A stretch of DNA of 52,367 nucleotides from a virus. The stretch is taken from the IMG/VR virus record IMGVR_UViG_3300022680_000054, positions 1-52,367 of that record; one strand, given 5' to 3'. The notes under the pieces were generated by a model. That model saw only the letters and a program-made list of their open reading frames with translations, searched no databases and had not been told where the DNA came from. Of the stretch, positions 1-52,367 are shown one piece after another. Position numbers and translations under genes: made by a program. Position 1 is the stretch's first letter, and each line of letters begins with the position of its first letter.

Positions 1-103
1 AATCGCCCAGGTAAACCGGGTAGGATACCTTGATGGCGTTGGTCGGTATGCTGAATTCCTTGTGCTTACGGCTCCGGCGCTTGGTCGTGTTTTTATCCCC
101 CAC
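1..103 (-). CDS. Unknown protein, N-terminal fragment running off the window
   Basis: This frame opens with GTG at 101-103, preceded by an AGGAG ribosome-binding site at 113-117. An in-frame TAG at 116-118 rules out an earlier start. About 34 codons are visible: a lysine/arginine-rich beginning (residues 2-14) followed by a more ordinary stretch ending in YPVYLGD at the window edge. It overlaps the end of the upstream methyltransferase gene by 11 bases, the usual tight packing of this operon. The rest of the protein is outside the window, so no function can be proposed. Confidence 0.6.
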   Translation of the reverse strand, partial: MGDKNTTKRRSRKHKEFSIPTNAIKVSYPVYLGD

Positions 104-758
104 GCTGCCACACTCCTACCCCCGTATCGGTCCCATCCAGCAGTAAAAAACGCGCCCCGGTGATGCCGCCAGCCTTGATGCCACTACGCACCTGCTCCCC
201 GATGACCGGGTGCATGGCGTCGTGCCACAGCATGAAACCGCCCGGTTTCAGGTGTTCCCGCGCCAACGCGGCGATGGTGGCGACCTGCTCGGTTTTGTGG
301 CCGCCATCGTCAAAGATAAAATCAGGCCGGGGCAACTTGCGCCGCCTGCCATCGGGCCAGGTAACCATCTGACCGACCTGGGCAAAAATCTCCTGGGCAT
401 CCTGACGGAAGATGACGTGCCGTTCGGCCAATTCCGGTGTGATTTTTGCGCCTGCGTGTTTGTACAGGTCGGCGCTGATCAGCTTGCCTTTACCGTTGGC
501 GTGCAGCGCGTCCAACATGTGGCTGCTGCTGCACCCGTTGGCGCATCCGACCTCAAAGACAACCGCCGGGCGGATGGCCCGCAGCAGACCATAGAGCAAA
601 CGGCCTTCATCGGCAAAAACGCTGCCCATCGCCCAGCCCGTATCCACCCCGCCGATGTGGTCGTTGATAACGCTGTCATACCAGGGCACGTTCTCGCCGG
701 TCTCTGGCAGGTTGTACAATTCATCGATAAGTATCAATGCGTCGCGTAACGTGGTCAT
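93..758 (-). CDS. Class I SAM-dependent methyltransferase (Methyltransf_24-like)
   Basis: The protein has the Rossmann-type signature of small-molecule or sugar methyltransferases. A glycine-rich motif I (FEVGCANGCSS) lies near residues 67-77, an acidic strand and loop (DFIFDDGGHKTEQV) near 146-159, and LKPGGFMLWHDA near 173-184. ATG at 758 is preferred over the in-frame GTG at 767: AGGTGG sits 5 bases upstream and the start overlaps the previous stop by four bases (ATGA). It lies in a run of glycosyltransferase genes, so an O- or N-methylation step on a sugar or on a glycosylated product is a reasonable inference. The substrate is unknown. Confidence 0.8.
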   Translation of the reverse strand: MTTLRDALILIDELYNLPETGENVPWYDSVINDHIGGVDTGWAMGSVFADEGRLLYGLLRAIRPAVVFEVGCANGCSSSHMLDALHANGKGKLISADLYKHAGAKITPELAERHVIFRQDAQEIFAQVGQMVTWPDGRRRKLPRPDFIFDDGGHKTEQVATIAALAREHLKPGGFMLWHDAMHPVIGEQVRSGIKAGGITGARFLLLDGTDTGVGVWQRGG

Positions 759-1009
759 GATTTCCACCTGAATATAAACTGGGTATCCCCCGGCAGGACT
801 TTCGCCTGAACATCCGCCCCCCAGGCCGCAGTCAGTTTTTGCAGTTCGTCTTCCATCTTACCCTGTGACAATTCCTCAAGATATGAACATATCATGCGCC
901 CGCCCTGGTGCGTCAATGAACAGTATTTTTCAACCCTGAGCCGCCCCCCGTAAAAATCAAACTCGGCACCGACTTCCATGGGCACCATGATTTTGTGCGC
1001 CACTTTCAT
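755..1009 (-). CDS. Small conserved-looking phage protein, function unknown
   Basis: An 84-residue protein translationally coupled (ATGA) to the glycosyltransferase upstream and to the methyltransferase downstream. It has no signal peptide or membrane segment. The sequence mixes beta-prone hydrophobic stretches (FDFYGGRLRVEKYCSL) with a short amphipathic helix around residues 43-60. No family is recognised. Similar small proteins alternate with the enzymes of this island (2483, 3479, 4729, 5022, 5309), so they may be accessory subunits or simply cassette cargo. Confidence 0.65.
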   Translation of the reverse strand: MKVAHKIMVPMEVGAEFDFYGGRLRVEKYCSLTHQGGRMICSYLEELSQGKMEDELQKLTAAWGADVQAKVLPGDTQFIFRWKS

Positions 1010-1878
1010 GTCTTCACCCGCTCCCCTTCCAGCCAGTTAACGATCTGCATCGCCCTTGCATCCCACGAATGGTCCAGCACCCAGGCCCCGGCCAGCCCTA
1101 TCTTCTCCAGTGCCAACTGTGGCCGCGCCAGATATTGCTTGGCGTAGAACACAGCATCCGCCGGACTCTGCACCGTGACCATGCCCTTCTCACCGCCCAG
1201 GTCTACGATGTCCCGGCAGTAATCGCCAACAATCAGGCATTCCATGGCGGCGCTCTCGAAGTACCGCATCATCGGTGATTTCTGGTCATTCACGCACAGA
1301 CTGATCCGCGCCTCGTGGTACACATCCACATAGTCCTGATAATATACCCCGGTAGCCGCGTAAACACTCAGCCCGGCATCTTTCAGCGCGTCCAGGTATT
1401 CGGATCGCGTAGGATATACCGCCCCCACCAGCACCACGTCCCACAGGCGATCTAACCATGGCACCCGGCTCGGCTTGTGCAGGTCCACATCGTATCCGCA
1501 CGGCATCCAGGTCATATTATCCCCGTTGACCGGCCAAACGGCGCTATCCTTATGCGCCACGAAATAGTGATCGTGATTGAGTTGGCTCATGTTGCAGACG
1601 TTGTTGCAGGTCGTCACGTTGACGTGGGGCACCGCGCCATAAACGCCGTGTCGCCACTGGTTGTATACGGTGTCGGCATAGATCACGATGTCCGGCGTCC
1701 AGTCGTGCCAGTTACAATCCCAGATACCCATGGGCTGCCAGGCGTGGGGGCCTTCGGCGGCCTTGGCGTTGGGGTACGCGCCGATGTGGCGCACATCGTA
1801 GCCCAAGCGTTGATAGGCGCGGGTCAGCCAGCGGCCCGTGCAGGTGACATGATGCAGACACGCGATCAATACCTTCAT
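1006..1878 (-). CDS. GT-B fold glycosyltransferase (Glyco_trans_1_2-like)
   Basis: Starting at ATG 1878, which overlaps the previous stop as ATGA, the protein is 290 residues and begins MKVLIACLHH, a typical first beta strand of GT-B enzymes. The frame is open further upstream, but that segment is lysine/arginine-rich and overlaps the methyltransferase gene. The C-terminal half carries the pattern of the spore-maturation/Glyco_trans_1_2 family: a strand (VVLVGAVYPTR), the helix region MMRYFESAAMECLIVGDY near 210-228, and a Y-x-D-like tail. It probably transfers a nucleotide-activated sugar to a phage or host polymer. The acceptor is not deducible. Confidence 0.75.
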   Translation of the reverse strand: MKVLIACLHHVTCTGRWLTRAYQRLGYDVRHIGAYPNAKAAEGPHAWQPMGIWDCNWHDWTPDIVIYADTVYNQWRHGVYGAVPHVNVTTCNNVCNMSQLNHDHYFVAHKDSAVWPVNGDNMTWMPCGYDVDLHKPSRVPWLDRLWDVVLVGAVYPTRSEYLDALKDAGLSVYAATGVYYQDYVDVYHEARISLCVNDQKSPMMRYFESAAMECLIVGDYCRDIVDLGGEKGMVTVQSPADAVFYAKQYLARPQLALEKIGLAGAWVLDHSWDARAMQIVNWLEGERVKT

Positions 1879-2486
1879 ACCTTCACCACCCTTGCTAAAA
1901 TGTTTGTGTCGTCGCCTTCGTTCCTTCCAAACGTCATACATTCGGCTACCTCGCCATACGTTTCCAGCAGTTCGCGGAATGTCTCAGGCGTCCAGTGGTT
2001 GTAGTGGCCGCCCCAGCCATCGTTGTTGGGCACGGTAAGGATAAGTTGCCCTCCAAAGCAAACTGTCTGCATTATTCGCTTGAGCGCATTTGTATAATCA
2101 TATACATGTTCCAATGTCTGTAGGCATACAGCCGCATCAAAAACATTTGGGGGGAATCCGGGTAATTCTGAAATGCTGGACTTTAGAAAATTGATTGCGT
2201 TCCCGTTAAGTTGATAGGCTTTTTGCGTTGCAATCTCAGAAAAATCAACTCCAATAAACCGAGACCTAGGAAAGATTTCTTTAAGGATGGCGATAAAATG
2301 GCCGCACCCGCAGCCATAATCACAGAAATATAATTTAGATGATTCTGGATTGAAGTAGGTACCAGCCAGAAATTGGGCCACGCGCCTATACATCCATTCC
2401 CGGTCCTCAAAATACCCATCGTCAACCGATGCCCAGAAGGCGTCCATCGCTTCGGGGGTGTTGTGCGTGTCAGGGGTTAGGGTCAT
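1875..2486 (-). CDS. Class I SAM-dependent methyltransferase (Methyltransf_11/23-like)
   Basis: A 203-residue enzyme with motif I as YFCDYGCGCGHF (residues 53-64), the acidic end of strand 2 in FIGVDFSE (77-84), and the post-motif region FDAAVCLQTLEHVYDY (115-130) followed by GGQLILTVPN. This layout is typical of methyltransferases acting on sugars, lipids or small molecules. The start overlaps the preceding TGA (ATGA) and has GAGGA upstream. Base composition is visibly more AT-rich than the neighbouring glycosyltransferase genes, which suggests separate acquisition. It is the second methyltransferase of the island. Confidence 0.8.
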   Translation of the reverse strand: MTLTPDTHNTPEAMDAFWASVDDGYFEDREWMYRRVAQFLAGTYFNPESSKLYFCDYGCGCGHFIAILKEIFPRSRFIGVDFSEIATQKAYQLNGNAINFLKSSISELPGFPPNVFDAAVCLQTLEHVYDYTNALKRIMQTVCFGGQLILTVPNNDGWGGHYNHWTPETFRELLETYGEVAECMTFGRNEGDDTNILARVVKV

Positions 2487-2746
2487 TGCTGATCCTCAAT
2501 CCATTTTATAAGGGATCGTAATTCAGTATTGAAGTTAACAAGCATGTTCTGTGGGCCTCTGACTGTAAATATATACATGCTTTCAAGTAACCCTTTGTCC
2601 TCAACGACTTCGTAACTTAATCCATGTTCTAGGCACATCTCGATAACCCTGCGCTTGATCTGCCCGCGAATAACCAACCCGGCGACAAACCAAAATTTTA
2701 TATATGGCTTTACAGACTCATTAGTTACCAATTCCATTTGGGTCAC
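2483..2746 (-). CDS. Small protein, function unknown (GTG start)
   Basis: Translation most likely begins at GTG 2746: a near-perfect GGAGGTGAT sits 5 bases upstream and the codon overlaps the previous stop (GTGA). The 87-residue product has a hydrophobic stretch (IKFWFVAGLVIRG, residues 16-28), probably a buried strand rather than a membrane segment. The alternating charged and hydrophobic pattern suggests an alpha/beta fold. It is AT-rich like the methyltransferase downstream. No family is recognised. Confidence 0.6.
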   Translation of the reverse strand: MTQMELVTNESVKPYIKFWFVAGLVIRGQIKRRVIEMCLEHGLSYEVVEDKGLLESMYIFTVRGPQNMLVNFNTELRSLIKWIEDQQ

Positions 2747-3486
2747 CGTATCACCTCCAGCCCAAAGTAAGGGTGCTCTTTCAACAGCGGCGGCAGCTGC
2801 TCTTGTGCAAACGGCTTAGCCGTCCAGAAGTCATAACAGGTCGGGTGCAAGTCGGTCATCGGTCCATGCTGCGGCGTCCAGGCTTTGAACAGGCGCAGCC
2901 AATCTTCGCGCCATTCGGCCCGGTGCCCGTGAATCATGATTTTGTACTGGATAATATCTAACCGTTGGGCATAGCCCATATGGTACACCGGGGGCACGTC
3001 CAGATAGGCGTGGCCGTCTGCATGGTGCGGATTGATGACCCGGATCGGCTGCGCCTCGTCCTCGCAGTACCAACCAAACGACCGCCAGAAGTGCCGGAAA
3101 CGCAGGTGCCCGTTTCGCACGCCCATCGCCAGGCCCTGCTCAATAGCCGCTTCCACCGCGCCCGGCGCGTAAATCTCATCTGAATCAACCACAATAATCA
3201 GGTCAGCGTCCGGTTCCAGTTCATACACATAATCGCGCTGCGCGCCTTCGTGCGGCCAGCGGCCCCGATACCATTTGAATGGAATAGTCAGCACTTCACT
3301 GACGGCTTTTTGCAGCTGCTGTTCGCTCTCCGGGCAGACCACATCGGCCACGTGCCCGTGCGATCCTACGTTGGAATAACAGAACACAAAACAGTCAACA
3401 GCGTGCTGGACCGATTGGATGGCCTGCCGGATGTATTCCAGGCCATAGTGCAGTGCCATGAAGGCGACCACGCGCGGATTAGTCAT
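2743..3486 (-). CDS. Glycosyltransferase, GT-A/GT2-like
   Basis: A 247-residue protein beginning with the beta strand RVVAFMALHYGLEYIRQAI and containing the DXD-type metal/nucleotide-sugar motif LIIVVDSDEIYAPG (residues 95-108). This is the layout of GT2-like or Glyco_tranf_2_4 enzymes that lack a membrane domain. Histidines and aromatics in the C-terminal half (HRAEW, TCYDFW) probably shape the acceptor site. Its ATG overlaps the upstream gene by 8 bases and its stop is coupled to the next gene. It is one of at least five sugar transferases flanking the window ends. Confidence 0.75.
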   Translation of the reverse strand: MTNPRVVAFMALHYGLEYIRQAIQSVQHAVDCFVFCYSNVGSHGHVADVVCPESEQQLQKAVSEVLTIPFKWYRGRWPHEGAQRDYVYELEPDADLIIVVDSDEIYAPGAVEAAIEQGLAMGVRNGHLRFRHFWRSFGWYCEDEAQPIRVINPHHADGHAYLDVPPVYHMGYAQRLDIIQYKIMIHGHRAEWREDWLRLFKAWTPQHGPMTDLHPTCYDFWTAKPFAQEQLPPLLKEHPYFGLEVIR

Positions 3487-3889
3487 CTGTCGTCGCCTCT
3501 TTGGTCAATCCCTCATTCATGTCTTGAAGGCTTTGCAATAAGCGATTAAAAGAGTCTTTCATGTCAATCCATGAAATTATTGCATTCAGGACATCGACAG
3601 GTTCAAATTCAGCTTCTTGCTGCCCAAAATGACCATATACCATAGGCGACAACACCATACCATCAGCAACATCATTTAACGATATAAGCGCTTGCCATTC
3701 TTGGCGTGTCATTTCAACCAACACACCCCCCTCGTTGGTGTCACCAATTTTTTTCACCTTGTCCCCCTTATACCTTCTCCGGTATATCGTCCAATAACCC
3801 GGCCCCCACCACATCCCGCATGAATTCCTTATACTACGGTAGTAGGTCGATGTCGGGTGTACTTCGATTGATATTTTGTTTGCAGCCAT
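3479..3889 (-). CDS. Small protein, function unknown
   Basis: A 136-residue protein, soluble and acidic at the C-terminus, with an aromatic N-terminal section (MWWGPGYWTIYRRRY, residues 26-40) that looks beta-rich and a helical second half. A 43-base gap separates it from the glycosyltransferase gene upstream. The Shine-Dalgarno sequence is weak and distant. AT-rich relative to neighbours. No family recognised. Position alternates with enzyme genes, as for the other small genes of the island. Confidence 0.6.
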   Translation of the reverse strand: MAANKISIEVHPTSTYYRSIRNSCGMWWGPGYWTIYRRRYKGDKVKKIGDTNEGGVLVEMTRQEWQALISLNDVADGMVLSPMVYGHFGQQEAEFEPVDVLNAIISWIDMKDSFNRLLQSLQDMNEGLTKEATTDD

Positions 3890-3932
3890 ATCAATTCAGG
3901 ACTTCCAAACATGTCAAACCAAACGAATTCAA

Positions 3933-4736
3933 TCACCCCAACGCCTCCCATACATTCTTATCAAACCGGTATTCACCGCACGCCTTACGCATGAAATTGG
4001 CCGCCAGCCTGCGCCCCGCGTCGGCATCGTAGGCCAGGATTTTTGCCGCCGTCGCCAGTTCGCCCCGGTCAGCGCCCCAGTAGTCCTCGCCGTCAATGAA
4101 AGGGCTGCTATCCGCGCAGTGCTCGGTCAGCAGTGGCAGCCCTGCCGATGCCGCAATTGCCCACCGCTGCGCTGCTGTGCAGGGATAGGCGTCGTGCTGG
4201 TGGATGTTAACCATCACCTTGGACTGCTGGAGATTGCGCGTCCGCTGTTCGCCCCAGGCGTTGGGGGCAATCATCAGCCCAGCGTCCCTCATGGCGTTCT
4301 CGACATCCTGCCGCCGGGGTGGCCCCATGTAGGCCATCAGGGCTACGTCGTACAGCGCCGCGCCGTTCCAGCGAGCCGTCAGGCTGCACTGAATAAGGTC
4401 TTGATGGCTGCCTAACGGCACGAACTTGTAACCCCGCGCCTGGGCATAAAAGCGATCCGCTGACCAGAACTCGTTGAGACCGGGCACCACGTGGTGATAG
4501 TCGGTGTCGTGCCATTCCAAGTCCCAGTAAATGATGCGGGCCTTCGCACCGGGCCAGCCCAGTCCGGCGTCCTGCCATGCCCCCAAGTTGAGCATGGTCA
4601 GGATGTAGGTTTGGTCGCTGTGCGGTTGGATGTCGGCCAGAGTGCCGGTGGGGAAGCCGCAGAGATCGACCAGACGCCAGTAGTCGGTGTAGGAGTCGTA
4701 GTCGTGATCGGGGCGGATGAAGATGGGATCAGGCAT
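3933..4736 (-). CDS. GT-B-like glycosyltransferase
   Basis: About 267 residues from ATG 4736; in-frame ATGs at 4748 and 4763 are alternatives because no strong ribosome-binding site decides the start. The C-terminal region resembles the Glyco_trans_1_2 family: LMAYMGPPRRQDVENAMRDA is followed by IAPNAWGEQRTRNLQQSKVMVNIHQHD and then AQRWAIAASAGLPLLTEH, the usual helix where the donor nucleotide is bound. The N-terminal half (YILTMLNLGAW, RIIYWDLEWHD) is a Rossmann-like acceptor domain. Related in layout to the proteins at 1006-1878 and the C-terminal half of 50639-52366. Acceptor unknown. Confidence 0.7.
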   Translation of the reverse strand: MPDPIFIRPDHDYDSYTDYWRLVDLCGFPTGTLADIQPHSDQTYILTMLNLGAWQDAGLGWPGAKARIIYWDLEWHDTDYHHVVPGLNEFWSADRFYAQARGYKFVPLGSHQDLIQCSLTARWNGAALYDVALMAYMGPPRRQDVENAMRDAGLMIAPNAWGEQRTRNLQQSKVMVNIHQHDAYPCTAAQRWAIAASAGLPLLTEHCADSSPFIDGEDYWGADRGELATAAKILAYDADAGRRLAANFMRKACGEYRFDKNVWEALG

Positions 4737-5022
4737 CGTCGTTCCCATAGACCGCTCTGGCATCCATTATCCCAGCGATTACAGCTTGTTCCGCGCTATA
4801 GTTACTCCCAATTGCCGTCTGATTGTGTACAGTGTCACCCCCATCAATCTTGATATACAATAGATCATCATGGAGGAAGTGAACGGTTTGGTCATCCACC
4901 TTTACAGTCCACATAGCTTTAGTATATTCGTTTGCACTGTTTTCGGTTTTAATCTCTTTACCCTCAAGCTCGAATACTGTTCCAATGTGACCTTGCTTGT
5001 TTAATGCGATCTTGACCTTCAT
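4729..5022 (-). CDS. Small protein, function unknown
   Basis: A protein of about 97 residues from ATG 5022, which touches the preceding TGA as TGATG and has GAGG upstream. The sequence suggests an all-beta N-terminal part with alternating strands (KVKIALNKQG, GTVFELEGKEIK, MWTVKVDDQTVHFL) and a short helical C-terminus. It contains no cysteines, membrane segment or recognisable motif. It overlaps the downstream glycosyltransferase start by 8 bases, so the two are probably co-translated. Confidence 0.6.
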   Translation of the reverse strand: MKVKIALNKQGHIGTVFELEGKEIKTENSANEYTKAMWTVKVDDQTVHFLHDDLLYIKIDGGDTVHNQTAIGSNYSAEQAVIAGIMDARAVYGNDDA

Positions 5023-5309
5023 CACTCGTCCTCATTCTTTCGTTTGTCATCCATCGGTGCGAACCAATCGAACAGCCACAGCAGCACATCACGCAAACGG
5101 TCCAGCCATGTGATCTGGCGCTTGGGTTTTTCGGTAACGGTATCATCCTGCGTATGAGAGGCGGCCCATTCTCGTGCAAACCGTCGTTGTTTTTCAGACT
5201 TCCATAAAAGGGGCCGATCTAAACTCTTAAGTAGATCGTCCATTTCGCGCTGCCATTCTTCGCTGGGCATTGGTACCTTCTCTGGCTTTTCTAGCGGCCC
5301 GGTACGCAT
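5022..5309 (-). CDS. Small charged protein, function unknown
   Basis: A protein of about 95 residues from ATG 5309 (GTG 5312 is possible), with GGGGGACAAGTG as the ribosome-binding region. It is very polar, with helical segments rich in E, K and R, and an amphipathic tryptophan/leucine-rich helix near residues 68-85 (WLDRLRDVLLWLFDWF) that could sit on a membrane surface. No family recognised. It is packed end to end with its neighbours in the leftward operon. Confidence 0.6.
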   Translation of the reverse strand: MRTGPLEKPEKVPMPSEEWQREMDDLLKSLDRPLLWKSEKQRRFAREWAASHTQDDTVTEKPKRQITWLDRLRDVLLWLFDWFAPMDDKRKNEDE

Positions 5310-5488
5310 CACTTGTCCCCCTCGTGATTGGCTAAATGCTGCTGTAGTAATGCCTCGTATTCCTCACGGGTAAGCTGTTTCCCTTGCTTAGTCGCGCATT
5401 TTAACTCACCACCCACGTACCAGGTCGAATACCCAAAGCCGTCATCGTGATTAAGATTTATAATCACCACCGGTTTATTCTTTTTCAT
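5309..5488 (-). CDS. Small protein, function unknown
   Basis: The preferred start is ATG 5488, giving a 59-residue product beginning MKKNKPVVIINLNHDDG and overlapping the upstream glycosyltransferase by 14 bases; 5524 is a longer alternative. The N-terminal half looks like a beta hairpin with aromatic residues (FGYSTWYVGGELKC) and the C-terminal half an acidic helix (TREEYEALLQQHLANHE). No motif recognised. Confidence 0.5.
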   Translation of the reverse strand: MKKNKPVVIINLNHDDGFGYSTWYVGGELKCATKQGKQLTREEYEALLQQHLANHEGDK

Positions 5489-6518
5489 CGTCATCATCCA
5501 TCGCCAGGTCGATAATGTCCTCAATCAGGCGCGGTTGCTCTTTAATCGCATTGTCCGGCGTGTATCGTGCCCCGGCTCCGGCCTGCACCTGCCCGAAGAT
5601 GGCCGCCCCGGTTTCGTGTACCCCGTGTGGAATCGGCTGCGTGACCGTCTGCTGGCCTCCCTGCTGGGTGGGCTGGGTCACCGTGCGGCGCAGTTGGCCT
5701 TCCTGGGGTTGTAGCGGTCGCACCAGTTTAGGACGGCGACACGCATCCACATCACGCGGGTCACACCAGAACGGGTTACCGTTGCCCTGCCGGCCATAAT
5801 TGCGCCTCGTGGCCCGGCCATGAAAAGGACTGTTGCCCCCCCACTCCGGCACTACCAGAATATCATTGGCCTGTTTTTCGTTGCTGGTCATTTGATTCAC
5901 CTTTCGGTCGTCACAGCAGCCCATGTTTCCGCTGTACCTTTCCCTCAATAGCTCATGTACCCGGTGATACTCGTCACTATTCCGATATTCTACCGACCGC
6001 CGCCCCTCCGGCGTGTAATGCACCAGCGGCAGGTCCACGTGCACCCCGCAGCATCCTTGCGAGATAAGTTTTAGGAAGAAGTCGGTATCTTCCCCGCCCC
6101 CTAACGATTGGTCAAATCCGCCAACCTTGAAGGCCCACTCGGTCGGCACCAGGCTGGTCAGGTTGTTGAGCGTGCCCCCACGCCAGGCGCGGCAGGGATC
6201 GGGGGCCTGCATGAACCGATCTTCCCCCACCCACCAGTTGCTGTATATGTAATGGTCCTTTGGGTACAGCTTGGCGTTGAACATGAATATCTGCGCCGCT
6301 TCCGGCTCCAGCCAGTCGTCGGCATCCAGAAACAGCAGCCACGGCGTTTGGGCGCGGTCGATGCCGGTGTTGCGTGCCCACCCTGGCCCGTAGCCGTTGG
6401 GGTCGTGAATGGCGTCCACCACGCAGGGCAGCGTTTGCTGCTGGGCCGACAGGATGGCGCGTTCTGCCTGTTCGGCGTGGTAGGGGCCTATGGGGATGAT
6501 GATGGTGATGTCAGGCAT
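5475..6518 (-). CDS. GT2 family glycosyltransferase with a C-terminal extension
   Basis: Residues 1-200 are a GT-A fold: ITIIIPIGPYH at the N-terminus, the DXD motif FLDADDWL (63-70) for metal and nucleotide sugar, and GGEDTDFF (141-148), the ED motif of the catalytic base in inverting GT2 enzymes. After about residue 215 comes a different segment of some 130 residues. It opens with ILVVPEWGGNSPFHGRATR and NPFWCDPRDVDAC, resembling short beta modules seen in phage virion-associated proteins. A glutamine/threonine-rich linker and an acidic tail (MDDDDEKE) follow. Start ATG overlaps the previous stop (TAATG). The extension could tether the enzyme to its target; that is inference. Confidence 0.8.
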   Translation of the reverse strand: MPDITIIIPIGPYHAEQAERAILSAQQQTLPCVVDAIHDPNGYGPGWARNTGIDRAQTPWLLFLDADDWLEPEAAQIFMFNAKLYPKDHYIYSNWWVGEDRFMQAPDPCRAWRGGTLNNLTSLVPTEWAFKVGGFDQSLGGGEDTDFFLKLISQGCCGVHVDLPLVHYTPEGRRSVEYRNSDEYHRVHELLRERYSGNMGCCDDRKVNQMTSNEKQANDILVVPEWGGNSPFHGRATRRNYGRQGNGNPFWCDPRDVDACRRPKLVRPLQPQEGQLRRTVTQPTQQGGQQTVTQPIPHGVHETGAAIFGQVQAGAGARYTPDNAIKEQPRLIEDIIDLAMDDDDEKE

Positions 6519-6862
6519 TAGTCACTTTTCATGTAAAATTCAGCAACCCTATCATAAAAGGCGGCTTTGTAGAAAATGGTTGCACGGACAACCTGAGTGT
6601 CATCTACCAACTCGGACCACATATGATGATCTGTTGGCCTTATCTGCCATCCATCGGGCATTTCAACCGAAACAAACAAATCATCAATTTCAGGACCAAA
6701 GACAAAACCCAGTAATTCTAGCTTTTCACGTGGGCACCCCTTTGGCAACTTTGCGCTGTTACTTAGATCGGCTTGCCCCCGCTTTTCTTGATTAATGATG
6801 GCCTGCGATGTATCACCCGTGATCATTGCCTCAAACAGAACTTCTAAAGCATCGTCCTTCAT
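6518..6862 (-). CDS. Hypothetical phage protein with a PTDH-MW motif
   Basis: A 114-residue protein. Its C-terminal half (GWQIRPTDHHMWSELVD then RATIFYKAAFYDRVAEF) resembles a small uncharacterised protein that recurs in unrelated tailed phages; this is recollection, not a search. No membrane segment. The start has the recurrent GGGGGACATC ribosome-binding sequence. The stop overlaps the glycosyltransferase start by one base. Confidence 0.6.
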   Translation of the reverse strand: MKDDALEVLFEAMITGDTSQAIINQEKRGQADLSNSAKLPKGCPREKLELLGFVFGPEIDDLFVSVEMPDGWQIRPTDHHMWSELVDDTQVVRATIFYKAAFYDRVAEFYMKSD

Positions 6863-6874
6863 GATGTCCCCCTA

Positions 6875-7102
6875 TCAGGCATCCAATGTTCGCTTTAATT
6901 GATTAATGGCTTCAATAACGTTCTGGTGTTTGAAATGTAAATTGATAGCCTGTTGTAGTTCTTCGGCAGATGGTAATAGTTTGATTGCCTGCATATATTC
7001 AATCGACTCTTTCAATTCATCATGTCCTTCGCTGTCGATTAAAAGAGCTATCTTATGCAATACAGTACGAACCTCATCATCTTTACCATATAGAACTATC
7101 AC
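6875..7102 (-). CDS. Small helical protein, function unknown (GTG start)
   Basis: A 75-residue protein starting at GTG 7102 behind GGGGGACGAT, the same 13-base initiation sequence used by the gene at 7125-7379. It is predicted largely helical (LHKIALLID, ELQQAINLHFKHQNVIEAINQLKRTL), with regular leucine/isoleucine spacing, so it may form a coiled coil or small helical bundle. AT-rich. No family recognised. Confidence 0.55.
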   Translation of the reverse strand: MIVLYGKDDEVRTVLHKIALLIDSEGHDELKESIEYMQAIKLLPSAEELQQAINLHFKHQNVIEAINQLKRTLDA

Positions 7103-7124
7103 ATCGTCCCCCTATCAGGTATTC

Positions 7125-7379
7125 TTACCTCAAACAGATAACATCATATTCCTGCTCGGTCATTTTTACGGGGGCAACATCACCAATAAACCCTGGATGA
7201 TCAGGAAACCACCAGCCTATATCATAAGTGAGATCGCAAACATATGCGGTTTCGTCATCTTCCACTCTTAAACTAGGTGAACCTTGGATAATCAGAAGAA
7301 TAACCAAACATATAACCAGCCCAACTATAACGATAATCGGTCCCCACCATTCAATACAAAACTCGGAAATCCTTTTCAC
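7125..7379 (-). CDS. Small single-pass membrane protein (GTG start)
   Basis: The start is placed at GTG 7379 because GGGGGACGATGTG is identical to the initiation region of the next gene at 7102; ATGs at 7391 and 7430 are possible but lack such a site. The 84-residue product has one strong transmembrane segment (PIIVIVGLVICLVILLII, about residues 13-30) followed by an acidic, aromatic soluble domain of some 50 residues. First gene after the capsid terminator. Role unknown; a small envelope protein or superinfection factor are possibilities only. Confidence 0.6.
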   Translation of the reverse strand: MKRISEFCIEWWGPIIVIVGLVICLVILLIIQGSPSLRVEDDETAYVCDLTYDIGWWFPDHPGFIGDVAPVKMTEQEYDVICLR

Positions 7380-7451
7380 ATCGTCCCCCATCATATACGC
7401 ATAAGCGCCACGACTGAACCATCCAGCCAAGGCGCGGTAGCGGACTTGTGT

Positions 7452-7517
7452 TATACTACGATTGCCAAGCCGCTTACCCGGTTTGGTCGCTCCCCCGACC
7501 CAGGCGTTGGGGGGGCG
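7452..7517 (+). other. Plus-strand extended -10 motif followed by two hairpins (weak small-RNA candidate)
   Basis: Plus-strand TGT-TATACT (-10 at 7452-7457) is followed by a hairpin with arms at 7464-7471 and 7480-7487 and a GC-rich hairpin with arms at 7488-7496 and 7509-7517. This resembles the layout of the units at 17391 and 21448, but it has no convincing -35 and no T-tract after the second hairpin. In the leftward direction the same hairpins sit in the leader of the gene at 7125-7379. Confidence 0.25.
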
Positions 7518-7539
7518 TTATGTATGACACCCTCATTCT

Positions 7540-7570
7540 AGTATAAATTGGACTCCTACGCAATAAGCAA
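7540..7570 (-). promoter_or_regulatory. Possible leftward promoter after the capsid terminator
   Basis: TTGCTT (7565-7570) and TATACT (7540-7545) lie 19 bases apart on the minus strand, just downstream of the capsid terminator and upstream of the small-gene and glycosyltransferase operon. The spacing is longer than ideal. Supported mainly by position: the operon needs its own start if the terminator is efficient. Confidence 0.35.
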
Positions 7571-7589
7571 TTTGTGAAGGATTCATAAA

Positions 7590-7618
7590 CAAAAACGGGG
7601 CCGGTGTTCTGGCCCCGT
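7590..7618 (-). terminator. Rho-independent terminator after the capsid gene
   Basis: On the minus strand ACGGGGCC (7611-7618) pairs perfectly with GGCCCCGT (7595-7602) around an 8-base loop and is followed by TTTTTG. It lies 25 bases past the capsid gene stop and closes the head-gene operon. Confidence 0.85.
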
Positions 7619-7642
7619 GCTGTTGTCTGCCGGATTGCAGTA

Positions 7643-9097
7643 TTAGCTGGTGAGGAACTGCGGCTGGATGTAGCTGTCGCCGCCGTCGAAGTAGCTGCTG
7701 TCGCCCGGAACGGCATTGTGCAGGTCTTCGCGGAAGTAGTACCAAACGTCATCAACGCGGGCACTCAGGAACGGCGCTTCCAGAATGAGCCGCAGCAGCA
7801 TCTGGTAATGATGCTCGAAGCACATCCCGGTATCACGCTCCCCGACCAACCACAGGCCGCCGTTCATGCGTTCCAGCTGCTTACCCAGTTTGCCAGAGTA
7901 TTCCATGCTGTACTGGTTTTCCTGGTTGAAGTACTGGAAGTAGGTCAGCGGCATCCCCTGCCAGGAGACCGGTATCACGTACATATCGGACTTGTAATAC
8001 TGGTTGCCCAGCGTGTCTTGTGGCACGCACTCGTCGGTGATGACCGGATACTGCCGGCCATCCAGCCAGATGTAGCCGCCGGTCAGCATGTCCAGGCGCA
8101 GCCGCTCGATGGTCTCGGCGCTGGTTGACAGCGACGTTTCCAGGGTGGCGGTGCAGAAGGTGGTGAACATCTTGCAGGCCAGGTGCTGGACGAGGTTATA
8201 AAACAATTCCTCGCGCATCACAAAGGCCCACTGCACACCCATCATCCCGGCGCGGCGCGCGCGCTGGTTGAGACTGTACATCACGCCCGTCATCACGTCG
8301 CGCAGGATGCGGCTGTTGGCATCGGTGCCGGTCACCAGCGCATTAAACGATTTGACGATGGGGTCAACCACCGGGCAGGTCGTGCTGCTCAGGCGGTCGG
8401 CGTAACCGGTAGCGATCAGCGTGTCCAGGCCGGACGGCTCGGCAATCCAGCCATGATGTGCGTTGGCGCTGGTCAGGGTGGTATCGCCCTGGATGGTGAC
8501 GTGGCACACATCGCGCTCTGCGCTGACGCCAACCAGGTAAGCCTGGTAACGCAGCGCGGACATGGTATCACTCAGCGTGAATACCATATCGGGGATGAAG
8601 CGGTTGCCGGCATTGACCGGGCTGGCCGCGTTCATGATGGCGCGGGGCACGTCTGCATGGTCGAGGCGCATCCCCACTTCGGCGACGGCCACAAGATCGT
8701 CCTTGATGTAGTATTTGCCCCACTCGAAGTCGATCCCGCACTTCTTGAACGCCCCGACGGGCGGCGGGTCGCCGCACCAGCCGGTGGCGTTGGTGCCGGT
8801 TTCAGTGGTGACACCCGTGTGGATGTCCAGCTTTTCGGTGTTCACCTCCGACGGCACGATGTCCAGCACCTGGGCCAGCGAATAGGGTCGGGTCATGGCC
8901 GACAGCATCTGCGGGCGGACGCCCGGCGCGGCCAGTGGTCCGTAACCGGTGCCCGACTGCGATGGGCCATGCAGCAGGTTGGTGCTCAGCGTGGTACTGG
9001 CCGGCGTGTTCTTCTGACCGAAGGCCAGGCCAGCGTCGATCAGCGCCTGCACCTGTTCGGTAGAGAACTTCTTCTCAGCAATACGTAGATCGGTCAT
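7643..9097 (-). CDS. Major capsid protein (HK97-fold, by position)
   Basis: A 484-residue protein placed directly after the portal and protease/scaffold genes and followed by a strong terminator, the usual place of a highly expressed major capsid gene. It lacks signal or membrane segments. An N-terminal helical region of about 90 residues could be the delta domain or N-arm, and long alternating alpha/beta stretches follow. Several cysteines (WCGDPP, KKCGID, DVCHVT) are conspicuous. No single HK97 signature can be pinned by eye, so the call rests mostly on gene order, length and expression context. Good ribosome-binding site (AAGGA) before ATG 9097. Confidence 0.75.
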   Translation of the reverse strand: MTDLRIAEKKFSTEQVQALIDAGLAFGQKNTPASTTLSTNLLHGPSQSGTGYGPLAAPGVRPQMLSAMTRPYSLAQVLDIVPSEVNTEKLDIHTGVTTETGTNATGWCGDPPPVGAFKKCGIDFEWGKYYIKDDLVAVAEVGMRLDHADVPRAIMNAASPVNAGNRFIPDMVFTLSDTMSALRYQAYLVGVSAERDVCHVTIQGDTTLTSANAHHGWIAEPSGLDTLIATGYADRLSSTTCPVVDPIVKSFNALVTGTDANSRILRDVMTGVMYSLNQRARRAGMMGVQWAFVMREELFYNLVQHLACKMFTTFCTATLETSLSTSAETIERLRLDMLTGGYIWLDGRQYPVITDECVPQDTLGNQYYKSDMYVIPVSWQGMPLTYFQYFNQENQYSMEYSGKLGKQLERMNGGLWLVGERDTGMCFEHHYQMLLRLILEAPFLSARVDDVWYYFREDLHNAVPGDSSYFDGGDSYIQPQFLTS

Positions 9098-9100
9098 TGA

Positions 9101-10459
9101 TTAGCTTCCTTTACCTGGGAGGCCAAAATACGTGGCATGGTCCCCGTTGGCCTTTTCGGCGGCGTCTACAGCCGCGAGCAGGTCAGGAGCCACGTTCTCG
9201 GCATCGGTCTCGGCGGCACGGCTGGCCCGCTTGGACCGGCCCGCCAGTTGTTTTTCCAGCTTTTCGATACGCTGGGCCATCGTGGTGACGGCTTCCGGCA
9301 TCCCGGCCAGCGCCTTCAACGCTTCCACCAGCGCCGTCTGCTGTTCAAGCAGCGCGGCATTGTCTGCGGTCACGTCCTCGTAGGCTTTCATGGCCGTCGT
9401 CGCCAGGGCCTTCAATTCGTCAACCGCTTCGGTGTTGGGTGCAGGCTCGGTCTCGTCTGCCGCGTCATCGCCGGTGTCAGCATCGGCGTCGATGTCCAGC
9501 ACGTCCTGGTAGTCCTCGACGGTTGTCGTGGGGACTTCCATCATAGCGGCCAATACATCTTCAACGATGCCACGCACGTCCACATCAACGTCCTGAGCAT
9601 CCTCTTCTTTAGTGGCAGCTTCCAGCACCTGCCGGGTTGTTTCCTTCGTGCCAATAGTGAGCGCGTCGATCAGGTCTTCTTTCGTGACCGATGGCCCGAT
9701 GGCCTTAAACTGGACACCGCTCTGACCCAGTTCCTGCTGCGCACCGGATAGCGAAGCCCGCAACTTCTTGAAGGCGTCACTTATCCCAGGCAGCGCCTGG
9801 TCTAAAACGTTGTCCCGTTTGTCCTTCTGTTCGTTCGTCATAGTGATGACTCCTGAAAAAGTAAACGGATTCGCTGCAAACTCCAGCGGCAGCGTGGTTG
9901 ATCGTCTTTTGTCTATGGCGTGATAGACACGCCCGTCTTCGGTGTCTTCCACCCGGTCGGGGTCGTAAATGAACAGGTGGGACGCCCCATAGTCGTTTTG
10001 CTTGGCGACGAAATCCCAGATCGCAGTTGTGAAGGCTTGCACCAATGGCAGGCCGCTGGCGCGTTCCTTGTAGACTTCCACCAGGAAGGTGCCCTGCATG
10101 TCAGCCCAGACCAGATCGCCAATGGTCGGCGCTTGCATGTGCCAGAAGTCGAGCTTGTTATCACTCTTGAACGCTTCGCCGTCCCACTGTTTTTCTACCC
10201 AGTCGGTGAGCGCATCCGTGGTGATATACTCATCTTCCCGGTCCTTATAGCCGTTGGTGGTGACCAGCGTCATGTACCGCGCGCCGTCGGCCCCCTGCTT
10301 GACCGTGACGGCTTGGGACGGTTCCTTTTCCAGCGTGATCTGGCGCTTTTTGCGATCTTCAGCATCAGCAACGATCCGGTACTTTATATCGCCCGTATCA
10401 TTCATTATTCCTAATGCCGCCAGCGCAGGATCGCCCCGGTGTATTTTCTTTTCAGCCAT
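9101..10459 (-). CDS. Prohead protease fused to scaffold domain
   Basis: The N-terminal 200 residues fit the S78/U35 prohead protease pattern: LDFWHMQAPTIGD around H107 corresponds to the family's His-containing motif, and YGASHLFIYD around S160 to the catalytic serine motif. From about residue 230 the protein becomes acidic, alanine-rich and helical, with coiled-coil-like repeats (ALLEQQTALVEALKAL, QRIEKLEKQLA), typical of a scaffolding delta domain removed during maturation. The gene overlaps the portal stop by one base (TAATG). The catalytic assignments are by eye. A third acid residue could not be placed. Confidence 0.75.
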   Translation of the reverse strand: MAEKKIHRGDPALAALGIMNDTGDIKYRIVADAEDRKKRQITLEKEPSQAVTVKQGADGARYMTLVTTNGYKDREDEYITTDALTDWVEKQWDGEAFKSDNKLDFWHMQAPTIGDLVWADMQGTFLVEVYKERASGLPLVQAFTTAIWDFVAKQNDYGASHLFIYDPDRVEDTEDGRVYHAIDKRRSTTLPLEFAANPFTFSGVITMTNEQKDKRDNVLDQALPGISDAFKKLRASLSGAQQELGQSGVQFKAIGPSVTKEDLIDALTIGTKETTRQVLEAATKEEDAQDVDVDVRGIVEDVLAAMMEVPTTTVEDYQDVLDIDADADTGDDAADETEPAPNTEAVDELKALATTAMKAYEDVTADNAALLEQQTALVEALKALAGMPEAVTTMAQRIEKLEKQLAGRSKRASRAAETDAENVAPDLLAAVDAAEKANGDHATYFGLPGKGS

Positions 10460-12438
10460 TAGTACCTTCCCCTGGCCCGTTCGCCAGGCACAGGGTCTAA
10501 CTTACAATCGCAGTTAAACCCGTTACAATCCAACTTGCCGCTGCCCGGATACCAGCCCCGCTTGCGCCAGTCGCGCATCCGGTGAATTTGTCCCGCTAAG
10601 CGCTTACAATCAGGGCAGTGAGTTTCCGTCTGTCCCAGTATCCAAATGTGCGGCACGTTCCATGCCGCCGATGCTTTTCCCAGGAGAAAAGCCCCCCTCA
10701 GCGACTTGTTGGCCCACATTTCCGCGTGTACTCTGACCGCCCGCTCTGACATTTCTCCAGAGTACACGCGGGCCGCGAACTTGCTGATAAAGCCGCTTTG
10801 TTCCACCAGGAACTGGCGCAGGGCCTGCTCGTCCCGGTCATCCATGTCGGCGCGATTGACACCGCCTTCTTCCAGGCCGTCCCCGTAGGCGTCCCGCCCG
10901 TAGGTGCGCAGCATTTCGCGCAGCTGCACTCGGAAAGCGGACGGGTTACCGACGCCATCCTGGGCCACCTGGATCGCGTTCTCCAGCATGATGACAAACT
11001 GCGTGCGGGTGGTTGAGAAATCCTTTTCCACCCGTCCCTTGCTCTGCGTGTCGTCAATGCCCGCGCTGTCCGGGGAAGCCGCTTCCCCACTGGCCTCCGG
11101 TGACGGCTGCGGTGTAAAGGGGGGCAGCAGGTTGTCGGTCGGGTCTTCCTTCGGGTCAACGTCATCGAGCCGCACCACCTGGCCATTGTCGTCGGTGATC
11201 ACGTCCTTGATCGGCTCGATCATGTTTGCCAGCAGCTGCCGCTTTTCGTCGTCACTCATCACGGTTGACGGCAGGGTCTGCGTCATGCCGACCCACACCT
11301 GGGCATTGTCGGCCCGCTCCCGGTCCTGCTGTTCATCCCGGTATTTGAACTGGAATTCATAGGCGTCGGGCAGCGTGTCGTTGATCTCCCGCTCCAGCTG
11401 CTGCAAAACGTACCCGAACGCCTTGCCCTGCCCCTTGGCGTGCAGGATTTCCGACTGCGTGTTGGTGCCCATCTTCTGCCCACTCAGCGGCCAGATGTCC
11501 TGCGGATCGATGCCCAGTGCCAGCGCCATCATGGGCACGTCAATCTCAACTGTGTATACCTTAAAATCGAACTTTTCCGGGGCCTGGGTAAAGGCGATGG
11601 GTTGCAGGTCGATGGGCTGATCGACGGCCAGCCCGGATATAAAGACCGTCTTGCCCCACTCCCCCATGTCGTCCCGGTTGATGGTTTCCCGGTAGCGCAG
11701 TAGGGCCGCGTTCCAGGCCCCCTCCGATATGTTGCGCCCCAGCAGGATGCCGGGCTTGGGCTTGTCATCCAGGAAAGCCTCAACGTACCGGCCCATGAGC
11801 ACTTCGCGCTGGATAAGCGCCGCCAGGCGAGACACCGCGCACAGGCCAATCGGGCCGGGCCGCGTTTCGTCGCTGTCCGGCATGTCCAGAAGGCGGAAAA
11901 CGCGCGTGCGGTGCATGACGTGTTTTTTGCCGTCCTGGGACAGATAAATCACCGGGAAATCCGGGTCACCGGTCGGCGTGCAGCGCATGGCGTCCAGGTA
12001 GGCCATGCCCACCGGAGGCCCCGTCATCGCGTTGGCCGGGTTGCCGGGGCCGATAACTTCCATAAACGCGCCGATGTCCTGCCGGAAAAAATCGCGGATA
12101 AATGGCCCCATGCCCATCGCCCAGCCCATGCCGAACTGCATATCCCGCAGGAATTCCTGCCAGCGCTCCACCCCGCCTGTCGCATCGTTGGGCGGCCCCT
12201 GGATTTCCCAGGGTGTCGCCAGTACCCGCTTGATAAAACCGCCGACGGCCCCCTGAAGCATGGTATTGTAGGGGTGCCGCTCCCAACCGCGCAGCGTCTG
12301 TTCCCGCCGGCGACTGCCCCAGCGTGGCAGCAGTTCGTTGCGGTGCGTGGCGAAATATTGAAGCGATGATTGTTTCTCGGCTTCCGGCAGTTTTTGGACG
12401 GTCTGCTTTTGCGCCTGGTCAATTAAGGCGACCATCAT
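10459..12438 (-). CDS. Portal protein with C-terminal MuF-like domain
   Basis: A 659-residue protein between terminase and protease. The first 430 residues fit a SPP1/HK97-type portal in length and composition (long helices, KFDFKVYTVEIDVPMMALAL, frequent DE-rich loops). The last 170 residues contain EQALRQFLVEQSGFISKFA and a cysteine cluster (ETHCPDCKRLAG, CNGFNCDCKL), matching the end of MuF/SPP1 gp7 head-morphogenesis proteins, normally encoded by a separate gene. It probably forms the dodecameric DNA gate and, through the fused domain, contributes to head assembly. AGGAG lies 5 bases before the first of two ATGs. Confidence 0.8.
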   Translation of the reverse strand: MMVALIDQAQKQTVQKLPEAEKQSSLQYFATHRNELLPRWGSRRREQTLRGWERHPYNTMLQGAVGGFIKRVLATPWEIQGPPNDATGGVERWQEFLRDMQFGMGWAMGMGPFIRDFFRQDIGAFMEVIGPGNPANAMTGPPVGMAYLDAMRCTPTGDPDFPVIYLSQDGKKHVMHRTRVFRLLDMPDSDETRPGPIGLCAVSRLAALIQREVLMGRYVEAFLDDKPKPGILLGRNISEGAWNAALLRYRETINRDDMGEWGKTVFISGLAVDQPIDLQPIAFTQAPEKFDFKVYTVEIDVPMMALALGIDPQDIWPLSGQKMGTNTQSEILHAKGQGKAFGYVLQQLEREINDTLPDAYEFQFKYRDEQQDRERADNAQVWVGMTQTLPSTVMSDDEKRQLLANMIEPIKDVITDDNGQVVRLDDVDPKEDPTDNLLPPFTPQPSPEASGEAASPDSAGIDDTQSKGRVEKDFSTTRTQFVIMLENAIQVAQDGVGNPSAFRVQLREMLRTYGRDAYGDGLEEGGVNRADMDDRDEQALRQFLVEQSGFISKFAARVYSGEMSERAVRVHAEMWANKSLRGAFLLGKASAAWNVPHIWILGQTETHCPDCKRLAGQIHRMRDWRKRGWYPGSGKLDCNGFNCDCKLDPVPGERARGRY

Positions 12439-12446
12439 CTAGGCTC

Positions 12447-12779
12447 CTAGTGGACCGTGATTGGCTGAATGATCAGGTGGGCGGCGGCATCGGCTCCAAC
12501 GAAGGAGTAATAACTGGTGCCATGCACCCACGGGAAAATGACCGGCGGGTCTTCCGATTTCAGCAGGAAGGAATTTACGTCTGCCACCGCGCCGTCCATG
12601 CGCCAGTAAATATTGCCGCCCGTGGCCTGCACCAACAGGCCGTTGGGGATGGCCGTAAAGTCCGCAGTATCTACCACATGCTCAGCCGTTCCGATGGTGC
12701 TCTGCACGGCTGTCTCGCCTTTGACCGGGGCAAATTCCGCCACCCAGACGGGCGATGCTTCGCAGGTTTCCAGTCCCAT
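12447..12779 (-). CDS. Small protein between terminase and portal, function unknown
   Basis: A 110-residue, probably beta-rich protein (hydrophobic strands ENTITY-like in pattern: FTAIPNGLLVQATGG, NIYWRMDG, HLIIQPITVH) without membrane segments. AAGGA lies 9 bases upstream of its ATG. Gene position suggests a minor virion component such as a decoration or capsid-associated protein, but nothing in the sequence proves it. The gap to the terminase stop is one base. Confidence 0.6.
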   Translation of the reverse strand: MGLETCEASPVWVAEFAPVKGETAVQSTIGTAEHVVDTADFTAIPNGLLVQATGGNIYWRMDGAVADVNSFLLKSEDPPVIFPWVHGTSYYSFVGADAAAHLIIQPITVH

Positions 12780-12780
12780 A

Positions 12781-14067
12781 TCAATTCGTCCTTAGTCGCT
12801 GAGCCAGGTAGCGCAGGCTATCCGGCCCATGATCGTCTATTTTTAAGGGTGCCGGTTCGCCTCCAGTGGCGACCGTTGATCGTTGGTTGTAGCGATAGCT
12901 CTGCAATTCCCGCACCAGGTTCCGGCAGTCCGGGTGTATCCTCAGTAACCGTACCCCTTGCCCGTCACAGACCAACCGCCGCAGGTTCTTGATGCCCTCG
13001 GCCACCTTGTGCGTGGCCCCCATGTTGTGCAGCCCTTTGCTGCCCAGTGCACCACGTAACATGGCCGCGCTGCTGTCCACATACACCAGATCGGGGCGCG
13101 GGTAGCCATACCCCAGCACTTCCTCGATGGTGTCGGCGTAATCGGCCACGCCGGTCTTGTAATACTCGGCAAACACATCCAGCCCACCGACCGGCGTCAT
13201 CTGTGCCAGCAGCACCACGCGCGGGTGGTAACTGGTATGCCCGATGCCCTGCCCTTCCGCGTAACCGTCATCCATGCCCCAAAATACAGGCCCCTTGTCG
13301 GGATGATAGGCGGCATCAGGTGACACGTTATGCTGTAGCGTGAAGTTGTCATAAATGACCCCTTCCGCCATCACCCATAATCCCTTGACCAGCCGGTCAT
13401 ACTGCACGCCTTCCAGCATTTCCAGCCATGCGATGTACTCCGGCGGGTTATGCGGGTTGTCCAACGCCCCGCTGTAATGCACCGATGCCTTGCCACCCAG
13501 GATCATGCGCTGGTTTATCCAGTGCAGCGGCGCGTCGGGGTTGGTGGTCAGCTGGATTTGCGTCCAGGGTGCCGCTTTGCCGCGCAAACGGGTGATGATC
13601 TCCTGGAAGTCCTGGAATAGAAAATGAGTTGCTTCCTCCATCCAGACGTAATCCAGGCCGCCCTGGATGCCAATCGACCGCACGTGTTCCCGCTGCTGTT
13701 CGTCCTTCATACCGCCCCACATCAGCATTGAGCCATTCTCATACTCAAAGCGGAACTTGGACGACAAAAATCGCACTGTTGGGTCGTTGCCCACCACCAC
13801 CCGCTGCATAAAAAGCACTGTAGAATTGGTCATGCTCTCGCGGGTCTTGCGCAGCATCAGGGCCGTGGCCCCTGCGTACTTTTTGCAGAAGCCGTGGATT
13901 TTCTCAGCGGCCAGCCGGGATTTGCCGCCCCCCGCGCTGCCGGATAGCAGCACGATGGGTGATTTGTCTCGCCAGGCGGGTATTTGCCAGGGTAACGGTT
14001 GGTAAGGTGCTAGGTACTGGGACGGGTAATTATGTGGCTCCGGCCTGTGGCCGTTGCTGCCCGTCAT
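12781..14067 (-). CDS. terL: Terminase large subunit
   Basis: A 428-residue packaging motor. Walker A GSAGGGKS spans residues 43-50, Walker B with catalytic glutamate LDYVWMEEA spans 138-146, and the coupling motif TTNP lies at 174-177. The C-terminal nuclease has the expected acidic residues: WGMDDGY (D266/D267), LVYVDSS (D331) and DDHGPDSLRY (D416). It cuts and pumps the genome into the prohead through the portal. The start overlaps the small subunit by 38 bases and uses the recurring GGGGGACATAGACC leader. No intein or truncation. Confidence 0.95.
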   Translation of the reverse strand: MTGSNGHRPEPHNYPSQYLAPYQPLPWQIPAWRDKSPIVLLSGSAGGGKSRLAAEKIHGFCKKYAGATALMLRKTRESMTNSTVLFMQRVVVGNDPTVRFLSSKFRFEYENGSMLMWGGMKDEQQREHVRSIGIQGGLDYVWMEEATHFLFQDFQEIITRLRGKAAPWTQIQLTTNPDAPLHWINQRMILGGKASVHYSGALDNPHNPPEYIAWLEMLEGVQYDRLVKGLWVMAEGVIYDNFTLQHNVSPDAAYHPDKGPVFWGMDDGYAEGQGIGHTSYHPRVVLLAQMTPVGGLDVFAEYYKTGVADYADTIEEVLGYGYPRPDLVYVDSSAAMLRGALGSKGLHNMGATHKVAEGIKNLRRLVCDGQGVRLLRIHPDCRNLVRELQSYRYNQRSTVATGGEPAPLKIDDHGPDSLRYLAQRLRTN

Positions 14068-14446
14068 GGTCTATGTCCCCCTGCTCGTTGTCTTCTTCGT
14101 CCCAGTCGTCCGGGCTTACCGCGATATAAGTTTTTATCGGCTGTCCGGCACTGGTCAGATCGATCTCTTTGGGCGGCGGCCCGTCAATATGCTGATAGAT
14201 GAACTTAGCGGCTGCCAACCAATCATCGCTATCCTTGGCAGTTATTACTGTGCCATCGGGAAACTTGGCGCTCCCGTTGATCACAAACTCCCACATCAGC
14301 CGGGCCAGGATGCGCTTGCTATTGCGCCTCTTACCATCCACATCGGCCAGCGTCTTACTGCCAGCCTTCGCCAGTAGATCAGTTAATGCCCGATTTTTCG
14401 GGGGTCTTCCTTTTGGGTTTCCGCTTTGTCCCGGCTTCCAGGGCAT
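14030..14446 (-). CDS. terS: Probable small terminase subunit (DUF5681-like)
   Basis: From ATG 14446 (AGGA upstream) the protein is 138 residues and begins MPWKPGQSGNPKGRPPK, the hallmark of DUF5681, a family frequently found immediately before large terminase genes. A central helical part (LLAKAGSKTL, ILARLMWEFV) could form the DNA-binding and oligomer core, and the C-terminus is strongly acidic. It would recognise the packaging site and load the large subunit. No specific pac or cos site can be identified in the window. Confidence 0.75.
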   Translation of the reverse strand: MPWKPGQSGNPKGRPPKNRALTDLLAKAGSKTLADVDGKRRNSKRILARLMWEFVINGSAKFPDGTVITAKDSDDWLAAAKFIYQHIDGPPPKEIDLTSAGQPIKTYIAVSPDDWDEEDNEQGDIDHDGQQRPQAGAT

Positions 14447-14661
14447 TATTGATCCTGATTGTTTAACAATTATCCATCCCATAGAACGCAAAAAGCGGAC
14501 AGTCCACCGCTTGACCCCCCGCGCGTCAGGGTCTTACGGTATTCCGCCCGCAGAAAAGCACTATAAGCCAGCGCAGACGCCCCTGCACTTGCTTGGATGT
14601 GCCATACTACGTTGGAAGCACTCGCACCGAGTCGCCAGTGTAAGCGCGTTCCTTATAGGTT

Positions 14662-14691
14662 ATAATACATTGATATATAGATATTTGTCAA
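14662..14691 (-). promoter_or_regulatory. Leftward promoter of the terminase/head operon
   Basis: TTGACA (14686-14691) and TATTAT (14662-14667) on the minus strand are separated by 18 bases. About 210 bases of untranslated leader follow before terS at 14446. I see no further structure worth naming in the leader except a short perfect hairpin, ACTCG/CGAGT, around 14620. Confidence 0.8.
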
Positions 14692-14703
14692 TAGGCAATT
14701 TGT

Positions 14704-14730
14704 GATAAGTTGATTATATCCCAAGTTATC
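14704..14730. promoter_or_regulatory. Imperfect inverted repeat, candidate operator of the head operon
   Basis: GATAAGTTG (14704-14712) and CAAGTTATC (14722-14730) are inverted copies with one mismatch and a 9-base spacer, placed just upstream of the -35 of the terminase promoter. The position suits an activator or repressor site for late gene control. The binding protein is unknown; the regulator at 14798-15607 is the nearest candidate. Confidence 0.45.
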
Positions 14731-14754
14731 GCATAGGGGGGTGGGATATGGGGG

Positions 14755-14784
14755 AAAAGAAAAACCCCCGGTGGTGGCCGGGAG
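14755..14784 (-). terminator. Rho-independent terminator after the regulator gene
   Basis: Minus-strand CTCCCGG (14778-14784) pairs with CCGGGGG (14765-14771) around CCACCA and is followed by a T-rich run (14755-14764). It closes the transcript of the gene at 14798-15607. Confidence 0.75.
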
Positions 14785-14797
14785 TGTGTGTTGTTGC

Positions 14798-15607
14798 CTA
14801 AAATTCAAACTGATTAACTTCGTCCCAATTCACTAGACGGTAGTTACCAATTTTGTGGCTTGCAATTTTTGCATATCCCCTCTTGATATGGGATGCTCTA
14901 TTACTTATCTTCCGAGCAAAACTGCGAATGACCTCATAATCTCCATCGGCTCCCTGCTCTGTCGCCATTCGCTGCGCTGCCCTGTCTATAGATATCCAAC
15001 GTGAAAACACAGTCGGATCGGCACGATAAAGAGCATTGCCATTGATACGGGTATGTACCTCTTTAACGTTTATGCAGGTTGCTGTTCCGATCTGTTCTGT
15101 TGTGAGATTGTACCGCGAAACCAACGACATTAAATTTTCTCGACTCATCTGCAACTTCTTCTGCGCAACAGTGTATGAGTGCCAATCTTCAATCTCTGTT
15201 ATTGGTACAGCGCGCGAAGGAAAGCTATCACGTCGGTTTTCGGCGGAATTATCTTTAGTGCCTCCGTTCACCCGAACCCTTTTTTTCTCTTTCAGGTATC
15301 TATCCAAATCCGCAGTGCTTACGTGGGGTCTTCCACCTATTGAATATTCTTCCAACTGCCCATCTTTCACCCAATTGTAAATACTTTGACGTGAATATCC
15401 TGAGTATTCCGCCGCCTGTCGGCGCGTAAGAAGATCATCGGGGGGGCGCGTTTTTTGACCTAAAACAATAGGAGGTTTAGCCTTATTGACCTCGCCGTCT
15501 TCGCGTGCTACGCTTGTATTCGATTGAAGTTGTTTCTTGATAAATTGCCTTAGTTGAACTTCAGTCAGTATATCAAGAAGATCGTTCAAGTCTTTGTTGC
15601 TTGACAT
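14798..15607 (-). CDS. DNA-binding regulator with MerR/excisionase-type helix-turn-helix
   Basis: A 269-residue protein. Residues 59-110 form an HTH_17/excisionase-type domain: LLTRRQAAEYSGYSRQSIYNWVKDG, then EEYSIGGRPHVSTADLDRYL, the wing. The C-terminal 130 residues are helical (SYTVAQKKLQMSRENLMSLVSRYN, SRWISIDRAAQRM) and may be a second DNA-binding or oligomer domain. It has its own promoter, leader hairpin and terminator, so it is an independently controlled regulator located between early and late genes. Late-gene activator is a plausible role (inference). AT-rich. Confidence 0.75.
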   Translation of the reverse strand: MSSNKDLNDLLDILTEVQLRQFIKKQLQSNTSVAREDGEVNKAKPPIVLGQKTRPPDDLLTRRQAAEYSGYSRQSIYNWVKDGQLEEYSIGGRPHVSTADLDRYLKEKKRVRVNGGTKDNSAENRRDSFPSRAVPITEIEDWHSYTVAQKKLQMSRENLMSLVSRYNLTTEQIGTATCINVKEVHTRINGNALYRADPTVFSRWISIDRAAQRMATEQGADGDYEVIRSFARKISNRASHIKRGYAKIASHKIGNYRLVNWDEVNQFEF

Positions 15608-15628
15608 GATTTAGCCTCCATGTCGCTA

Positions 15629-15663
15629 GTAGGGGCCTGATCTTAGAGAGAGTAGGCCCCTAC
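15629..15663 (-). promoter_or_regulatory. Perfect 10-bp inverted repeat in the regulator leader
   Basis: GTAGGGGCCT (15629-15638) and AGGCCCCTAC (15654-15663) are exact inverted copies around a 15-base loop, lying between promoter and start codon of the regulator gene. It can be an RNA stem-loop in the leader or an operator. No T-tract follows, so it is not a classical terminator. Confidence 0.6.
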
Positions 15664-15679
15664 GCCATTGAATATATAT

Positions 15680-15708
15680 AGCCTATCATTTTTTACCCTG
15701 CTAATCAA
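15680..15708 (-). promoter_or_regulatory. Promoter of the regulator gene
   Basis: TTGATT (15703-15708) and TAGGCT (15680-15685) on the minus strand with 17 bases between; an AT-rich TATATATATT stretch follows. Flanked upstream by a perfect palindrome and downstream by a stem-loop. Confidence 0.6.
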
Positions 15709-15718
15709 CCACTAAAAT

Positions 15719-15732
15719 ATGTGCTAGCACAT
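15719..15732. promoter_or_regulatory. 14-bp perfect palindrome, candidate operator
   Basis: ATGTGCTAGCACAT is a perfect palindrome 10 bases upstream of the -35 of the regulator promoter. Even-symmetry sites of this length are typical for dimeric helix-turn-helix proteins. Confidence 0.55.
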
Positions 15733-15745
15733 GCTTAAAGCAAAC

Positions 15746-15773
15746 AAGCCCTGTCAGCTAAATGTCAGGGCTT
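15746..15773 (-). terminator. Terminator hairpin after the T5orf172 gene
   Basis: AAGCCCTG and CAGGGCTT (15746-15753 and 15766-15773) pair around a 12-base loop. The minus-strand read continues GTTTGCTTT, and the plus-strand read continues TTTT, so it may work in both directions. Confidence 0.65.
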
Positions 15774-15804
15774 TTGGGGTTACAGTTTGGTTAGAATGTG
15801 GGGG

Positions 15805-16326
15805 TTAGTCTTTACCGTACAACACGTTGTCACCCAACTCTTTAATCTCAAGAATGTCTTTATCAGTCAGTGCAAACCACTCGCCACGCTTGCGCTTTTT
15901 GGCATAGCGTAGATGTAGTTTTTGCTCTAACTTAAAACAGTCATCAGTTTTAATCATCGTTACCAGTTCAATCTCAAAGGGCAGCAATACACCAAAGGAT
16001 TTCATTCTTTGCCGTGGCCGCGTAGTCCTGCCAATCTTGCAATGACCGGAAACATCCAGATCGCGAAGTAGATATACAAACCCATCTTTGTTTGGTAAGT
16101 CTGGCTTAGGTATGACAGGCTTCCCCGCGGTCTTTGCTTGCCTCTCATACCTAGATACCAAGTGCTCAAGAAATATCAAATACTCATCAGACCGATCTAC
16201 TTCACGATTTAGATATTCAATCCTGGCCCGATGAAAGAACACAGTCACCACCAACAACAAACAGGTTGCGGTCATGACGATATATGCACCTGCGAAGAAC
16301 GAAGCAAAAATTGAACTACCATCCAT
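15805..16326 (-). CDS. Membrane-anchored T5orf172/MUG113 (GIY-YIG-like) protein
   Basis: A 173-residue protein with one N-terminal transmembrane segment (residues 7-31), a charged linker (35-75), then a domain fitting the T5orf172/MUG113 family, which is related to GIY-YIG nucleases. Its pieces are FVYLL (83-87) and CKIGRT (96-101) for the two signature strands, the arginine-rich helix RPRQRMKS, and the glutamate-bearing helix FKLEQKLHLRYAKKRKRGEWF (131-151). The family is usually soluble and often linked to DNA; a membrane anchor is unusual. It may act on DNA entering at the envelope (inference). Its translation start is buried in a strong leader hairpin, see 16327-16428. Confidence 0.75.
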   Translation of the reverse strand: MDGSSIFASFFAGAYIVMTATCLLLVVTVFFHRARIEYLNREVDRSDEYLIFLEHLVSRYERQAKTAGKPVIPKPDLPNKDGFVYLLRDLDVSGHCKIGRTTRPRQRMKSFGVLLPFEIELVTMIKTDDCFKLEQKLHLRYAKKRKRGEWFALTDKDILEIKELGDNVLYGKD

Positions 16327-16428
16327 GAAAAACCCCCTTTGGGCTGCTGGCTGTTTGTTGTCTAGGCAAACGCCAGCCCATAGGGGGCCGCTTACAATTA
16401 TAATGCCTTTTTACCGTTTGCCTAGACA
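16327..16428 (-). promoter_or_regulatory. Structured leader able to hide the ribosome-binding site (switch-like)
   Basis: Two pairings compete in the leader RNA of the T5orf172 gene. Stem A joins TGTCTAGGCAAACG (16415-16428 read on minus) with its exact complement at 16359-16372, 14 base pairs, with 42 bases between. Stem B joins a CCCCCTATGGGCTGGC strand (about 16371-16387) with GCCAGCAGCCCAAAGGGGG (about 16333-16353), roughly 15 pairs with a 3-base bulge and one mismatch. Stem B covers AAGGGGG, the ribosome-binding site of the start at 16326. A's 3' arm is in B's loop, so the two are exclusive or form a pseudoknot. The spacer also contains TATAAT. Confidence 0.6.
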
Positions 16429-16454
16429 CCTCTATTATACCCAAAAGCCGTGTT

Positions 16455-17357
16455 TTATTCTAATGGTTCATTCCCATTTGGGGACGGGGACGTAACATTT
16501 TTTCGCGCTCTGCCAGCCACCGATTTACTTACACCCACAGCTTCTGCAAGCTCACGAACCGGCATATCCAGGGACGCCGGGTTGTCCTCAATATAGGCAA
16601 TTACCAGCCCCTCACTGGGTGTTGGTCCCTGCTTGGCCCCACGGGACGGCTTAGGGGCCGATGCCTTGTCCCTGGTGTCCCCTGGGGACGGGGACAGGGA
16701 CGGATCGCGCCTTTTGGCCCGGTCCCAGCTGCGCCCGAAGCCTTTATGCCACTTGGCTCTGGCTTCGTTGTATTCCTGCTTGGCTTTCCCGTGTTCCTCG
16801 ATGCTCTGCACCCACAACACAGCGATAATCTCAGCAGCAATAAAAGCCAGGGCCATCGCGCCCAATGCAGCGGAAAAAGCAACGACAATCTCAAGCCCGC
16901 TCCAAGTTTGCATTTCTGAGCTAATGTCTCGCGTCGCGTACAATTGTGCAAAGAACTGAGTCAGGACGGCCACCAAAGCCCCGAAGCCCACCTGCCGGGT
17001 TAGCTTGGCTGATTGTGGGGCCTTGCGGTATTTCTGGTAGACGATGATGAAGCGAAACATCACCACGGCCAGGTCAATCGTCACCATTGCCAGGAAGCCT
17101 TCTATCGTCGCCGGGATTTCGCCAACGGTTAAAGCAGCGATAGACTGAAACACTGGGAATGTGCGGAAGGCAGCCAGCAAGGCACCGGCCAGCATGACGG
17201 CCAGGATAGGCCATCCAAACCAGGGCAACCGGGCGCTTTGGCGTGGTTTGGTCGGCGGTGGATTCTTGGCGGCATATTCCCGACGTGCCCGCCGCATGGC
17301 GCGATCAAATACTATATCATCTTCGTGCTGTTTTTCTCGTCTGAAAAAACGAAACAT
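16455..17357 (-). CDS. Polytopic membrane protein with C-terminal helix-turn-helix
   Basis: From ATG 17357 (AAGGAG upstream) the protein is 300 residues. A basic N-terminus (residues 1-40) precedes four probable transmembrane segments (about 44-64, 80-107, 123-142, 154-184). A charged helix follows (SIEEHGKAKQEYNEARAKW), then a proline/serine-rich linker and a helix-turn-helix-like end (IAYIEDNPASLDMPVRELAEAVGVSKSVAGRARKNV, about 250-285, quoted in two parts: AYIEDNPASL and VRELAEAVGVSKSVAGRA). A membrane protein with a cytoplasmic DNA-binding tail could tether phage DNA to the membrane or sense the envelope; this is inference. It has its own promoter. Confidence 0.7.
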   Translation of the reverse strand: MFRFFRREKQHEDDIVFDRAMRRARREYAAKNPPPTKPRQSARLPWFGWPILAVMLAGALLAAFRTFPVFQSIAALTVGEIPATIEGFLAMVTIDLAVVMFRFIIVYQKYRKAPQSAKLTRQVGFGALVAVLTQFFAQLYATRDISSEMQTWSGLEIVVAFSAALGAMALAFIAAEIIAVLWVQSIEEHGKAKQEYNEARAKWHKGFGRSWDRAKRRDPSLSPSPGDTRDKASAPKPSRGAKQGPTPSEGLVIAYIEDNPASLDMPVRELAEAVGVSKSVAGRARKNVTSPSPNGNEPLE

Positions 17358-17376
17358 GTTCCCAACTCCTTTTTGT

Positions 17377-17406
17377 GGTATACTCAACTCAGTGCAGCGG
17401 TTTCAA
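17377..17406 (-). promoter_or_regulatory. Promoter of the membrane/HTH gene
   Basis: Minus-strand TTGAAA (17401-17406) and TATACC (17377-17382) are 18 bases apart; the predicted start lies only about 13 bases before the ATG at 17357, with AAGGAG inside that short leader. The -10 overlaps a plus-strand extended -10 (TGG-TATACT), giving two face-to-face promoters. Confidence 0.6.
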
Positions 17407-17443
17407 CTCCCCGCTGCCAACCCGGCGGCCTCGCCGGGTTTTT
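17391..17443 (+). ncRNA. Candidate plus-strand small RNA with terminator
   Basis: A plus-strand extended -10 (TGG-TATACT, -10 at 17379-17384) precedes a hairpin with perfect 7-bp arms GCAGCGG/CCGCTGC (17394-17400, 17411-17417). An intrinsic terminator follows, AACCCGGCG/CGCCGGGTT (17419-17427, 17432-17440) then TTTTTC. The T-tract exists only in the rightward direction, although every gene here is leftward. No -35 is evident. The RNA would be about 53 bases and antisense to the spacer upstream of the membrane/HTH gene. Alternatively the hairpins merely end or shape leftward transcripts. Confidence 0.45.
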
Positions 17444-17737
17444 CTATTCTATCCCCACCTTCGGATAGATAATGATTCTGTCTCGATAGTGGGTAACAGG
17501 GATACTCAAGCAACCCCGCTTTTCATCATAACGGCATTCCCGGTATTCATCGGTTTTTTCCCTGACCTTTTCCCAGGCAAAGGCCAGTGCTTTGCCAAAA
17601 TCATCTGAAACGCCCACAGTATACCGATCATATCTGCCTTTTAATTCATCGACTACAACACGCGCCACAATATGAAATACCTGCTGCCCGTTTATGGACG
17701 CATGATACTTGTTGAGGTCATCTATAACGTTTACCAT
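17444..17737 (-). CDS. Small protein, function unknown
   Basis: A 97-residue soluble protein with mixed alpha/beta character (VFHIVARVVVDELK, DDFGKALAFAWEKVREKTDEY, IIIYPKVG). Ribosome-binding region GGGGGATAAG lies immediately upstream and contains the stop codon of the preceding 50-residue gene. No family recognised. Confidence 0.6.
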   Translation of the reverse strand: MVNVIDDLNKYHASINGQQVFHIVARVVVDELKGRYDRYTVGVSDDFGKALAFAWEKVREKTDEYRECRYDEKRGCLSIPVTHYRDRIIIYPKVGIE

Positions 17738-17738
17738 C

Positions 17739-17891
17739 TTATCCCCCTAATCCCATCATCACACTTACCACCAACAGCCACGCCACCACAAACGCCAGCA
17801 GCGTGCCCCCAACGAACAGATCGGTCCGCCTGTATACCGGGTCGCGCTCGGCCCAGAGCCGGCGGGGAATTGGGCATCGGCTATCGTTCAT
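17739..17891 (-). CDS. 50-residue single-pass membrane protein
   Basis: ATG 17889-17891 overlaps the previous stop as ATGA, and the frame runs 50 codons to TAA at 17739, one base before the next start. The product has a basic, polar N-terminal 24 residues (CPIPRRLWAERDPVYRR) and one transmembrane segment (TLLAFVVAWLLVVSVMMG). The tight coupling on both sides is the main evidence that it is real. Function unknown. Confidence 0.6.
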   Translation of the reverse strand: MNDSRCPIPRRLWAERDPVYRRTDLFVGGTLLAFVVAWLLVVSVMMGLGG

Positions 17892-18082
17892 GTAGAATAC
17901 TTCCGCATCAGCATGTCATAATATGCCAGTGGGACCAAAATACGATAGTGTTTCCCGCGCATTTTCCCCCGGACGTATTTACATGGAAAGCCCGAATATA
18001 GCCCCAGGTGGTATACATAGATCGCTGTGGGTGAATAAACCCACTGGCGGTACTTAGCGACAATCAACCTGATCTTAGCCAT
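17888..18082 (-). CDS. Small basic protein, function unknown
   Basis: 64 residues from ATG 18082, which overlaps the upstream gene by 8 bases. Rich in tyrosine, arginine and lysine (YRQWVYSPTAIYVYHLGLYSG, quoted short: YRQWVYSP; KYVRGKMRGKHYRIL), with a probable beta core. A nucleic-acid-binding role would suit the charge but there is no motif. Coupled by ATGA to the membrane peptide gene after it. Confidence 0.55.
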   Translation of the reverse strand: MAKIRLIVAKYRQWVYSPTAIYVYHLGLYSGFPCKYVRGKMRGKHYRILVPLAYYDMLMRKYST

Positions 18083-18323
18083 CACGCATCACCCCCACAA
18101 TATCCTCAACAGTAGCCCAGCGTGCTTTACCCCGCATCCGCATCCGCTTGTGCCGCCCCTTCGCATACTCTGCCAGCCGCACAAACGTATCCCGCCAGCT
18201 GCCCGCGCTGCGCTCAGCGTAATACCGATATTCATCTTCCACCCCGGCCAGCGTGTCCAGGTCGGTGATACGGTCGATCCGGGCCTGGGCGCGGGTGGTG
18301 AGGGTGTGTTGTAGGTGTTTCAT
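18075..18323 (-). CDS. Small helical protein, function unknown
   Basis: 82 residues from ATG 18323, which overlaps the previous stop (ATGA). Mostly helical, rich in arginine (ARIDRITDLDTL, WRDTFVRLAEYAKGRHKRMRMRGKAR). It lies in the small-gene string after the helicase gene. No family recognised. Confidence 0.55.
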   Translation of the reverse strand: MKHLQHTLTTRAQARIDRITDLDTLAGVEDEYRYYAERSAGSWRDTFVRLAEYAKGRHKRMRMRGKARWATVEDIVGVMRDG

Positions 18324-18610
18324 GCGCTTGGTCCTGGGTCTAGCCAGTAATACCATGGTAAATCGTTTTTGGCGCACAGATTACAATAACAATTGAAACA
18401 TAGGACACCAGGTGTGCCCTCGCGTCCAGAACCTACCGCCTCGGAGTTACCCGGTATCATGCTGGCTACCTGATTCCATATCGCTGTAGGCGCATGAAAA
18501 TCATAATAACGACTGGTGCCGCAAAGCTGGCACGGCGCAACCCACGGCCACCGTGTTTTGAAGGGATACAGATTCCAAGCAATGGTTTTAAGTCGGTAGC
18601 GTAGCCTCAC
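18320..18610 (-). CDS. Small cysteine-rich, zinc-ribbon-like protein (GTG start)
   Basis: 96 residues starting at GTG 18610, overlapping the prior stop as GTGA. The pattern CQLC near residues 27-30 and CFNCYCNLC near 71-79 offers four or more cysteines to bind zinc, with a tryptophan-rich tail (LPWYYWLDPG). Such small zinc ribbons are common in phage operons near replication genes and often bind nucleic acids; the specific role is unknown. Confidence 0.6.
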   Translation of the reverse strand: MRLRYRLKTIAWNLYPFKTRWPWVAPCQLCGTSRYYDFHAPTAIWNQVASMIPGNSEAVGSGREGTPGVLCFNCYCNLCAKNDLPWYYWLDPGPSA

Positions 18611-18849
18611 CGCGCCATCCCTTCCACCGCCGGATCACGCTCCCGCTCACCAGCCGGGCATCCGCCAGCCGCCAGCCATTCGCGGGCCAGCAGGCGGGCC
18701 GCGTCGGGCACCGGGAACTGACCCACCGTGGTCACCGCCACCACGTCGCCATCGCTGGTATCCAGCAGGCGCTGCACCAGGTGATCGGACACGTACAGAC
18801 GGCGGTAGACTTCGGTCGGAACCATCATCCATTTAGAGTTCGTCTGCAT
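18607..18849 (-). CDS. Small protein, function unknown
   Basis: 80 residues, starting inside the end of the dnaB-like gene (17-base overlap). The middle is a helical, leucine-rich stretch (YVSDHLVQRLLDTSDGD) followed by beta-prone VVAVTTVGQFPV. No membrane segment or motif. Position directly after the helicase suggests a replication accessory role only weakly. Confidence 0.5.
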   Translation of the reverse strand: MQTNSKWMMVPTEVYRRLYVSDHLVQRLLDTSDGDVVAVTTVGQFPVPDAARLLAREWLAAGGCPAGERERDPAVEGMAR

Positions 18850-20413
18850 AGTGTCTTACCTCACTCGCTTTACTTTCCTGGTCTTTGCGGGCCGGGCTGT
18901 CCATCCGGGTAATGTCTGGTCGCCAGATCATGGGGAAATCCCCGGTTGGCCCGTTTCGCTGCTTGGCAATAATGCCGTCCATCAAATAATCGGCGGGCTT
19001 GCGGTCCTGCGGCTGCAAACCTTCCTCCTTTTCCCGCCAGTAGCCGTCACGGTGCAGGAATACAACCGTTTCAGCCGTCTGGCCCACGCCAGAGCTACCG
19101 TACAGGTCACCCAGGCGCGGGCGCTTCACTTTGTATTTGTCCGCCCCGCGTGCCGTGCGTTCAAACAATTTCCCGCTCAGCTGCGAAGCCAGGACCACCG
19201 GGATATTGAGCGCCCCGGCCAACTGGTGATAGGTCAGCGCGCAGTTCTTGAGATACAGATCGTGGCGCTGGCTGGTACCGGGGTCGGGGTGATTTTGCAG
19301 GTAGTCCACAAAAGCGATGTCAACCCCTTCCTGCTGGTACTGCTCGCGTACCCGGTCCCGCACCTGAACAGCCGTACAGCCGCGTATATCCTCGAAGTGA
19401 ATCGGTAACTGGCTGATGTCGGCCACGGCGGCGACAACCTTGGCGTAATCCTCCGGGGCTGCCTGCCGGATGTTGTTGTAGTGCGTGCTGACCCCGCTCT
19501 TGATGGCCGCCATACGGGCAAACATCTGCTGGCGGCTCATTTCGTTAGAACCAAACCACACCTTGTAGCCGTTCACAGCGGCGTGCAGCGCCGCCTGGAT
19601 CATCCAGGACGATTTACCCATCGAGGTCGGCCCGGCCACGATGATCAGGTCACCGCGCAAAAAGCCGCCGGTCATCTGGTTAAAATCGGGCCACGGCGTG
19701 CCGATCCCGATCTCCTTTTTGCCCTCACGCCAGTCGGCCAGCGTGTCCAGGAATTCACTCGCCAGGTCGTACGCGCTGATCCCGTTGGACTGGCGGGCCG
19801 CGCTCTCCTGGCTGATGACCGTCACTTTGTCCTGCGCTTCGGCCAGCACCTGGAAGATGTCCAGGCTTTCGTTGTGGGCCAGCTGCGCGATTTCTCCGGC
19901 TGCCCCCAACAAGCGGCGGCGGGTGGCGGCCCGCTTGACGATCTCGGCATAGGCCACCACGTTCTTTTTGAGCGTTGATATGGTGACCGAAGGCAAGTAA
20001 CGCAGGTAAGGTTCCCCGCCGATATAATCCAGGCGGTCCCGCGCTCGCAAGGCTTCGGCCAGGGTGCGGGTGTCCAGCGGTGTCTTGCTCTCGTGCAGTC
20101 GGGCGATTTCTTCCCAGATAAATCCATGCCGTAAAATAAAGAAGTCCTCGGCATCCAGAATCCGGCATACGTCGAACAGGCAGGTCGGATTCATGAGCAC
20201 CGCACCGATCACGCCTTCTTCGGCCTCAACGCTGTGTGGGGTCAAGTTGAAGGGGTCGGACTTGTCATAGAGTTTTTCGCCGCTGCCTTTGTCTCCCCAA
20301 CCAGGGTTGGGGGCAACGCGACCGTTGTTATCTGCTTTTGCGCCGTTGCCGTTATTTCGTGTAGCCGTGACGGCTGGTAACAACTTTACCGGGGCGTCGG
20401 TTGTTAAGGTCAT
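18833..20413 (-). CDS. dnaB: Replicative DNA helicase, DnaB family
   Basis: A 526-residue hexameric helicase. Residues 55-200 form the DnaB N-terminal domain (HSVEAEEGVIGAVLMN at 60-75; DFFILRHGFIW). The RecA-like motor has Walker A GPTSMGKSS (261-269), the EMS motif (291-293), Walker B IAFVDYLQ (366-373) and the LASQLSG motif. The first 50 residues are a low-complexity, asparagine/glycine-rich tail not typical of cellular DnaB. It unwinds phage DNA after loading by the O-like initiator encoded just upstream, with which it overlaps by four bases. Confidence 0.93.
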   Translation of the reverse strand: MTLTTDAPVKLLPAVTATRNNGNGAKADNNGRVAPNPGWGDKGSGEKLYDKSDPFNLTPHSVEAEEGVIGAVLMNPTCLFDVCRILDAEDFFILRHGFIWEEIARLHESKTPLDTRTLAEALRARDRLDYIGGEPYLRYLPSVTISTLKKNVVAYAEIVKRAATRRRLLGAAGEIAQLAHNESLDIFQVLAEAQDKVTVISQESAARQSNGISAYDLASEFLDTLADWREGKKEIGIGTPWPDFNQMTGGFLRGDLIIVAGPTSMGKSSWMIQAALHAAVNGYKVWFGSNEMSRQQMFARMAAIKSGVSTHYNNIRQAAPEDYAKVVAAVADISQLPIHFEDIRGCTAVQVRDRVREQYQQEGVDIAFVDYLQNHPDPGTSQRHDLYLKNCALTYHQLAGALNIPVVLASQLSGKLFERTARGADKYKVKRPRLGDLYGSSGVGQTAETVVFLHRDGYWREKEEGLQPQDRKPADYLMDGIIAKQRNGPTGDFPMIWRPDITRMDSPARKDQESKASEVRHYADEL

Positions 20414-21342
20414 CCAGTGGCCTCCATTTGGGCGATAAGCTCGGCGCGACTCTGGCCGGAATAGTAGGTTTGATTGGGCGCGGGTGATGCTTCACTATGC
20501 GAAGCACGATAGTCTCTAATCAGCTGTCCGGTGTTTAGATCGCGCGGTGGGTTAAGGTTCTGAGCTTCGTACCAGTCACAGGCAGCCATAAATTCAAACA
20601 GTGTAGCACCCACATTACGCAGGGACTTCAACGAATTGCCTACACGACCGGATACGTCATCCTCATCGACGCTGCCTGGCTCAATGTAGTAAACCCGTTT
20701 ACAAACAACATCAAAAAGTGGATTGCGCTCCCGCTCTACCGGGTTCAGTAGTCTATCCAAGTATTTAGTAATGCCCTTACGTGGCTTGGGCTTGGCACGT
20801 TCCCGATCCAGTAGGGTCTGCCAATCGCCCTGAACGATCTTCCCTGCCTTAACGGCTTTTTTGAACTTAGGTATTGACAGGGTTAACCAGTCTTCTGGGT
20901 CATCCTCCGGCGCGTTAGCGCCAGAGTCTTTTTCTTTGACTTTATTTACTTTCTTTTGTGTGTCTACTGAGTTGACTAGTGCTGGTCTACTGAGTTGACT
21001 AGTGCTAGTCAATTGAGTTGACATGTCGTCAGGAGACTGGTCTACTGAGTTGACTAGTAAGGCATAGGTAAAACCCTGGCCGCAAGGCTCCCGGTCGATG
21101 GCTCCGCGCTTCAAGGCCGCCTTTATTCCATCGCTCACACCCTGACGACTAAGACCGGTTATCTTCTCCAGTTGGGACAGGCTGATCCGGTCCCGATCTT
21201 TGTGCCAACCGAAAGTAAAGCGGACAATTGCCATGACCACCTTAAATTCGGTGCATTCCATATCGGCCATCCATTCATCGAAGATGATGTTCGGGGCCTG
21301 TGTATAGTTGGGGGCATCTACCCCCACCGATACTTGAACCAT
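20410..21342 (-). CDS. Replication initiator, lambda O/Phage_rep_O-like, containing the origin
   Basis: From ATG 21342 (GGAG 7 bases upstream) the protein is 310 residues. Residues 10-95 match the Phage_rep_O winged-helix domain: YTQAPNIIFDEWMADMECTE, VRFTFGWHKDRDRISLSQLE and TGLSRQGVSDGIKAALKRG. A variable linker follows, encoded by the iteron region and rich in repeated VNSVD peptides. The C-terminal 150 residues resemble helicase-loader-contacting parts. As in lambda, the initiator should bind iterons within its own gene and bring DnaB, whose gene follows at once. Confidence 0.88.
   Translation of the reverse strand: MVQVSVGVDAPNYTQAPNIIFDEWMADMECTEFKVVMAIVRFTFGWHKDRDRISLSQLEKITGLSRQGVSDGIKAALKRGAIDREPCGQGFTYALLVNSVDQSPDDMSTQLTSTSQLSRPALVNSVDTQKKVNKVKEKDSGANAPEDDPEDWLTLSIPKFKKAVKAGKIVQGDWQTLLDRERAKPKPRKGITKYLDRLLNPVERERNPLFDVVCKRVYYIEPGSVDEDDVSGRVGNSLKSLRNVGATLFEFMAACDWYEAQNLNPPRDLNTGQLIRDYRASHSEASPAPNQTYYSGQSRAELIAQMEATG
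20924..21058 (-). repeat. ori: Probable replication origin: four iterons plus AT-rich unwinding element
   Basis: The sequence GTCTACTGAGTTGACTAGT occurs at 20962, 20985 and 21040, with a diverged copy (GTCAATTGAGTTGACATGT) at 21008; the starts are 23, 23 and 32 bases apart. Each core is a near-palindrome (GTC-ACT-AGT-GAC). Directly beside them, 20924-20961 is a T-rich run on the plus strand. Repeats inside the initiator gene next to an AT-rich segment match the layout of the lambda origin. The initiator bound here is presumably its own product. Confidence 0.8.
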
Positions 21343-21413
21343 GGTGATCTCCAAGAATCAAACTAACCCGTCGATAATTTCTCGACAGGCCAGAAGTTGG
21401 GGGCATGAATTGC

Positions 21414-21441
21414 TTGTGAAAGCGGGGGAACCTGCTATACT
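21414..21441 (+). promoter_or_regulatory. Plus-strand promoter of the small RNA candidate
   Basis: TTGTGA (21414-21419), 16-base spacer, extended -10 TGC-TATACT (TATACT at 21436-21441). It points right, against all surrounding genes. Confidence 0.55.
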
Positions 21442-21447
21442 AAGCAA

Positions 21448-21520
21448 AACGCCCTTCCAGTCTTGTGGCCTGGTTTGGCGTAGCGGCCCCGACGTGCTAC
21501 CGTCGCGGTCGCTTTTTTTT
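21448..21520 (+). ncRNA. Candidate plus-strand small RNA with strong terminator
   Basis: Downstream of the promoter at 21414-21441, the predicted RNA has a first hairpin with outer arms ACGCC/GGCGT (from 21449 to 21481) and inner arms CCAG/CTGG. A strong terminator follows: AGCGGCCCCGACG (21482-21494) pairs with CGTCGCGGTCGCT (21501-21513) with one wobble and one mismatch, then eight T. About 73 bases long, it lies in the 210-base spacer between the methyltransferase gene and the initiator gene, so it could act in trans or control initiator expression by interference. I see no leftward promoter of comparable quality for the initiator. Confidence 0.6.
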
Positions 21521-21554
21521 GTATGTGATTGGCTTGATAATACACCAGAAGCCG

Positions 21555-23105
21555 TCATCGTGCAACCTCAAGATCAAATAGCGGCAACTGCCCGGCTGCC
21601 TCACGTTCATGACGCGCCTTTTCGTTATCCTCCCATATTTCTGCAAGTTCGCGCGCGGTGTGCCAATCTTCAGGTGCAAACTGCTGCCAGAATTCCAACC
21701 GTTGCCAGGCGATGGCCGCGTAGGGCGTTTCCAGTTCGACGCCCTGCACGTGCTCCCACCCGGCCAACCGCGCGCCTATCATCTCTGATCCGCTGCCCGA
21801 AAAGGGCACGAGTAAGCGGCGGGGCGCGTAGGCGTCGGGGGGTAGTAGTAGGGTGGCGAGCCAGTGGAGAAGTGCGAGCGGTTTCACGGTTGGATGCCCG
21901 TTGCGGCGTGGTGCAGTTTTCTGCCCCAGACTACCATTTGCACGCCCGGCGTAGACGCCGGGCGTTTCGTTTTCGGGTAGGGCTAACCCTGCCTCACGCT
22001 GCCATCGGTCCGCCTTGCCGCAGTAGAAGAACGGCGGCGCGCCTTCCAGGCGTTCTAGCAGGTAGTCGCTGTTGTGAAAAAAGCGGGCGGCGGTGCCTGA
22101 GTCGCCATGATGGAACCAGCCCCGGCTGTCTCCCCCGTTATATGAGCCTCGCCCCCCTATGCTTTGTGTAGTCTCACCAGTGCCGCCAGAGCTAACACTC
22201 TCCCCACTCTGCTCCGCCAACGCCTTAACCGCGCAACCGTCTGCGCAGGCGTCCGGCGTGCAGGTGGGGGTGTGGGAGAGGGCGACGTGAGCGGGCCATC
22301 TTCCGGCGGGGTGTGGCGGCTGTATAATGCCTCCGACAAATGGTACACCCGAAGCTACCCGCTTACTACCTAACCCGGCGCTTTTAGCACTACCATGAGT
22401 GCCACCGCTTTCAATTCTAGAATCGTCAATATTCAAAGCCCCGGCCCCCGTGCCCGTGATGCTGTCAACGGGGCGGGTGTTGTAGGGCACCTGGGCGCAG
22501 ATGATAAACTCGGCGGCGGGTTTGAGCGCTTGCAACCCGTAGCGGTGGCCTGCCCACTGTTGGGCGAGGGGGGTGGCGGGGGCTGTGAGTTGGGGCGATG
22601 GTTGCCAACCATCGCCCATTGCTAGACGTGGGCTGGTACTGCCGGGGTTAGGGTGCAAACCTATGGCTTCCCGCTCCGCCCCGTTATCCCGGTCCACCTG
22701 TGTATCAATGCGGGTCGCTTTCGGAAAGCCCGACCCAAACAGCCACACTAGCGCTGGATGTATCACGAACCCCGCATCCTCGATTGCCACTGCCATCCGG
22801 TGAAACGTGCGGCTACCCCCGAACACGAACATAAACGCGCCGGGGTGTAACACGCGCTTGATGGCCTGCCAGGTATCGACCCGGTAAGCCACGTCACCGC
22901 CGTCCCAGGTTTTACCCATGAAGCCACGACTCGCCCGCTGGAAAGCGCCATCGGTGCCGTGCTGAGCCGGAGCGGAGTCGTCCTTGCCAAAGCGCTCGGT
23001 GATGCTGGTCAGGTGATACGGCGCGTCCATCAGCGCCGCATGGAATAGCGGGCCGGTGTACTGCTGGCAGTATGCGGCGATGTCTCCAACGTGTAAGCAG
23101 TGCAT
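21555..23105 (-). CDS. DNA methyltransferase, N6-adenine/N4-cytosine type
   Basis: About 516 residues from ATG 23105; the frame is open for 109 more codons, but that part runs through a noncoding, hairpin-rich region. Motif IV is LMDAPYHL (catalytic DAPY, residues 27-30) near the N-terminus, and the SAM-binding FxGxG as PFSGSGS near residue 434, preceded by NGHPTVKPLALLHWL. This order is that of beta-type amino-methyltransferases. The region between (about 100-400) contains a long insert, likely target recognition. No restriction gene is adjacent, so it probably protects phage DNA or marks it. Recognition sequence unknown. Confidence 0.85.
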   Translation of the reverse strand: MHCLHVGDIAAYCQQYTGPLFHAALMDAPYHLTSITERFGKDDSAPAQHGTDGAFQRASRGFMGKTWDGGDVAYRVDTWQAIKRVLHPGAFMFVFGGSRTFHRMAVAIEDAGFVIHPALVWLFGSGFPKATRIDTQVDRDNGAEREAIGLHPNPGSTSPRLAMGDGWQPSPQLTAPATPLAQQWAGHRYGLQALKPAAEFIICAQVPYNTRPVDSITGTGAGALNIDDSRIESGGTHGSAKSAGLGSKRVASGVPFVGGIIQPPHPAGRWPAHVALSHTPTCTPDACADGCAVKALAEQSGESVSSGGTGETTQSIGGRGSYNGGDSRGWFHHGDSGTAARFFHNSDYLLERLEGAPPFFYCGKADRWQREAGLALPENETPGVYAGRANGSLGQKTAPRRNGHPTVKPLALLHWLATLLLPPDAYAPRRLLVPFSGSGSEMIGARLAGWEHVQGVELETPYAAIAWQRLEFWQQFAPEDWHTARELAEIWEDNEKARHEREAAGQLPLFDLEVAR

Positions 23106-23317
23106 AGGTTTATCCCAAAAAACATAATATCCCACTTGGGTAACCGGGGGGTTAGATTTCGTTGGTCGGGGGGTTCTACCCCCCAACAAACCTTCTGTTA
23201 CAATCCGCCGATTTCGGCTTACAATCGAACACAGCGCGTCAGGTTTTTTAAGTAGGGTAGGGGGGTGCTTTTTGAATATCCCACACAACCCAATTCTAAC
23301 CTTTTGCCCTAGATACC

Positions 23318-24213
23318 GATGCCCCCAAATCCGGGGGCACTTCGTTTTTAAGGACCGGCCCATGCGCCGCGTTGAGAGGTCGCGGGTCGAGGGGTGTCGC
23401 ACATGGGCCGGGGTCTGGACGGTGGAGCGCAAAGGTCATTACAAGAGACTTGCACGCTCCCCACTTTACGAGCGATAAACTCCACCGCCCAGAGCCATTA
23501 CCGGGCCGGTGTTTGGGGCACACCGGCCAGAAGCCCACTAGAGGAGAAATGCCGCAACCGTCAACCTCGCCGCTGACGGAAGTTGCTAGAGTTGGGGCCG
23601 CTTACGGCGGCCAGTCGCCGGTTTATCGTAACCCTGCTTAAGGTGCGTTGCAGAGCAGCCTATCGGCTTTGCCTACCGGAAACGCAATGGGGCATGTGGA
23701 CCTGCCCGGACTCGAACCGGGGTACAGCCTCAGCCCTTGCGGGCTTTAGCGACTGGCGACGCCTGTCAGGCCCAAGTGGGGCAGTCGGTCTACAGTGGCC
23801 TGACGATTAACTACCCCGTGGTGATACACAGCACTGCGCGCCCTCCTTGCGCCTGATCTTGTGGACCAGGTGCCCTACCTGTGCTGTCTGCTGCTGACCT
23901 TCCCCGCTGCGATCTAACCCATACGATAGGGTTGTCCTCGACGGCCTCACCGTTGAGGATGCAGCCGCGCTCCCCCGCTAAGCCTTACGGCATCACGGGG
24001 CAACACAGCGGTAGAAGGTTGGGGGCAGGGCGGCTGCGCTCGGTACTCGCGACCCTTCCGCACACCGGCCTTACGCGCCAGTGCCTTAGACCCCGCGAAC
24101 ATCGTCCGCCCTGCTGACCCAGTGCCCTGCGCCGGGAACGATCCGGTCCTTCCTCGCCGTGGCAAGGACGTGCAACCTTACACCACCAGGGCATGTAAAA
24201 ATAAGTATGCAAA
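23318..24213 (-). ncRNA. Large structured noncoding RNA candidate with tRNA T-arm-like motif
   Basis: About 900 bases without any plausible gene. Read leftward it folds into many strong stems: GTCAGGCC/GGCCTGAC (8 perfect pairs), CCTCAACGG/CCGTCGAGG (one mismatch), CACTGGC/GCCGGTG, CCCCG..CGGGG enclosing GCC-GTAA-GGC, AGCCC-GCAA-GGGCT, GGCCGGTGT/ACACCGGCC (near 23502-23528), and CCGGCCCATG/CATGGGCCGG (23355-23411). Both GTAA and GCAA are GNRA tetraloops only on the minus strand. A tRNA-like T-arm (CCCGG-TTCGAGT-CCGGG, 23705-23721) is followed by CAGGTCC (23698-23704), which can pair with GGACCT at 24213-24218. It fits none of tRNA, tmRNA or RNase P RNA. GOLLD/ROOL-like phage RNAs are the nearest idea. 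No clear promoter was found. Confidence 0.6.
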
Positions 24214-24217
24214 GGTC

Positions 24218-24496
24218 CTAACTAGGAGCCGCCATCATTTTTGGGGCTTCACTTACCTTGTCATCATCGTCGGTGATGATTACGAAATCGTCCAGGCTCT
24301 TACCGTAGTACCGAGCCAGTTTATCTACAATGGCCGGATCGGGGTCACCCTGATCTTCTGTCTCGTAACGCTGGATGGTGCGCCAGTTGATGCCGGTAGC
24401 ATCCGACACTTCGCGCATGGATATATTACGCCGTTCAACGATGGATTTTAACTGTCGTATCTTGCGGAATTTGGTCGTAAGCCAGCGGATGGTCAT
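24218..24496 (-). CDS. XRE-family repressor (Cro/CI-type helix-turn-helix)
   Basis: 92 residues from ATG 24496 (AAGGAG 9 bases upstream); earlier ATGs lie in the promoter. Residues 12-68 are an HTH_3 domain: LKSIVERRNISMREVSDATG, then NWRTIQRYETEDQGDPDP and IVDKLARYYGKSLDDFV. It lacks the C-terminal peptidase domain of lambda CI, so RecA-dependent self-cleavage is unlikely. It sits divergent to the early operon, between two strong promoters and TAGCATA repeats, so it most likely controls the early genes and itself. Without an integrase in view, a lysogenic life cycle is not proven. Confidence 0.85.
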   Translation of the reverse strand: MTIRWLTTKFRKIRQLKSIVERRNISMREVSDATGINWRTIQRYETEDQGDPDPAIVDKLARYYGKSLDDFVIITDDDDKVSEAPKMMAAPS

Positions 24497-24523
24497 TTGA
24501 TCTTGCTCCTTGCGTATAGCATA

Positions 24524-24552
24524 ACAATATACTATGTAAGTCATATTGTCAA
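24524..24552 (-). promoter_or_regulatory. Repressor promoter
   Basis: Minus-strand TTGACA (24547-24552), 17-base spacer, TATTGT (24524-24529). One TAGCATA copy (24517-24523) lies just downstream of the -10, suited to autoregulation. Confidence 0.75.
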
Positions 24553-24594
24553 GCAAGACAAAAGTTAGTATTTTGAAACGATTGCCCCCAACGC

Positions 24595-24623
24595 TTGACA
24601 AATGTGCAGTTTAATAGGATAAT
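24595..24623 (+). promoter_or_regulatory. Rightward early promoter
   Basis: TTGACA (24595-24600), 17-base spacer, GATAAT (24618-24623). It drives the early genes from 24671. Two tandem TAGCATAG copies follow immediately, around the transcription start. Confidence 0.85.
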
Positions 24624-24670
24624 GGTGTCATAACGATAGCATAGTAGCATAGTGAAGGGACGCCCCCCAC

Positions 24671-25048
24671 ATGACCACCAGCCAGGTAGCCCCAACCGAA
24701 ATCGAGCAGACCAACCTCTTGTTGGTCGCCCGCGCCGTCGCCATCCAGGCGAAGGACAGCGACCAGATCGCCGAGATTGACCGTCAATTGGAAGCGCTAC
24801 AGAACGCCCACATTCAGCGGGTGCTGGACGGCCTCGCCATGTCTCAGTGCCTGGTCAGCCTGAAAGATGAAGAATTCCTGCGCCAGCGGGCGCTGGAGCA
24901 GGCACGGGAGCAGTGGCACTTTACCTACAACGTGCGGCTGCCGGTTGTCGGCATGACCCAGGCCGCGCGTGAAGCCGAAGCCGAGTTTGACCTGGTACTG
25001 CTGGATCACGGGTTTGACCCGGCGGAATTTGAAGGGGATGACGTATGA
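24671..25048 (+). CDS. First early protein, helical, function unknown
   Basis: 125 residues, the first gene after the early promoter. Mostly helical, with heptad-like segments (SDQIAEIDRQLEALQNAHIQ quoted as DQIAEIDRQLEALQ; LRQRALEQAREQW). No motif recognised. Early leading position in phages often holds host-takeover or recombination proteins, but nothing here proves either. GAAGGGA is a weak, somewhat distant ribosome-binding site. Confidence 0.7.
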   Translation: MTTSQVAPTEIEQTNLLLVARAVAIQAKDSDQIAEIDRQLEALQNAHIQRVLDGLAMSQCLVSLKDEEFLRQRALEQAREQWHFTYNVRLPVVGMTQAAREAEAEFDLVLLDHGFDPAEFEGDDV

Positions 25049-25281
25049 TACGCACCAATGAAAAAGTCGTCAGCGCGGACACGCTGACGACTGCCAAACC
25101 ACAGAAAACCGGACAGGTCTTCACGACCATAATATCACAGGTGGAGCAGGGTGGTCAATGTGATTGTGATGCCGGGATCGTCTGGATGTACGGCAACGCC
25201 CAACCCTGCCACAAGTGCCGGGACGGCCAGCGCATGGCGGAATGCCAGGAAGCCAGTTACATGATGGAGTGGGGGCGATGA
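25045..25281 (+). CDS. Small cysteine-rich protein, probable zinc binder
   Basis: 78 residues, coupled to the first gene (ATGA). Cysteines are arranged as CDCDAG (39-44) and CHKC (55-58), the pattern of a DnaJ-like or zinc-ribbon knuckle. The N-terminal 35 residues are polar. No family recognised beyond the zinc-knuckle look. One of at least eight small cysteine-pair proteins of the early block. Confidence 0.65.
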   Translation: MIRTNEKVVSADTLTTAKPQKTGQVFTTIISQVEQGGQCDCDAGIVWMYGNAQPCHKCRDGQRMAECQEASYMMEWGR

Positions 25282-25874
25282 CACAGTTATTATTGATGGC
25301 CCCCAAACCTGTGCTGCTGTTGCCAGCCCTGACGGCCACCGTTCCCGCCGGGCATCGCATCAGCACCGAAGCCAAGAGGCTGTTAAAAGGCGCGTACGTT
25401 TTCGCCAATGGCAAAGCGGAAGGGGATCGCTATTTCCCGATTCACAGCGCCTATCTGGCCTGGACAACCGAACTCATCCGGGCCGGACTGCTGGAGCCGC
25501 AGGGCGGACGCCGCACCACCTGGCATCGGATCACTGAGCGGGGCCGCACCTACATTGAAACACGCTGGAAAGACCCCCGGACGCCTGGTCAGATACGTCT
25601 GGAGAAGGCCCGTTTTGAGCGCTTCACCACCGTATGCCGGGAACTGGCCGTCGAAGGCTACGCGCCGCTGCCCGAACCAACGCGCGGCTGGCAGATCGGG
25701 CAGGTCGCCTTCTTCCGCGAGGAAGACGGGCGCAAACTGCTGATGACCTGCCGACTGGGGACTGTAGACTGGCGGCATCATATGCGCGGGTACTACTGCC
25801 CGTCGCTGGTATATGAGAAGACCGTGCAAGAACGCGAGTGGTCAGCCTTTGACCAGAAGGCGCTGGCATTTTAA
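25278..25874 (+). CDS. Winged-helix-like early protein
   Basis: 198 residues from ATG 25278 (ATGA coupling). Residues 30-80 resemble a winged helix: AKRLLKGAYVFANG, then AYLAWTTELIRAGLLEPQGG as helix-turn-helix and RRTTWHRITERGRTYIETRW as the wing. The second half (90-198) is mixed, with GWQIGQVAFFREEDGRKLLM and RGYYCPSLVYEK strands. A transcription or replication regulator is plausible. Not identified further. Confidence 0.65.
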   Translation: MTQLLLMAPKPVLLLPALTATVPAGHRISTEAKRLLKGAYVFANGKAEGDRYFPIHSAYLAWTTELIRAGLLEPQGGRRTTWHRITERGRTYIETRWKDPRTPGQIRLEKARFERFTTVCRELAVEGYAPLPEPTRGWQIGQVAFFREEDGRKLLMTCRLGTVDWRHHMRGYYCPSLVYEKTVQEREWSAFDQKALAF

Positions 25875-26791
25875 TGGACATCAATATCATGGCACTACCA
25901 TTAATCGGCACGCTGCGCAAAGGCGCGGCCAAACAGGCCAACCGGCCCGGCAAAGACCTGGATCATTTCCGCTTCGACCCGTCGCCGGGCTACGGTGGAC
26001 TGATGCCCGACTGGGTGGCCCTGTACGGCGATCAGCCGCAGTCCATCCCCGGCGTGCGCTTCCTGGATGACAAGCCGTTCATGTTTGCCTTCGAGAAGTG
26101 GGGCGGTAACAATACGCTGCAAGTCCGGCACGATGGACACGTGTACCTCAAGCGCTGGACCAACAACGGCTATAACTATAATAATGATCCGGTTGAAGAC
26201 CATCACCACGAGGACTGCCAGCCGGTCGGGCGGCTGGCCTTCATGCTGCCTGAGTTTTTTGTCAGGACCGGGGTGGTGGGCACCTTCCGCCTGATCACAA
26301 CCTCCATTGTGGACCGTGACACCATCCAGGCATATCTGCAATTCATGCGCCTGATGGGTGCCCCGCTTCCCAGCCTTGATTTTACACTGTCCCGCGTCCC
26401 GCGAGACTTCACCATAGAGATCAACGGCAAACCATCCAAGACCACAAAATACATGGTGCAGCTGGATGCCGATGCCGCCCAGGTACGGGGCACGCTGCAA
26501 GCGGGGGCCAATGCGCCGCAGCTGGGGGCAGGCCAGGAGCGGTGGGTGCTCAAAGGCGAATGGATCGCAAAGTTCTACGCCCGTGCCCTGGAAATGGGCT
26601 TTGACGAAAGCGAAGCCTTGATTGCTCTGTCGGTGGAAGAAGCCGAGCGCACCGGTCGGGCCATGCTGGAATTGGCCGATTACACCGGAACAGCAGAAGA
26701 TGCCATCCGGGCGCTGGATATGTACCACGCCTCGACAGTAGAGGAAATGGCCGCGCTGCCAGCGGCCACAGCCAGGAACGGGAACCGCTAA
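25874..26791 (+). CDS. gp3/recombination-directionality-factor-like protein
   Basis: 305 residues. The layout follows the phage gp3-like/RDF-like family as I remember it: LPLIGTLRKGAAK near the N-terminus, KDLDHFRFD, a VALYGDQPQSIPGVRF segment (49-64), HDGHVYLKRW after a glycine-rich stretch, a cysteine/histidine cluster (HHHEDCQPVGRLAFMLPE), and TTSIVDRDTIQAYLQF. Members occur in early operons of many tailed phages and one family member redirects a serine integrase, but most have unknown roles. No integrase is in the window, so the recombination function should not be assumed. Start ATG overlaps the previous stop (TAATG). Confidence 0.6.
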   Translation: MDINIMALPLIGTLRKGAAKQANRPGKDLDHFRFDPSPGYGGLMPDWVALYGDQPQSIPGVRFLDDKPFMFAFEKWGGNNTLQVRHDGHVYLKRWTNNGYNYNNDPVEDHHHEDCQPVGRLAFMLPEFFVRTGVVGTFRLITTSIVDRDTIQAYLQFMRLMGAPLPSLDFTLSRVPRDFTIEINGKPSKTTKYMVQLDADAAQVRGTLQAGANAPQLGAGQERWVLKGEWIAKFYARALEMGFDESEALIALSVEEAERTGRAMLELADYTGTAEDAIRALDMYHASTVEEMAALPAATARNGNR

Positions 26792-27024
26792 ATGCCTCAA
26801 ATTGTGCTGGTGAACGGGGTCACCCTGCGGGGTGACCTCCGGCCCCTGGAAGACCTGCTGGCCGGCGGGGTGCGACCTGCACCGTCTGCCATCGGAAGGC
26901 TGCCGGACGCCCCCGGCGCTGCACGATGTGCGGGCGGGTGGTTTGCACCCTGCCGGAGTGCCGCCAGGTACTGGAGGCCAACGGCGGCCTGTGCCCTGAT
27001 TGTTATTATGTGTATGGAGCCTGA
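26792..27024 (+). CDS. Small zinc-finger protein, split by a frameshift at a G-run
   Basis: The ATG 26792 frame encodes a sensible N-terminus (MPQIVLVNGVTLRGDL, LEDLLAGG) but then turns into improbable sequence. The -1 frame after GGGG at 26867-26870 encodes CTVCHRK, CTMCGRVVCTLPEC and GLCPDCYYVYGA, clearly a four-pair zinc-binding domain ending at TGA 27022. Joined, they make one protein of about 78 residues. Either the G-run has lost a base in the sequence or the population, or ribosomes shift frame there. No classic slippery heptamer is present, so a one-base indel is more likely. Confidence 0.6.
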
Positions 27025-27027
27025 ACG

Positions 27028-27384
27028 ATGGTAATCACGCTGCCCCGCCTGGAGACCCATGACGGCCTGATCGTACGCACCGACGCCCCGCCGTTCCGCT
27101 GGGTGGTCGCCGACCCGGAGCCGGCCCACCAGCCGCGCCGCCGCTATCACCCGCTGCCATCGGAGAGCCGCCACACTTTCCCGCCCCGCTTCGACCGGCC
27201 TGGACGCGGCAGGCTGCACGGGCAGGGCGCGGTCACCATTCAGTTGCGCCCGGTCATCCGGCAGGGAACGGTTTGCTGGCCGGATACCATGACACTGCGA
27301 CAAAGCCCCACCCGCTGCGAGGACTGGCACGCGGCGCGGAACGCCTATAAACGTTCCAACGACTGGAAGTTGGGGGCACGATGA
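27028..27384 (+). CDS. Early protein, function unknown
   Basis: 118 residues, arginine- and proline-rich with little predicted regular structure in the middle (RFDRPGRGRLHGQ) and a short C-terminal helix (DWHAARNAYKRSNDW). Highly basic overall, compatible with nucleic-acid binding. It starts 4 bases after the stop of the zinc-finger gene and ends coupled to the next (ATGA). Codon usage is GC-rich like neighbours. Confidence 0.55.
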   Translation: MVITLPRLETHDGLIVRTDAPPFRWVVADPEPAHQPRRRYHPLPSESRHTFPPRFDRPGRGRLHGQGAVTIQLRPVIRQGTVCWPDTMTLRQSPTRCEDWHAARNAYKRSNDWKLGAR

Positions 27385-27848
27385 CACTGACACGCACTGC
27401 ATACGAAGCCGCCCGGCTGGTCGCTCACGTCGCCTGGGGCGATGCCTGGGAAACGTTCGGACACTATGCGCCGGAGACCAAAAAACAGCATGCCAGGGTG
27501 GTCTACTGGCAGAGCCGGATCAACGCGCTGAACGGTCACGGGCCAACCCTGGCCCTGACGGCCACCTGCCAGAACGCGCCCCTGGACGCCATCGCGGCGG
27601 CCCTGGGCCTGTCGTCCAGTTGCCGCCAGAAGCTGCGAACGGCTGGCGCGGGTGGCCTGAATCTGTACACGGTGCGGGACAAGGTGCGCAAACTCAAGCA
27701 GAGCGGGGCGATTAAAGGCGCGGGTGGCGTGTACATCACCCACGAGCGCAACCGTCGAGGGGATAAGGTGTATCATAGGCTCAGGCTCAACATTTGCGCG
27801 GGCGGTCGGCGCGTACGGCGTGACCTGGGCAGTTATCGAGTAAGGTGA
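27381..27848 (+). CDS. Early protein, function unknown
   Basis: 155 residues. An N-terminal helical part (YEAARLVAHVAWGDAWETFG) is followed by an HTH-like stretch (LDAIAAALGLSSSCRQKLRT, DKVRKLKQSGAIK) and a basic beta C-terminus (GVYITHERNRRGDKVYHRLRL quoted as GVYITHERNRRGD). It could be a DNA-binding protein of the winged-helix type. No family recognised. Confidence 0.6.
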   Translation: MTLTRTAYEAARLVAHVAWGDAWETFGHYAPETKKQHARVVYWQSRINALNGHGPTLALTATCQNAPLDAIAAALGLSSSCRQKLRTAGAGGLNLYTVRDKVRKLKQSGAIKGAGGVYITHERNRRGDKVYHRLRLNICAGGRRVRRDLGSYRVR

Positions 27849-27887
27849 TTATGGCGCGGCTGAGTTGGCCGCGCAGGAGAGTGAGTG

Positions 27888-28340
27888 ATGGATAATTATA
27901 AACCGGGTGATGCTGTCATATTGCATGACGGTCGCGAAGATAGCCAATGCGCCACTGTAAGCCGGGTTATTGAGCGCGACGGGGAAAATGTGTATGTTTT
28001 GTCGGTTGAGGTTAAAGCATGGGAGTGGGAAGTGTCCGCAGCACAGGCCACCCCGCCCGCCGACGAGGGGGCGGAAGCATCCACCGAGCAGGAAGAACGC
28101 GACGCGCTCAAGGCCGAGGTCGTGCGGTTGCGGGAAACCATCAGCGACCAAGAGCACAGTCGGTTACAGATGATTGCCGAACGCGACGCCCTGGCCGCGC
28201 AGGTGGCGACGGCGCGGGAAACCATGACGCTGCTTAGGCGGGTAGCCGCAGAGAAGGCCGATACCTGCTTTAACTGTGATAGCATATGGACCGCGCTAAG
28301 AGACGCCCTCGCAACTCTGGGCGGGGAGCCGGGCGAATGA
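27888..28340 (+). CDS. Early protein with N-terminal SH3-like part and coiled coil
   Basis: 150 residues from ATG 27888 (a GTG three bases earlier is possible). Residues 1-45 look like a small beta barrel (YKPGDAVILHDG, CATVSRVIERDGENVYVLSV), then an acidic linker, then a coiled coil (about 65-120: ERDALKAEVVRLRETISDQE, AERDALAAQVATARETM). It ends in CFNC and an acidic tail. Role unknown; dimer formation is likely from the coiled coil. Confidence 0.6.
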   Translation: MDNYKPGDAVILHDGREDSQCATVSRVIERDGENVYVLSVEVKAWEWEVSAAQATPPADEGAEASTEQEERDALKAEVVRLRETISDQEHSRLQMIAERDALAAQVATARETMTLLRRVAAEKADTCFNCDSIWTALRDALATLGGEPGE

Positions 28341-28564
28341 CTACCTTCTCAGTAGGCGATAGCGTGCGCATCACGCGCGATATTTACCGACGCCACAACG
28401 TCAGGCGCGGCGAGGTCTGTGTCGCACAGGCTGGCGATGTGGGCGAGGTCGTCGAGACTATCTGCGTCGGGGGCATCGTTGAGGAATATGCCATAATGAT
28501 GACCGGGCGCGTATCCGAGTGGATTGTGTATGCGTGGGCGGATTGGGTTGAAGCGGCAGAATAG
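28337..28564 (+). CDS. Small SH3-like protein
   Basis: 75 residues from ATG 28337 (ATGA coupling). FSVGDSVRITRDIYRRHNVR and EVCVAQAGDVGEVVETICVGG resemble SH3-like barrels that bind nucleic acid or protein; the start of the previous protein has a related pattern (GDAVILHDG), so the two may share ancestry. No family confirmed. Confidence 0.6.
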   Translation: MTTFSVGDSVRITRDIYRRHNVRRGEVCVAQAGDVGEVVETICVGGIVEEYAIMMTGRVSEWIVYAWADWVEAAE

Positions 28565-28617
28565 CAAGTAAAACGATTTCACGTAAGCGCTGATTTACGT
28601 GCCCCGGAGGGCAACCG

Positions 28618-28869
28618 ATGACCGACCCGCGACGTGCTTTCTTCGACGAACACGACCACGCGCTAGACTATGGTGAGGCGCTCACTGTCTGGCCGGAGCC
28701 AGGACGCACCTGTGCCGACTGTAACACGCTGCTAGTCTGCCCTGAGTGCGGGAGTGAGCCGGACATTGTGTGCGGGCTGGATAACCAGGGCGCGTGGTGG
28801 CGGTTGGTTTGCGCGTGTGGGTGTGACCTGGGCGGGGTTGGGTATCGATGGCGAGAGAATGGAGAATGA
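28618..28869 (+). CDS. Small cysteine-rich (zinc-ribbon-like) protein
   Basis: 83 residues with cysteine pairs CADC (32-35), CPEC (41-44) and CACGC (66-70). This would suit one or two zinc sites. GGAGGGCAACCG precedes the ATG. Role unknown; part of the early cassette string. Confidence 0.6.
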   Translation: MTDPRRAFFDEHDHALDYGEALTVWPEPGRTCADCNTLLVCPECGSEPDIVCGLDNQGAWWRLVCACGCDLGGVGYRWRENGE

Positions 28870-28948
28870 TGGGGCGCGAAAAGGGTGAATAGACCACCCC
28901 ACATTTCGTAGAATGAATTGAATACGAAGTTAAAAACAGGAGAGGGAT

Positions 28949-29245
28949 ATGGCAAGAAAACGCCGGTTGTGGAAAACATTTTACCTGGACGATACAGAGC
29001 ACTATCATCGCCTGAAGGCGGCAATGATTGACACTGGAAAATATACGGCGACGTTCGCACATGGTCAATTAGAAACCAACCTGCCTGTATCTGAGTTGCG
29101 AGCTTATTTTAGGCTCGTAGAGATTCCGTGGCAGGATTACGTAAGCGACACTGAGCCGCGCATTATTCCACTCGTCGATGACAACGCGCTAGACGATGAC
29201 GCATTTTTGTGGTGGTACCGAAAATCAGAGGAGCTTACCGACTAG
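28949..29245 (+). CDS. Small acidic early protein
   Basis: 98 residues ending SEELTD, with tryptophan- and tyrosine-rich segments (WKTFYLDDTEHYHRL, EIPWQDYVSD, FLWWYRKSE). The leader carries GAATACGAAGTTAA followed by AGGAGAGGG, the same leader motif as the gene at 31810. The gene end ACCGACTAG plus CCGCC resembles the ends of the genes at 31386 and 31810. Function unknown. Confidence 0.6.
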   Translation: MARKRRLWKTFYLDDTEHYHRLKAAMIDTGKYTATFAHGQLETNLPVSELRAYFRLVEIPWQDYVSDTEPRIIPLVDDNALDDDAFLWWYRKSEELTD

Positions 29246-29246
29246 C

Positions 29247-29305
29247 CGCCCTGCGGCGGACAGGAGTAAGGCTCTGTTTTCAATCAGGGTGTGGGTTGAA
29301 CCCAC
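29247..29305 (+). other. Two small hairpins between early genes
   Basis: CCGCC/GGCGG (29247-29260) and a near-perfect palindrome GTGGGTTGAACCCAC (29291-29305) lie in the leader before the gene at 29330, without T-tracts. They may stabilise or separate transcripts. Confidence 0.35.
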
Positions 29306-29329
29306 GCTCTACAAAAGGAGAGTGACAAG

Positions 29330-29530
29330 GTGACAGATAATTTGTATGAGTATTGTCCGCAGTGTTCCGACATCATGGAATACGATTATGACCTTGAAAG
29401 GTGGTATTGCCGACACTGCCCGATCACGGTCTGCGATTGCGGCATGGGCGACGCATCACTGCCTGAGATACACGCGAAAGATTGCGTGGTACAGACCACA
29501 GCCGACCCGCCAGCCAGCGGCGGGAGGTGA
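29330..29530 (+). CDS. Zinc-ribbon-like protein (paralogue of the protein at 32452)
   Basis: 66 residues starting at GTG 29330 behind AAAAGGAG. The sequence YEYCPQCSDIMEYDYDLE followed by WYCRHCPITVCDCG forms two CxxC knuckles. The first 35 residues match the 50-residue protein at 32452 (YDYCPVCQDIMEYDYELE), so the two genes are duplicates that have since diverged at the C-terminus. Role unknown. Confidence 0.6.
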   Translation: MTDNLYEYCPQCSDIMEYDYDLERWYCRHCPITVCDCGMGDASLPEIHAKDCVVQTTADPPASGGR

Positions 29531-29534
29531 GCGC

Positions 29535-29777
29535 GTGAAATACCAGATCATTCAACATGAACCAAGTAGACACCGAGCCAAGGGTCATTTGTACATTGAC
29601 GATGATAGATATTCGTGTTTATGTGGTCGTCCGATGCAGGATGATGATTGGCCTATCGGGGAGTGTGATAGCGAAACGGTGAAATTAGGTTACTTCCTGC
29701 ACAGCACGGCAGGCCATAACATGCACAGAGTTTCATTGTGCCTAAAATGTATTCGAGTCGCACAGAAGCGCGAATAA
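29535..29777 (+). CDS. Small protein with cysteine pairs (GTG start)
   Basis: 80 residues from GTG 29535, with GGGAGGTGA as ribosome-binding site made of the end of the previous gene. It contains CLCG (29-32) and CLKC (71-74), probably one zinc site, and histidine-rich HSTAGHNMHR between. AT-rich compared with the genes at 25-28 kb. Function unknown. Confidence 0.55.
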   Translation: MKYQIIQHEPSRHRAKGHLYIDDDRYSCLCGRPMQDDDWPIGECDSETVKLGYFLHSTAGHNMHRVSLCLKCIRVAQKRE

Positions 29778-29804
29778 CTGCGTATATCCGTTGTTTCTAC
29801 GCAG
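29778..29804 (+). other. Perfect hairpin; orphan copy of an early leader
   Basis: CTGCGTA (29778-29784) and TACGCAG (29798-29804) pair exactly. The segment TTTCTACGCAGTAAAGAGAGGAA closely resembles the leader of the gene at 30274 (CTGCGCAGTGAAACGAGGAA), yet here only the convergent terminator follows. A gene may have been lost between them. Confidence 0.4.
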
Positions 29805-29835
29805 TAAAGAGAGGAATAAGAGCGTGGGCATAAAT

Positions 29836-29866
29836 GAAACCGCCGCCTCTCGGCGGCGACGGTTTC
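29836..29866. terminator. Strong hairpin between convergent genes
   Basis: GAAACCG-CGCC and GGCG-CGGTTTC arms (12 pairs, one wobble, 7-base loop) separate the rightward gene ending at 29777 from the leftward gene ending at 29881. T-runs are short on both sides, so efficiency is uncertain. Confidence 0.55.
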
Positions 29867-29880
29867 TAATGGGCGGTGTT

Positions 29881-30129
29881 TTACATGTCCATAAATGGGT
29901 ACAGCTTGCGGGCGCTTTTTGGATAAACGCGGTATCCATAGCTGGGGCATCCGTTCATGTTGGCGTGTTCGTCATTGGGGTCTGTCCACCACACCGTACC
30001 ATCATAGGCACCTGCAATTTGCAGGGCTGCGCGTGCGGCGCGGGGGGTCAGTTTATCAAAACCCCAAATCTGAACTTGGCCGCCCAACTTGTTTCCGCGT
30101 GGCCCGTATTCAACCGTAACCTGTAGCAT
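29881..30129 (-). CDS. Lone leftward protein inside the early block, function unknown
   Basis: 82 residues from ATG 30129 (GGAGG 5 bases upstream). The N-terminus is beta-rich (MLQVTVEYGPRGNKLGGQVQ quoted as VTVEYGPRGNKLG), with GFDKLTPRAARAALQIAGAYDG and a tyrosine-rich end. The only minus-strand gene in 8.4 kb of rightward genes, with its own near-perfect promoter and an operator-like inverted repeat. This independent, tightly regulated position is typical for moron or switch genes. No family recognised. Confidence 0.65.
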   Translation of the reverse strand: MLQVTVEYGPRGNKLGGQVQIWGFDKLTPRAARAALQIAGAYDGTVWWTDPNDEHANMNGCPSYGYRVYPKSARKLYPFMDM

Positions 30130-30162
30130 GTCAACCTCCATAGTGTTTACTTATCTGAACAT

Positions 30163-30196
30163 AGTATATCAAAAGTGTTCAAAAATGTCAACACTT
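30163..30196 (-). promoter_or_regulatory. Near-consensus promoter with overlapping operator for the lone gene
   Basis: Minus-strand TTGACA (30186-30191), 17-base spacer and TATACT (30163-30168). An exact inverted repeat, AAGTGTT (30173-30179) and AACACTT (30190-30196) with 10 bases between, spans the -35 and spacer, ideal for repression. Confidence 0.8.
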
Positions 30197-30273
30197 AGGG
30201 GGTTACAAATAGGTTAGAATAATTGCGTAGAATCGTCGGATAACCGCTTTTCTGCGCAGTGAAACGAGGAACC

Positions 30274-31332
30274 ATGTATTTTATCCGTCACGCAACGCTA
30301 GACGATATACCAGCCATCAAGCAGATCGCCAATCGCTATAAAAATGAATTGGGGTTTGTTAACCGTGCCGCGCTGTCGGAATCAGTAAACAGGCATGAGC
30401 TATTTGTAGCTGCGTTGCAAGATGGGCAAGTGGTCGGCTTTGTGAATTGGCACCTGCGGCGCGATGAATGGACAACCATTTATGAAATTGCGGTGCGACC
30501 CGATCTAACCGGGCACGGCATTGGACGGGCGCTATTGTATGCTGTACCAACCCCGCACCGCCTGAAATGCACAGTGGATAATCCGGCCAATAGATTCTAT
30601 CAAGGGTCCGGTATGCAATGCGTAGGCGTAGAGGAAGGCCGCAAACGTCCGTTAAACGTGTGGGAGCGGCGTAATTTGTATATCTGGGTGCAAGGCAACA
30701 ACCGCAAGGTGCCCGCCATTGCCCGTTATGCTGGTATGGCCTACGGTACGCGCCACGATGATACCCCGCGGGCGTGGCCGTTCATGGTAGATATAAATTG
30801 GAAGCGATACGACTGGGATGATTACCTACACAAAATACGGCGGTGGCGCCCAGTGATGGCAATGGTGCCCGATTATGAACACGAAGGGCAGCGAATGCAA
30901 CTATACCGCCAGATTGACGACCTACAAGCAGCGGGTGTATTGCGCGTGTTGGTCTGCCCTAAATTTAACGGGGCAGTTAAACATATCCCCTGGCGCTGTG
31001 TGGTGGCGGTGAGCGTGCCCAGTTCTTACGCGGGTTTTGTGCCCGATTATCGTGAATTGGCCGGGCGTCGTGTCCACCTTCTAGGCGGTAGCCCTAACAA
31101 ACAAAAGGAGATGATAACTCAAATGCTGGGTTCGGGTGTCCGGGTATGGTCACTTGATGGAAATTCACACAACGCCGCCAGCGCTAAGGGTACAGTGTGG
31201 GCCGATGACAAATGGCGACGGGCAAAACCACATGAAGCGGTGGAAAAGTATCATACAATGCAAATATCGGCCTATAACATTACCCGAACAATGCAACGGG
31301 CCGGAGCAGTCACACAATTGCCGCTGTTGTAG
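30274..31332 (+). CDS. GNAT acetyltransferase fused to a DUF6610-like domain
   Basis: 352 residues from ATG 30274 (GAGGA 5 bases upstream). Residues 1-125 are a GNAT domain: IRHATLDDIPAIKQIAN at the N-terminus and the acetyl-CoA loop VRPDLTGHGIGRALL (74-88). From about 140 the sequence fits a phage domain I recall as DUF6610: YAGMAYGTRHDD, MVDINWKRYDWDDYL, VVAVSVPSSYAGFVPDY, RRVHLLGGSPNKQ and VWSLDGNSHN. The latter has the look of a TIM-barrel related to base-exchange enzymes, which would point to DNA or RNA base modification, but no 7-deazaguanine pathway gene is visible. That link is a hypothesis. Confidence 0.7.
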   Translation: MYFIRHATLDDIPAIKQIANRYKNELGFVNRAALSESVNRHELFVAALQDGQVVGFVNWHLRRDEWTTIYEIAVRPDLTGHGIGRALLYAVPTPHRLKCTVDNPANRFYQGSGMQCVGVEEGRKRPLNVWERRNLYIWVQGNNRKVPAIARYAGMAYGTRHDDTPRAWPFMVDINWKRYDWDDYLHKIRRWRPVMAMVPDYEHEGQRMQLYRQIDDLQAAGVLRVLVCPKFNGAVKHIPWRCVVAVSVPSSYAGFVPDYRELAGRRVHLLGGSPNKQKEMITQMLGSGVRVWSLDGNSHNAASAKGTVWADDKWRRAKPHEAVEKYHTMQISAYNITRTMQRAGAVTQLPLL

Positions 31333-31385
31333 ACCCCTTCCGCATTACGTATAAGGGTCGATAGTCGAAACTAAGGAGAGAACGC

Positions 31386-31760
31386 ATGGGAAAGACACGA
31401 GAATACTTTGATGCAGTTGAGGAAATCCAGCGCGAGCTTGAACGTCACGAAAAAGAAGCAAAATCGCACGAGCATAATGGCAGATCGGGATACCGCAACT
31501 ATTGCGAAATGATGGCCTTCCGAGATGGTATGTTGTACGCGCTGGAACTCATGGGCATCGACGTTCTGGACTTGGGCCTGGAATACTGTTTTACGGAGCC
31601 GCTACAGCCAGCCGCGCCCGCGTGCCCTGAGTGCGGTACTGAACAGATTCAAGGGGATGATGAGATAGACGGTCTACCGTATTGGTATTGTGGTGCCTGC
31701 CAAGTTACCGCTGAGGATGCACAGGCCGACAACTGGCGCAAGCAACAAACCACCGACTGA
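31386..31760 (+). CDS. Early protein with C-terminal zinc ribbon
   Basis: 124 residues. An N-terminal charged helix (YFDAVEEIQRELERHEKEAK) precedes a middle helical part and a zinc ribbon made of CPECG (79-83) and CGAC (101-104). ACTAAGGAGAGAACGC precedes the ATG, in a leader shared with the gene at 32452. Ends TTD with the CACCGACTGACCGCC boundary sequence. Function unknown. Confidence 0.65.
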   Translation: MGKTREYFDAVEEIQRELERHEKEAKSHEHNGRSGYRNYCEMMAFRDGMLYALELMGIDVLDLGLEYCFTEPLQPAAPACPECGTEQIQGDDEIDGLPYWYCGACQVTAEDAQADNWRKQQTTD

Positions 31761-31809
31761 CCGCCCGCCGCACTCGAACAACACGAATACGAAGTTAAGG
31801 AGATTGAAT

Positions 31810-32139
31810 ATGCAATTTTATCGAGCAGATTACCCAACAATCATGAGCGGGCTTGTCGTACGCTACAAAGGCATTGTGAACTATGCCAACCACCCAGAGG
31901 TCAATGTATCACGAGATGGTGTTTCGTTTGATGGTTGTTGGCCGACAATGAAACCGGGGTCGCTTGCTGTATTGCGCGATTTGTTGTTACACGCTGAACG
32001 TCAGCATATAGAGATCATGCGACATGATCGAGCGTTGCCATTCGATAGCGATCCCGTGTGTGTCGTACGCCATATCAAGCCCCACTTCGGCAGTAAGGCA
32101 AAGGGGGAAGTGTTAGCTGAGCGAAAGCTCACCGACTGA
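31810..32139 (+). CDS. Small early protein, function unknown
   Basis: 109 residues from ATG 31810; AAGGAG lies 8 bases upstream in a leader that repeats GAATACGAAGTTAA from 28919. Mixed alpha/beta: SGLVVRYKGIVNYANHP, SVSFDG-like strand, LAVLRDLLLHAERQHIEIMRH quoted as LAVLRDLLLHAERQ. Ends KLTD with the repeated CACCGACTGACCGCC boundary. No family recognised. Confidence 0.6.
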   Translation: MQFYRADYPTIMSGLVVRYKGIVNYANHPEVNVSRDGVSFDGCWPTMKPGSLAVLRDLLLHAERQHIEIMRHDRALPFDSDPVCVVRHIKPHFGSKAKGEVLAERKLTD

Positions 32140-32193
32140 CCGCCAGCATCGCACGTGGCATAGCCGAAAAAAGCCCATAAGGAGGGCGAAGCA

Positions 32194-32403
32194 ATGAAAT
32201 TGTGGAAAGCTCGTTACTGGCTACGCGAGATGCGCAGGCGAACTCGCGTGTTTTTCGCGTGGTTCGATCTATGGGTGGGACTGTACTGGGACACAAAAAA
32301 GTACATTCTATATCTATGCCCACTGCCGATGCTGGTTATCAGTATAGACTTTGGGCCTCCGCGTCTGCCATTGTGGAGTAAGCACCGGCTGCGGATTAAT
32401 TAA
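32194..32403 (+). CDS. Small basic, tryptophan-rich protein
   Basis: 69 residues; the first 20 are strongly basic (WKARYWLREMRRRTR), followed by an aromatic and hydrophobic stretch (VFFAWFDLWVGLYW, YILYLCPLPMLVISI) that may associate with the membrane. AAGGAGGG 10 bases upstream. Function unknown. Confidence 0.55.
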   Translation: MKLWKARYWLREMRRRTRVFFAWFDLWVGLYWDTKKYILYLCPLPMLVISIDFGPPRLPLWSKHRLRIN

Positions 32404-32451
32404 CCGACCCGCAATTCGTATAAGGTCGATAGCCGAAACGGAGATTAAACG

Positions 32452-32604
32452 ATGTTGATGGAAACGCTTTACGATTATTGTCCTGTCTGTCAGGATATTA
32501 TGGAATACGATTATGAGCTTGAGTGCTCGGTCTGCACTCACTGCAATGTCACGGTGCCAGAAGCCCAAGCCACCCCCGCGCCAAGCGCGGAAGGGGGCGA
32601 GTGA
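32452..32604 (+). CDS. 50-residue zinc-ribbon-like protein (duplicate of 29330)
   Basis: ATG 32452 follows a leader CGTATAAGGTCGATAG.CGAAAC with GGAG. The 50 codons encode YDYCPVCQDIMEYDYELE and CSVCTHCNVTV, matching the protein at 29330 over about 30 residues. The end SAEGGE, encoded with an internal GGAAGGGGG, serves as ribosome-binding site for the next gene, whose ATG overlaps the stop (TGATG). Function unknown. Confidence 0.6.
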   Translation: MLMETLYDYCPVCQDIMEYDYELECSVCTHCNVTVPEAQATPAPSAEGGE

Positions 32605-32804
32605 TGGAATACAACGACCAGACAAAAACGCTCCATATTCGACTGATGGACGCTGAGCACGCCGGGCTAGACTGGTCGGCGCTACAATTCGAGATGAGTG
32701 TGTATGGTCTGGACGAGTCAATCTGGCCGGACACTATCGTGATTGATGTAAAGACCGGAGCCGTGCAGTTAATCCGACCCGCCGACGCGGAAGGGGGAGA
32801 GTGA
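32604..32804 (+). CDS. Small early protein, function unknown
   Basis: 66 residues from ATG 32604. Beta-rich pattern (KTLHIRLMDAEHAG, LQFEMSVYGLDESIW, DTIVIDVKTGAVQLI). Ends DAEGGE with a copy of the GGAAGGGGG-x-GAGTGATG junction seen at the end of the preceding gene, so the two gene ends are homologous although the proteins are not. Confidence 0.6.
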   Translation: MEYNDQTKTLHIRLMDAEHAGLDWSALQFEMSVYGLDESIWPDTIVIDVKTGAVQLIRPADAEGGE

Positions 32805-33031
32805 TGGGAACTAAGATCACCGAAAAGACACTAACCACCGGCCAGCGTAGCGCACTTGTCAACTCATGGTGGGAACCGCAATGGCGGCGCGACTTCACCG
32901 AGGGCCAGGTCATAGACATATTCGAGCCGCTTTGCCAGTTAGGGCTGATGGATTACGACTATGAGCTAGACGCCTATGTGCGGTCAAAGGACGGGCACGA
33001 GCTGCTCAAATCGTGGGGCTTCACCCGGTAA
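32804..33031 (+). CDS. Small early protein, last gene of the rightward block
   Basis: 75 residues from ATG 32804 (TGATG overlap; GTG 32801 possible). Contains a helix (SALVNSWWEPQWRRDFTEG) and LMDYDYELDAYVRSKDG, whose MDYDYELD segment echoes MEYDYELE of the protein at 32452. Function unknown. Confidence 0.55.
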   Translation: MGTKITEKTLTTGQRSALVNSWWEPQWRRDFTEGQVIDIFEPLCQLGLMDYDYELDAYVRSKDGHELLKSWGFTR

Positions 33032-33034
33032 TGA

Positions 33035-33060
33035 GATCGTAGAATCGCACTTACACGATC
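33035..33060. terminator. Inverted repeat between convergent transcription units
   Basis: GATCGT (33035-33040) and ACGATC (33055-33060) form a 6-bp stem with a 14-base loop at the meeting point of the rightward block and the leftward tail operon. No long T-run, so a weak terminator at best. Confidence 0.4.
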
Positions 33061-34237
33061 AAATAATCTTCTCGGTCGTCAGTGCCCCACCATTGTCCAC
33101 CTTCACGCGCCAGTAGCCGCCATCGGGCGCTTGCAGCACCGGATCGCCGCCCACAAAGGCCAGTCCGCCCCGGCGCTGGCCGCCCCACTCCAGGCAGTCG
33201 GTGACCGCAGTTTGCAGGCTGCCCAAGTCGCGGGACACGTTGACCCGGTTCCACCAGCTGGTCGGGTCGATGACCACCCCGGAGCCGTGCAGGGCATCAT
33301 GTACCACGTTGCCGTTGCCGAGTAGCTCAATCGGCGCGGTCCAATTGGCCCCGACCGTGATCTGATTGCCCGGCCCGTTGATGCGCATCCGGCAGCCAGC
33401 AGTGGCCCCCCTACAATCACTGATGACGTTGCGGTTGCCGCCGGAAATGTCTATGCTGTAGGTAGCGTCCTCAGACTCGAACCAGTAGCCGCTGATGAAG
33501 TTTTCCGTAGCGTCTTGCAGGTAGAAGCCGGTGCCCATTGTGCCCTGCATCGCGCCTCCATAAAACTCGTTCATGATGGCGGTATGCAGGTGAACATCGG
33601 TATGGTTCCCCCTAAAGGCGAGGGAATACCAGCGTAACGCGCTGGCGTTGCTGCCCAGGTATAGGCCGGTCTGGCAACCGTAAACCTCCACACCGATGAA
33701 TGTACTTTCGTAGGTTTCCACCGCCGAGAGTCCGGTGGCAAAGTTAGCAATGATGACGTTCTGCCATTGCAGCGTAGCGACCCGCGTTTTAGTTGCCCCG
33801 GTAGCGATGCCGGTGGTTGTGCGCTGGTCGTCGCCCTCACCGACCACCATTACATTTTCGAGGTTCAGCGGCGCGGCGCGGGCATCGATGCCGATCCCGT
33901 CGGTGGCCGTACATTCCAGCACCGATCCGCTTGTTCGATAGTCGTAGGCGTCCCCCCAGCCAGCGGAGCCGAATAGGCTACGGTTGGCTGTCCTGGCGAC
34001 CATTCCCCGAATGGTCAATGGCTGAGATATGGTTATGCGCTCGAAGCTGTGCCGCCCCGCTGGTACCATCAGTACGCCGCCATCGGGCACGGCATTCACC
34101 GCTGCCTGTAGTGTAGTATAATCATCCGCCCACACCTTACCGTGATACCGCGCGTGCAGGTCCTTGTGGTCCTGCAGGTGTTGTTCCCGCGTCCGGCTGA
34201 AGGTGAATATTTCGGGCAGTTTAGTAACCATCGTCAT
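33059..34237 (-). CDS. Tail spike-like beta-helix protein
   Basis: About 392 residues from ATG 34237 (34231 also possible). After an N-terminal adaptor (TFSRTREQHLQDHKDLHARYHGK quoted as TFSRTREQHLQDHKDL), LQAAVNAVPDGGVLMVPAGRH starts a pectate-lyase-like right-handed beta-helix: repeated short strands with turns (LNLENVMVVGEGDD, VIIANFATGLSAVE, GCQTGLYLGSNAS, GNRNVISDCRG, GPGNQITVG). Such proteins form trimeric receptor-binding or depolymerase spikes. No catalytic residues can be assigned. Last gene of the tail operon. Confidence 0.7.
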   Translation of the reverse strand: MTMVTKLPEIFTFSRTREQHLQDHKDLHARYHGKVWADDYTTLQAAVNAVPDGGVLMVPAGRHSFERITISQPLTIRGMVARTANRSLFGSAGWGDAYDYRTSGSVLECTATDGIGIDARAAPLNLENVMVVGEGDDQRTTTGIATGATKTRVATLQWQNVIIANFATGLSAVETYESTFIGVEVYGCQTGLYLGSNASALRWYSLAFRGNHTDVHLHTAIMNEFYGGAMQGTMGTGFYLQDATENFISGYWFESEDATYSIDISGGNRNVISDCRGATAGCRMRINGPGNQITVGANWTAPIELLGNGNVVHDALHGSGVVIDPTSWWNRVNVSRDLGSLQTAVTDCLEWGGQRRGGLAFVGGDPVLQAPDGGYWRVKVDNGGALTTEKII

Positions 34238-34253
34238 ACCCCGGCCAACTATC

Positions 34254-35054
34254 TCACACACTAATCCCGTACAAACTGGACAGATACGCCAGATTCTGCG
34301 CCTTCTGGGCGGCATCGTGGGCGACGTTGTAACAAATAACGCGGGCCAGTTTTCCGGTCAGGTACCCGGCACCGGACAGGAAGCCGATCTTGGCGACGCC
34401 CCCCATGTTGGTTGTGTTGCCACTGGCGGTATTCGATTCTGCGCCACCGTCTACGCTTATCGTGATATTGATGCCGTCATGCCTGCCATAAACAATCTGC
34501 CAGCCCGTGCTGGTGGACGTAGTTACCACGTCGGTATTGCCATCCCAGTTGTAATGACCCACCACCGGCCCGGTGCTGCGAAAATGACAGAAATCGAAGA
34601 AGGCCCCACCCCCACCTAGGACAAGTTCGTTCTGGTAGGGCGTGGCGTTGTCGGTGTTAAAACTGGTCGGATTGACAACCGCGTAGAAGGTCTTGGCTCC
34701 GGCGGTAAATATAACATTGTTGTTGGGGCCATCAGAAAAATAATCATCGACGCCGTCGAACGTCAGGGACGGCAGACCGTTGATCTGGTTGGTCTCATAC
34801 AGGGGACGCTCACCACCTGCTACCTGGGCCACGTCGTGACTGTTGCCGCTCTGGTCCAACCACGACCCTACCGGGTCACCATTGCCGGAGACTACACCCC
34901 CCGCAGTCTGGTAGACGTCGGTGCGGCTGTCCAGGTCCAGCGTCAGGCTGGTGCGTACAATATCCAGCGCCGCCCCGGCCTGCTGCAGCGTACCCAGCGG
35001 GTGACCCATCCAACGGCTTACCAGCGGCTCGCCTAAAAATCGAAATCCACTCAT
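34254..35054 (-). CDS. Concanavalin/LamG-like tail protein
   Basis: 266 residues. The pattern VSGNGDPVGSWLDQSGNSHD, then PSLTFDGVDDYFSD, TFYAVVNPTSF and GWQIVYGRHDG-ITISVDGG is that of LamG/concanavalin-like jelly-roll domains in phage tail or virion proteins, which bind sugars. The C-terminus ends IGFLSGAGYLTGKLARVICYN, typical of this fold. Coupled to the previous gene by ATGA. Probably a receptor-binding or virion surface module. Confidence 0.7.
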   Translation of the reverse strand: MSGFRFLGEPLVSRWMGHPLGTLQQAGAALDIVRTSLTLDLDSRTDVYQTAGGVVSGNGDPVGSWLDQSGNSHDVAQVAGGERPLYETNQINGLPSLTFDGVDDYFSDGPNNNVIFTAGAKTFYAVVNPTSFNTDNATPYQNELVLGGGGAFFDFCHFRSTGPVVGHYNWDGNTDVVTTSTSTGWQIVYGRHDGINITISVDGGAESNTASGNTTNMGGVAKIGFLSGAGYLTGKLARVICYNVAHDAAQKAQNLAYLSSLYGISV

Positions 35055-35956
35055 GTCTTTATCCTTAACAAACTAAACCCTGGCGGACGACAGCCCGAAG
35101 GCTCCGGTGTTGGGGGCACGCTGATAGTTAAGTTGCCCCAGGCATCCAGCAGTACGGCCTGCCCCCACAGCGAAAAGTCCCACCAACTGTTTCCGGTTTC
35201 CTTTTGTAAGCCAAACCAGGCCACCGGCCAGCCATCGCTGGCGTGCTGGGCAAACCACTGCATTTGTTCAACGACGTCCTGGTCTTCCCAGCGTAGATGA
35301 TGGGCCGCGTTACGGTGACCCTTCGCCCAGGAAGCCGTACTGCTGTCCGAGACATTCCATTCATTGATCGCCTTGCGGTGGTGCGGGATGCCCAAGCGGT
35401 CACAGGCTAATTCTGCAAACCGATGCCGCGCGGCCAGCGCTTCGGCATAGTCGGCCATCGTGCCCCAGTCGGCGGCATGGTAACAGTGCCAGCCCTCGAT
35501 ATGCCAGCCATCGGCCAGCGCCCGGTACACATCTCCGAACTGCTGGAACAGTTGCAGGATGACCCGTTCCTGCCAGGTGGTGTTGGGGGTATCAAACTCG
35601 GAAAGCCCTACCGGGTGCCCCTGCCCCCAATTGCCCACACACAACCGCAGACCCTTTTCGCGCGCCGTTTGCATGGCTTCCAGCGTCTTGGTGGCGGTGA
35701 CCTTGTAATGCAGCGGGTGCGGCTCGTTAATGTACTGGGTATAGATGTCGTTGCGCACCTGGCCGATCTGCTGGTGCATTTCCCAGGCCGCACGGTACAC
35801 GAAGTCACGCCCGCTCTCAGCGGTGGCGGCGTGGTTGTCGTCCGGCCACAGGCGCACGATGACCGTAGCCGTGGGGTCTGCCTCGATGATGTCACGCGCC
35901 GGGCCGTAACTGAAGGTGACGTAACAGCCGCCGGGATAGGTGGCCGCCCAGGCCAA
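35051..35956 (-). CDS. Glycoside-hydrolase-like TIM-barrel protein, N-terminus uncertain
   Basis: At least 301 residues from TTG 35956. The features YTQYINEPHPLHYK (NEP pattern of acid/base glutamates in clan A glycosidases), LCVGNWGQGHP, WHCYHAADWG and KAINEWNVSD (second glutamate) suggest a cellulase-like barrel, plausible as a cell-wall or capsule-degrading lysin or tail hydrolase. The frame stays open upstream through the end of the preceding gene and encodes GTGFNDTNWPLEWVL, which looks like real protein, but no ATG, GTG or TTG is found there for about 60 codons. A non-standard start, frameshift from the upstream gene or sequence error is possible. Confidence 0.6.
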   Translation of the reverse strand: MAWAATYPGGCYVTFSYGPARDIIEADPTATVIVRLWPDDNHAATAESGRDFVYRAAWEMHQQIGQVRNDIYTQYINEPHPLHYKVTATKTLEAMQTAREKGLRLCVGNWGQGHPVGLSEFDTPNTTWQERVILQLFQQFGDVYRALADGWHIEGWHCYHAADWGTMADYAEALAARHRFAELACDRLGIPHHRKAINEWNVSDSSTASWAKGHRNAAHHLRWEDQDVVEQMQWFAQHASDGWPVAWFGLQKETGNSWWDFSLWGQAVLLDAWGNLTISVPPTPEPSGCRPPGFSLLRIKT

Positions 35957-35997
35957 TACCCATTCCAGCGGCCAGTTGGTATCATTAAACCCGGTGC

Positions 35998-36438
35998 CTA
36001 ACCGACGGCTTCCTGTTTTGGGCCGGTGAAGCGGCGCACATTTTTCAGCCAGGGCGGCAGGCTGCCGTCTGTGCGCTGGTAACCAAAGCCGCTGATCCCA
36101 CGGTTGCGGGCGGCTGTGTAGGCGGCATGACCGCCAAACAACGAGATCAGGAACGGCAGCAGCAAGGGCACGGCCACTTCCAGCAGTTTAGTGATGTTAA
36201 CCGTCCATTCCTCAAAAGCAGGCAGGTCGCCGCCCAGCTTGCCAAACACGGCAAAACCCAGCCAGAACAGGCCCTGGATGATGAAGTGCAGCGTATTGCT
36301 GCTGGCGTATTTGGCGGGCACAAGCCGCTTGAACACGCTCACCAGCAGGACGATTAACGGTACCGCAAACGGCACCACCGTCAGATCGTTGATCATCGCC
36401 AGTAGTCGTTCCACAAAAATCACAGCGGTGTCTTCCAT
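35998..36438 (-). CDS. Membrane protein, holin candidate
   Basis: 146 residues with three probable transmembrane segments (about 20-42, 49-66 and 84-105) and a basic, soluble tail (NVRRFTGPKQEAVG). AGGAGAATAACC precedes the ATG. It lies between a coiled-coil membrane protein and a putative hydrolase, which fits a lysis cassette; size and topology match class I holins. No direct motif exists for holins, so the call rests on context. Confidence 0.5.
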   Translation of the reverse strand: MEDTAVIFVERLLAMINDLTVVPFAVPLIVLLVSVFKRLVPAKYASSNTLHFIIQGLFWLGFAVFGKLGGDLPAFEEWTVNITKLLEVAVPLLLPFLISLFGGHAAYTAARNRGISGFGYQRTDGSLPPWLKNVRRFTGPKQEAVG

Positions 36439-36665
36439 TGGTTATTCTCCTGTCAATTTATTGGTGTAAAATATGCATCAAAATATGCAAAGTATAATAC
36501 ACCGTTATTAGTGGAGGACCGCCGCGCGGGCGGCAACGGCAGTCCTCTATTCAGTTGTTTGATGCACGTTTCCGGGCGCAGAGCGGCGCACCGGGGATCG
36601 GCTCACCTGCCAGGCCAGGGGGACTTTCGGCCCGTGCAAGTGGGCCGCTCCCCGGTAGGCCGATC
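36439..36665 (-). other. Structured 227-base spacer between lysis-like genes
   Basis: Next to the upstream stop, GGATCGGC and GCCGATCC form an 8-bp perfect stem that encloses the hairpin CGGCCC/GGGCCG. Beyond it (about 36505-36545) AGGAC-GCCG and CGGC-GTCCT pair without a T-tract. The AT-rich remainder has a direct repeat GCATATTTT twice at 13-base spacing, just upstream of the holin-like gene, with TTATACT near 36490 as a possible -10. I see no coding frame. Confidence 0.45.
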
Positions 36666-37316
36666 CTATGCAGCCATTTGATTAGCCATCCATAACCGCA
36701 TCGGCTCCACCAGACCGCGCAGCACGTCCAGCTGCTGCTCCATGTTGGTAATGATGCGATCCGATGCTGCCTTGTCATAGACAAATTCGCTAATGCGCTC
36801 TTTAGCCTGTGACAATTCGGCTTGTGTTTCCTCAAGCCTTTCCTGCGTCTTCTCCAGTCTTTTCTGCATGGCGTTCGCTTCTTCCTCACTGCGTTCATAC
36901 GCCAGCGTTAACGATTCGATTTTAACCTCCTGCTGTTCGATGTGCGCTTCCAGCGCCAGTTTGTCGGACTGGGCCGACTGCACCAGGCGCTGGTATGTTT
37001 CGTCAAGCACATCGATGGCCTTTTTCTGCATCGCGATCTCGCGCTCGTAGTGATCCCGGTCGGTAAGACGCTGGTCTTCCAGGCGCTTGATCTGTTTTTC
37101 CATGTATTCGCGCTCGGATTTGCGCACGCCTTCATGCGCCTCGGCCAATTCCCGACGTAAATCATTTTCTCGCTTGATACGCGAAGCGGTTTCTTCCGCC
37201 TCGCGTCTGTCTTTGGTGTACAGTTTATACATTTGCCGCACACCCCCGTACAACGCCGCGCCGATCACACTGCTGAGCGCGACCACGGCGGGTACAAGTT
37301 CCGCCAGGTTTTCCAT
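36666..37316 (-). CDS. Membrane-anchored coiled-coil protein (inner-membrane spanin-like)
   Basis: 216 residues: one N-terminal transmembrane segment (LVPAVVALSSVIGAALYGGV, about 7-26) followed by a 170-residue charged coiled coil with clear heptads (REYMEKQIKRLEDQRLTDRD and so on). This topology matches Rz-like i-spanins, though it is longer than most, and it could also anchor virion or DNA structures. No overlapping lipoprotein (Rz1-like) gene could be recognised. Uses the recurrent AGGGGGACTAC initiation sequence. Next to the holin candidate. Confidence 0.55.
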   Translation of the reverse strand: MENLAELVPAVVALSSVIGAALYGGVRQMYKLYTKDRREAEETASRIKRENDLRRELAEAHEGVRKSEREYMEKQIKRLEDQRLTDRDHYEREIAMQKKAIDVLDETYQRLVQSAQSDKLALEAHIEQQEVKIESLTLAYERSEEEANAMQKRLEKTQERLEETQAELSQAKERISEFVYDKAASDRIITNMEQQLDVLRGLVEPMRLWMANQMAA

Positions 37317-37338
37317 TTGAGTAGTCCCCCTGCCTTAT

Positions 37339-37755
37339 CTATGTGGTGATATAAAATCCAAATACGTAAATGTCCCAGTCTTCGGTCGTTGCATCCGACC
37401 CTGTCTCTATTGACACCCTGAAGCTGGTGCCCGCCGCATATACCGGATACTCACTATCCCGCACACTGTCGATAATGGCGTAATCCTCGGTGGTGAAGGT
37501 ATAGGTCACCGTGTTCAGGTAATCGTCATAGGTGGCCGCGTTGCCGCCAAAGCTGGCAATGGCCTGCTGCGCCTTGCCGCCGTCGGTGAACGACTCCAGG
37601 TGTATCACTACCTTGGTCACGATCAGCTGCTTGCCCGGTTCCACCACCAGAATATCACTGATGGCGACCGCCGTCGCGTCCACCCCGGTCAGGTGCCCCA
37701 CGATGCTGTCGGCCACTTCATACAGGTGACCGCTGTCTATAAACCCGGTTGTCAT
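37339..37755 (-). CDS. Probable minor virion/tail protein
   Basis: 138 residues, beta-rich (ADSIVGHLTGVDATAVAISD, VTKVVIHLESF, YTFTTEDYAIID, FRVSIETGSDATTEDWDIYV quoted as FRVSIETGSDATTED). Looks like a single jelly-roll or beta-sandwich domain, as in baseplate or tail-tip decoration proteins. Coupled by ATGA to the gene at 37752. Function not established. Confidence 0.6.
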   Translation of the reverse strand: MTTGFIDSGHLYEVADSIVGHLTGVDATAVAISDILVVEPGKQLIVTKVVIHLESFTDGGKAQQAIASFGGNAATYDDYLNTVTYTFTTEDYAIIDSVRDSEYPVYAAGTSFRVSIETGSDATTEDWDIYVFGFYITT

Positions 37756-38642
37756 GTGTACACCACTTTCCCATCGTAAACGGTCACGTTTGCGTTATAA
37801 GTTGGCACCTGTCCCAGCACCTGGGCCACGGTCGGGGCATGGGCGCGCAAGCCTGACCAGATGTGGCCCCACGTGATGCGCGTCATGCCGTAACGCAGGC
37901 AAATCACGCCGGCCTGGTAATTGGCTTTGTTCCCGGCGGGCACGTAATCCCACAGCACCTTTTCCGGCAGGTCGGCCACAAACTCCGGCCCGTAGATATA
38001 AGAGACCGCCAGGCTGTTGTCAATTTCCACCAGGCAGAACTTGGCATACCCTACCCCGCTCGGTATCTCACTGGTCAGGTCGGCCAGTTCGCCGCCGTTC
38101 CAGTATTGGCGTCCGCTGGTTGTCGGTATCCAGCCCGGTGCCAGGTAGGCGATCATGCCCGACCACATAAAAATCTGCGCCAGCCACAACTGGCGGATGT
38201 CTACCCGGTTCGGGTCTTCGCCTACCTTGCCACTGTACGCGCCCCCGGTAAACCCGGCATTGATGATCTCATGCTGGCCGGCGTGGGGAATTACCCCAAA
38301 ATCCGGGGCGCTCGGTTCAAGCTCATTTGCCACTTCATAGCGGTAAACGTGCAGGCGGGCCTTGTCGTTGGGCGGATAGCCAATCACCACGCGCCGCCCG
38401 TAACGGAAATCAGCCACGGTGTTAATGACCTTGCCAACCTCGCCGCCGTCCAGCGACGTGTAATAACACTGGTTTTGATACTGCCGGTCATCGTCGGGCA
38501 CCCGAACCCGCTGTTCGGTGCCAATCTGCGCCCCCAACGTCACCGTGACCAGCCCCGTCCACTGCTGGCTGCCGATCAGCCGCGCCAGTTGGTGGGTCTC
38601 GCGAACTATCAGGTCGGGGTCAATACGGAAGTTGTCGGTCAT
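37752..38642 (-). CDS. Tail-tip/baseplate-region protein, function unknown
   Basis: 296 residues, ATGA-coupled to the large tail protein before it. Beta-rich with many tyrosines and glycines (YYTSLDGGEVGKV, ARLHVYRYEVANELE, GRQYWNGGELADL, VICLRYGMTRITWGHIW). Likely a structural component that works with the 1052-residue protein, as in phage tips with fibre plus adaptor. No family recognised. Confidence 0.6.
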   Translation of the reverse strand: MTDNFRIDPDLIVRETHQLARLIGSQQWTGLVTVTLGAQIGTEQRVRVPDDDRQYQNQCYYTSLDGGEVGKVINTVADFRYGRRVVIGYPPNDKARLHVYRYEVANELEPSAPDFGVIPHAGQHEIINAGFTGGAYSGKVGEDPNRVDIRQLWLAQIFMWSGMIAYLAPGWIPTTSGRQYWNGGELADLTSEIPSGVGYAKFCLVEIDNSLAVSYIYGPEFVADLPEKVLWDYVPAGNKANYQAGVICLRYGMTRITWGHIWSGLRAHAPTVAQVLGQVPTYNANVTVYDGKVVYT

Positions 38643-41600
38643 TGGATAGCCCCCAGGACGGCTTCGGCGTAAGCAATACGCATGTCGCCAAAGATGCCGC
38701 CGCTCACCAGGTTACCGGTCAGGCTCTGCCAGGCCGTATCGCCCTTGTCCTCAGTGGCCGCCAAGCCGCCGGTAATACCGCCGTTGGTACGTTCCCACCA
38801 ACACAGGCAAAAGTCTTTATTGTACGGCCAACCGTTGATGTTGACCGTGTGCATGTTGGTACCGATAGTCCCCCCGCCGCCCGGCTGGTTGGTGCAGACG
38901 GTGAAATTGTCGCCCTGGTCGTCGCTGTAATCCACGCGCGCGTTACGGTTGACCTGGCCGACCGTCTGCTTAGCGATAAACAGTCGATTGCTGTCCAGCG
39001 TGTAATCCACCAGCGACCGCATGGACGGCGACGCCCAGGAGGCGTCCCAACTGCCCGCCCCCACCCCGGCCAGGATTTGCGTCCAGGCCGTGCCGAAGTT
39101 GCGCGTGCGGTAGACGTGCCAGGCGCGATCCGGGTTAGGGCTGAGCACCCACCCGTTGGTCTCGAATAACTGCTGGCTGGCGTCGGGAATATTGGCCGTA
39201 AAATCATCCCGCATAAACGGCACCGTGCATATATCTCCCGAATTAGCGCCATGCCCGGCATTATTAACCACCGTCCAGCTGCCCGTCGCGCCCCACTCGG
39301 TATTGTAATAAATGCTGCCCGCGCAGGCGCAAAACACGCGGCTGTCGCCGTCAACGACGTTATGCACGCCGGGGTGCAATTGCCCCAGATATTTTTCGTC
39401 CGACGTATCAGCCGTGGTGAAGACAGGATTGATGATCCAGTTCAGCCCGTAATCAAACGAGACATGCACCTGATAAAACGACGCCAGGAGCATAATCCAG
39501 CCCTGCCGGTGGCCGCTCATGACAATATGGTGATAGTTGTTCCAGTTGCCAGGCGTGATCAGGCTGTTGTCCAGCACTTGCGTCCAGATCGGCGTGGCGG
39601 CAAACACGTTATCGCAGCGGTACAGGCCGCTGGTCGTGACGGCAAAATACCGCTGGTAATTAAACGGATCGGCAGTCATCCAGCGCACGTTACCGGCCAG
39701 CCCGGTGCTGATGTTGGTGTACACCGGGGCACCGCTGCCCAGGCCCGCCGCCTGCACGCCCAGCGCGATCTTGGCCTCGTGCCGGTGCCCGACGATGACA
39801 TAGATTGGCGTGGTTCGTTCTTCCTCGTTGGGCACTTCCAGCGTCTGGAAATCACCAAAGGCGGGCCAGTCCAGACCCGGATACCACGAGCCATCCACCC
39901 CGGCGGGTATCGGTTTGGTGATGCCCTCAACTCCGGTCGTTTCGGCCTCCATCGTGATGTTGACCGTTTTTAACCAGTCCTTGTCATTGACCTGCTGCCA
40001 GCGCCGCGAGACCGAGACCGGTAAAAAGCGCCGGTCGGTATAACCGGAGCCGCGCGGGTCGAGGGCGTCGGCGATGGTCAGCTTGTGCCAGATCATCAGG
40101 GCCGGGTCTGCCGTGTCAAAGTTGCGCTTGGCCGGGATTTGCAGGGCCGGGGTCGGGTTGTTGGCTTTAGCGAACAGGTGCCCGGCGATCTCGTTAACCC
40201 GCGTCTGCCCCCCGGTCAGCGGAACGATCATCCCGTTGGTGACGTTTTTACTACGGCCCGGAGCCTGCATGTCACCGGGCGCGCGGGACCAGTAGGGGAT
40301 GGTGCTGGTGCCATTGTAGGAAAAGGCATAGCCGTCTTCCTGTCCCACGTCCAGGCGATACCCTGCCGGGTAGGATAAACCTTCATCACCCCGAATATCC
40401 TGTGCCGTCCAGGTCATCTGCACGTCAAGTGCGTTGCGGTCGGCGGCATCCATCAACAGCGGGTCATGGCGCAGGTACATCGCCCCTTCACTGATGCAGC
40501 CGATATTGATCTGCCGGGGTGCGATTTCCTTCAACTGTCCCCATACGCTCTTTTTGTTGAACACCCAGTTGTGATCGCGCAGTTCGGTATCGCCCAGTGG
40601 GATAAAGTCGAACTTCTTGGTAAAGTTGGGGGCATGGTGGGCCAGCACGTACCAGGCCACGCCGTTTGGGTTGGACAGGCTGCTGTCTACTTCCGTCCAG
40701 TTGGCCGGGCTGCTGACCTCCTGGATGTACTGCGGGGCCATGGCGATCTGGTCCAGCACGTGGGCCGGGCTGAGCAGGTCAAATTCCACCTGCCCATTGC
40801 CCACGTTGCGGATGCCAGCTTCTTCGTCAATGTACCCGACAAAGGTGTCTAACACCGCTCCATCGGTCAGACTGGAACCGCCGTAAGTGCTGGTCTCGGT
40901 ATAGAGGAAAGCCGCGCCGGGAAACACAACCGACTCGGCCACGTCGCCATACATGCGGATCGTCATCTTGCGGCCTTGCCGGTTCTGGCTATCCCCCTCA
41001 ACGCGCCAGCCGGTCAGGTCAACCGCGTTAGTGCCGTCCTCTACCCAGACGTTAGTCTCGGCGATGTGGGTCTCTCCGGCGCTGTCGGTGATCAGGCAGC
41101 GCACGATGTAAAACCCGGTAGACGTAAAGCGCACCGTGGGATTAACGATATTCTGCGCCGTCTGCCAGGCCCCCCCCGCCCCGTCCAGCGCATAACTGGA
41201 ATTACGGAACGTCCAGGCCCAGGTGGACGCCGCCTTGTCCCAGTAGTGGCTGTTGGACGCCGTCAGGTCCAGGTCCACCTGCCCGCCGGACAGCACCAGC
41301 CGCCGCCACTTGCCCACGTTACAGACCGGATTGGGGTCGCTGCCCTCGTCCCCGTAGGCCACGTTGTATTTTTTGTAGAAGGTGCCCCCGCTGATGCGGC
41401 TTAGCTGCGCCCACAGCGGGGAATTGGCAAAAATGGTGAAATAATGGTTGTTGGCGACGGCTACGTGCTCCAGCATTTTGACGCCGGGATCGCCTTCACT
41501 GTGGCCGTGAACGTAGATTTGATTATTGACGCCGTTCAGGCGGATGGTGGAGACCATCACGTCGCGGCCCCCGGCAGCGGTGCCGATCCAGACCATCAGC

Positions 41601-41797
41601 CCCAGGTCCAGGTTGGTCAGGTCCACCCCGCCGTTAAAGGCGAGGTTATCCACCAGATAGGTACCGCGTGGGAAAAAGTTGGGATCGGCTGAAATCTGAC
41701 CCGTGCCCACGGTCACCTTTGGAATCACATTCAGGTGCGGCGTGACGATGATGTCCTGGCCGCGTAGCAGGGTCAGGTCGCCAGCGCTGATCGCCAT
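38639..41797 (-). CDS. Large tail-tip or fibre protein with PKD-like and beta-propeller-like domains
   Basis: 1052 residues. The region near 170-270 holds a PKD/Ig-like domain (STWAWTFRNSSYALDG, NPTVRFTSTGFYIVRCLITD, AETNVWVEDG). Then comes a baseplate-like central part with long beta stretches. From about 680 to the end are repeated BNR/sialidase-type segments (RYFAVTTSGLYRCDN, WIMLLASFYQVHVSFDYGLNW, SRVFCACAGSIYYNTEWGATG, RTRNFGTAWTQILAGVG, YSDDQGDNFTVCTN), a likely beta-propeller. Such proteins sit at the tail tip and may contact the receptor. Start overlaps the membrane protein gene by 25 bases. Confidence 0.75.
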   Translation of the reverse strand: MAISAGDLTLLRGQDIIVTPHLNVIPKVTVGTGQISADPNFFPRGTYLVDNLAFNGGVDLTNLDLGLMVWIGTAAGGRDVMVSTIRLNGVNNQIYVHGHSEGDPGVKMLEHVAVANNHYFTIFANSPLWAQLSRISGGTFYKKYNVAYGDEGSDPNPVCNVGKWRRLVLSGGQVDLDLTASNSHYWDKAASTWAWTFRNSSYALDGAGGAWQTAQNIVNPTVRFTSTGFYIVRCLITDSAGETHIAETNVWVEDGTNAVDLTGWRVEGDSQNRQGRKMTIRMYGDVAESVVFPGAAFLYTETSTYGGSSLTDGAVLDTFVGYIDEEAGIRNVGNGQVEFDLLSPAHVLDQIAMAPQYIQEVSSPANWTEVDSSLSNPNGVAWYVLAHHAPNFTKKFDFIPLGDTELRDHNWVFNKKSVWGQLKEIAPRQINIGCISEGAMYLRHDPLLMDAADRNALDVQMTWTAQDIRGDEGLSYPAGYRLDVGQEDGYAFSYNGTSTIPYWSRAPGDMQAPGRSKNVTNGMIVPLTGGQTRVNEIAGHLFAKANNPTPALQIPAKRNFDTADPALMIWHKLTIADALDPRGSGYTDRRFLPVSVSRRWQQVNDKDWLKTVNITMEAETTGVEGITKPIPAGVDGSWYPGLDWPAFGDFQTLEVPNEEERTTPIYVIVGHRHEAKIALGVQAAGLGSGAPVYTNISTGLAGNVRWMTADPFNYQRYFAVTTSGLYRCDNVFAATPIWTQVLDNSLITPGNWNNYHHIVMSGHRQGWIMLLASFYQVHVSFDYGLNWIINPVFTTADTSDEKYLGQLHPGVHNVVDGDSRVFCACAGSIYYNTEWGATGSWTVVNNAGHGANSGDICTVPFMRDDFTANIPDASQQLFETNGWVLSPNPDRAWHVYRTRNFGTAWTQILAGVGAGSWDASWASPSMRSLVDYTLDSNRLFIAKQTVGQVNRNARVDYSDDQGDNFTVCTNQPGGGGTIGTNMHTVNINGWPYNKDFCLCWWERTNGGITGGLAATEDKGDTAWQSLTGNLVSGGIFGDMRIAYAEAVLGAIQ

Positions 41798-42690
41798 GAT
41801 GGCCCCCCTTTATATTGCAGGTTCGCTTCCCGCCATATCCACCACCACAGCGCACCGAACGGTATCCACCAGAGCCACTCTACACTGCCCGTCGTGATGC
41901 GCAGGAACACCGCCCCCCACGTCGCCAGCGCCAGCCCCGGCGAAGCCATCACCACTACCAGTACGGCAAAATCATAGTGCTGCACGTAGGGAGAGAGCAG
42001 GGGATTGAGGATCAGCAGCAGGGCCATGCGCCGTGTTGGGGGCATTTGGACAATAAGTATCGTCAGTAGTGGAGCCGCCAACAGCCCGATCCCTAAATTC
42101 TCTATCGTCGGCTCACCGGCCCGCGCCAGTATCCAGTCCAGCCACGGCCCCAGCCACGGGCCAAATACCACCGCCGACAGCAGCAGCACCGCCGCGACGG
42201 CATACAGGGACCAGTAGAAGTCCAGCCGATCCCGCTGTAACAGGGTGAATAACACATAGAGGGAGAGCAGCCCGCCCACCTGGGGTTTGACCAGTAGCAA
42301 AAGGACGGCGATACCGCCCCACCCCGGTGGCACCTTGTCGGCCACTACCAGATAGGCCAGCGCCGCGCCAAAAGCCACGATCCCGCCCAGTTGGCCCAAC
42401 CACAGCGTATACACTACAGGCGCACCCAGCACAGCGCACCATGGCGACACACCGGCAGATTCTGACAGGATCAGGAAGCCAATCATGGACAGCGCCGACA
42501 GGGCCGCCAGCGCTAAAGTTGGGGGCAGCGTGCCCAGCGGTGAGGTCAGCAGGTGCAGGTAGGCCGGGGCTACCGCGTCCGGCGTCCAGGGCAGCAACCA
42601 CTGGGGGGCATCAATGCCAAAAGGCAGCAGCAGGGCGGCAACAAAGACGCCGACCACCAACCCCGCTTGTATGGCGGTGGTACGTGTCAC
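41773..42690 (-). CDS. Polytopic membrane protein resembling GT87/DUF2029 glycosyltransferases
   Basis: 305 residues with eight or more transmembrane segments. LLLLVKPQVGGLLSLYVLF contains the KPQ element on a loop between helices that is typical of GT87 (polyprenyl-phosphate-dependent mannosyltransferase-like) proteins, and NPLLSPYVQHYDFAVLVVVMA is reminiscent of the same family's later segments. It is surprising in the middle of the tail genes. If functional in host membranes it could transfer a lipid-linked sugar to envelope or virion parts. Catalytic aspartates near the N-terminus are not obvious, so the assignment is tentative. Confidence 0.55.
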   Translation of the reverse strand: MTRTTAIQAGLVVGVFVAALLLPFGIDAPQWLLPWTPDAVAPAYLHLLTSPLGTLPPTLALAALSALSMIGFLILSESAGVSPWCAVLGAPVVYTLWLGQLGGIVAFGAALAYLVVADKVPPGWGGIAVLLLLVKPQVGGLLSLYVLFTLLQRDRLDFYWSLYAVAAVLLLSAVVFGPWLGPWLDWILARAGEPTIENLGIGLLAAPLLTILIVQMPPTRRMALLLILNPLLSPYVQHYDFAVLVVVMASPGLALATWGAVFLRITTGSVEWLWWIPFGALWWWIWREANLQYKGGPSWRSALAT

Positions 42691-43088
42691 ATCGGCACCC
42701 CTTTACGAAACAACAGATACCATTCTTCAACGTGCTCAACGTTGAATCCTAACCGCGCTGCTGTCGCTGAGAAATCTCGAATAAACTCATCTAATTGATA
42801 GCGCTCAAATTCCAGGAAATCGAATTTTGAAGGTCTTACGTTATCAAAGGTATTTAATACCGCGGAGTCTTCATCAATGAATAGACGTATACCTTCCTGT
42901 CCTTCGATGCGATAAAAACGCAATTGGACTTGGTAATTTAACTTGCACCATTTCACCTTGAGTTCAATACTGTCATAACAAGCAAAAACAGACTGCAACA
43001 ACCACCGCTCTTTGGCTGGGTTGACAGTAGGTAGCGCTTCTACTTCTTCTTTCAAAGCCGTTTCAAGATTGGAAATATCAATCTTCAT
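42687..43088 (-). CDS. Small protein, function unknown
   Basis: 133 residues from ATG 43088 (ATGA overlap with the distal tail gene). Mixed alpha/beta with KERWLLQSVFACYDSIELKV, VQLRFYRIEGQEGIRLFID quoted as RFYRIEGQEGIRLFID, FEFERYQLDEFIRDFSATAA-like helix. AT-rich, unlike its structural neighbours, and coupled to the GT87-like gene downstream, so the pair may be a moron inserted into the tail module. Confidence 0.6.
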   Translation of the reverse strand: MKIDISNLETALKEEVEALPTVNPAKERWLLQSVFACYDSIELKVKWCKLNYQVQLRFYRIEGQEGIRLFIDEDSAVLNTFDNVRPSKFDFLEFERYQLDEFIRDFSATAARLGFNVEHVEEWYLLFRKGVPM

Positions 43089-43549
43089 GCGATCTTGGTC
43101 CCCTTGATAAACCGGATCGGGAAATCTCTCAATCCACCCCCCCGGCGCTCCAGGCCCCCGGTGATCTCGAATTTCGGCCACAGCGCGGTCGCTGTGTATT
43201 CCTCCCACAGCCCGCTCTGGCGGTTCCAGGTGCGGATGGTATTGGCGCGGCTGTAATCCGTGCTGTTAAAAAAGGTATCGCGCAGGTACCGCACCATGTC
43301 CGGGGACAGGTAGGCAAAAGCCCAATCGATGACCGCGCCGCCGTAGCCGTCCCGTGTGCCGTCCAGGCTGTCGAGCAGTTGCACGGCAGGCGTCACCACC
43401 ACGATGGACGGCTGCAACCAGGCCACGCCGCCGCGTCCGATATTCATGTCGGTTTGTCCCGGGAAGTTCTCTATTGCGTAGGTCGTGCTGAGCACCACCC
43501 CCGCCGCCTGTGTGCCGTCGGCCCACCGGTATCCACTGATCGCCGCCAT
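43085..43549 (-). CDS. Distal tail/minor tail protein
   Basis: 154 residues, first gene after the tape measure, the usual place of the distal tail (Dit-like) protein. Sequence is compatible with a beta-sandwich (VAWLQPSIVVVTPAVQLLDS, WPKFEITGGLERRGGGLRDF quoted as WPKFEITGGLERRGG). It would cap the tube and hold the tip protein. Function by position; no signature seen. Confidence 0.6.
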   Translation of the reverse strand: MAAISGYRWADGTQAAGVVLSTTYAIENFPGQTDMNIGRGGVAWLQPSIVVVTPAVQLLDSLDGTRDGYGGAVIDWAFAYLSPDMVRYLRDTFFNSTDYSRANTIRTWNRQSGLWEEYTATALWPKFEITGGLERRGGGLRDFPIRFIKGTKIA

Positions 43550-45726
43550 TATAGTTGTCCTGACAGGGTGTAACCACCCTTGATCGCATTTATGGCAGCC
43601 ATGGTTCCGCCCTGGACAGACTGCTGGATTTGCTGCGCCGACATGCCGCTGCCAATGTTGCCGTTAAAATTAAAAATGGTTGACGTGCTGTTTGCGATGT
43701 TGCCCAGGAAGCCCTTTCCGCCCGAACTCAAGCCCGCCGCCAGCCCGGCCAAAGCCCCGACCCCGGTGAAGCCCGTGCTGCCGCCGGTATATCCACTGGT
43801 GACCGGTGACGACGCGCCGCCCCCGCTGGTGGCTTTTTTACCGGCAAATATGCGGCTGATCTGGTCGGCAATCGCGCCGTACCCCCGGCTGCTGATGCGC
43901 AATAACGCCGCCTGCCGCTGTTCTTCCAGCGCGGCTACCTGGGCATTAAAGGCGGCCTGGTCGATCAACGCCTGCTCAAAGGCTTTACGCCGCGTCTGGA
44001 TTTCGATGTCCAGGCCCCGGTTCAAGTCCTCGATGCGCTGCTGCAAGGCGTCCCGCTCGGCGGCGATCTGTTCTTGCAGCAGGTCACGCTGTTTGGTTAT
44101 CCCGGCGCGAATGGTGGCGATGCGCTGCGCGGTTGACTTGCGCAGGTCGGCCAGGCGCTGGGCCGCTTCCGCCTTGCGTTCCTTCTGTTCGGACTGGAAA
44201 TCCTCAGAGCGGCGGCGTTCCTCCACACTGGCATCCTCGTCCATGCGCCGCAGGTCTTGCTGGCCCTGGCGCTGGGTGCGGATGAAGGCCACCACATCAT
44301 TAGCTTCTTCGGCGGCCAACAGGTCGTTGTTTAAGTCCTCAATGCGCCGAATGCGCTCCCGGTTGAAGTCCTGCAAGCTGCGCAGTTCTTCCCGCCGGAA
44401 ATTATCGACCGCCTTGATTTCCTTCTGCATGTAGTCGCGCTCGATCTTGCTGCGCTGTTCGGCGGCCTTGCTGTTGGCCTGGGCGATCTGCCCTTCCGCG
44501 TTTTCCAGGAACTTGGCAAAGCCCGCTTCCAGGTTGTCAATGGCGGCGGCGCTGGCCTGACGAGCGGCGGCCTTGGCTTCGTTGTTGCGGATTTCCAGGT
44601 CGATCAGGTCTTCTTCCAGTTTGGCGCGGTCCCGCTCGATATTGAGCAGTTCCAGCTGCCGGTCGATCTTGGCGTTTACTTCGGCCTCGTCGGCGGCGCG
44701 GGCGGCGGCAATGGCCGCTTCGGTGGCTTCGTCACGGGCATCGGCCAGGCGCTGCTCGGCTTCGGCGGCGTCGTTGGCCGCTATCGCGTTCTCGGCTACC
44801 GTGCCGCGCAATTCACCCAGTAATAAGTTGGCTTCTCGTGATTCGGCTTCTAATCTTACTATCTCATCCCGCATGGTGCCCACGCCGCGCGCGTTAAATC
44901 CATCGGCGACTTCTGTGAGAACGCCCCATCCACCCACAAGCTGGTCCAGTGAACGGTTAAGAAAATCAATGCGCTCCTGGTTTTCTCTTATGGTTTCATT
45001 TAATTCTTCTACGGTCTCGGCGCGTCCCTCGCCCGTTAAGTCATCAACCATATCACTGAATTGTTCTTGAGCTGCGATATAGGCTTCTATACCTTTAACC
45101 GCTTCTTCATTGGCCTGTTTCCACAACTCTAGCGCTACCGAAATGGCGGCTCCCAACCCGGCAACCGCCACAACCGCACCGCCTGCTAATTTGGCAAATT
45201 GACCAGTCGATAAATTCAGACCCGACATACTGTTAAAGGCATCGGTAGCCTTCCGGCCCATTTCGCCCAAGGCTGGCCCTAAACGCCCGATACCCTCAAA
45301 GGCATCGGCCACGTCTGCCCCCAACATACCCACGTCAGCTAAACCGCCTAATCCTACCCCGCGCGCCAACCCAGACACCGCGCTGATATTGGTGCCCACA
45401 TCGCCAAAAGCTTCGGTTTCGTCACGGGCACGCCGGGCGGCATCCCCGTAGTCCTCGACAGCGGCGGCGGCTTGCCGGGCTTCGTCGGCAGTACCCCGTA
45501 GGCGGCGTTCGGTGTCGTCCAGCGCCGAGTCAAGCTGGCGTTCGGCCTGGGTTGTTTGCGCAACCGAACGCGCCCAACGCTCGGCAGATTTGGCTGCCAT
45601 TTCCGCCGCGCTGGCCTGGTCCTCTATCATTTGTAGGAGTTGCTTGGCGCGCTTGTCGGCGTCGTTATCCTCTATGCGATAATTCAGGACAACTTCGCTG
45701 ACCTTGCGGCTGCGTTTACGTCCCAT
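43549..45726 (-). CDS. Tail tape measure protein
   Basis: 725 residues from ATG 45726 (TTG 45729 in frame). The N-terminal half has long alanine-rich coiled-coil regions (ASAAEMAAKSAERWARSV, ALDDTERRLRGTADEARQAA), a hydrophobic segment near 185-215 (FAKLAGGAVVAVAGLGAAISV) and a central heptad-rich rod (NIERDRAKLEEDLIDLEIRN). The C-terminus ends in glycine/serine-rich sequence. It sets the tube length and is delivered during infection. At one residue per about 1.5 Angstrom it would suit a tail near 110 nm (rule of thumb). Confidence 0.9.
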   Translation of the reverse strand: MGRKRSRKVSEVVLNYRIEDNDADKRAKQLLQMIEDQASAAEMAAKSAERWARSVAQTTQAERQLDSALDDTERRLRGTADEARQAAAAVEDYGDAARRARDETEAFGDVGTNISAVSGLARGVGLGGLADVGMLGADVADAFEGIGRLGPALGEMGRKATDAFNSMSGLNLSTGQFAKLAGGAVVAVAGLGAAISVALELWKQANEEAVKGIEAYIAAQEQFSDMVDDLTGEGRAETVEELNETIRENQERIDFLNRSLDQLVGGWGVLTEVADGFNARGVGTMRDEIVRLEAESREANLLLGELRGTVAENAIAANDAAEAEQRLADARDEATEAAIAAARAADEAEVNAKIDRQLELLNIERDRAKLEEDLIDLEIRNNEAKAAARQASAAAIDNLEAGFAKFLENAEGQIAQANSKAAEQRSKIERDYMQKEIKAVDNFRREELRSLQDFNRERIRRIEDLNNDLLAAEEANDVVAFIRTQRQGQQDLRRMDEDASVEERRRSEDFQSEQKERKAEAAQRLADLRKSTAQRIATIRAGITKQRDLLQEQIAAERDALQQRIEDLNRGLDIEIQTRRKAFEQALIDQAAFNAQVAALEEQRQAALLRISSRGYGAIADQISRIFAGKKATSGGGASSPVTSGYTGGSTGFTGVGALAGLAAGLSSGGKGFLGNIANSTSTIFNFNGNIGSGMSAQQIQQSVQGGTMAAINAIKGGYTLSGQL

Positions 45727-46440
45727 CAAACATATTCCCCACGTTTATCGTGTTCGGATCGTCCCACGGATCGGGTGCGGTCGTTTTGTTTTCGGCCTGT
45801 AAGATATGCCGTACAATGGTCATGATATAGTTTAACTTCTGCACATCGGCGATCAGCTTGGCCGGTTGGTCCAGCATACCGCCCGGCTTCGGCAGATGCT
45901 GGTCTTTCATTCCGTAATACACGGTCAGCACAGTATCGAACGGATGGTGAAAGCCAAAATCAGGCAGGTCGGCTTGTGTCAATTCATCCAGGCTCAATTC
46001 GGCATGAACAATTTCCTCTATCCGTTCAATAATGCCCTGCTGCCATACTTGCCGCCGGGCTAATCGCTCTCCGCTTTTTTTATGTCCTCGGTAACCTCCG
46101 GGCGTAATTCCGGCGCTACCGGGTCGGCATTTACAGCATTAACAGAATCCCGCCAAGTGCGATACAGTCCACCGGGCAACTTAAAAAAAGCCTCGTAAGA
46201 TGCCCGTAGATCGTCCGGGGAATCGGTTGCGGCGGGCGGCTCGTAACCGATGTCCCCGTCGATCTCGGTCTGTGTAACACAGTACAGAAACTGCATGAAC
46301 TTTACCGGGTCATCAGTGGCGTTGATGCCCGATTCCGACAGTTTCCAGGCAATTTGATCTTTGTCGATCTCATCGCCAATAGTGGACGGTCTCACCGTGA
46401 AGGTGGCCCCGCGCCATTCAAAAACTTGATTGCTATTCAT
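45716..46440 (-). CDS. Tail assembly chaperone, long form made by -1 frameshift (gpGT-like)
   Basis: In the reading of the short chaperone, codons ATA AAA AAA before the stop form A-AAA-AAA at 46075-46081. A -1 shift there leads into a frame open to 45716, with SGERLARRQVWQQGIIERIE directly after the slip and LTQADLPDFGFHHPF, MKDQHLPKPGGMLDQP and MNFDGT-like end. The TTG at 45997 is within it and need not be a start. Total about 241 residues. The long form binds the tape measure; the short form supports tube assembly, as in lambda gpG/gpGT. Placed between tail tube and tape measure. Confidence 0.8.
46060..46440 (-). CDS. Tail assembly chaperone, short form (gpG-like)
   Basis: 126 residues from ATG 46440 (GTG 46443 alternative) behind GGG-GGACATAGTG. 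It begins NQVFEWRGATFTVRPSTIGD and has DPVKFMQFLYCVTQ, ending AELRPEVTEDIKKAESD-like acid tail. The overlapping AAAAAAA slip site leads to the long form. Located directly after the major tail protein. Confidence 0.75.
   Translation of the reverse strand: MNSNQVFEWRGATFTVRPSTIGDEIDKDQIAWKLSESGINATDDPVKFMQFLYCVTQTEIDGDIGYEPPAATDSPDDLRASYEAFFKLPGGLYRTWRDSVNAVNADPVAPELRPEVTEDIKKAESD
46075..46081 (-). promoter_or_regulatory. Programmed -1 frameshift site
   Basis: Seven A on the minus strand, in phase A-AAA-AAA relative to frame zero (ATA AAA AAA GCG). This is a textbook heptamer, 15 bases before the stop of the short form. Confidence 0.75.
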
Positions 46441-46461
46441 CACTATGTCCCCCCGGATAGA

Positions 46462-47313
46462 TTAGACATCCATCTCGTAAAACACATGAATCAACTGGTT
46501 GTTTGCCGGAGCGGTCACAAAGTCAATCGTGCCTAGGCTGCCAGCGTTGGGATCGATGGTATAGTGCGTGGTGATGGTTTGCTTGATACCCTCAACGTAA
46601 ACCGCACAGGCATTGGCAGCTTTGGGGCGGTGCGCAAAGTTGAACACATCCTGCGCGCCATCCCCGCGCCATGCTTGCAGCGTTACCGGATTGTTGCTGG
46701 TGAACTGGTAGAAGGCGGCCTGCTCAGTACCAAACACGCTTTCGCCAAATGTTTCCCCGAAGGGCCGCATGTCTGACTGTGACATGGTGATACTGTAGCG
46801 GTAAGGCGGCGCGGCGCGTTCGTTGAAGTCGTTATAGAGCACTTCGCCGTTGGCCTTGGTGATCACGACGCCTTCCCAGCGGCCTGAACCACGTTGGCCC
46901 GCAGTCCAGCTTTTAGCCTGACGCTGAAAGATAAACGCCACATCGGCATAGGTTGGGTCTTTGGGCATCCCCACCGCCAATTCGGCGAAGGTTTCATGCT
47001 CATAGATCGTCAGACCCTTTAGTGCGGCCTCGAAGTTCATATCCTTGACGGCCATTTCCAAAACCCCCGATGGCCCCGATGCCGAGCCAAATAGGAAGGA
47101 AGTCAGCCACTGATCATCTCCGGTTACATCCAGTTGATCAGCTTCTGGAATACCGGTCGGCATCGTTTTGACGCCGTACAAACGGCCCATATTCGAGCCG
47201 TCCTGATCCCCGGCGGTCAGGGATGCAGATTGGCCCAGGACGCGCCCCGTTGTATCCAGGATGCCCCACCAGCCATATTGAAACCCTGCGCCGATAACAA
47301 GTTTGTCACCCAT
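46462..47313 (-). CDS. Major tail (tube) protein
   Basis: 283 residues positioned between tail terminator and chaperones. Beta-rich with the expected glycine turns (LVIGAGFQYGWWGILD, MNFEAALKGLTIYEHETFA quoted as NFEAALKGLTIYEHETF, PPYRYSITMSQSDMRPFGE). From residue 215 an additional domain of about 65 residues (AWRGDGAQDVFNFAHRPKAA, IKQTITTHYTIDPNAGSLG quoted as QTITTHYTIDPNAG) resembles the bacteriophage Ig-like extensions often displayed on tubes. It polymerises into the tail tube around the tape measure. Confidence 0.8.
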   Translation of the reverse strand: MGDKLVIGAGFQYGWWGILDTTGRVLGQSASLTAGDQDGSNMGRLYGVKTMPTGIPEADQLDVTGDDQWLTSFLFGSASGPSGVLEMAVKDMNFEAALKGLTIYEHETFAELAVGMPKDPTYADVAFIFQRQAKSWTAGQRGSGRWEGVVITKANGEVLYNDFNERAAPPYRYSITMSQSDMRPFGETFGESVFGTEQAAFYQFTSNNPVTLQAWRGDGAQDVFNFAHRPKAANACAVYVEGIKQTITTHYTIDPNAGSLGTIDFVTAPANNQLIHVFYEMDV

Positions 47314-47327
47314 CGTAATTGTCTCCG

Positions 47328-47789
47328 TTAGGTATTGATAGCTTCAAACAAATGACAGATGTGCACGAACTCGACCCCGATCTGCACGTGCGGCACACCG
47401 GGCGTGATAAAATACTCAAGCCCCGAATCGCTCTCCACCCAAACGCCCAGCGCGTGCAGGTAGGCAGGGGCGGTGGTATTGGTGGTCCCGATCAGCTGGT
47501 CGGCGTCGGCAATTGCCTGATGCCACAGGCTGATCTGCTCATACAGGTCATCTTCCACTTCGCCGTTATAGTTCTCGGTGAAGTGCCCGATGATTAAACG
47601 ACTGATGACGCGCCGGATTTCTATCGACTGCTCATCCCCGTCAATGTCATATTCCCCCGGCCCCAGCGCATTGGTCCAGTAGGGGAAACCGGCGGCGGAC
47701 GCGGCCTGCCGCCGGAAGGCTTCGCTGCCGCTGATCGTTTCTTTTTGCAGGTCGGCAAACCGCTTTAACAGGTCGCTATGGTCCGACAT
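47328..47789 (-). CDS. Probable tail terminator or completion protein
   Basis: 153 residues. N-terminal helix (LLKRFADLQKETISGSEAF), then the strand-rich core (YFITPGVPHVQIGVEFVH) and a helix with LWHQAIADADQLIG. Located right before the tail tube gene, the normal site of the tail terminator (gpU/gp-like). It overlaps the connector gene by 14 bases. Call by position. Confidence 0.6.
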   Translation of the reverse strand: MSDHSDLLKRFADLQKETISGSEAFRRQAASAAGFPYWTNALGPGEYDIDGDEQSIEIRRVISRLIIGHFTENYNGEVEDDLYEQISLWHQAIADADQLIGTTNTTAPAYLHALGVWVESDSGLEYFITPGVPHVQIGVEFVHICHLFEAINT

Positions 47790-48642
47790 AGGTCATATAC
47801 CCCTGTAAGGTGTCCAGCAGTTCCACTTCCAGATCGCGCGGGTAGGCGGCTCCCCCGGAGTCAGCGGCGGGAATATCGTAAGCGCCGCGCCGCTTGTAGA
47901 GCAGCGCCGCGTGACGGGCCACCGTGTGCCGGATCATGTCTTCCGGGTAAAACACATCCAGCTGCACGTCCTTGGCGTGGGCGGCGGCTGTGCTGCCGTT
48001 TTCACCGCGTCGCACGGTCAGCGTGTTCAGAGTGGTATCGGTTTCTAGCACGCGCATCCACTCAGACCCGGCCCGGATCAGGTGTCCCGCCGAAAAGCGC
48101 GGCGTGCGGTTTTCCCAGTCGGCCCCGTCGGCATCGGTCACCGTGACAGTGGTCACCGTGGCATTGATGCCCCCGGCGTCCTGGATGCTGTCGCCGCTGT
48201 CCCGCCAGCCTTCGGTCAGATAGTACGGGCGGAAGCCCCAATCGGCCCCCACGTACACCGTCGCCGTGTAGTCGCTGTTGGCCCAGGTGCTATACCAGTC
48301 GTCCCCGGTGTTGATCAGGCGCAGCTTGTTGTAGGGGCTGTAGCCGTTGACGTATGCCTCGACGTTGGTCCCCACCGTCAGGGCGGTGTTGTAGACGGTC
48401 ACGCTGTTCAGGGCCAGGAACCACTTATCGAGGAAAAACAACCGCTCCAGGCTGTTCACCCGGTCGGCGCGGATGTAAAAGGTGCGGGTCTGCTTGAACG
48501 GCTCCAGGCGATGCCCGAACACCCGCAGGATGCGGTTACTCGCCACGTCCAGCATCCGCAAGAGTTTAATGTCTTCGTCGGCGTCGGTGGTCGTGTCGGC
48601 CTTTAATTCGGCCCGTGCTTCTGCCAGTGTTGCGTAGGCCAT
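47776..48642 (-). CDS. Head-tail connector/adaptor (gp6-like) with inserted domain
   Basis: 288 residues, longer than the usual 100-160. The N-terminus (ATLAEARAELKADTTTDADEDIKLLRML quoted as ATLAEARAELKADTT) and C-terminus (MIRHTVARHAALLYKRRGAYD) have the connector helical pattern, while the centre (80-220) is a beta-rich insertion (TATVYVGADWGFRPYYLTE, RTPRFSAGHLIRAGSEWMRV). It probably attaches the neck to the portal ring. Ends coupled to the terminator gene. Confidence 0.7.
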   Translation of the reverse strand: MAYATLAEARAELKADTTTDADEDIKLLRMLDVASNRILRVFGHRLEPFKQTRTFYIRADRVNSLERLFFLDKWFLALNSVTVYNTALTVGTNVEAYVNGYSPYNKLRLINTGDDWYSTWANSDYTATVYVGADWGFRPYYLTEGWRDSGDSIQDAGGINATVTTVTVTDADGADWENRTPRFSAGHLIRAGSEWMRVLETDTTLNTLTVRRGENGSTAAAHAKDVQLDVFYPEDMIRHTVARHAALLYKRRGAYDIPAADSGGAAYPRDLEVELLDTLQGYMTYVGP

Positions 48643-48646
48643 CCCC

Positions 48647-49150
48647 CTACCTCCGGTATATCTCGTCTATAATGTCCGGCCACGCCGCCGCCAGTTGGTC
48701 CTGGCTGGCCCGGAAAATCTTATCGAAGAACAGCACCGCCATGGCCCACCCGGTGTCTTTGTGGAACGGTTGCTGGTGACGGCCTACCCGGTCCCCGTAA
48801 ATGTACTGGGCGATCTTCGATGGGTTTTCCATGGTCACCGTGCCTTCGGTCAGTCGCAGCGCGGCCAGGATGCGCCACTTCTTCGCCAGCTTACCGGTTC
48901 GCCGATAGGGCAGGTTGTTCTGTGCCCGCAGCATCGCCATGACGAAACGGCGTTGCTTCTCAGACGCCCAACGGATCGGGTACTTTGGCCTGCCGGGCAA
49001 AGCCATCAACTCGCGGTTCATGCGCCGCTCCATGATGGGTATCATGTGGCGCTCGACGTATTTAGCCACGCCCCGACCTACTGCCTTTTTATCGGCATCG
49101 GTCCAGACCGGGACAATCGTGGCGTTGACCTTGATGTCAAAAGCGAACAA
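48647..49150 (-). CDS. Neck/minor tail protein, HK97 gp10-like
   Basis: About 167 residues. GGAG lies 7 bases before TTG 49150, so this start is preferred over TTG 49156. The core LPYRRTGKLAKKWRILAAL followed by MENPSKIAQYIYG is the characteristic segment of HK97 gp10-type neck proteins, which join the head completion ring to the tail. First gene of the tail operon, preceded by promoter and terminator-like hairpin. Confidence 0.7.
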   Translation of the reverse strand: MFAFDIKVNATIVPVWTDADKKAVGRGVAKYVERHMIPIMERRMNRELMALPGRPKYPIRWASEKQRRFVMAMLRAQNNLPYRRTGKLAKKWRILAALRLTEGTVTMENPSKIAQYIYGDRVGRHQQPFHKDTGWAMAVLFFDKIFRASQDQLAAAWPDIIDEIYRR

Positions 49151-49169
49151 TGGCAAACTCCATACAACA

Positions 49170-49212
49170 CAAAAACGCCCCGGAGACAGCGACTCGCGCT
49201 GCCCTGGGGCGT
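49170..49212 (-). terminator. Intrinsic terminator (or attenuator) before the tail operon
   Basis: Minus-strand ACGCCCC (49206-49212) pairs with GGGGCGT (49175-49181), an internal AGCG-CGCT stem is nested, and TTTTTG follows. It lies only about 20 bases before the neck gene and about 30 bases after the predicted promoter start, so it can terminate upstream transcription or attenuate the tail operon. Confidence 0.75.
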
Positions 49213-49249
49213 CAGGGTTCAGTTGTGAAAGCGTAAATTACTAGCTTAA

Positions 49250-49278
49250 GTATATATTAGATTTTATTTGTTGTCACT
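49250..49278 (-). promoter_or_regulatory. Promoter before the tail operon leader
   Basis: GTGACA (49273-49278), 17-base spacer, TATACT (49250-49255) on the minus strand. Transcription would begin near 49243 and pass the hairpin at 49170-49212, giving a leader or about 74-base small RNA. Confidence 0.55.
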
Positions 49279-49458
49279 AAGCAAATTCGCGTAGTTAATG
49301 CGATCCCACACTTCCTGCCAACTTTCGTCATTGTTCTTGTCTTTCCTCTGGCGATTTCCGCATCTGCAACGCCACTCATTAAGTCGGGCAACCATGAACA
49401 TGCCGCACCTTTGACACACTTTATAATTGCGGTTGCTCTTATTCGGCTCATAAGCCAT
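49264..49458 (-). CDS. Small zinc-ribbon protein
   Basis: 64 residues with CQRCG (15-19) and CRCG (31-34), a two-knuckle zinc ribbon, followed by a charged helix (DESWQEVWDRINYANLL). GGGGGGATAACTG precedes the ATG. Its end overlaps the tail promoter. Function unknown. Confidence 0.6.
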   Translation of the reverse strand: MAYEPNKSNRNYKVCQRCGMFMVARLNEWRCRCGNRQRKDKNNDESWQEVWDRINYANLLSDNK

Positions 49459-49461
49459 CAG

Positions 49462-49764
49462 TTATCCCCCCACTTCTATCGGACCAACCGTAAAGTTGCC
49501 CCGCATCACCGCCGCGCCACTGACCCCAAACACCAGCACCACCCACTGCCCCCAACCGGAGGCCCACAGCAGCACGAACAGCAGCGCCGTCCACAGCGAC
49601 GTGCAGGCGTGGCATTTGAGCACACCGCCGAACGTCCACCGGGCACGTACCCGGCGGAAGATTTCAAACGGCCCGATCTCGGCGGTCAGCATGTAGGCCA
49701 GCCGCCAGCAGGCGGGATATAGGGCGATAGCCGACAGGATGGTTAGCAGGTCATGGTCGTTCAA
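49462..49764 (-). CDS. Small membrane protein, DUF1360-like
   Basis: 100 residues with two or three hydrophobic segments (about 5-25, 54-75, 72-90). The motif LKCHACTSLWTALLFVLL fits the CxxC-tryptophan signature of DUF1360, small membrane proteins in Gram-positive and phage genomes. A role is not established. Confidence 0.6.
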   Translation of the reverse strand: MNDHDLLTILSAIALYPACWRLAYMLTAEIGPFEIFRRVRARWTFGGVLKCHACTSLWTALLFVLLWASGWGQWVVLVFGVSGAAVMRGNFTVGPIEVGG

Positions 49765-49999
49765 GATGTGCCCCCGTTCCTACTTTGACCTGCCGGGACA
49801 GGCCCAATTCTGGATGATGTTCCAACCGCCGCCCGAACTCGTTGAACGCCGTTTCAACTTCTGGCCGGGTCACCAGGTCGGCGTTGATGATCTCCTGCAT
49901 CAGTTGTTCCAGTTGGTACACGCGCATTTTAAGCAGCACGTTATCCTTTTCGAGTGCGACCAGCCGCTGCTTGATGGTGGGCTTTTTAGGCTGGGTCAT
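49751..49999 (-). CDS. Small protein beginning MTQPKKP, coiled-coil-like
   Basis: 82 residues from ATG 49999, ATGA-coupled. The N-terminal MTQPKKPTIKQRLVALEKDN starts a helix (LKMRVYQLEQLMQEII) suited for dimer formation. Shares its first codons with three upstream genes, see the repeat at 49999-50649. Function unknown. Confidence 0.6.
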   Translation of the reverse strand: MTQPKKPTIKQRLVALEKDNVLLKMRVYQLEQLMQEIINADLVTRPEVETAFNEFGRRLEHHPELGLSRQVKVGTGAHLERP

Positions 50000-50223
50000 T
50001 TTTGGATACCTGTCACTTTTTGCCATGATTCGGGAATTGGTAAACAGTCCAAGCAAAAGCGGGCTAATTTCTCGTGCGGCACGCCCACCTGTTGCTTTGG
50101 CTCATACCAATAATGCTTATTGTATGCAATCCGCTTTTTACAGCACGTACATTTGCGTCCCCATACACTTTTCATCACACCCAAATATACAAAGGCTTCC
50201 TTAGTTTGTTTAGGCTGGCTCAT
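49996..50223 (-). CDS. Small cysteine-rich protein beginning MSQPKQ
   Basis: 75 residues from ATG 50223 (TAATG overlap). Cysteines form CTCC (24-27) and CLDC (57-60), probably one zinc site. Aromatic central part (YNKHYWYEPKQQVG). Function unknown. Confidence 0.6.
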   Translation of the reverse strand: MSQPKQTKEAFVYLGVMKSVWGRKCTCCKKRIAYNKHYWYEPKQQVGVPHEKLARFCLDCLPIPESWQKVTGIQK

Positions 50224-50450
50224 TATCCGCCACCCCAGACGGCCTTTGCGGTCGGCTCGGTTATTTCTACGGCATCTTGAAACCGCAACTCGTGACACGT
50301 GTGTGATTCAAGTTGCTCTTTCATAACCTGCATTGCCTCAGCTTCATCATGAGCCACCACAACCGCCAAACCATGGGAATAGTTGAGCAGGGTAGATTCA
50401 TCACACCATATCCAAACGCGCAGTGGTTTATTGTTTTCAGGCTGGGTCAT
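50223..50450 (-). CDS. Small protein beginning MTQPENN
   Basis: 75 residues from ATG 50450, overlapping the previous gene by 14 bases. Ferredoxin-like pattern of strands and helices (LRVWIWCDEST, LAVVVAHDEAEAMQVMKEQL). Function unknown. Confidence 0.55.
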   Translation of the reverse strand: MTQPENNKPLRVWIWCDESTLLNYSHGLAVVVAHDEAEAMQVMKEQLESHTCHELRFQDAVEITEPTAKAVWGGG

Positions 50451-50649
50451 TGGGAAAAAACCTTATACTAGGCATCATGCGATTCTTTGGCTTAACTGGT
50501 GGACCACAATCCGGCCTCAAAGCATCGGGGTTGTCTTTGATATATTCCGCCACCCTTTTTATAAAGTCCCTTTTGAACTGACTCATACAGGATGGGCACT
50601 CACCAGGACGACTTAAAACCCATTTATGTTTTTTAGATTTAGGCTGGCT
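50437..50649 (-). CDS. Small cysteine-containing protein beginning with GTG-SQPK
   Basis: 70 residues from GTG 50649, overlapping the glycosyltransferase stop by 11 bases. Starts SQPKSKKHKWVLSRPGECPSC and has CGPPVKPKNRMM later, so a CxxC pair plus one more cysteine. Helical middle (MSQFKRDFIKRVAEYIKDN). Function unknown. Confidence 0.55.
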   Translation of the reverse strand, partial: SQPKSKKHKWVLSRPGECPSCMSQFKRDFIKRVAEYIKDNPDALRPDCGPPVKPKNRMMPSIRFFPNDPA

Positions 50650-52366
50650 CACGTTCCCGCTCCTTATCAATCAACGGTAGCAACTCCACAAACAACCGCC
50701 GCACCAGCGCGTCAAATGTATATTCCTGCTCCACCAACACCCGCCCCGCCTTGCGAATGCGGCCCCGGTGCGCTGCCCTACCCTTCACCCGTTCCAACCA
50801 ATAGGCGATCTTGTCCCCCAGGTCGTCCAGGTCTTCCCATGCGATATAGTGCTTGCCGTCCTCAAAACCGGTGTATTGTTTCAGGTTGGGCACGCTTTCA
50901 TGCAGCAGCATCCCGCCCCGGTCCCCCAACGTCTGGATGAAGCGATTACTGACAAAGGCGGTGGTGCCCGGAAAGGCATCCCCGATCACGATCTTACTGT
51001 TCAGGTGCAGCGCTTTCGCGGTGGCGAAGTCATACAAGCACTCCCCGTCCCCCTCCGGCCATCCCGCCCCGTACAATCCCACCTTATACGGCAGGCTGCG
51101 CAGGAATGCCCCCAACTGGTGACGGCTTTCCATGTAGGCGTTCGCCAGATACACGATGTCATACGTCGGCACGTCGGGCAGATCACCTCGCGGCGTTTCA
51201 TAGCCGATCTGCCAGTAGGCTGCCGTGATGCCCAGGCTTTTATACAATTCGAGCGGTGCGGCATTAACCACCAATTGCAGGTCTACATGGCGCAGCAGTT
51301 CCAGGTAGCCCGGTTCGTCCAGCCCGCGCGCGTCCCCGTGCCAGTTAATCACCCGCATATTGGGGCATAATGACCGCATATATGCCAACCGGTCCGGCGT
51401 GACGATTGTGGCGTCCTGGAACTGTGAGACCAGCAGGTCCGGCTGCCATGCCTTGACGGCATTGTCCAGGTCTACCCCGCTGTTGAGGTAATCGATCTGG
51501 TACACGTACCCCCGACGGGCGAGTGCCCGCCGCAGACCCCGCTTGGTGCGGCGCTGCAAAGGGTGCCCGGCTTCGTAAATGGGCAGGTACATGATGCGCA
51601 GCCTCCGCCTGTAGTCCTCTGGCGGTTCGACCTGCGGCCCGTGTTGTATCTGCGGTCCATGCGGAAATCGCCGGTAATACGGCGGGCGCTCAGCGCTGTG
51701 GTCTACCTGTAACTGCTTGCTGACGTTAATCTCACGCAGATTGTCACTGGGGATGTGATCGGTCACCTGCACGCCGGGCACGTCGTCAATGCTATAGCCC
51801 TGCTCGATGATACAGGCCGACAGGAAATTATCGCCGCCATAGGTTGGACTCTGGCTCATGATCGGATCACGGTCTCCCCACCAGCCTACCAGATCGCCCA
51901 GCCACCGCCGGAACATGCCGACCTGGGCATAGGTGACCACCGTCTGGCCGCCGCCGTCCGGCAGTTGGGCCGGCATGATCTCGGTGCCGTACATCTGGTT
52001 AGACTTGAAGCGGTTGGGGCGGTTGTCGGCGAAGGCCACGCCGCCGCAGCGGGGATAATCCTCCAGGTGAGCCATGGCCGCCGAAATGCTGAATTGCCCG
52101 AACGTCACATCGTCATTAGCCAGCACCACGTAAACGCCCCGCGCCGCCCTGGCCCCATCACAGAAGGCCGGGATCGCGCCGCGCAGTTCGCCGTGTTCGA
52201 TCAGCTGCACGTCCGGTTGTCCGCGCAGGTAGTCCAGCGTGCCGTCATCTGAGCCGCCGTCTACAATCACGAACTCATACGGCACCCCGGCAGGCAGCGC
52301 CATACGGGCGCTGTCGATCATGTTGCGCAGGTAGGGCAGCCGGTTATAGGTGCCGCTAACGATTGA
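50639..52366 (-). CDS. Double-domain glycosyltransferase (GT2 plus GT-B), N-terminus outside the window
   Basis: About 575 residues are visible and the frame runs off the right edge; the 15 codons before the ATG at 52321 still read SIVSGTYNRLPYLRN, a typical GT2 start. Domain one contains VIVDGGSDDGT and LANDDVTFG (catalytic acidic sites). Domain two, from about residue 240, resembles Glyco_trans_1_2: RIMYLPIYEAGHPLQRRTKR, ATIVTPDRLAYM, SLPYKVGLYGAGWPEGD, SNRFIQTLGDRGGMLLHESV and HYIAWEDLDDLGDKIAYWLE. Two linked transferases could add two sugars in sequence to the same product. It continues the island at 0-6.5 kb. Confidence 0.85.
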   Translation of the reverse strand, partial: SIVSGTYNRLPYLRNMIDSARMALPAGVPYEFVIVDGGSDDGTLDYLRGQPDVQLIEHGELRGAIPAFCDGARAARGVYVVLANDDVTFGQFSISAAMAHLEDYPRCGGVAFADNRPNRFKSNQMYGTEIMPAQLPDGGGQTVVTYAQVGMFRRWLGDLVGWWGDRDPIMSQSPTYGGDNFLSACIIEQGYSIDDVPGVQVTDHIPSDNLREINVSKQLQVDHSAERPPYYRRFPHGPQIQHGPQVEPPEDYRRRLRIMYLPIYEAGHPLQRRTKRGLRRALARRGYVYQIDYLNSGVDLDNAVKAWQPDLLVSQFQDATIVTPDRLAYMRSLCPNMRVINWHGDARGLDEPGYLELLRHVDLQLVVNAAPLELYKSLGITAAYWQIGYETPRGDLPDVPTYDIVYLANAYMESRHQLGAFLRSLPYKVGLYGAGWPEGDGECLYDFATAKALHLNSKIVIGDAFPGTTAFVSNRFIQTLGDRGGMLLHESVPNLKQYTGFEDGKHYIAWEDLDDLGDKIAYWLERVKGRAAHRGRIRKAGRVLVEQEYTFDALVRRLFVELLPLIDKEREREPA

Positions 52367-52367
52367 C

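What the first reader, a model, noticed from the sequence alone, without database searches (positions are those of the whole stretch)
23318..24213. Large structured noncoding RNA candidate with a tRNA T-arm-like motif
In a genome that leaves almost no gap between genes, about 1.1 kb (23.1-24.2 kb) has no credible gene. Its minus strand is dense with strong stems, two of them closed by GNRA tetraloops (GTAA, GCAA) only in that orientation. It ends a sub-domain with a perfect T-arm-like hairpin and CAGGTCC, complementary to GGACCT at its 5' end about 515 bases away. It follows the repressor gene directly. It matches no tRNA, tmRNA or RNase P pattern I can check by eye. Large ornate phage RNAs such as GOLLD or ROOL are the nearest known class; a new class is possible.
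Basis: partly seen in the sequence, partly recalled or inferred. Interest (0 to 1): 0.85.

Follow-up and report, generated by a model that had tools for sequence, protein, structure and literature searches.

The report
Phage mini-tmRNA lacking the message part
The odd hairpin in this phage is a 77-base copy of only the tRNA-like head of tmRNA, the bacterial RNA that rescues stalled ribosomes; dozens of unrelated phages carry the same kind of truncated RNA, probably as a decoy that blocks the host's ribosome rescue.

Summary
On the minus strand at 23773-23697 lies a complete 77-nt tmRNA-type tRNA-like domain (TLD). It has acceptor GGGCCTG/CAGGTCC with G3·U70, A73, a canonical T-arm, a tmRNA-style D region and a short hairpin where tmRNA carries its mRNA-like domain. 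There is no anticodon, tag frame or pseudoknot. Rfam tmRNA aligns end to end with about 314 model positions removed (25 bits, below the gathering score of 47). A covariance model built from other phages, without this one, finds it at 63.6 bits, E 7e-15; tRNAs score 36 or less. Pattern scans of IMG/VR found 59 further contigs or records with such TLD-only RNAs (51 distinct sequences), plus about 26 Arthrobacter phages where it is unannotated. Seven relatives pass Rfam's tmRNA threshold. The only phage case I found published is mycobacteriophage DS6A, a form reported to inhibit tmRNA. Most likely this is an SmpB decoy that blocks trans-translation. The surrounding 1.1 kb is non-coding and GC-rich, and its 3' part is well structured. 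No homologue of it was found, and TLDs elsewhere mostly stand alone, so the large ornate RNA remains untested.

The parts
23697..23773 (-). TLD-only tmRNA-like RNA, 77 nt: GGGCCTGACAGGCGTCGCCAGTCGCTAAAGCCCGCAAGGGCTGAGGCTGTACCCCGGTTCGAGTCCGGGCAGGTCCA
   Evidence: Covariance model R1, built without this sequence: 63.6 bits, E 6.7e-15; Rfam RF00023 25 bits over model 1-374
23767..23773 (-). acceptor stem 5' strand GGGCCTG
   Evidence: 7/7 pairs with CAGGTCC, G3-U70 wobble included
23698..23704 (-). acceptor stem 3' strand CAGGTCC, followed by the A73 discriminator at 23697
   Evidence: sequence
23750..23766 (-). tmRNA-type D region (ACAGGCGTCGCC...), no true D stem
   Evidence: TGANAGG is shared by the TLD-only RNAs aligned; aligns with RF00023 GAucuGGaUUCGAC
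23732..23745 (-). hairpin AGCCC-GCAA-GGGCT, with outer pairs, in the place of tmRNA helix P2 plus mRNA-like domain
23705..23721 (-). T arm CCCGG-TTCGAGT-CCGGG
   Evidence: the T stem covaries in relatives
23774..24217 (-). non-coding 5' flank, GC-rich, function unknown
23318..23696 (-). non-coding 3' flank with long stable hairpins (23301-23500 z -6.4), function unknown
24218..24496 (-). HTH_3 (Cro/CI-type) repressor gene immediately upstream

Best explanation
The minus strand encodes a 77-nt TLD-only ('CDS-less') tmRNA: the tRNA-like head of tmRNA, with the mRNA-like domain and pseudoknots replaced by a short hairpin. Proposed mechanism (inferred): the transcript is trimmed like a tRNA, CCA is added, AlaRS may charge it through G3-U70/A73, and it binds SmpB and probably EF-Tu. 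Because it has no resume codon or tag, it cannot rescue ribosomes; it titrates SmpB or occupies stalled ribosomes and so inhibits host trans-translation during infection. Shown here: the anatomy, homology to tmRNA, and recurrence in many phages. Inferred: expression, processing, SmpB binding and inhibition.
For: Leave-out covariance model hit 63.6 bits, E 6.7e-15. TLD-only members score 40-70 bits on R1, against at most 36 for tRNAs and at most 28 for full or permuted phage tmRNAs. RF00023 aligns end to end with 314 model positions replaced by 21 nt. Seven relatives pass the RF00023 gathering score in the same way: L102; L153, L146, L171, L164, L128, L150. Phage-encoded full-length or permuted tmRNAs use the same GGGCCTG/CAGGTCC acceptor. 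51 distinct sequences on 60 contigs, window included: A73 in 50 of 51, U70 in 43 of 51. The acceptor 3' strand was not part of the search patterns, yet 17 of 21 and 26 of 27 hits pair 7/7. T stem and acceptor pair in 240 of 240 cells with two-sided changes at 6 of 12 pairs. The DS6A TLD-only form or a molecule like it is reported to inhibit tmRNA, perhaps by titrating SmpB, whether or not chargeable (PMC4131195, PMC11915505, citing Mao 2009). Eight of 51 have G3-C70, although G3-U70 is described as completely conserved in tmRNA (PMC3985003): charging is dispensable, as a decoy predicts.
Against: No expression data, and no SmpB-binding or inhibition test. The window's own RF00023 score (25) is below gathering (47). 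In this phage the D region departs from the usual TTCGAC (GTCGCC). The 1.1 kb non-coding context is unusual for the class.
Confidence: 0.65

Rival explanations
1. A 0.8-0.9 kb ornate RNA (24213-23318) that carries the TLD as an embedded domain, as some GOLLD RNAs carry tRNAs in their linker; the flanks form a scaffold that presents or cages it.
For: Non-coding, GC 60-65% on both sides; very stable 3' flank; GOLLD linkers sometimes hold tRNAs (PMC12286853).
Against: No homologue of the flanks; relatives mostly have the TLD alone in short gaps; the 5' flank folds no better than background; long-range helices at chance level; RNase P would be expected to cut at the TLD.
Confidence: 0.2
2. A degenerate or unusual tRNA gene (tRNA-Ala-like), or a tRNA pseudogene.
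For: G3-U70, A73 and T arm are shared with tRNA-Ala.
Against: No anticodon arm; ARAGORN finds nothing; tRNA-Ala scores about 30-36 bits on R1 against 63.6; the best Rfam match is tmRNA, not tRNA.
Confidence: 0.03
3. The remnant of an attachment site: host ssrA sequence captured by integration, or a decayed phage tmRNA.
For: Phages often integrate at tmRNA 3' ends.
Against: Both acceptor strands and the T arm are intact with perfect pairing, in many unrelated phages with varied acceptors and compensatory changes; no integrase was seen among the proteins scanned.
Confidence: 0.04
4. The TLD serves as a processing or stability signal (an RNase P/RNase Z cleavage mark) for the repressor transcript upstream, rather than acting in trans.
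For: It lies about 450 nt downstream of the repressor stop codon on the same strand; in other RNAs tRNA-like folds set transcript ends.
Against: In other phages the TLD lies next to unrelated genes or in tRNA clusters, and its tmRNA-specific D region would not be needed for a mere processing mark.
Confidence: 0.08

Closest known systems
TLD-only tmRNA of mycobacteriophage DS6A (Lau & Williams 2014, PMC4131195; 'Standard, no CDS' form in PMC11915505)
   Different: the DS6A sequence is not in the collections, so letters could not be compared; DS6A infects Mycobacterium, the window's host is unknown; the window TLD sits in 1.1 kb of non-coding DNA
tmRNA (Rfam RF00023) and permuted tmRNA (RF04321)
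   Same: acceptor with G3-U70 and A73, T arm, D-like region without a D stem; phage tmRNAs use the identical GGGCCTG/CAGGTCC acceptor
   Different: no mRNA-like domain, no tag frame, no pseudoknots; both acceptor strands lie close together and unpermuted
Two ~65-bp CDS-less tmRNA genes of Mallomonadaceae plastids (PMC11915505)
   Same: tRNA-like part only
   Different: plastid, not phage
GOLLD RNA (PMC12286853)
   Same: large phage non-coding RNA; some hold tRNAs in the linker
   Different: no Rfam match; no homologue for the window's flanks

Membership tests
TLD-only (CDS-less) tmRNA | matches a covariance model of other phage TLD-only RNAs | tested here: met
   63.6 bits, E 6.7e-15, window not in training set
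TLD-only (CDS-less) tmRNA | 7-bp acceptor with G3-U70 and A73 discriminator | tested here: met
   GGGCCTG/CAGGTCC A
TLD-only (CDS-less) tmRNA | 5-bp T stem with a TTCRANT-type loop | tested here: met
   CCCGG TTCGAGT CCGGG
TLD-only (CDS-less) tmRNA | inhibits trans-translation or binds SmpB | not testable with these tools
   only literature on DS6A-like molecules (PMC4131195, PMC11915505)
tmRNA (RF00023), full molecule | passes the Rfam gathering score | tested here: not met
   25 bits against 47; aligned end to end at E 5.4e-9 in a 101-base search
tmRNA (RF00023), full molecule | mRNA-like domain with tag frame and pseudoknots between D region and T arm | tested here: not met
   45 nt between acceptor 5' strand and T arm
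tRNA | called by ARAGORN or Rfam, with anticodon arm | tested here: not met
GOLLD / ROOL | match to the Rfam covariance model | tested here: not met
   no match at gathering nor at E up to 10
A single large structured RNA (new class) | compensatory changes in flank stems across homologues | tested here: inconclusive
   no homologue of the flanks found

The most novel reading that the evidence does not exclude
The non-coding 0.9 kb is one RNA: a new ornate phage RNA with a tmRNA head embedded in its middle, which docks on SmpB, AlaRS or stalled ribosomes through the TLD.
Probability: 0.18. Interest if true: 0.85.

Novelty: new member of a known kind. Interest (0 to 1): 0.62.

Why it matters
One phage example of a message-less tmRNA (DS6A) was known, and the 2025 tmRNA database lists nine 'standard, no CDS' sequences among 97,179. 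A few degenerate patterns found dozens in unrelated phages, missed by ARAGORN and unannotated in the cultured Arthrobacter phages that carry it. That suggests phages repeatedly evolve RNA antagonists of ribosome rescue, a counter-host strategy that can be tested now in laboratory phages. The loss of G3-U70 in 8 of 51 sequences argues for a decoy rather than a working tmRNA.

Tried and rejected
Protein-coding explanation: rejected. GOLLD/ROOL/RNase P and other Rfam families: none. tRNA: none. Partner GGACCT 515 nt away: rejected, since a full 7-bp partner lies close by. Long-range closing helix AAGGACCGG/CCGGTCCTT (24151/23358): at chance level. DNA homologues of the whole region: none in phage records; the IMG/VR protein anchors gave no usable relatives (the methylase gave only distant ones), so no covariation test of the flanks was possible. 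Genome-contig scan for the TLD pattern: 10 hits, only tRNAs or chance, no TLD-only RNA. The DS6A record is not in the collection. Local tblastn of 49 window proteins against the loci held at that point showed no relative sharing more than two proteins.

Full report
What is in the sequence. The window is a 52.4-kb IMG/VR virus record with terminase, a DnaB-type helicase, a replication-initiation O-like protein, a DNA methyltransferase and an HTH repressor. Between the repressor (ends 24218, minus) and the methyltransferase (starts about 23105, minus) lie about 1.1 kb in which no ORF looks coding: per-codon scores are -0.04 to -0.39, against +0.24 on average for this phage's genes and -0.35 for wrong frames. 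The nine ORFs tested there have no Pfam match. The stretch is GC-rich (60-65%), unlike the AT-rich operator region beside it (44-49%).

The T-arm and its true partner. The T-arm with CAGGTCC A (23721-23697 minus) is real. The 7-nt acceptor 3' strand pairs fully with GGGCCTG at 23773-23767, only 45 nt upstream of the T-arm. The 77-nt unit has a 7-bp acceptor with G3-U70, discriminator A73, a D-like region TGACAGGCGTCG, an AGCCC-GCAA-GGGCT hairpin and the T-arm. It has no anticodon arm.

It is a tmRNA tRNA-like domain. A scan of IMG/VR for the T-arm and acceptor brought up phage tmRNAs, standard and permuted, which use exactly GGGCCTG...CAGGTCC. Against Rfam, with a small search space, the window unit's best match is RF00023 tmRNA over model positions 1-374, with 314 model positions replaced by 21 nt: 25 bits, E 5.4e-9, below the gathering score of 47. 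Close analogues in other phages pass that gathering score in the same end-to-end way: L102 54.6, L153 67.1, L146 63.0, L171 59.1, L164 56.8, L128 51.9, L150 49.9 bits.

A widespread phage class. Scans with a fixed acceptor 5' strand, TGANAGG and a T-loop core found compact TLDs of 71-91 nt. The acceptor 3' strand was not in the patterns, yet 17 of 21 and 26 of 27 hits pair 7/7. In all, 60 contigs or records (window included) carry 51 distinct sequences; A73 in 50, U70 in 43, C70 in 8. BLAST of the Arthrobacter phage Nandita copy finds 26 Arthrobacter phage records, none with an annotation at the place. A model of 20 of these, window excluded, shows 240 of 240 paired cells and two-sided changes at 6 of 12 pairs. 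It finds the window copy at 63.6 bits, E 6.7e-15. Held-out relatives score 40-70; true tRNA-Ala genes reach 36 at most; full or permuted phage tmRNAs reach 28 at most. A related pattern in 257 Gb of cellular genomes returned only tRNAs and chance hits.

What is known. Lau and Williams (PMC4131195) list mycobacteriophage DS6A as 'TLD only' and say that a similar molecule, chargeable with alanine or not, strongly inhibits tmRNA, perhaps by titrating SmpB (citing Mao et al. 2009). [quoted passage not shown] coli. Literature searches here turned up no other phage example; most subscription journals are not covered. The window RNA is therefore a new member of a known but barely described kind; the breadth of that kind in phages appears to be new.

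How it probably works (inferred). A TLD is the part of tmRNA that SmpB and AlaRS recognise. Without the message part it cannot supply a resume codon. Titration of SmpB, or unproductive entry into stalled ribosomes, would shut down trans-translation. G3-U70 is described as completely conserved in tmRNA (PMC3985003); its loss in eight of the distinct phage TLDs, most of them close relatives from Arthrobacter phages, suggests alanine charging is not essential for the phage's purpose. That fits a decoy. Why a phage gains from this is open. Possible gains are escape from non-stop surveillance, or from defences that use SmpB-like parts; SmpB-like domains occur in CoCoNuT systems (PMC11090510).

The 'large ornate RNA'. 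The 3' flank is exceptionally stable (23301-23500 z -6.4; 23318-23767 among the top few of 72 stretches), the 5' flank is not. GNRA loops and hairpin counts are not remarkable, and long-range complementarity is at chance level. In other phages the TLD mostly lies in a tight gap between genes or inside a tRNA cluster (the gene calls there are mechanical). No homologue of the flanks could be found, so covariation could not be tested. I give about 0.2 to a single large RNA with an embedded TLD.

Noticed in passing
L102:1171-1238 and 3413-3487: A Pistol ribozyme (Rfam RF02679, 48 bits) lies about 2.2 kb upstream of a TLD-only tmRNA in a 179-kb phage contig.
   Followed up: no
L108, L109, L111-L115 (Arthrobacter phages and relatives): TLD-only RNAs with G3-C70 instead of the tmRNA-universal G3-U70; the related L106 (Nandita) keeps U70.
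   Followed up: partly
L161:6165-6236: A TLD-only RNA immediately next to a tRNA-Ala in a phage array of 37 tRNAs.
   Followed up: no
L103, L104, L105 (Streptomyces phages Success, Ididsumtinwong, Alderaan): tRNA-like genes with normal D and T arms but long odd middles, annotated variously as tRNA-Leu, tRNA-Arg, hypothetical protein or nothing; ARAGORN does not call them.
   Followed up: no
L175, L176 (Crassvirales cr50_1, cr10_1): Permuted phage tmRNA genes whose annotated ends run into a neighbouring tRNA.
   Followed up: partly
window 23320-23349: Good intrinsic-terminator-like hairpin plus T-run on the + strand (TGCCCCCAAATCCGGGGGCA CTTCGTTTTT), with no obvious + strand transcript before it.
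   Followed up: no
window 23429-23445 and 24209-24225: Imperfect 17-nt direct repeat GCAAAGGTC.T.AC.AG bracketing the non-coding region, spacing 780; may be chance.
   Followed up: no
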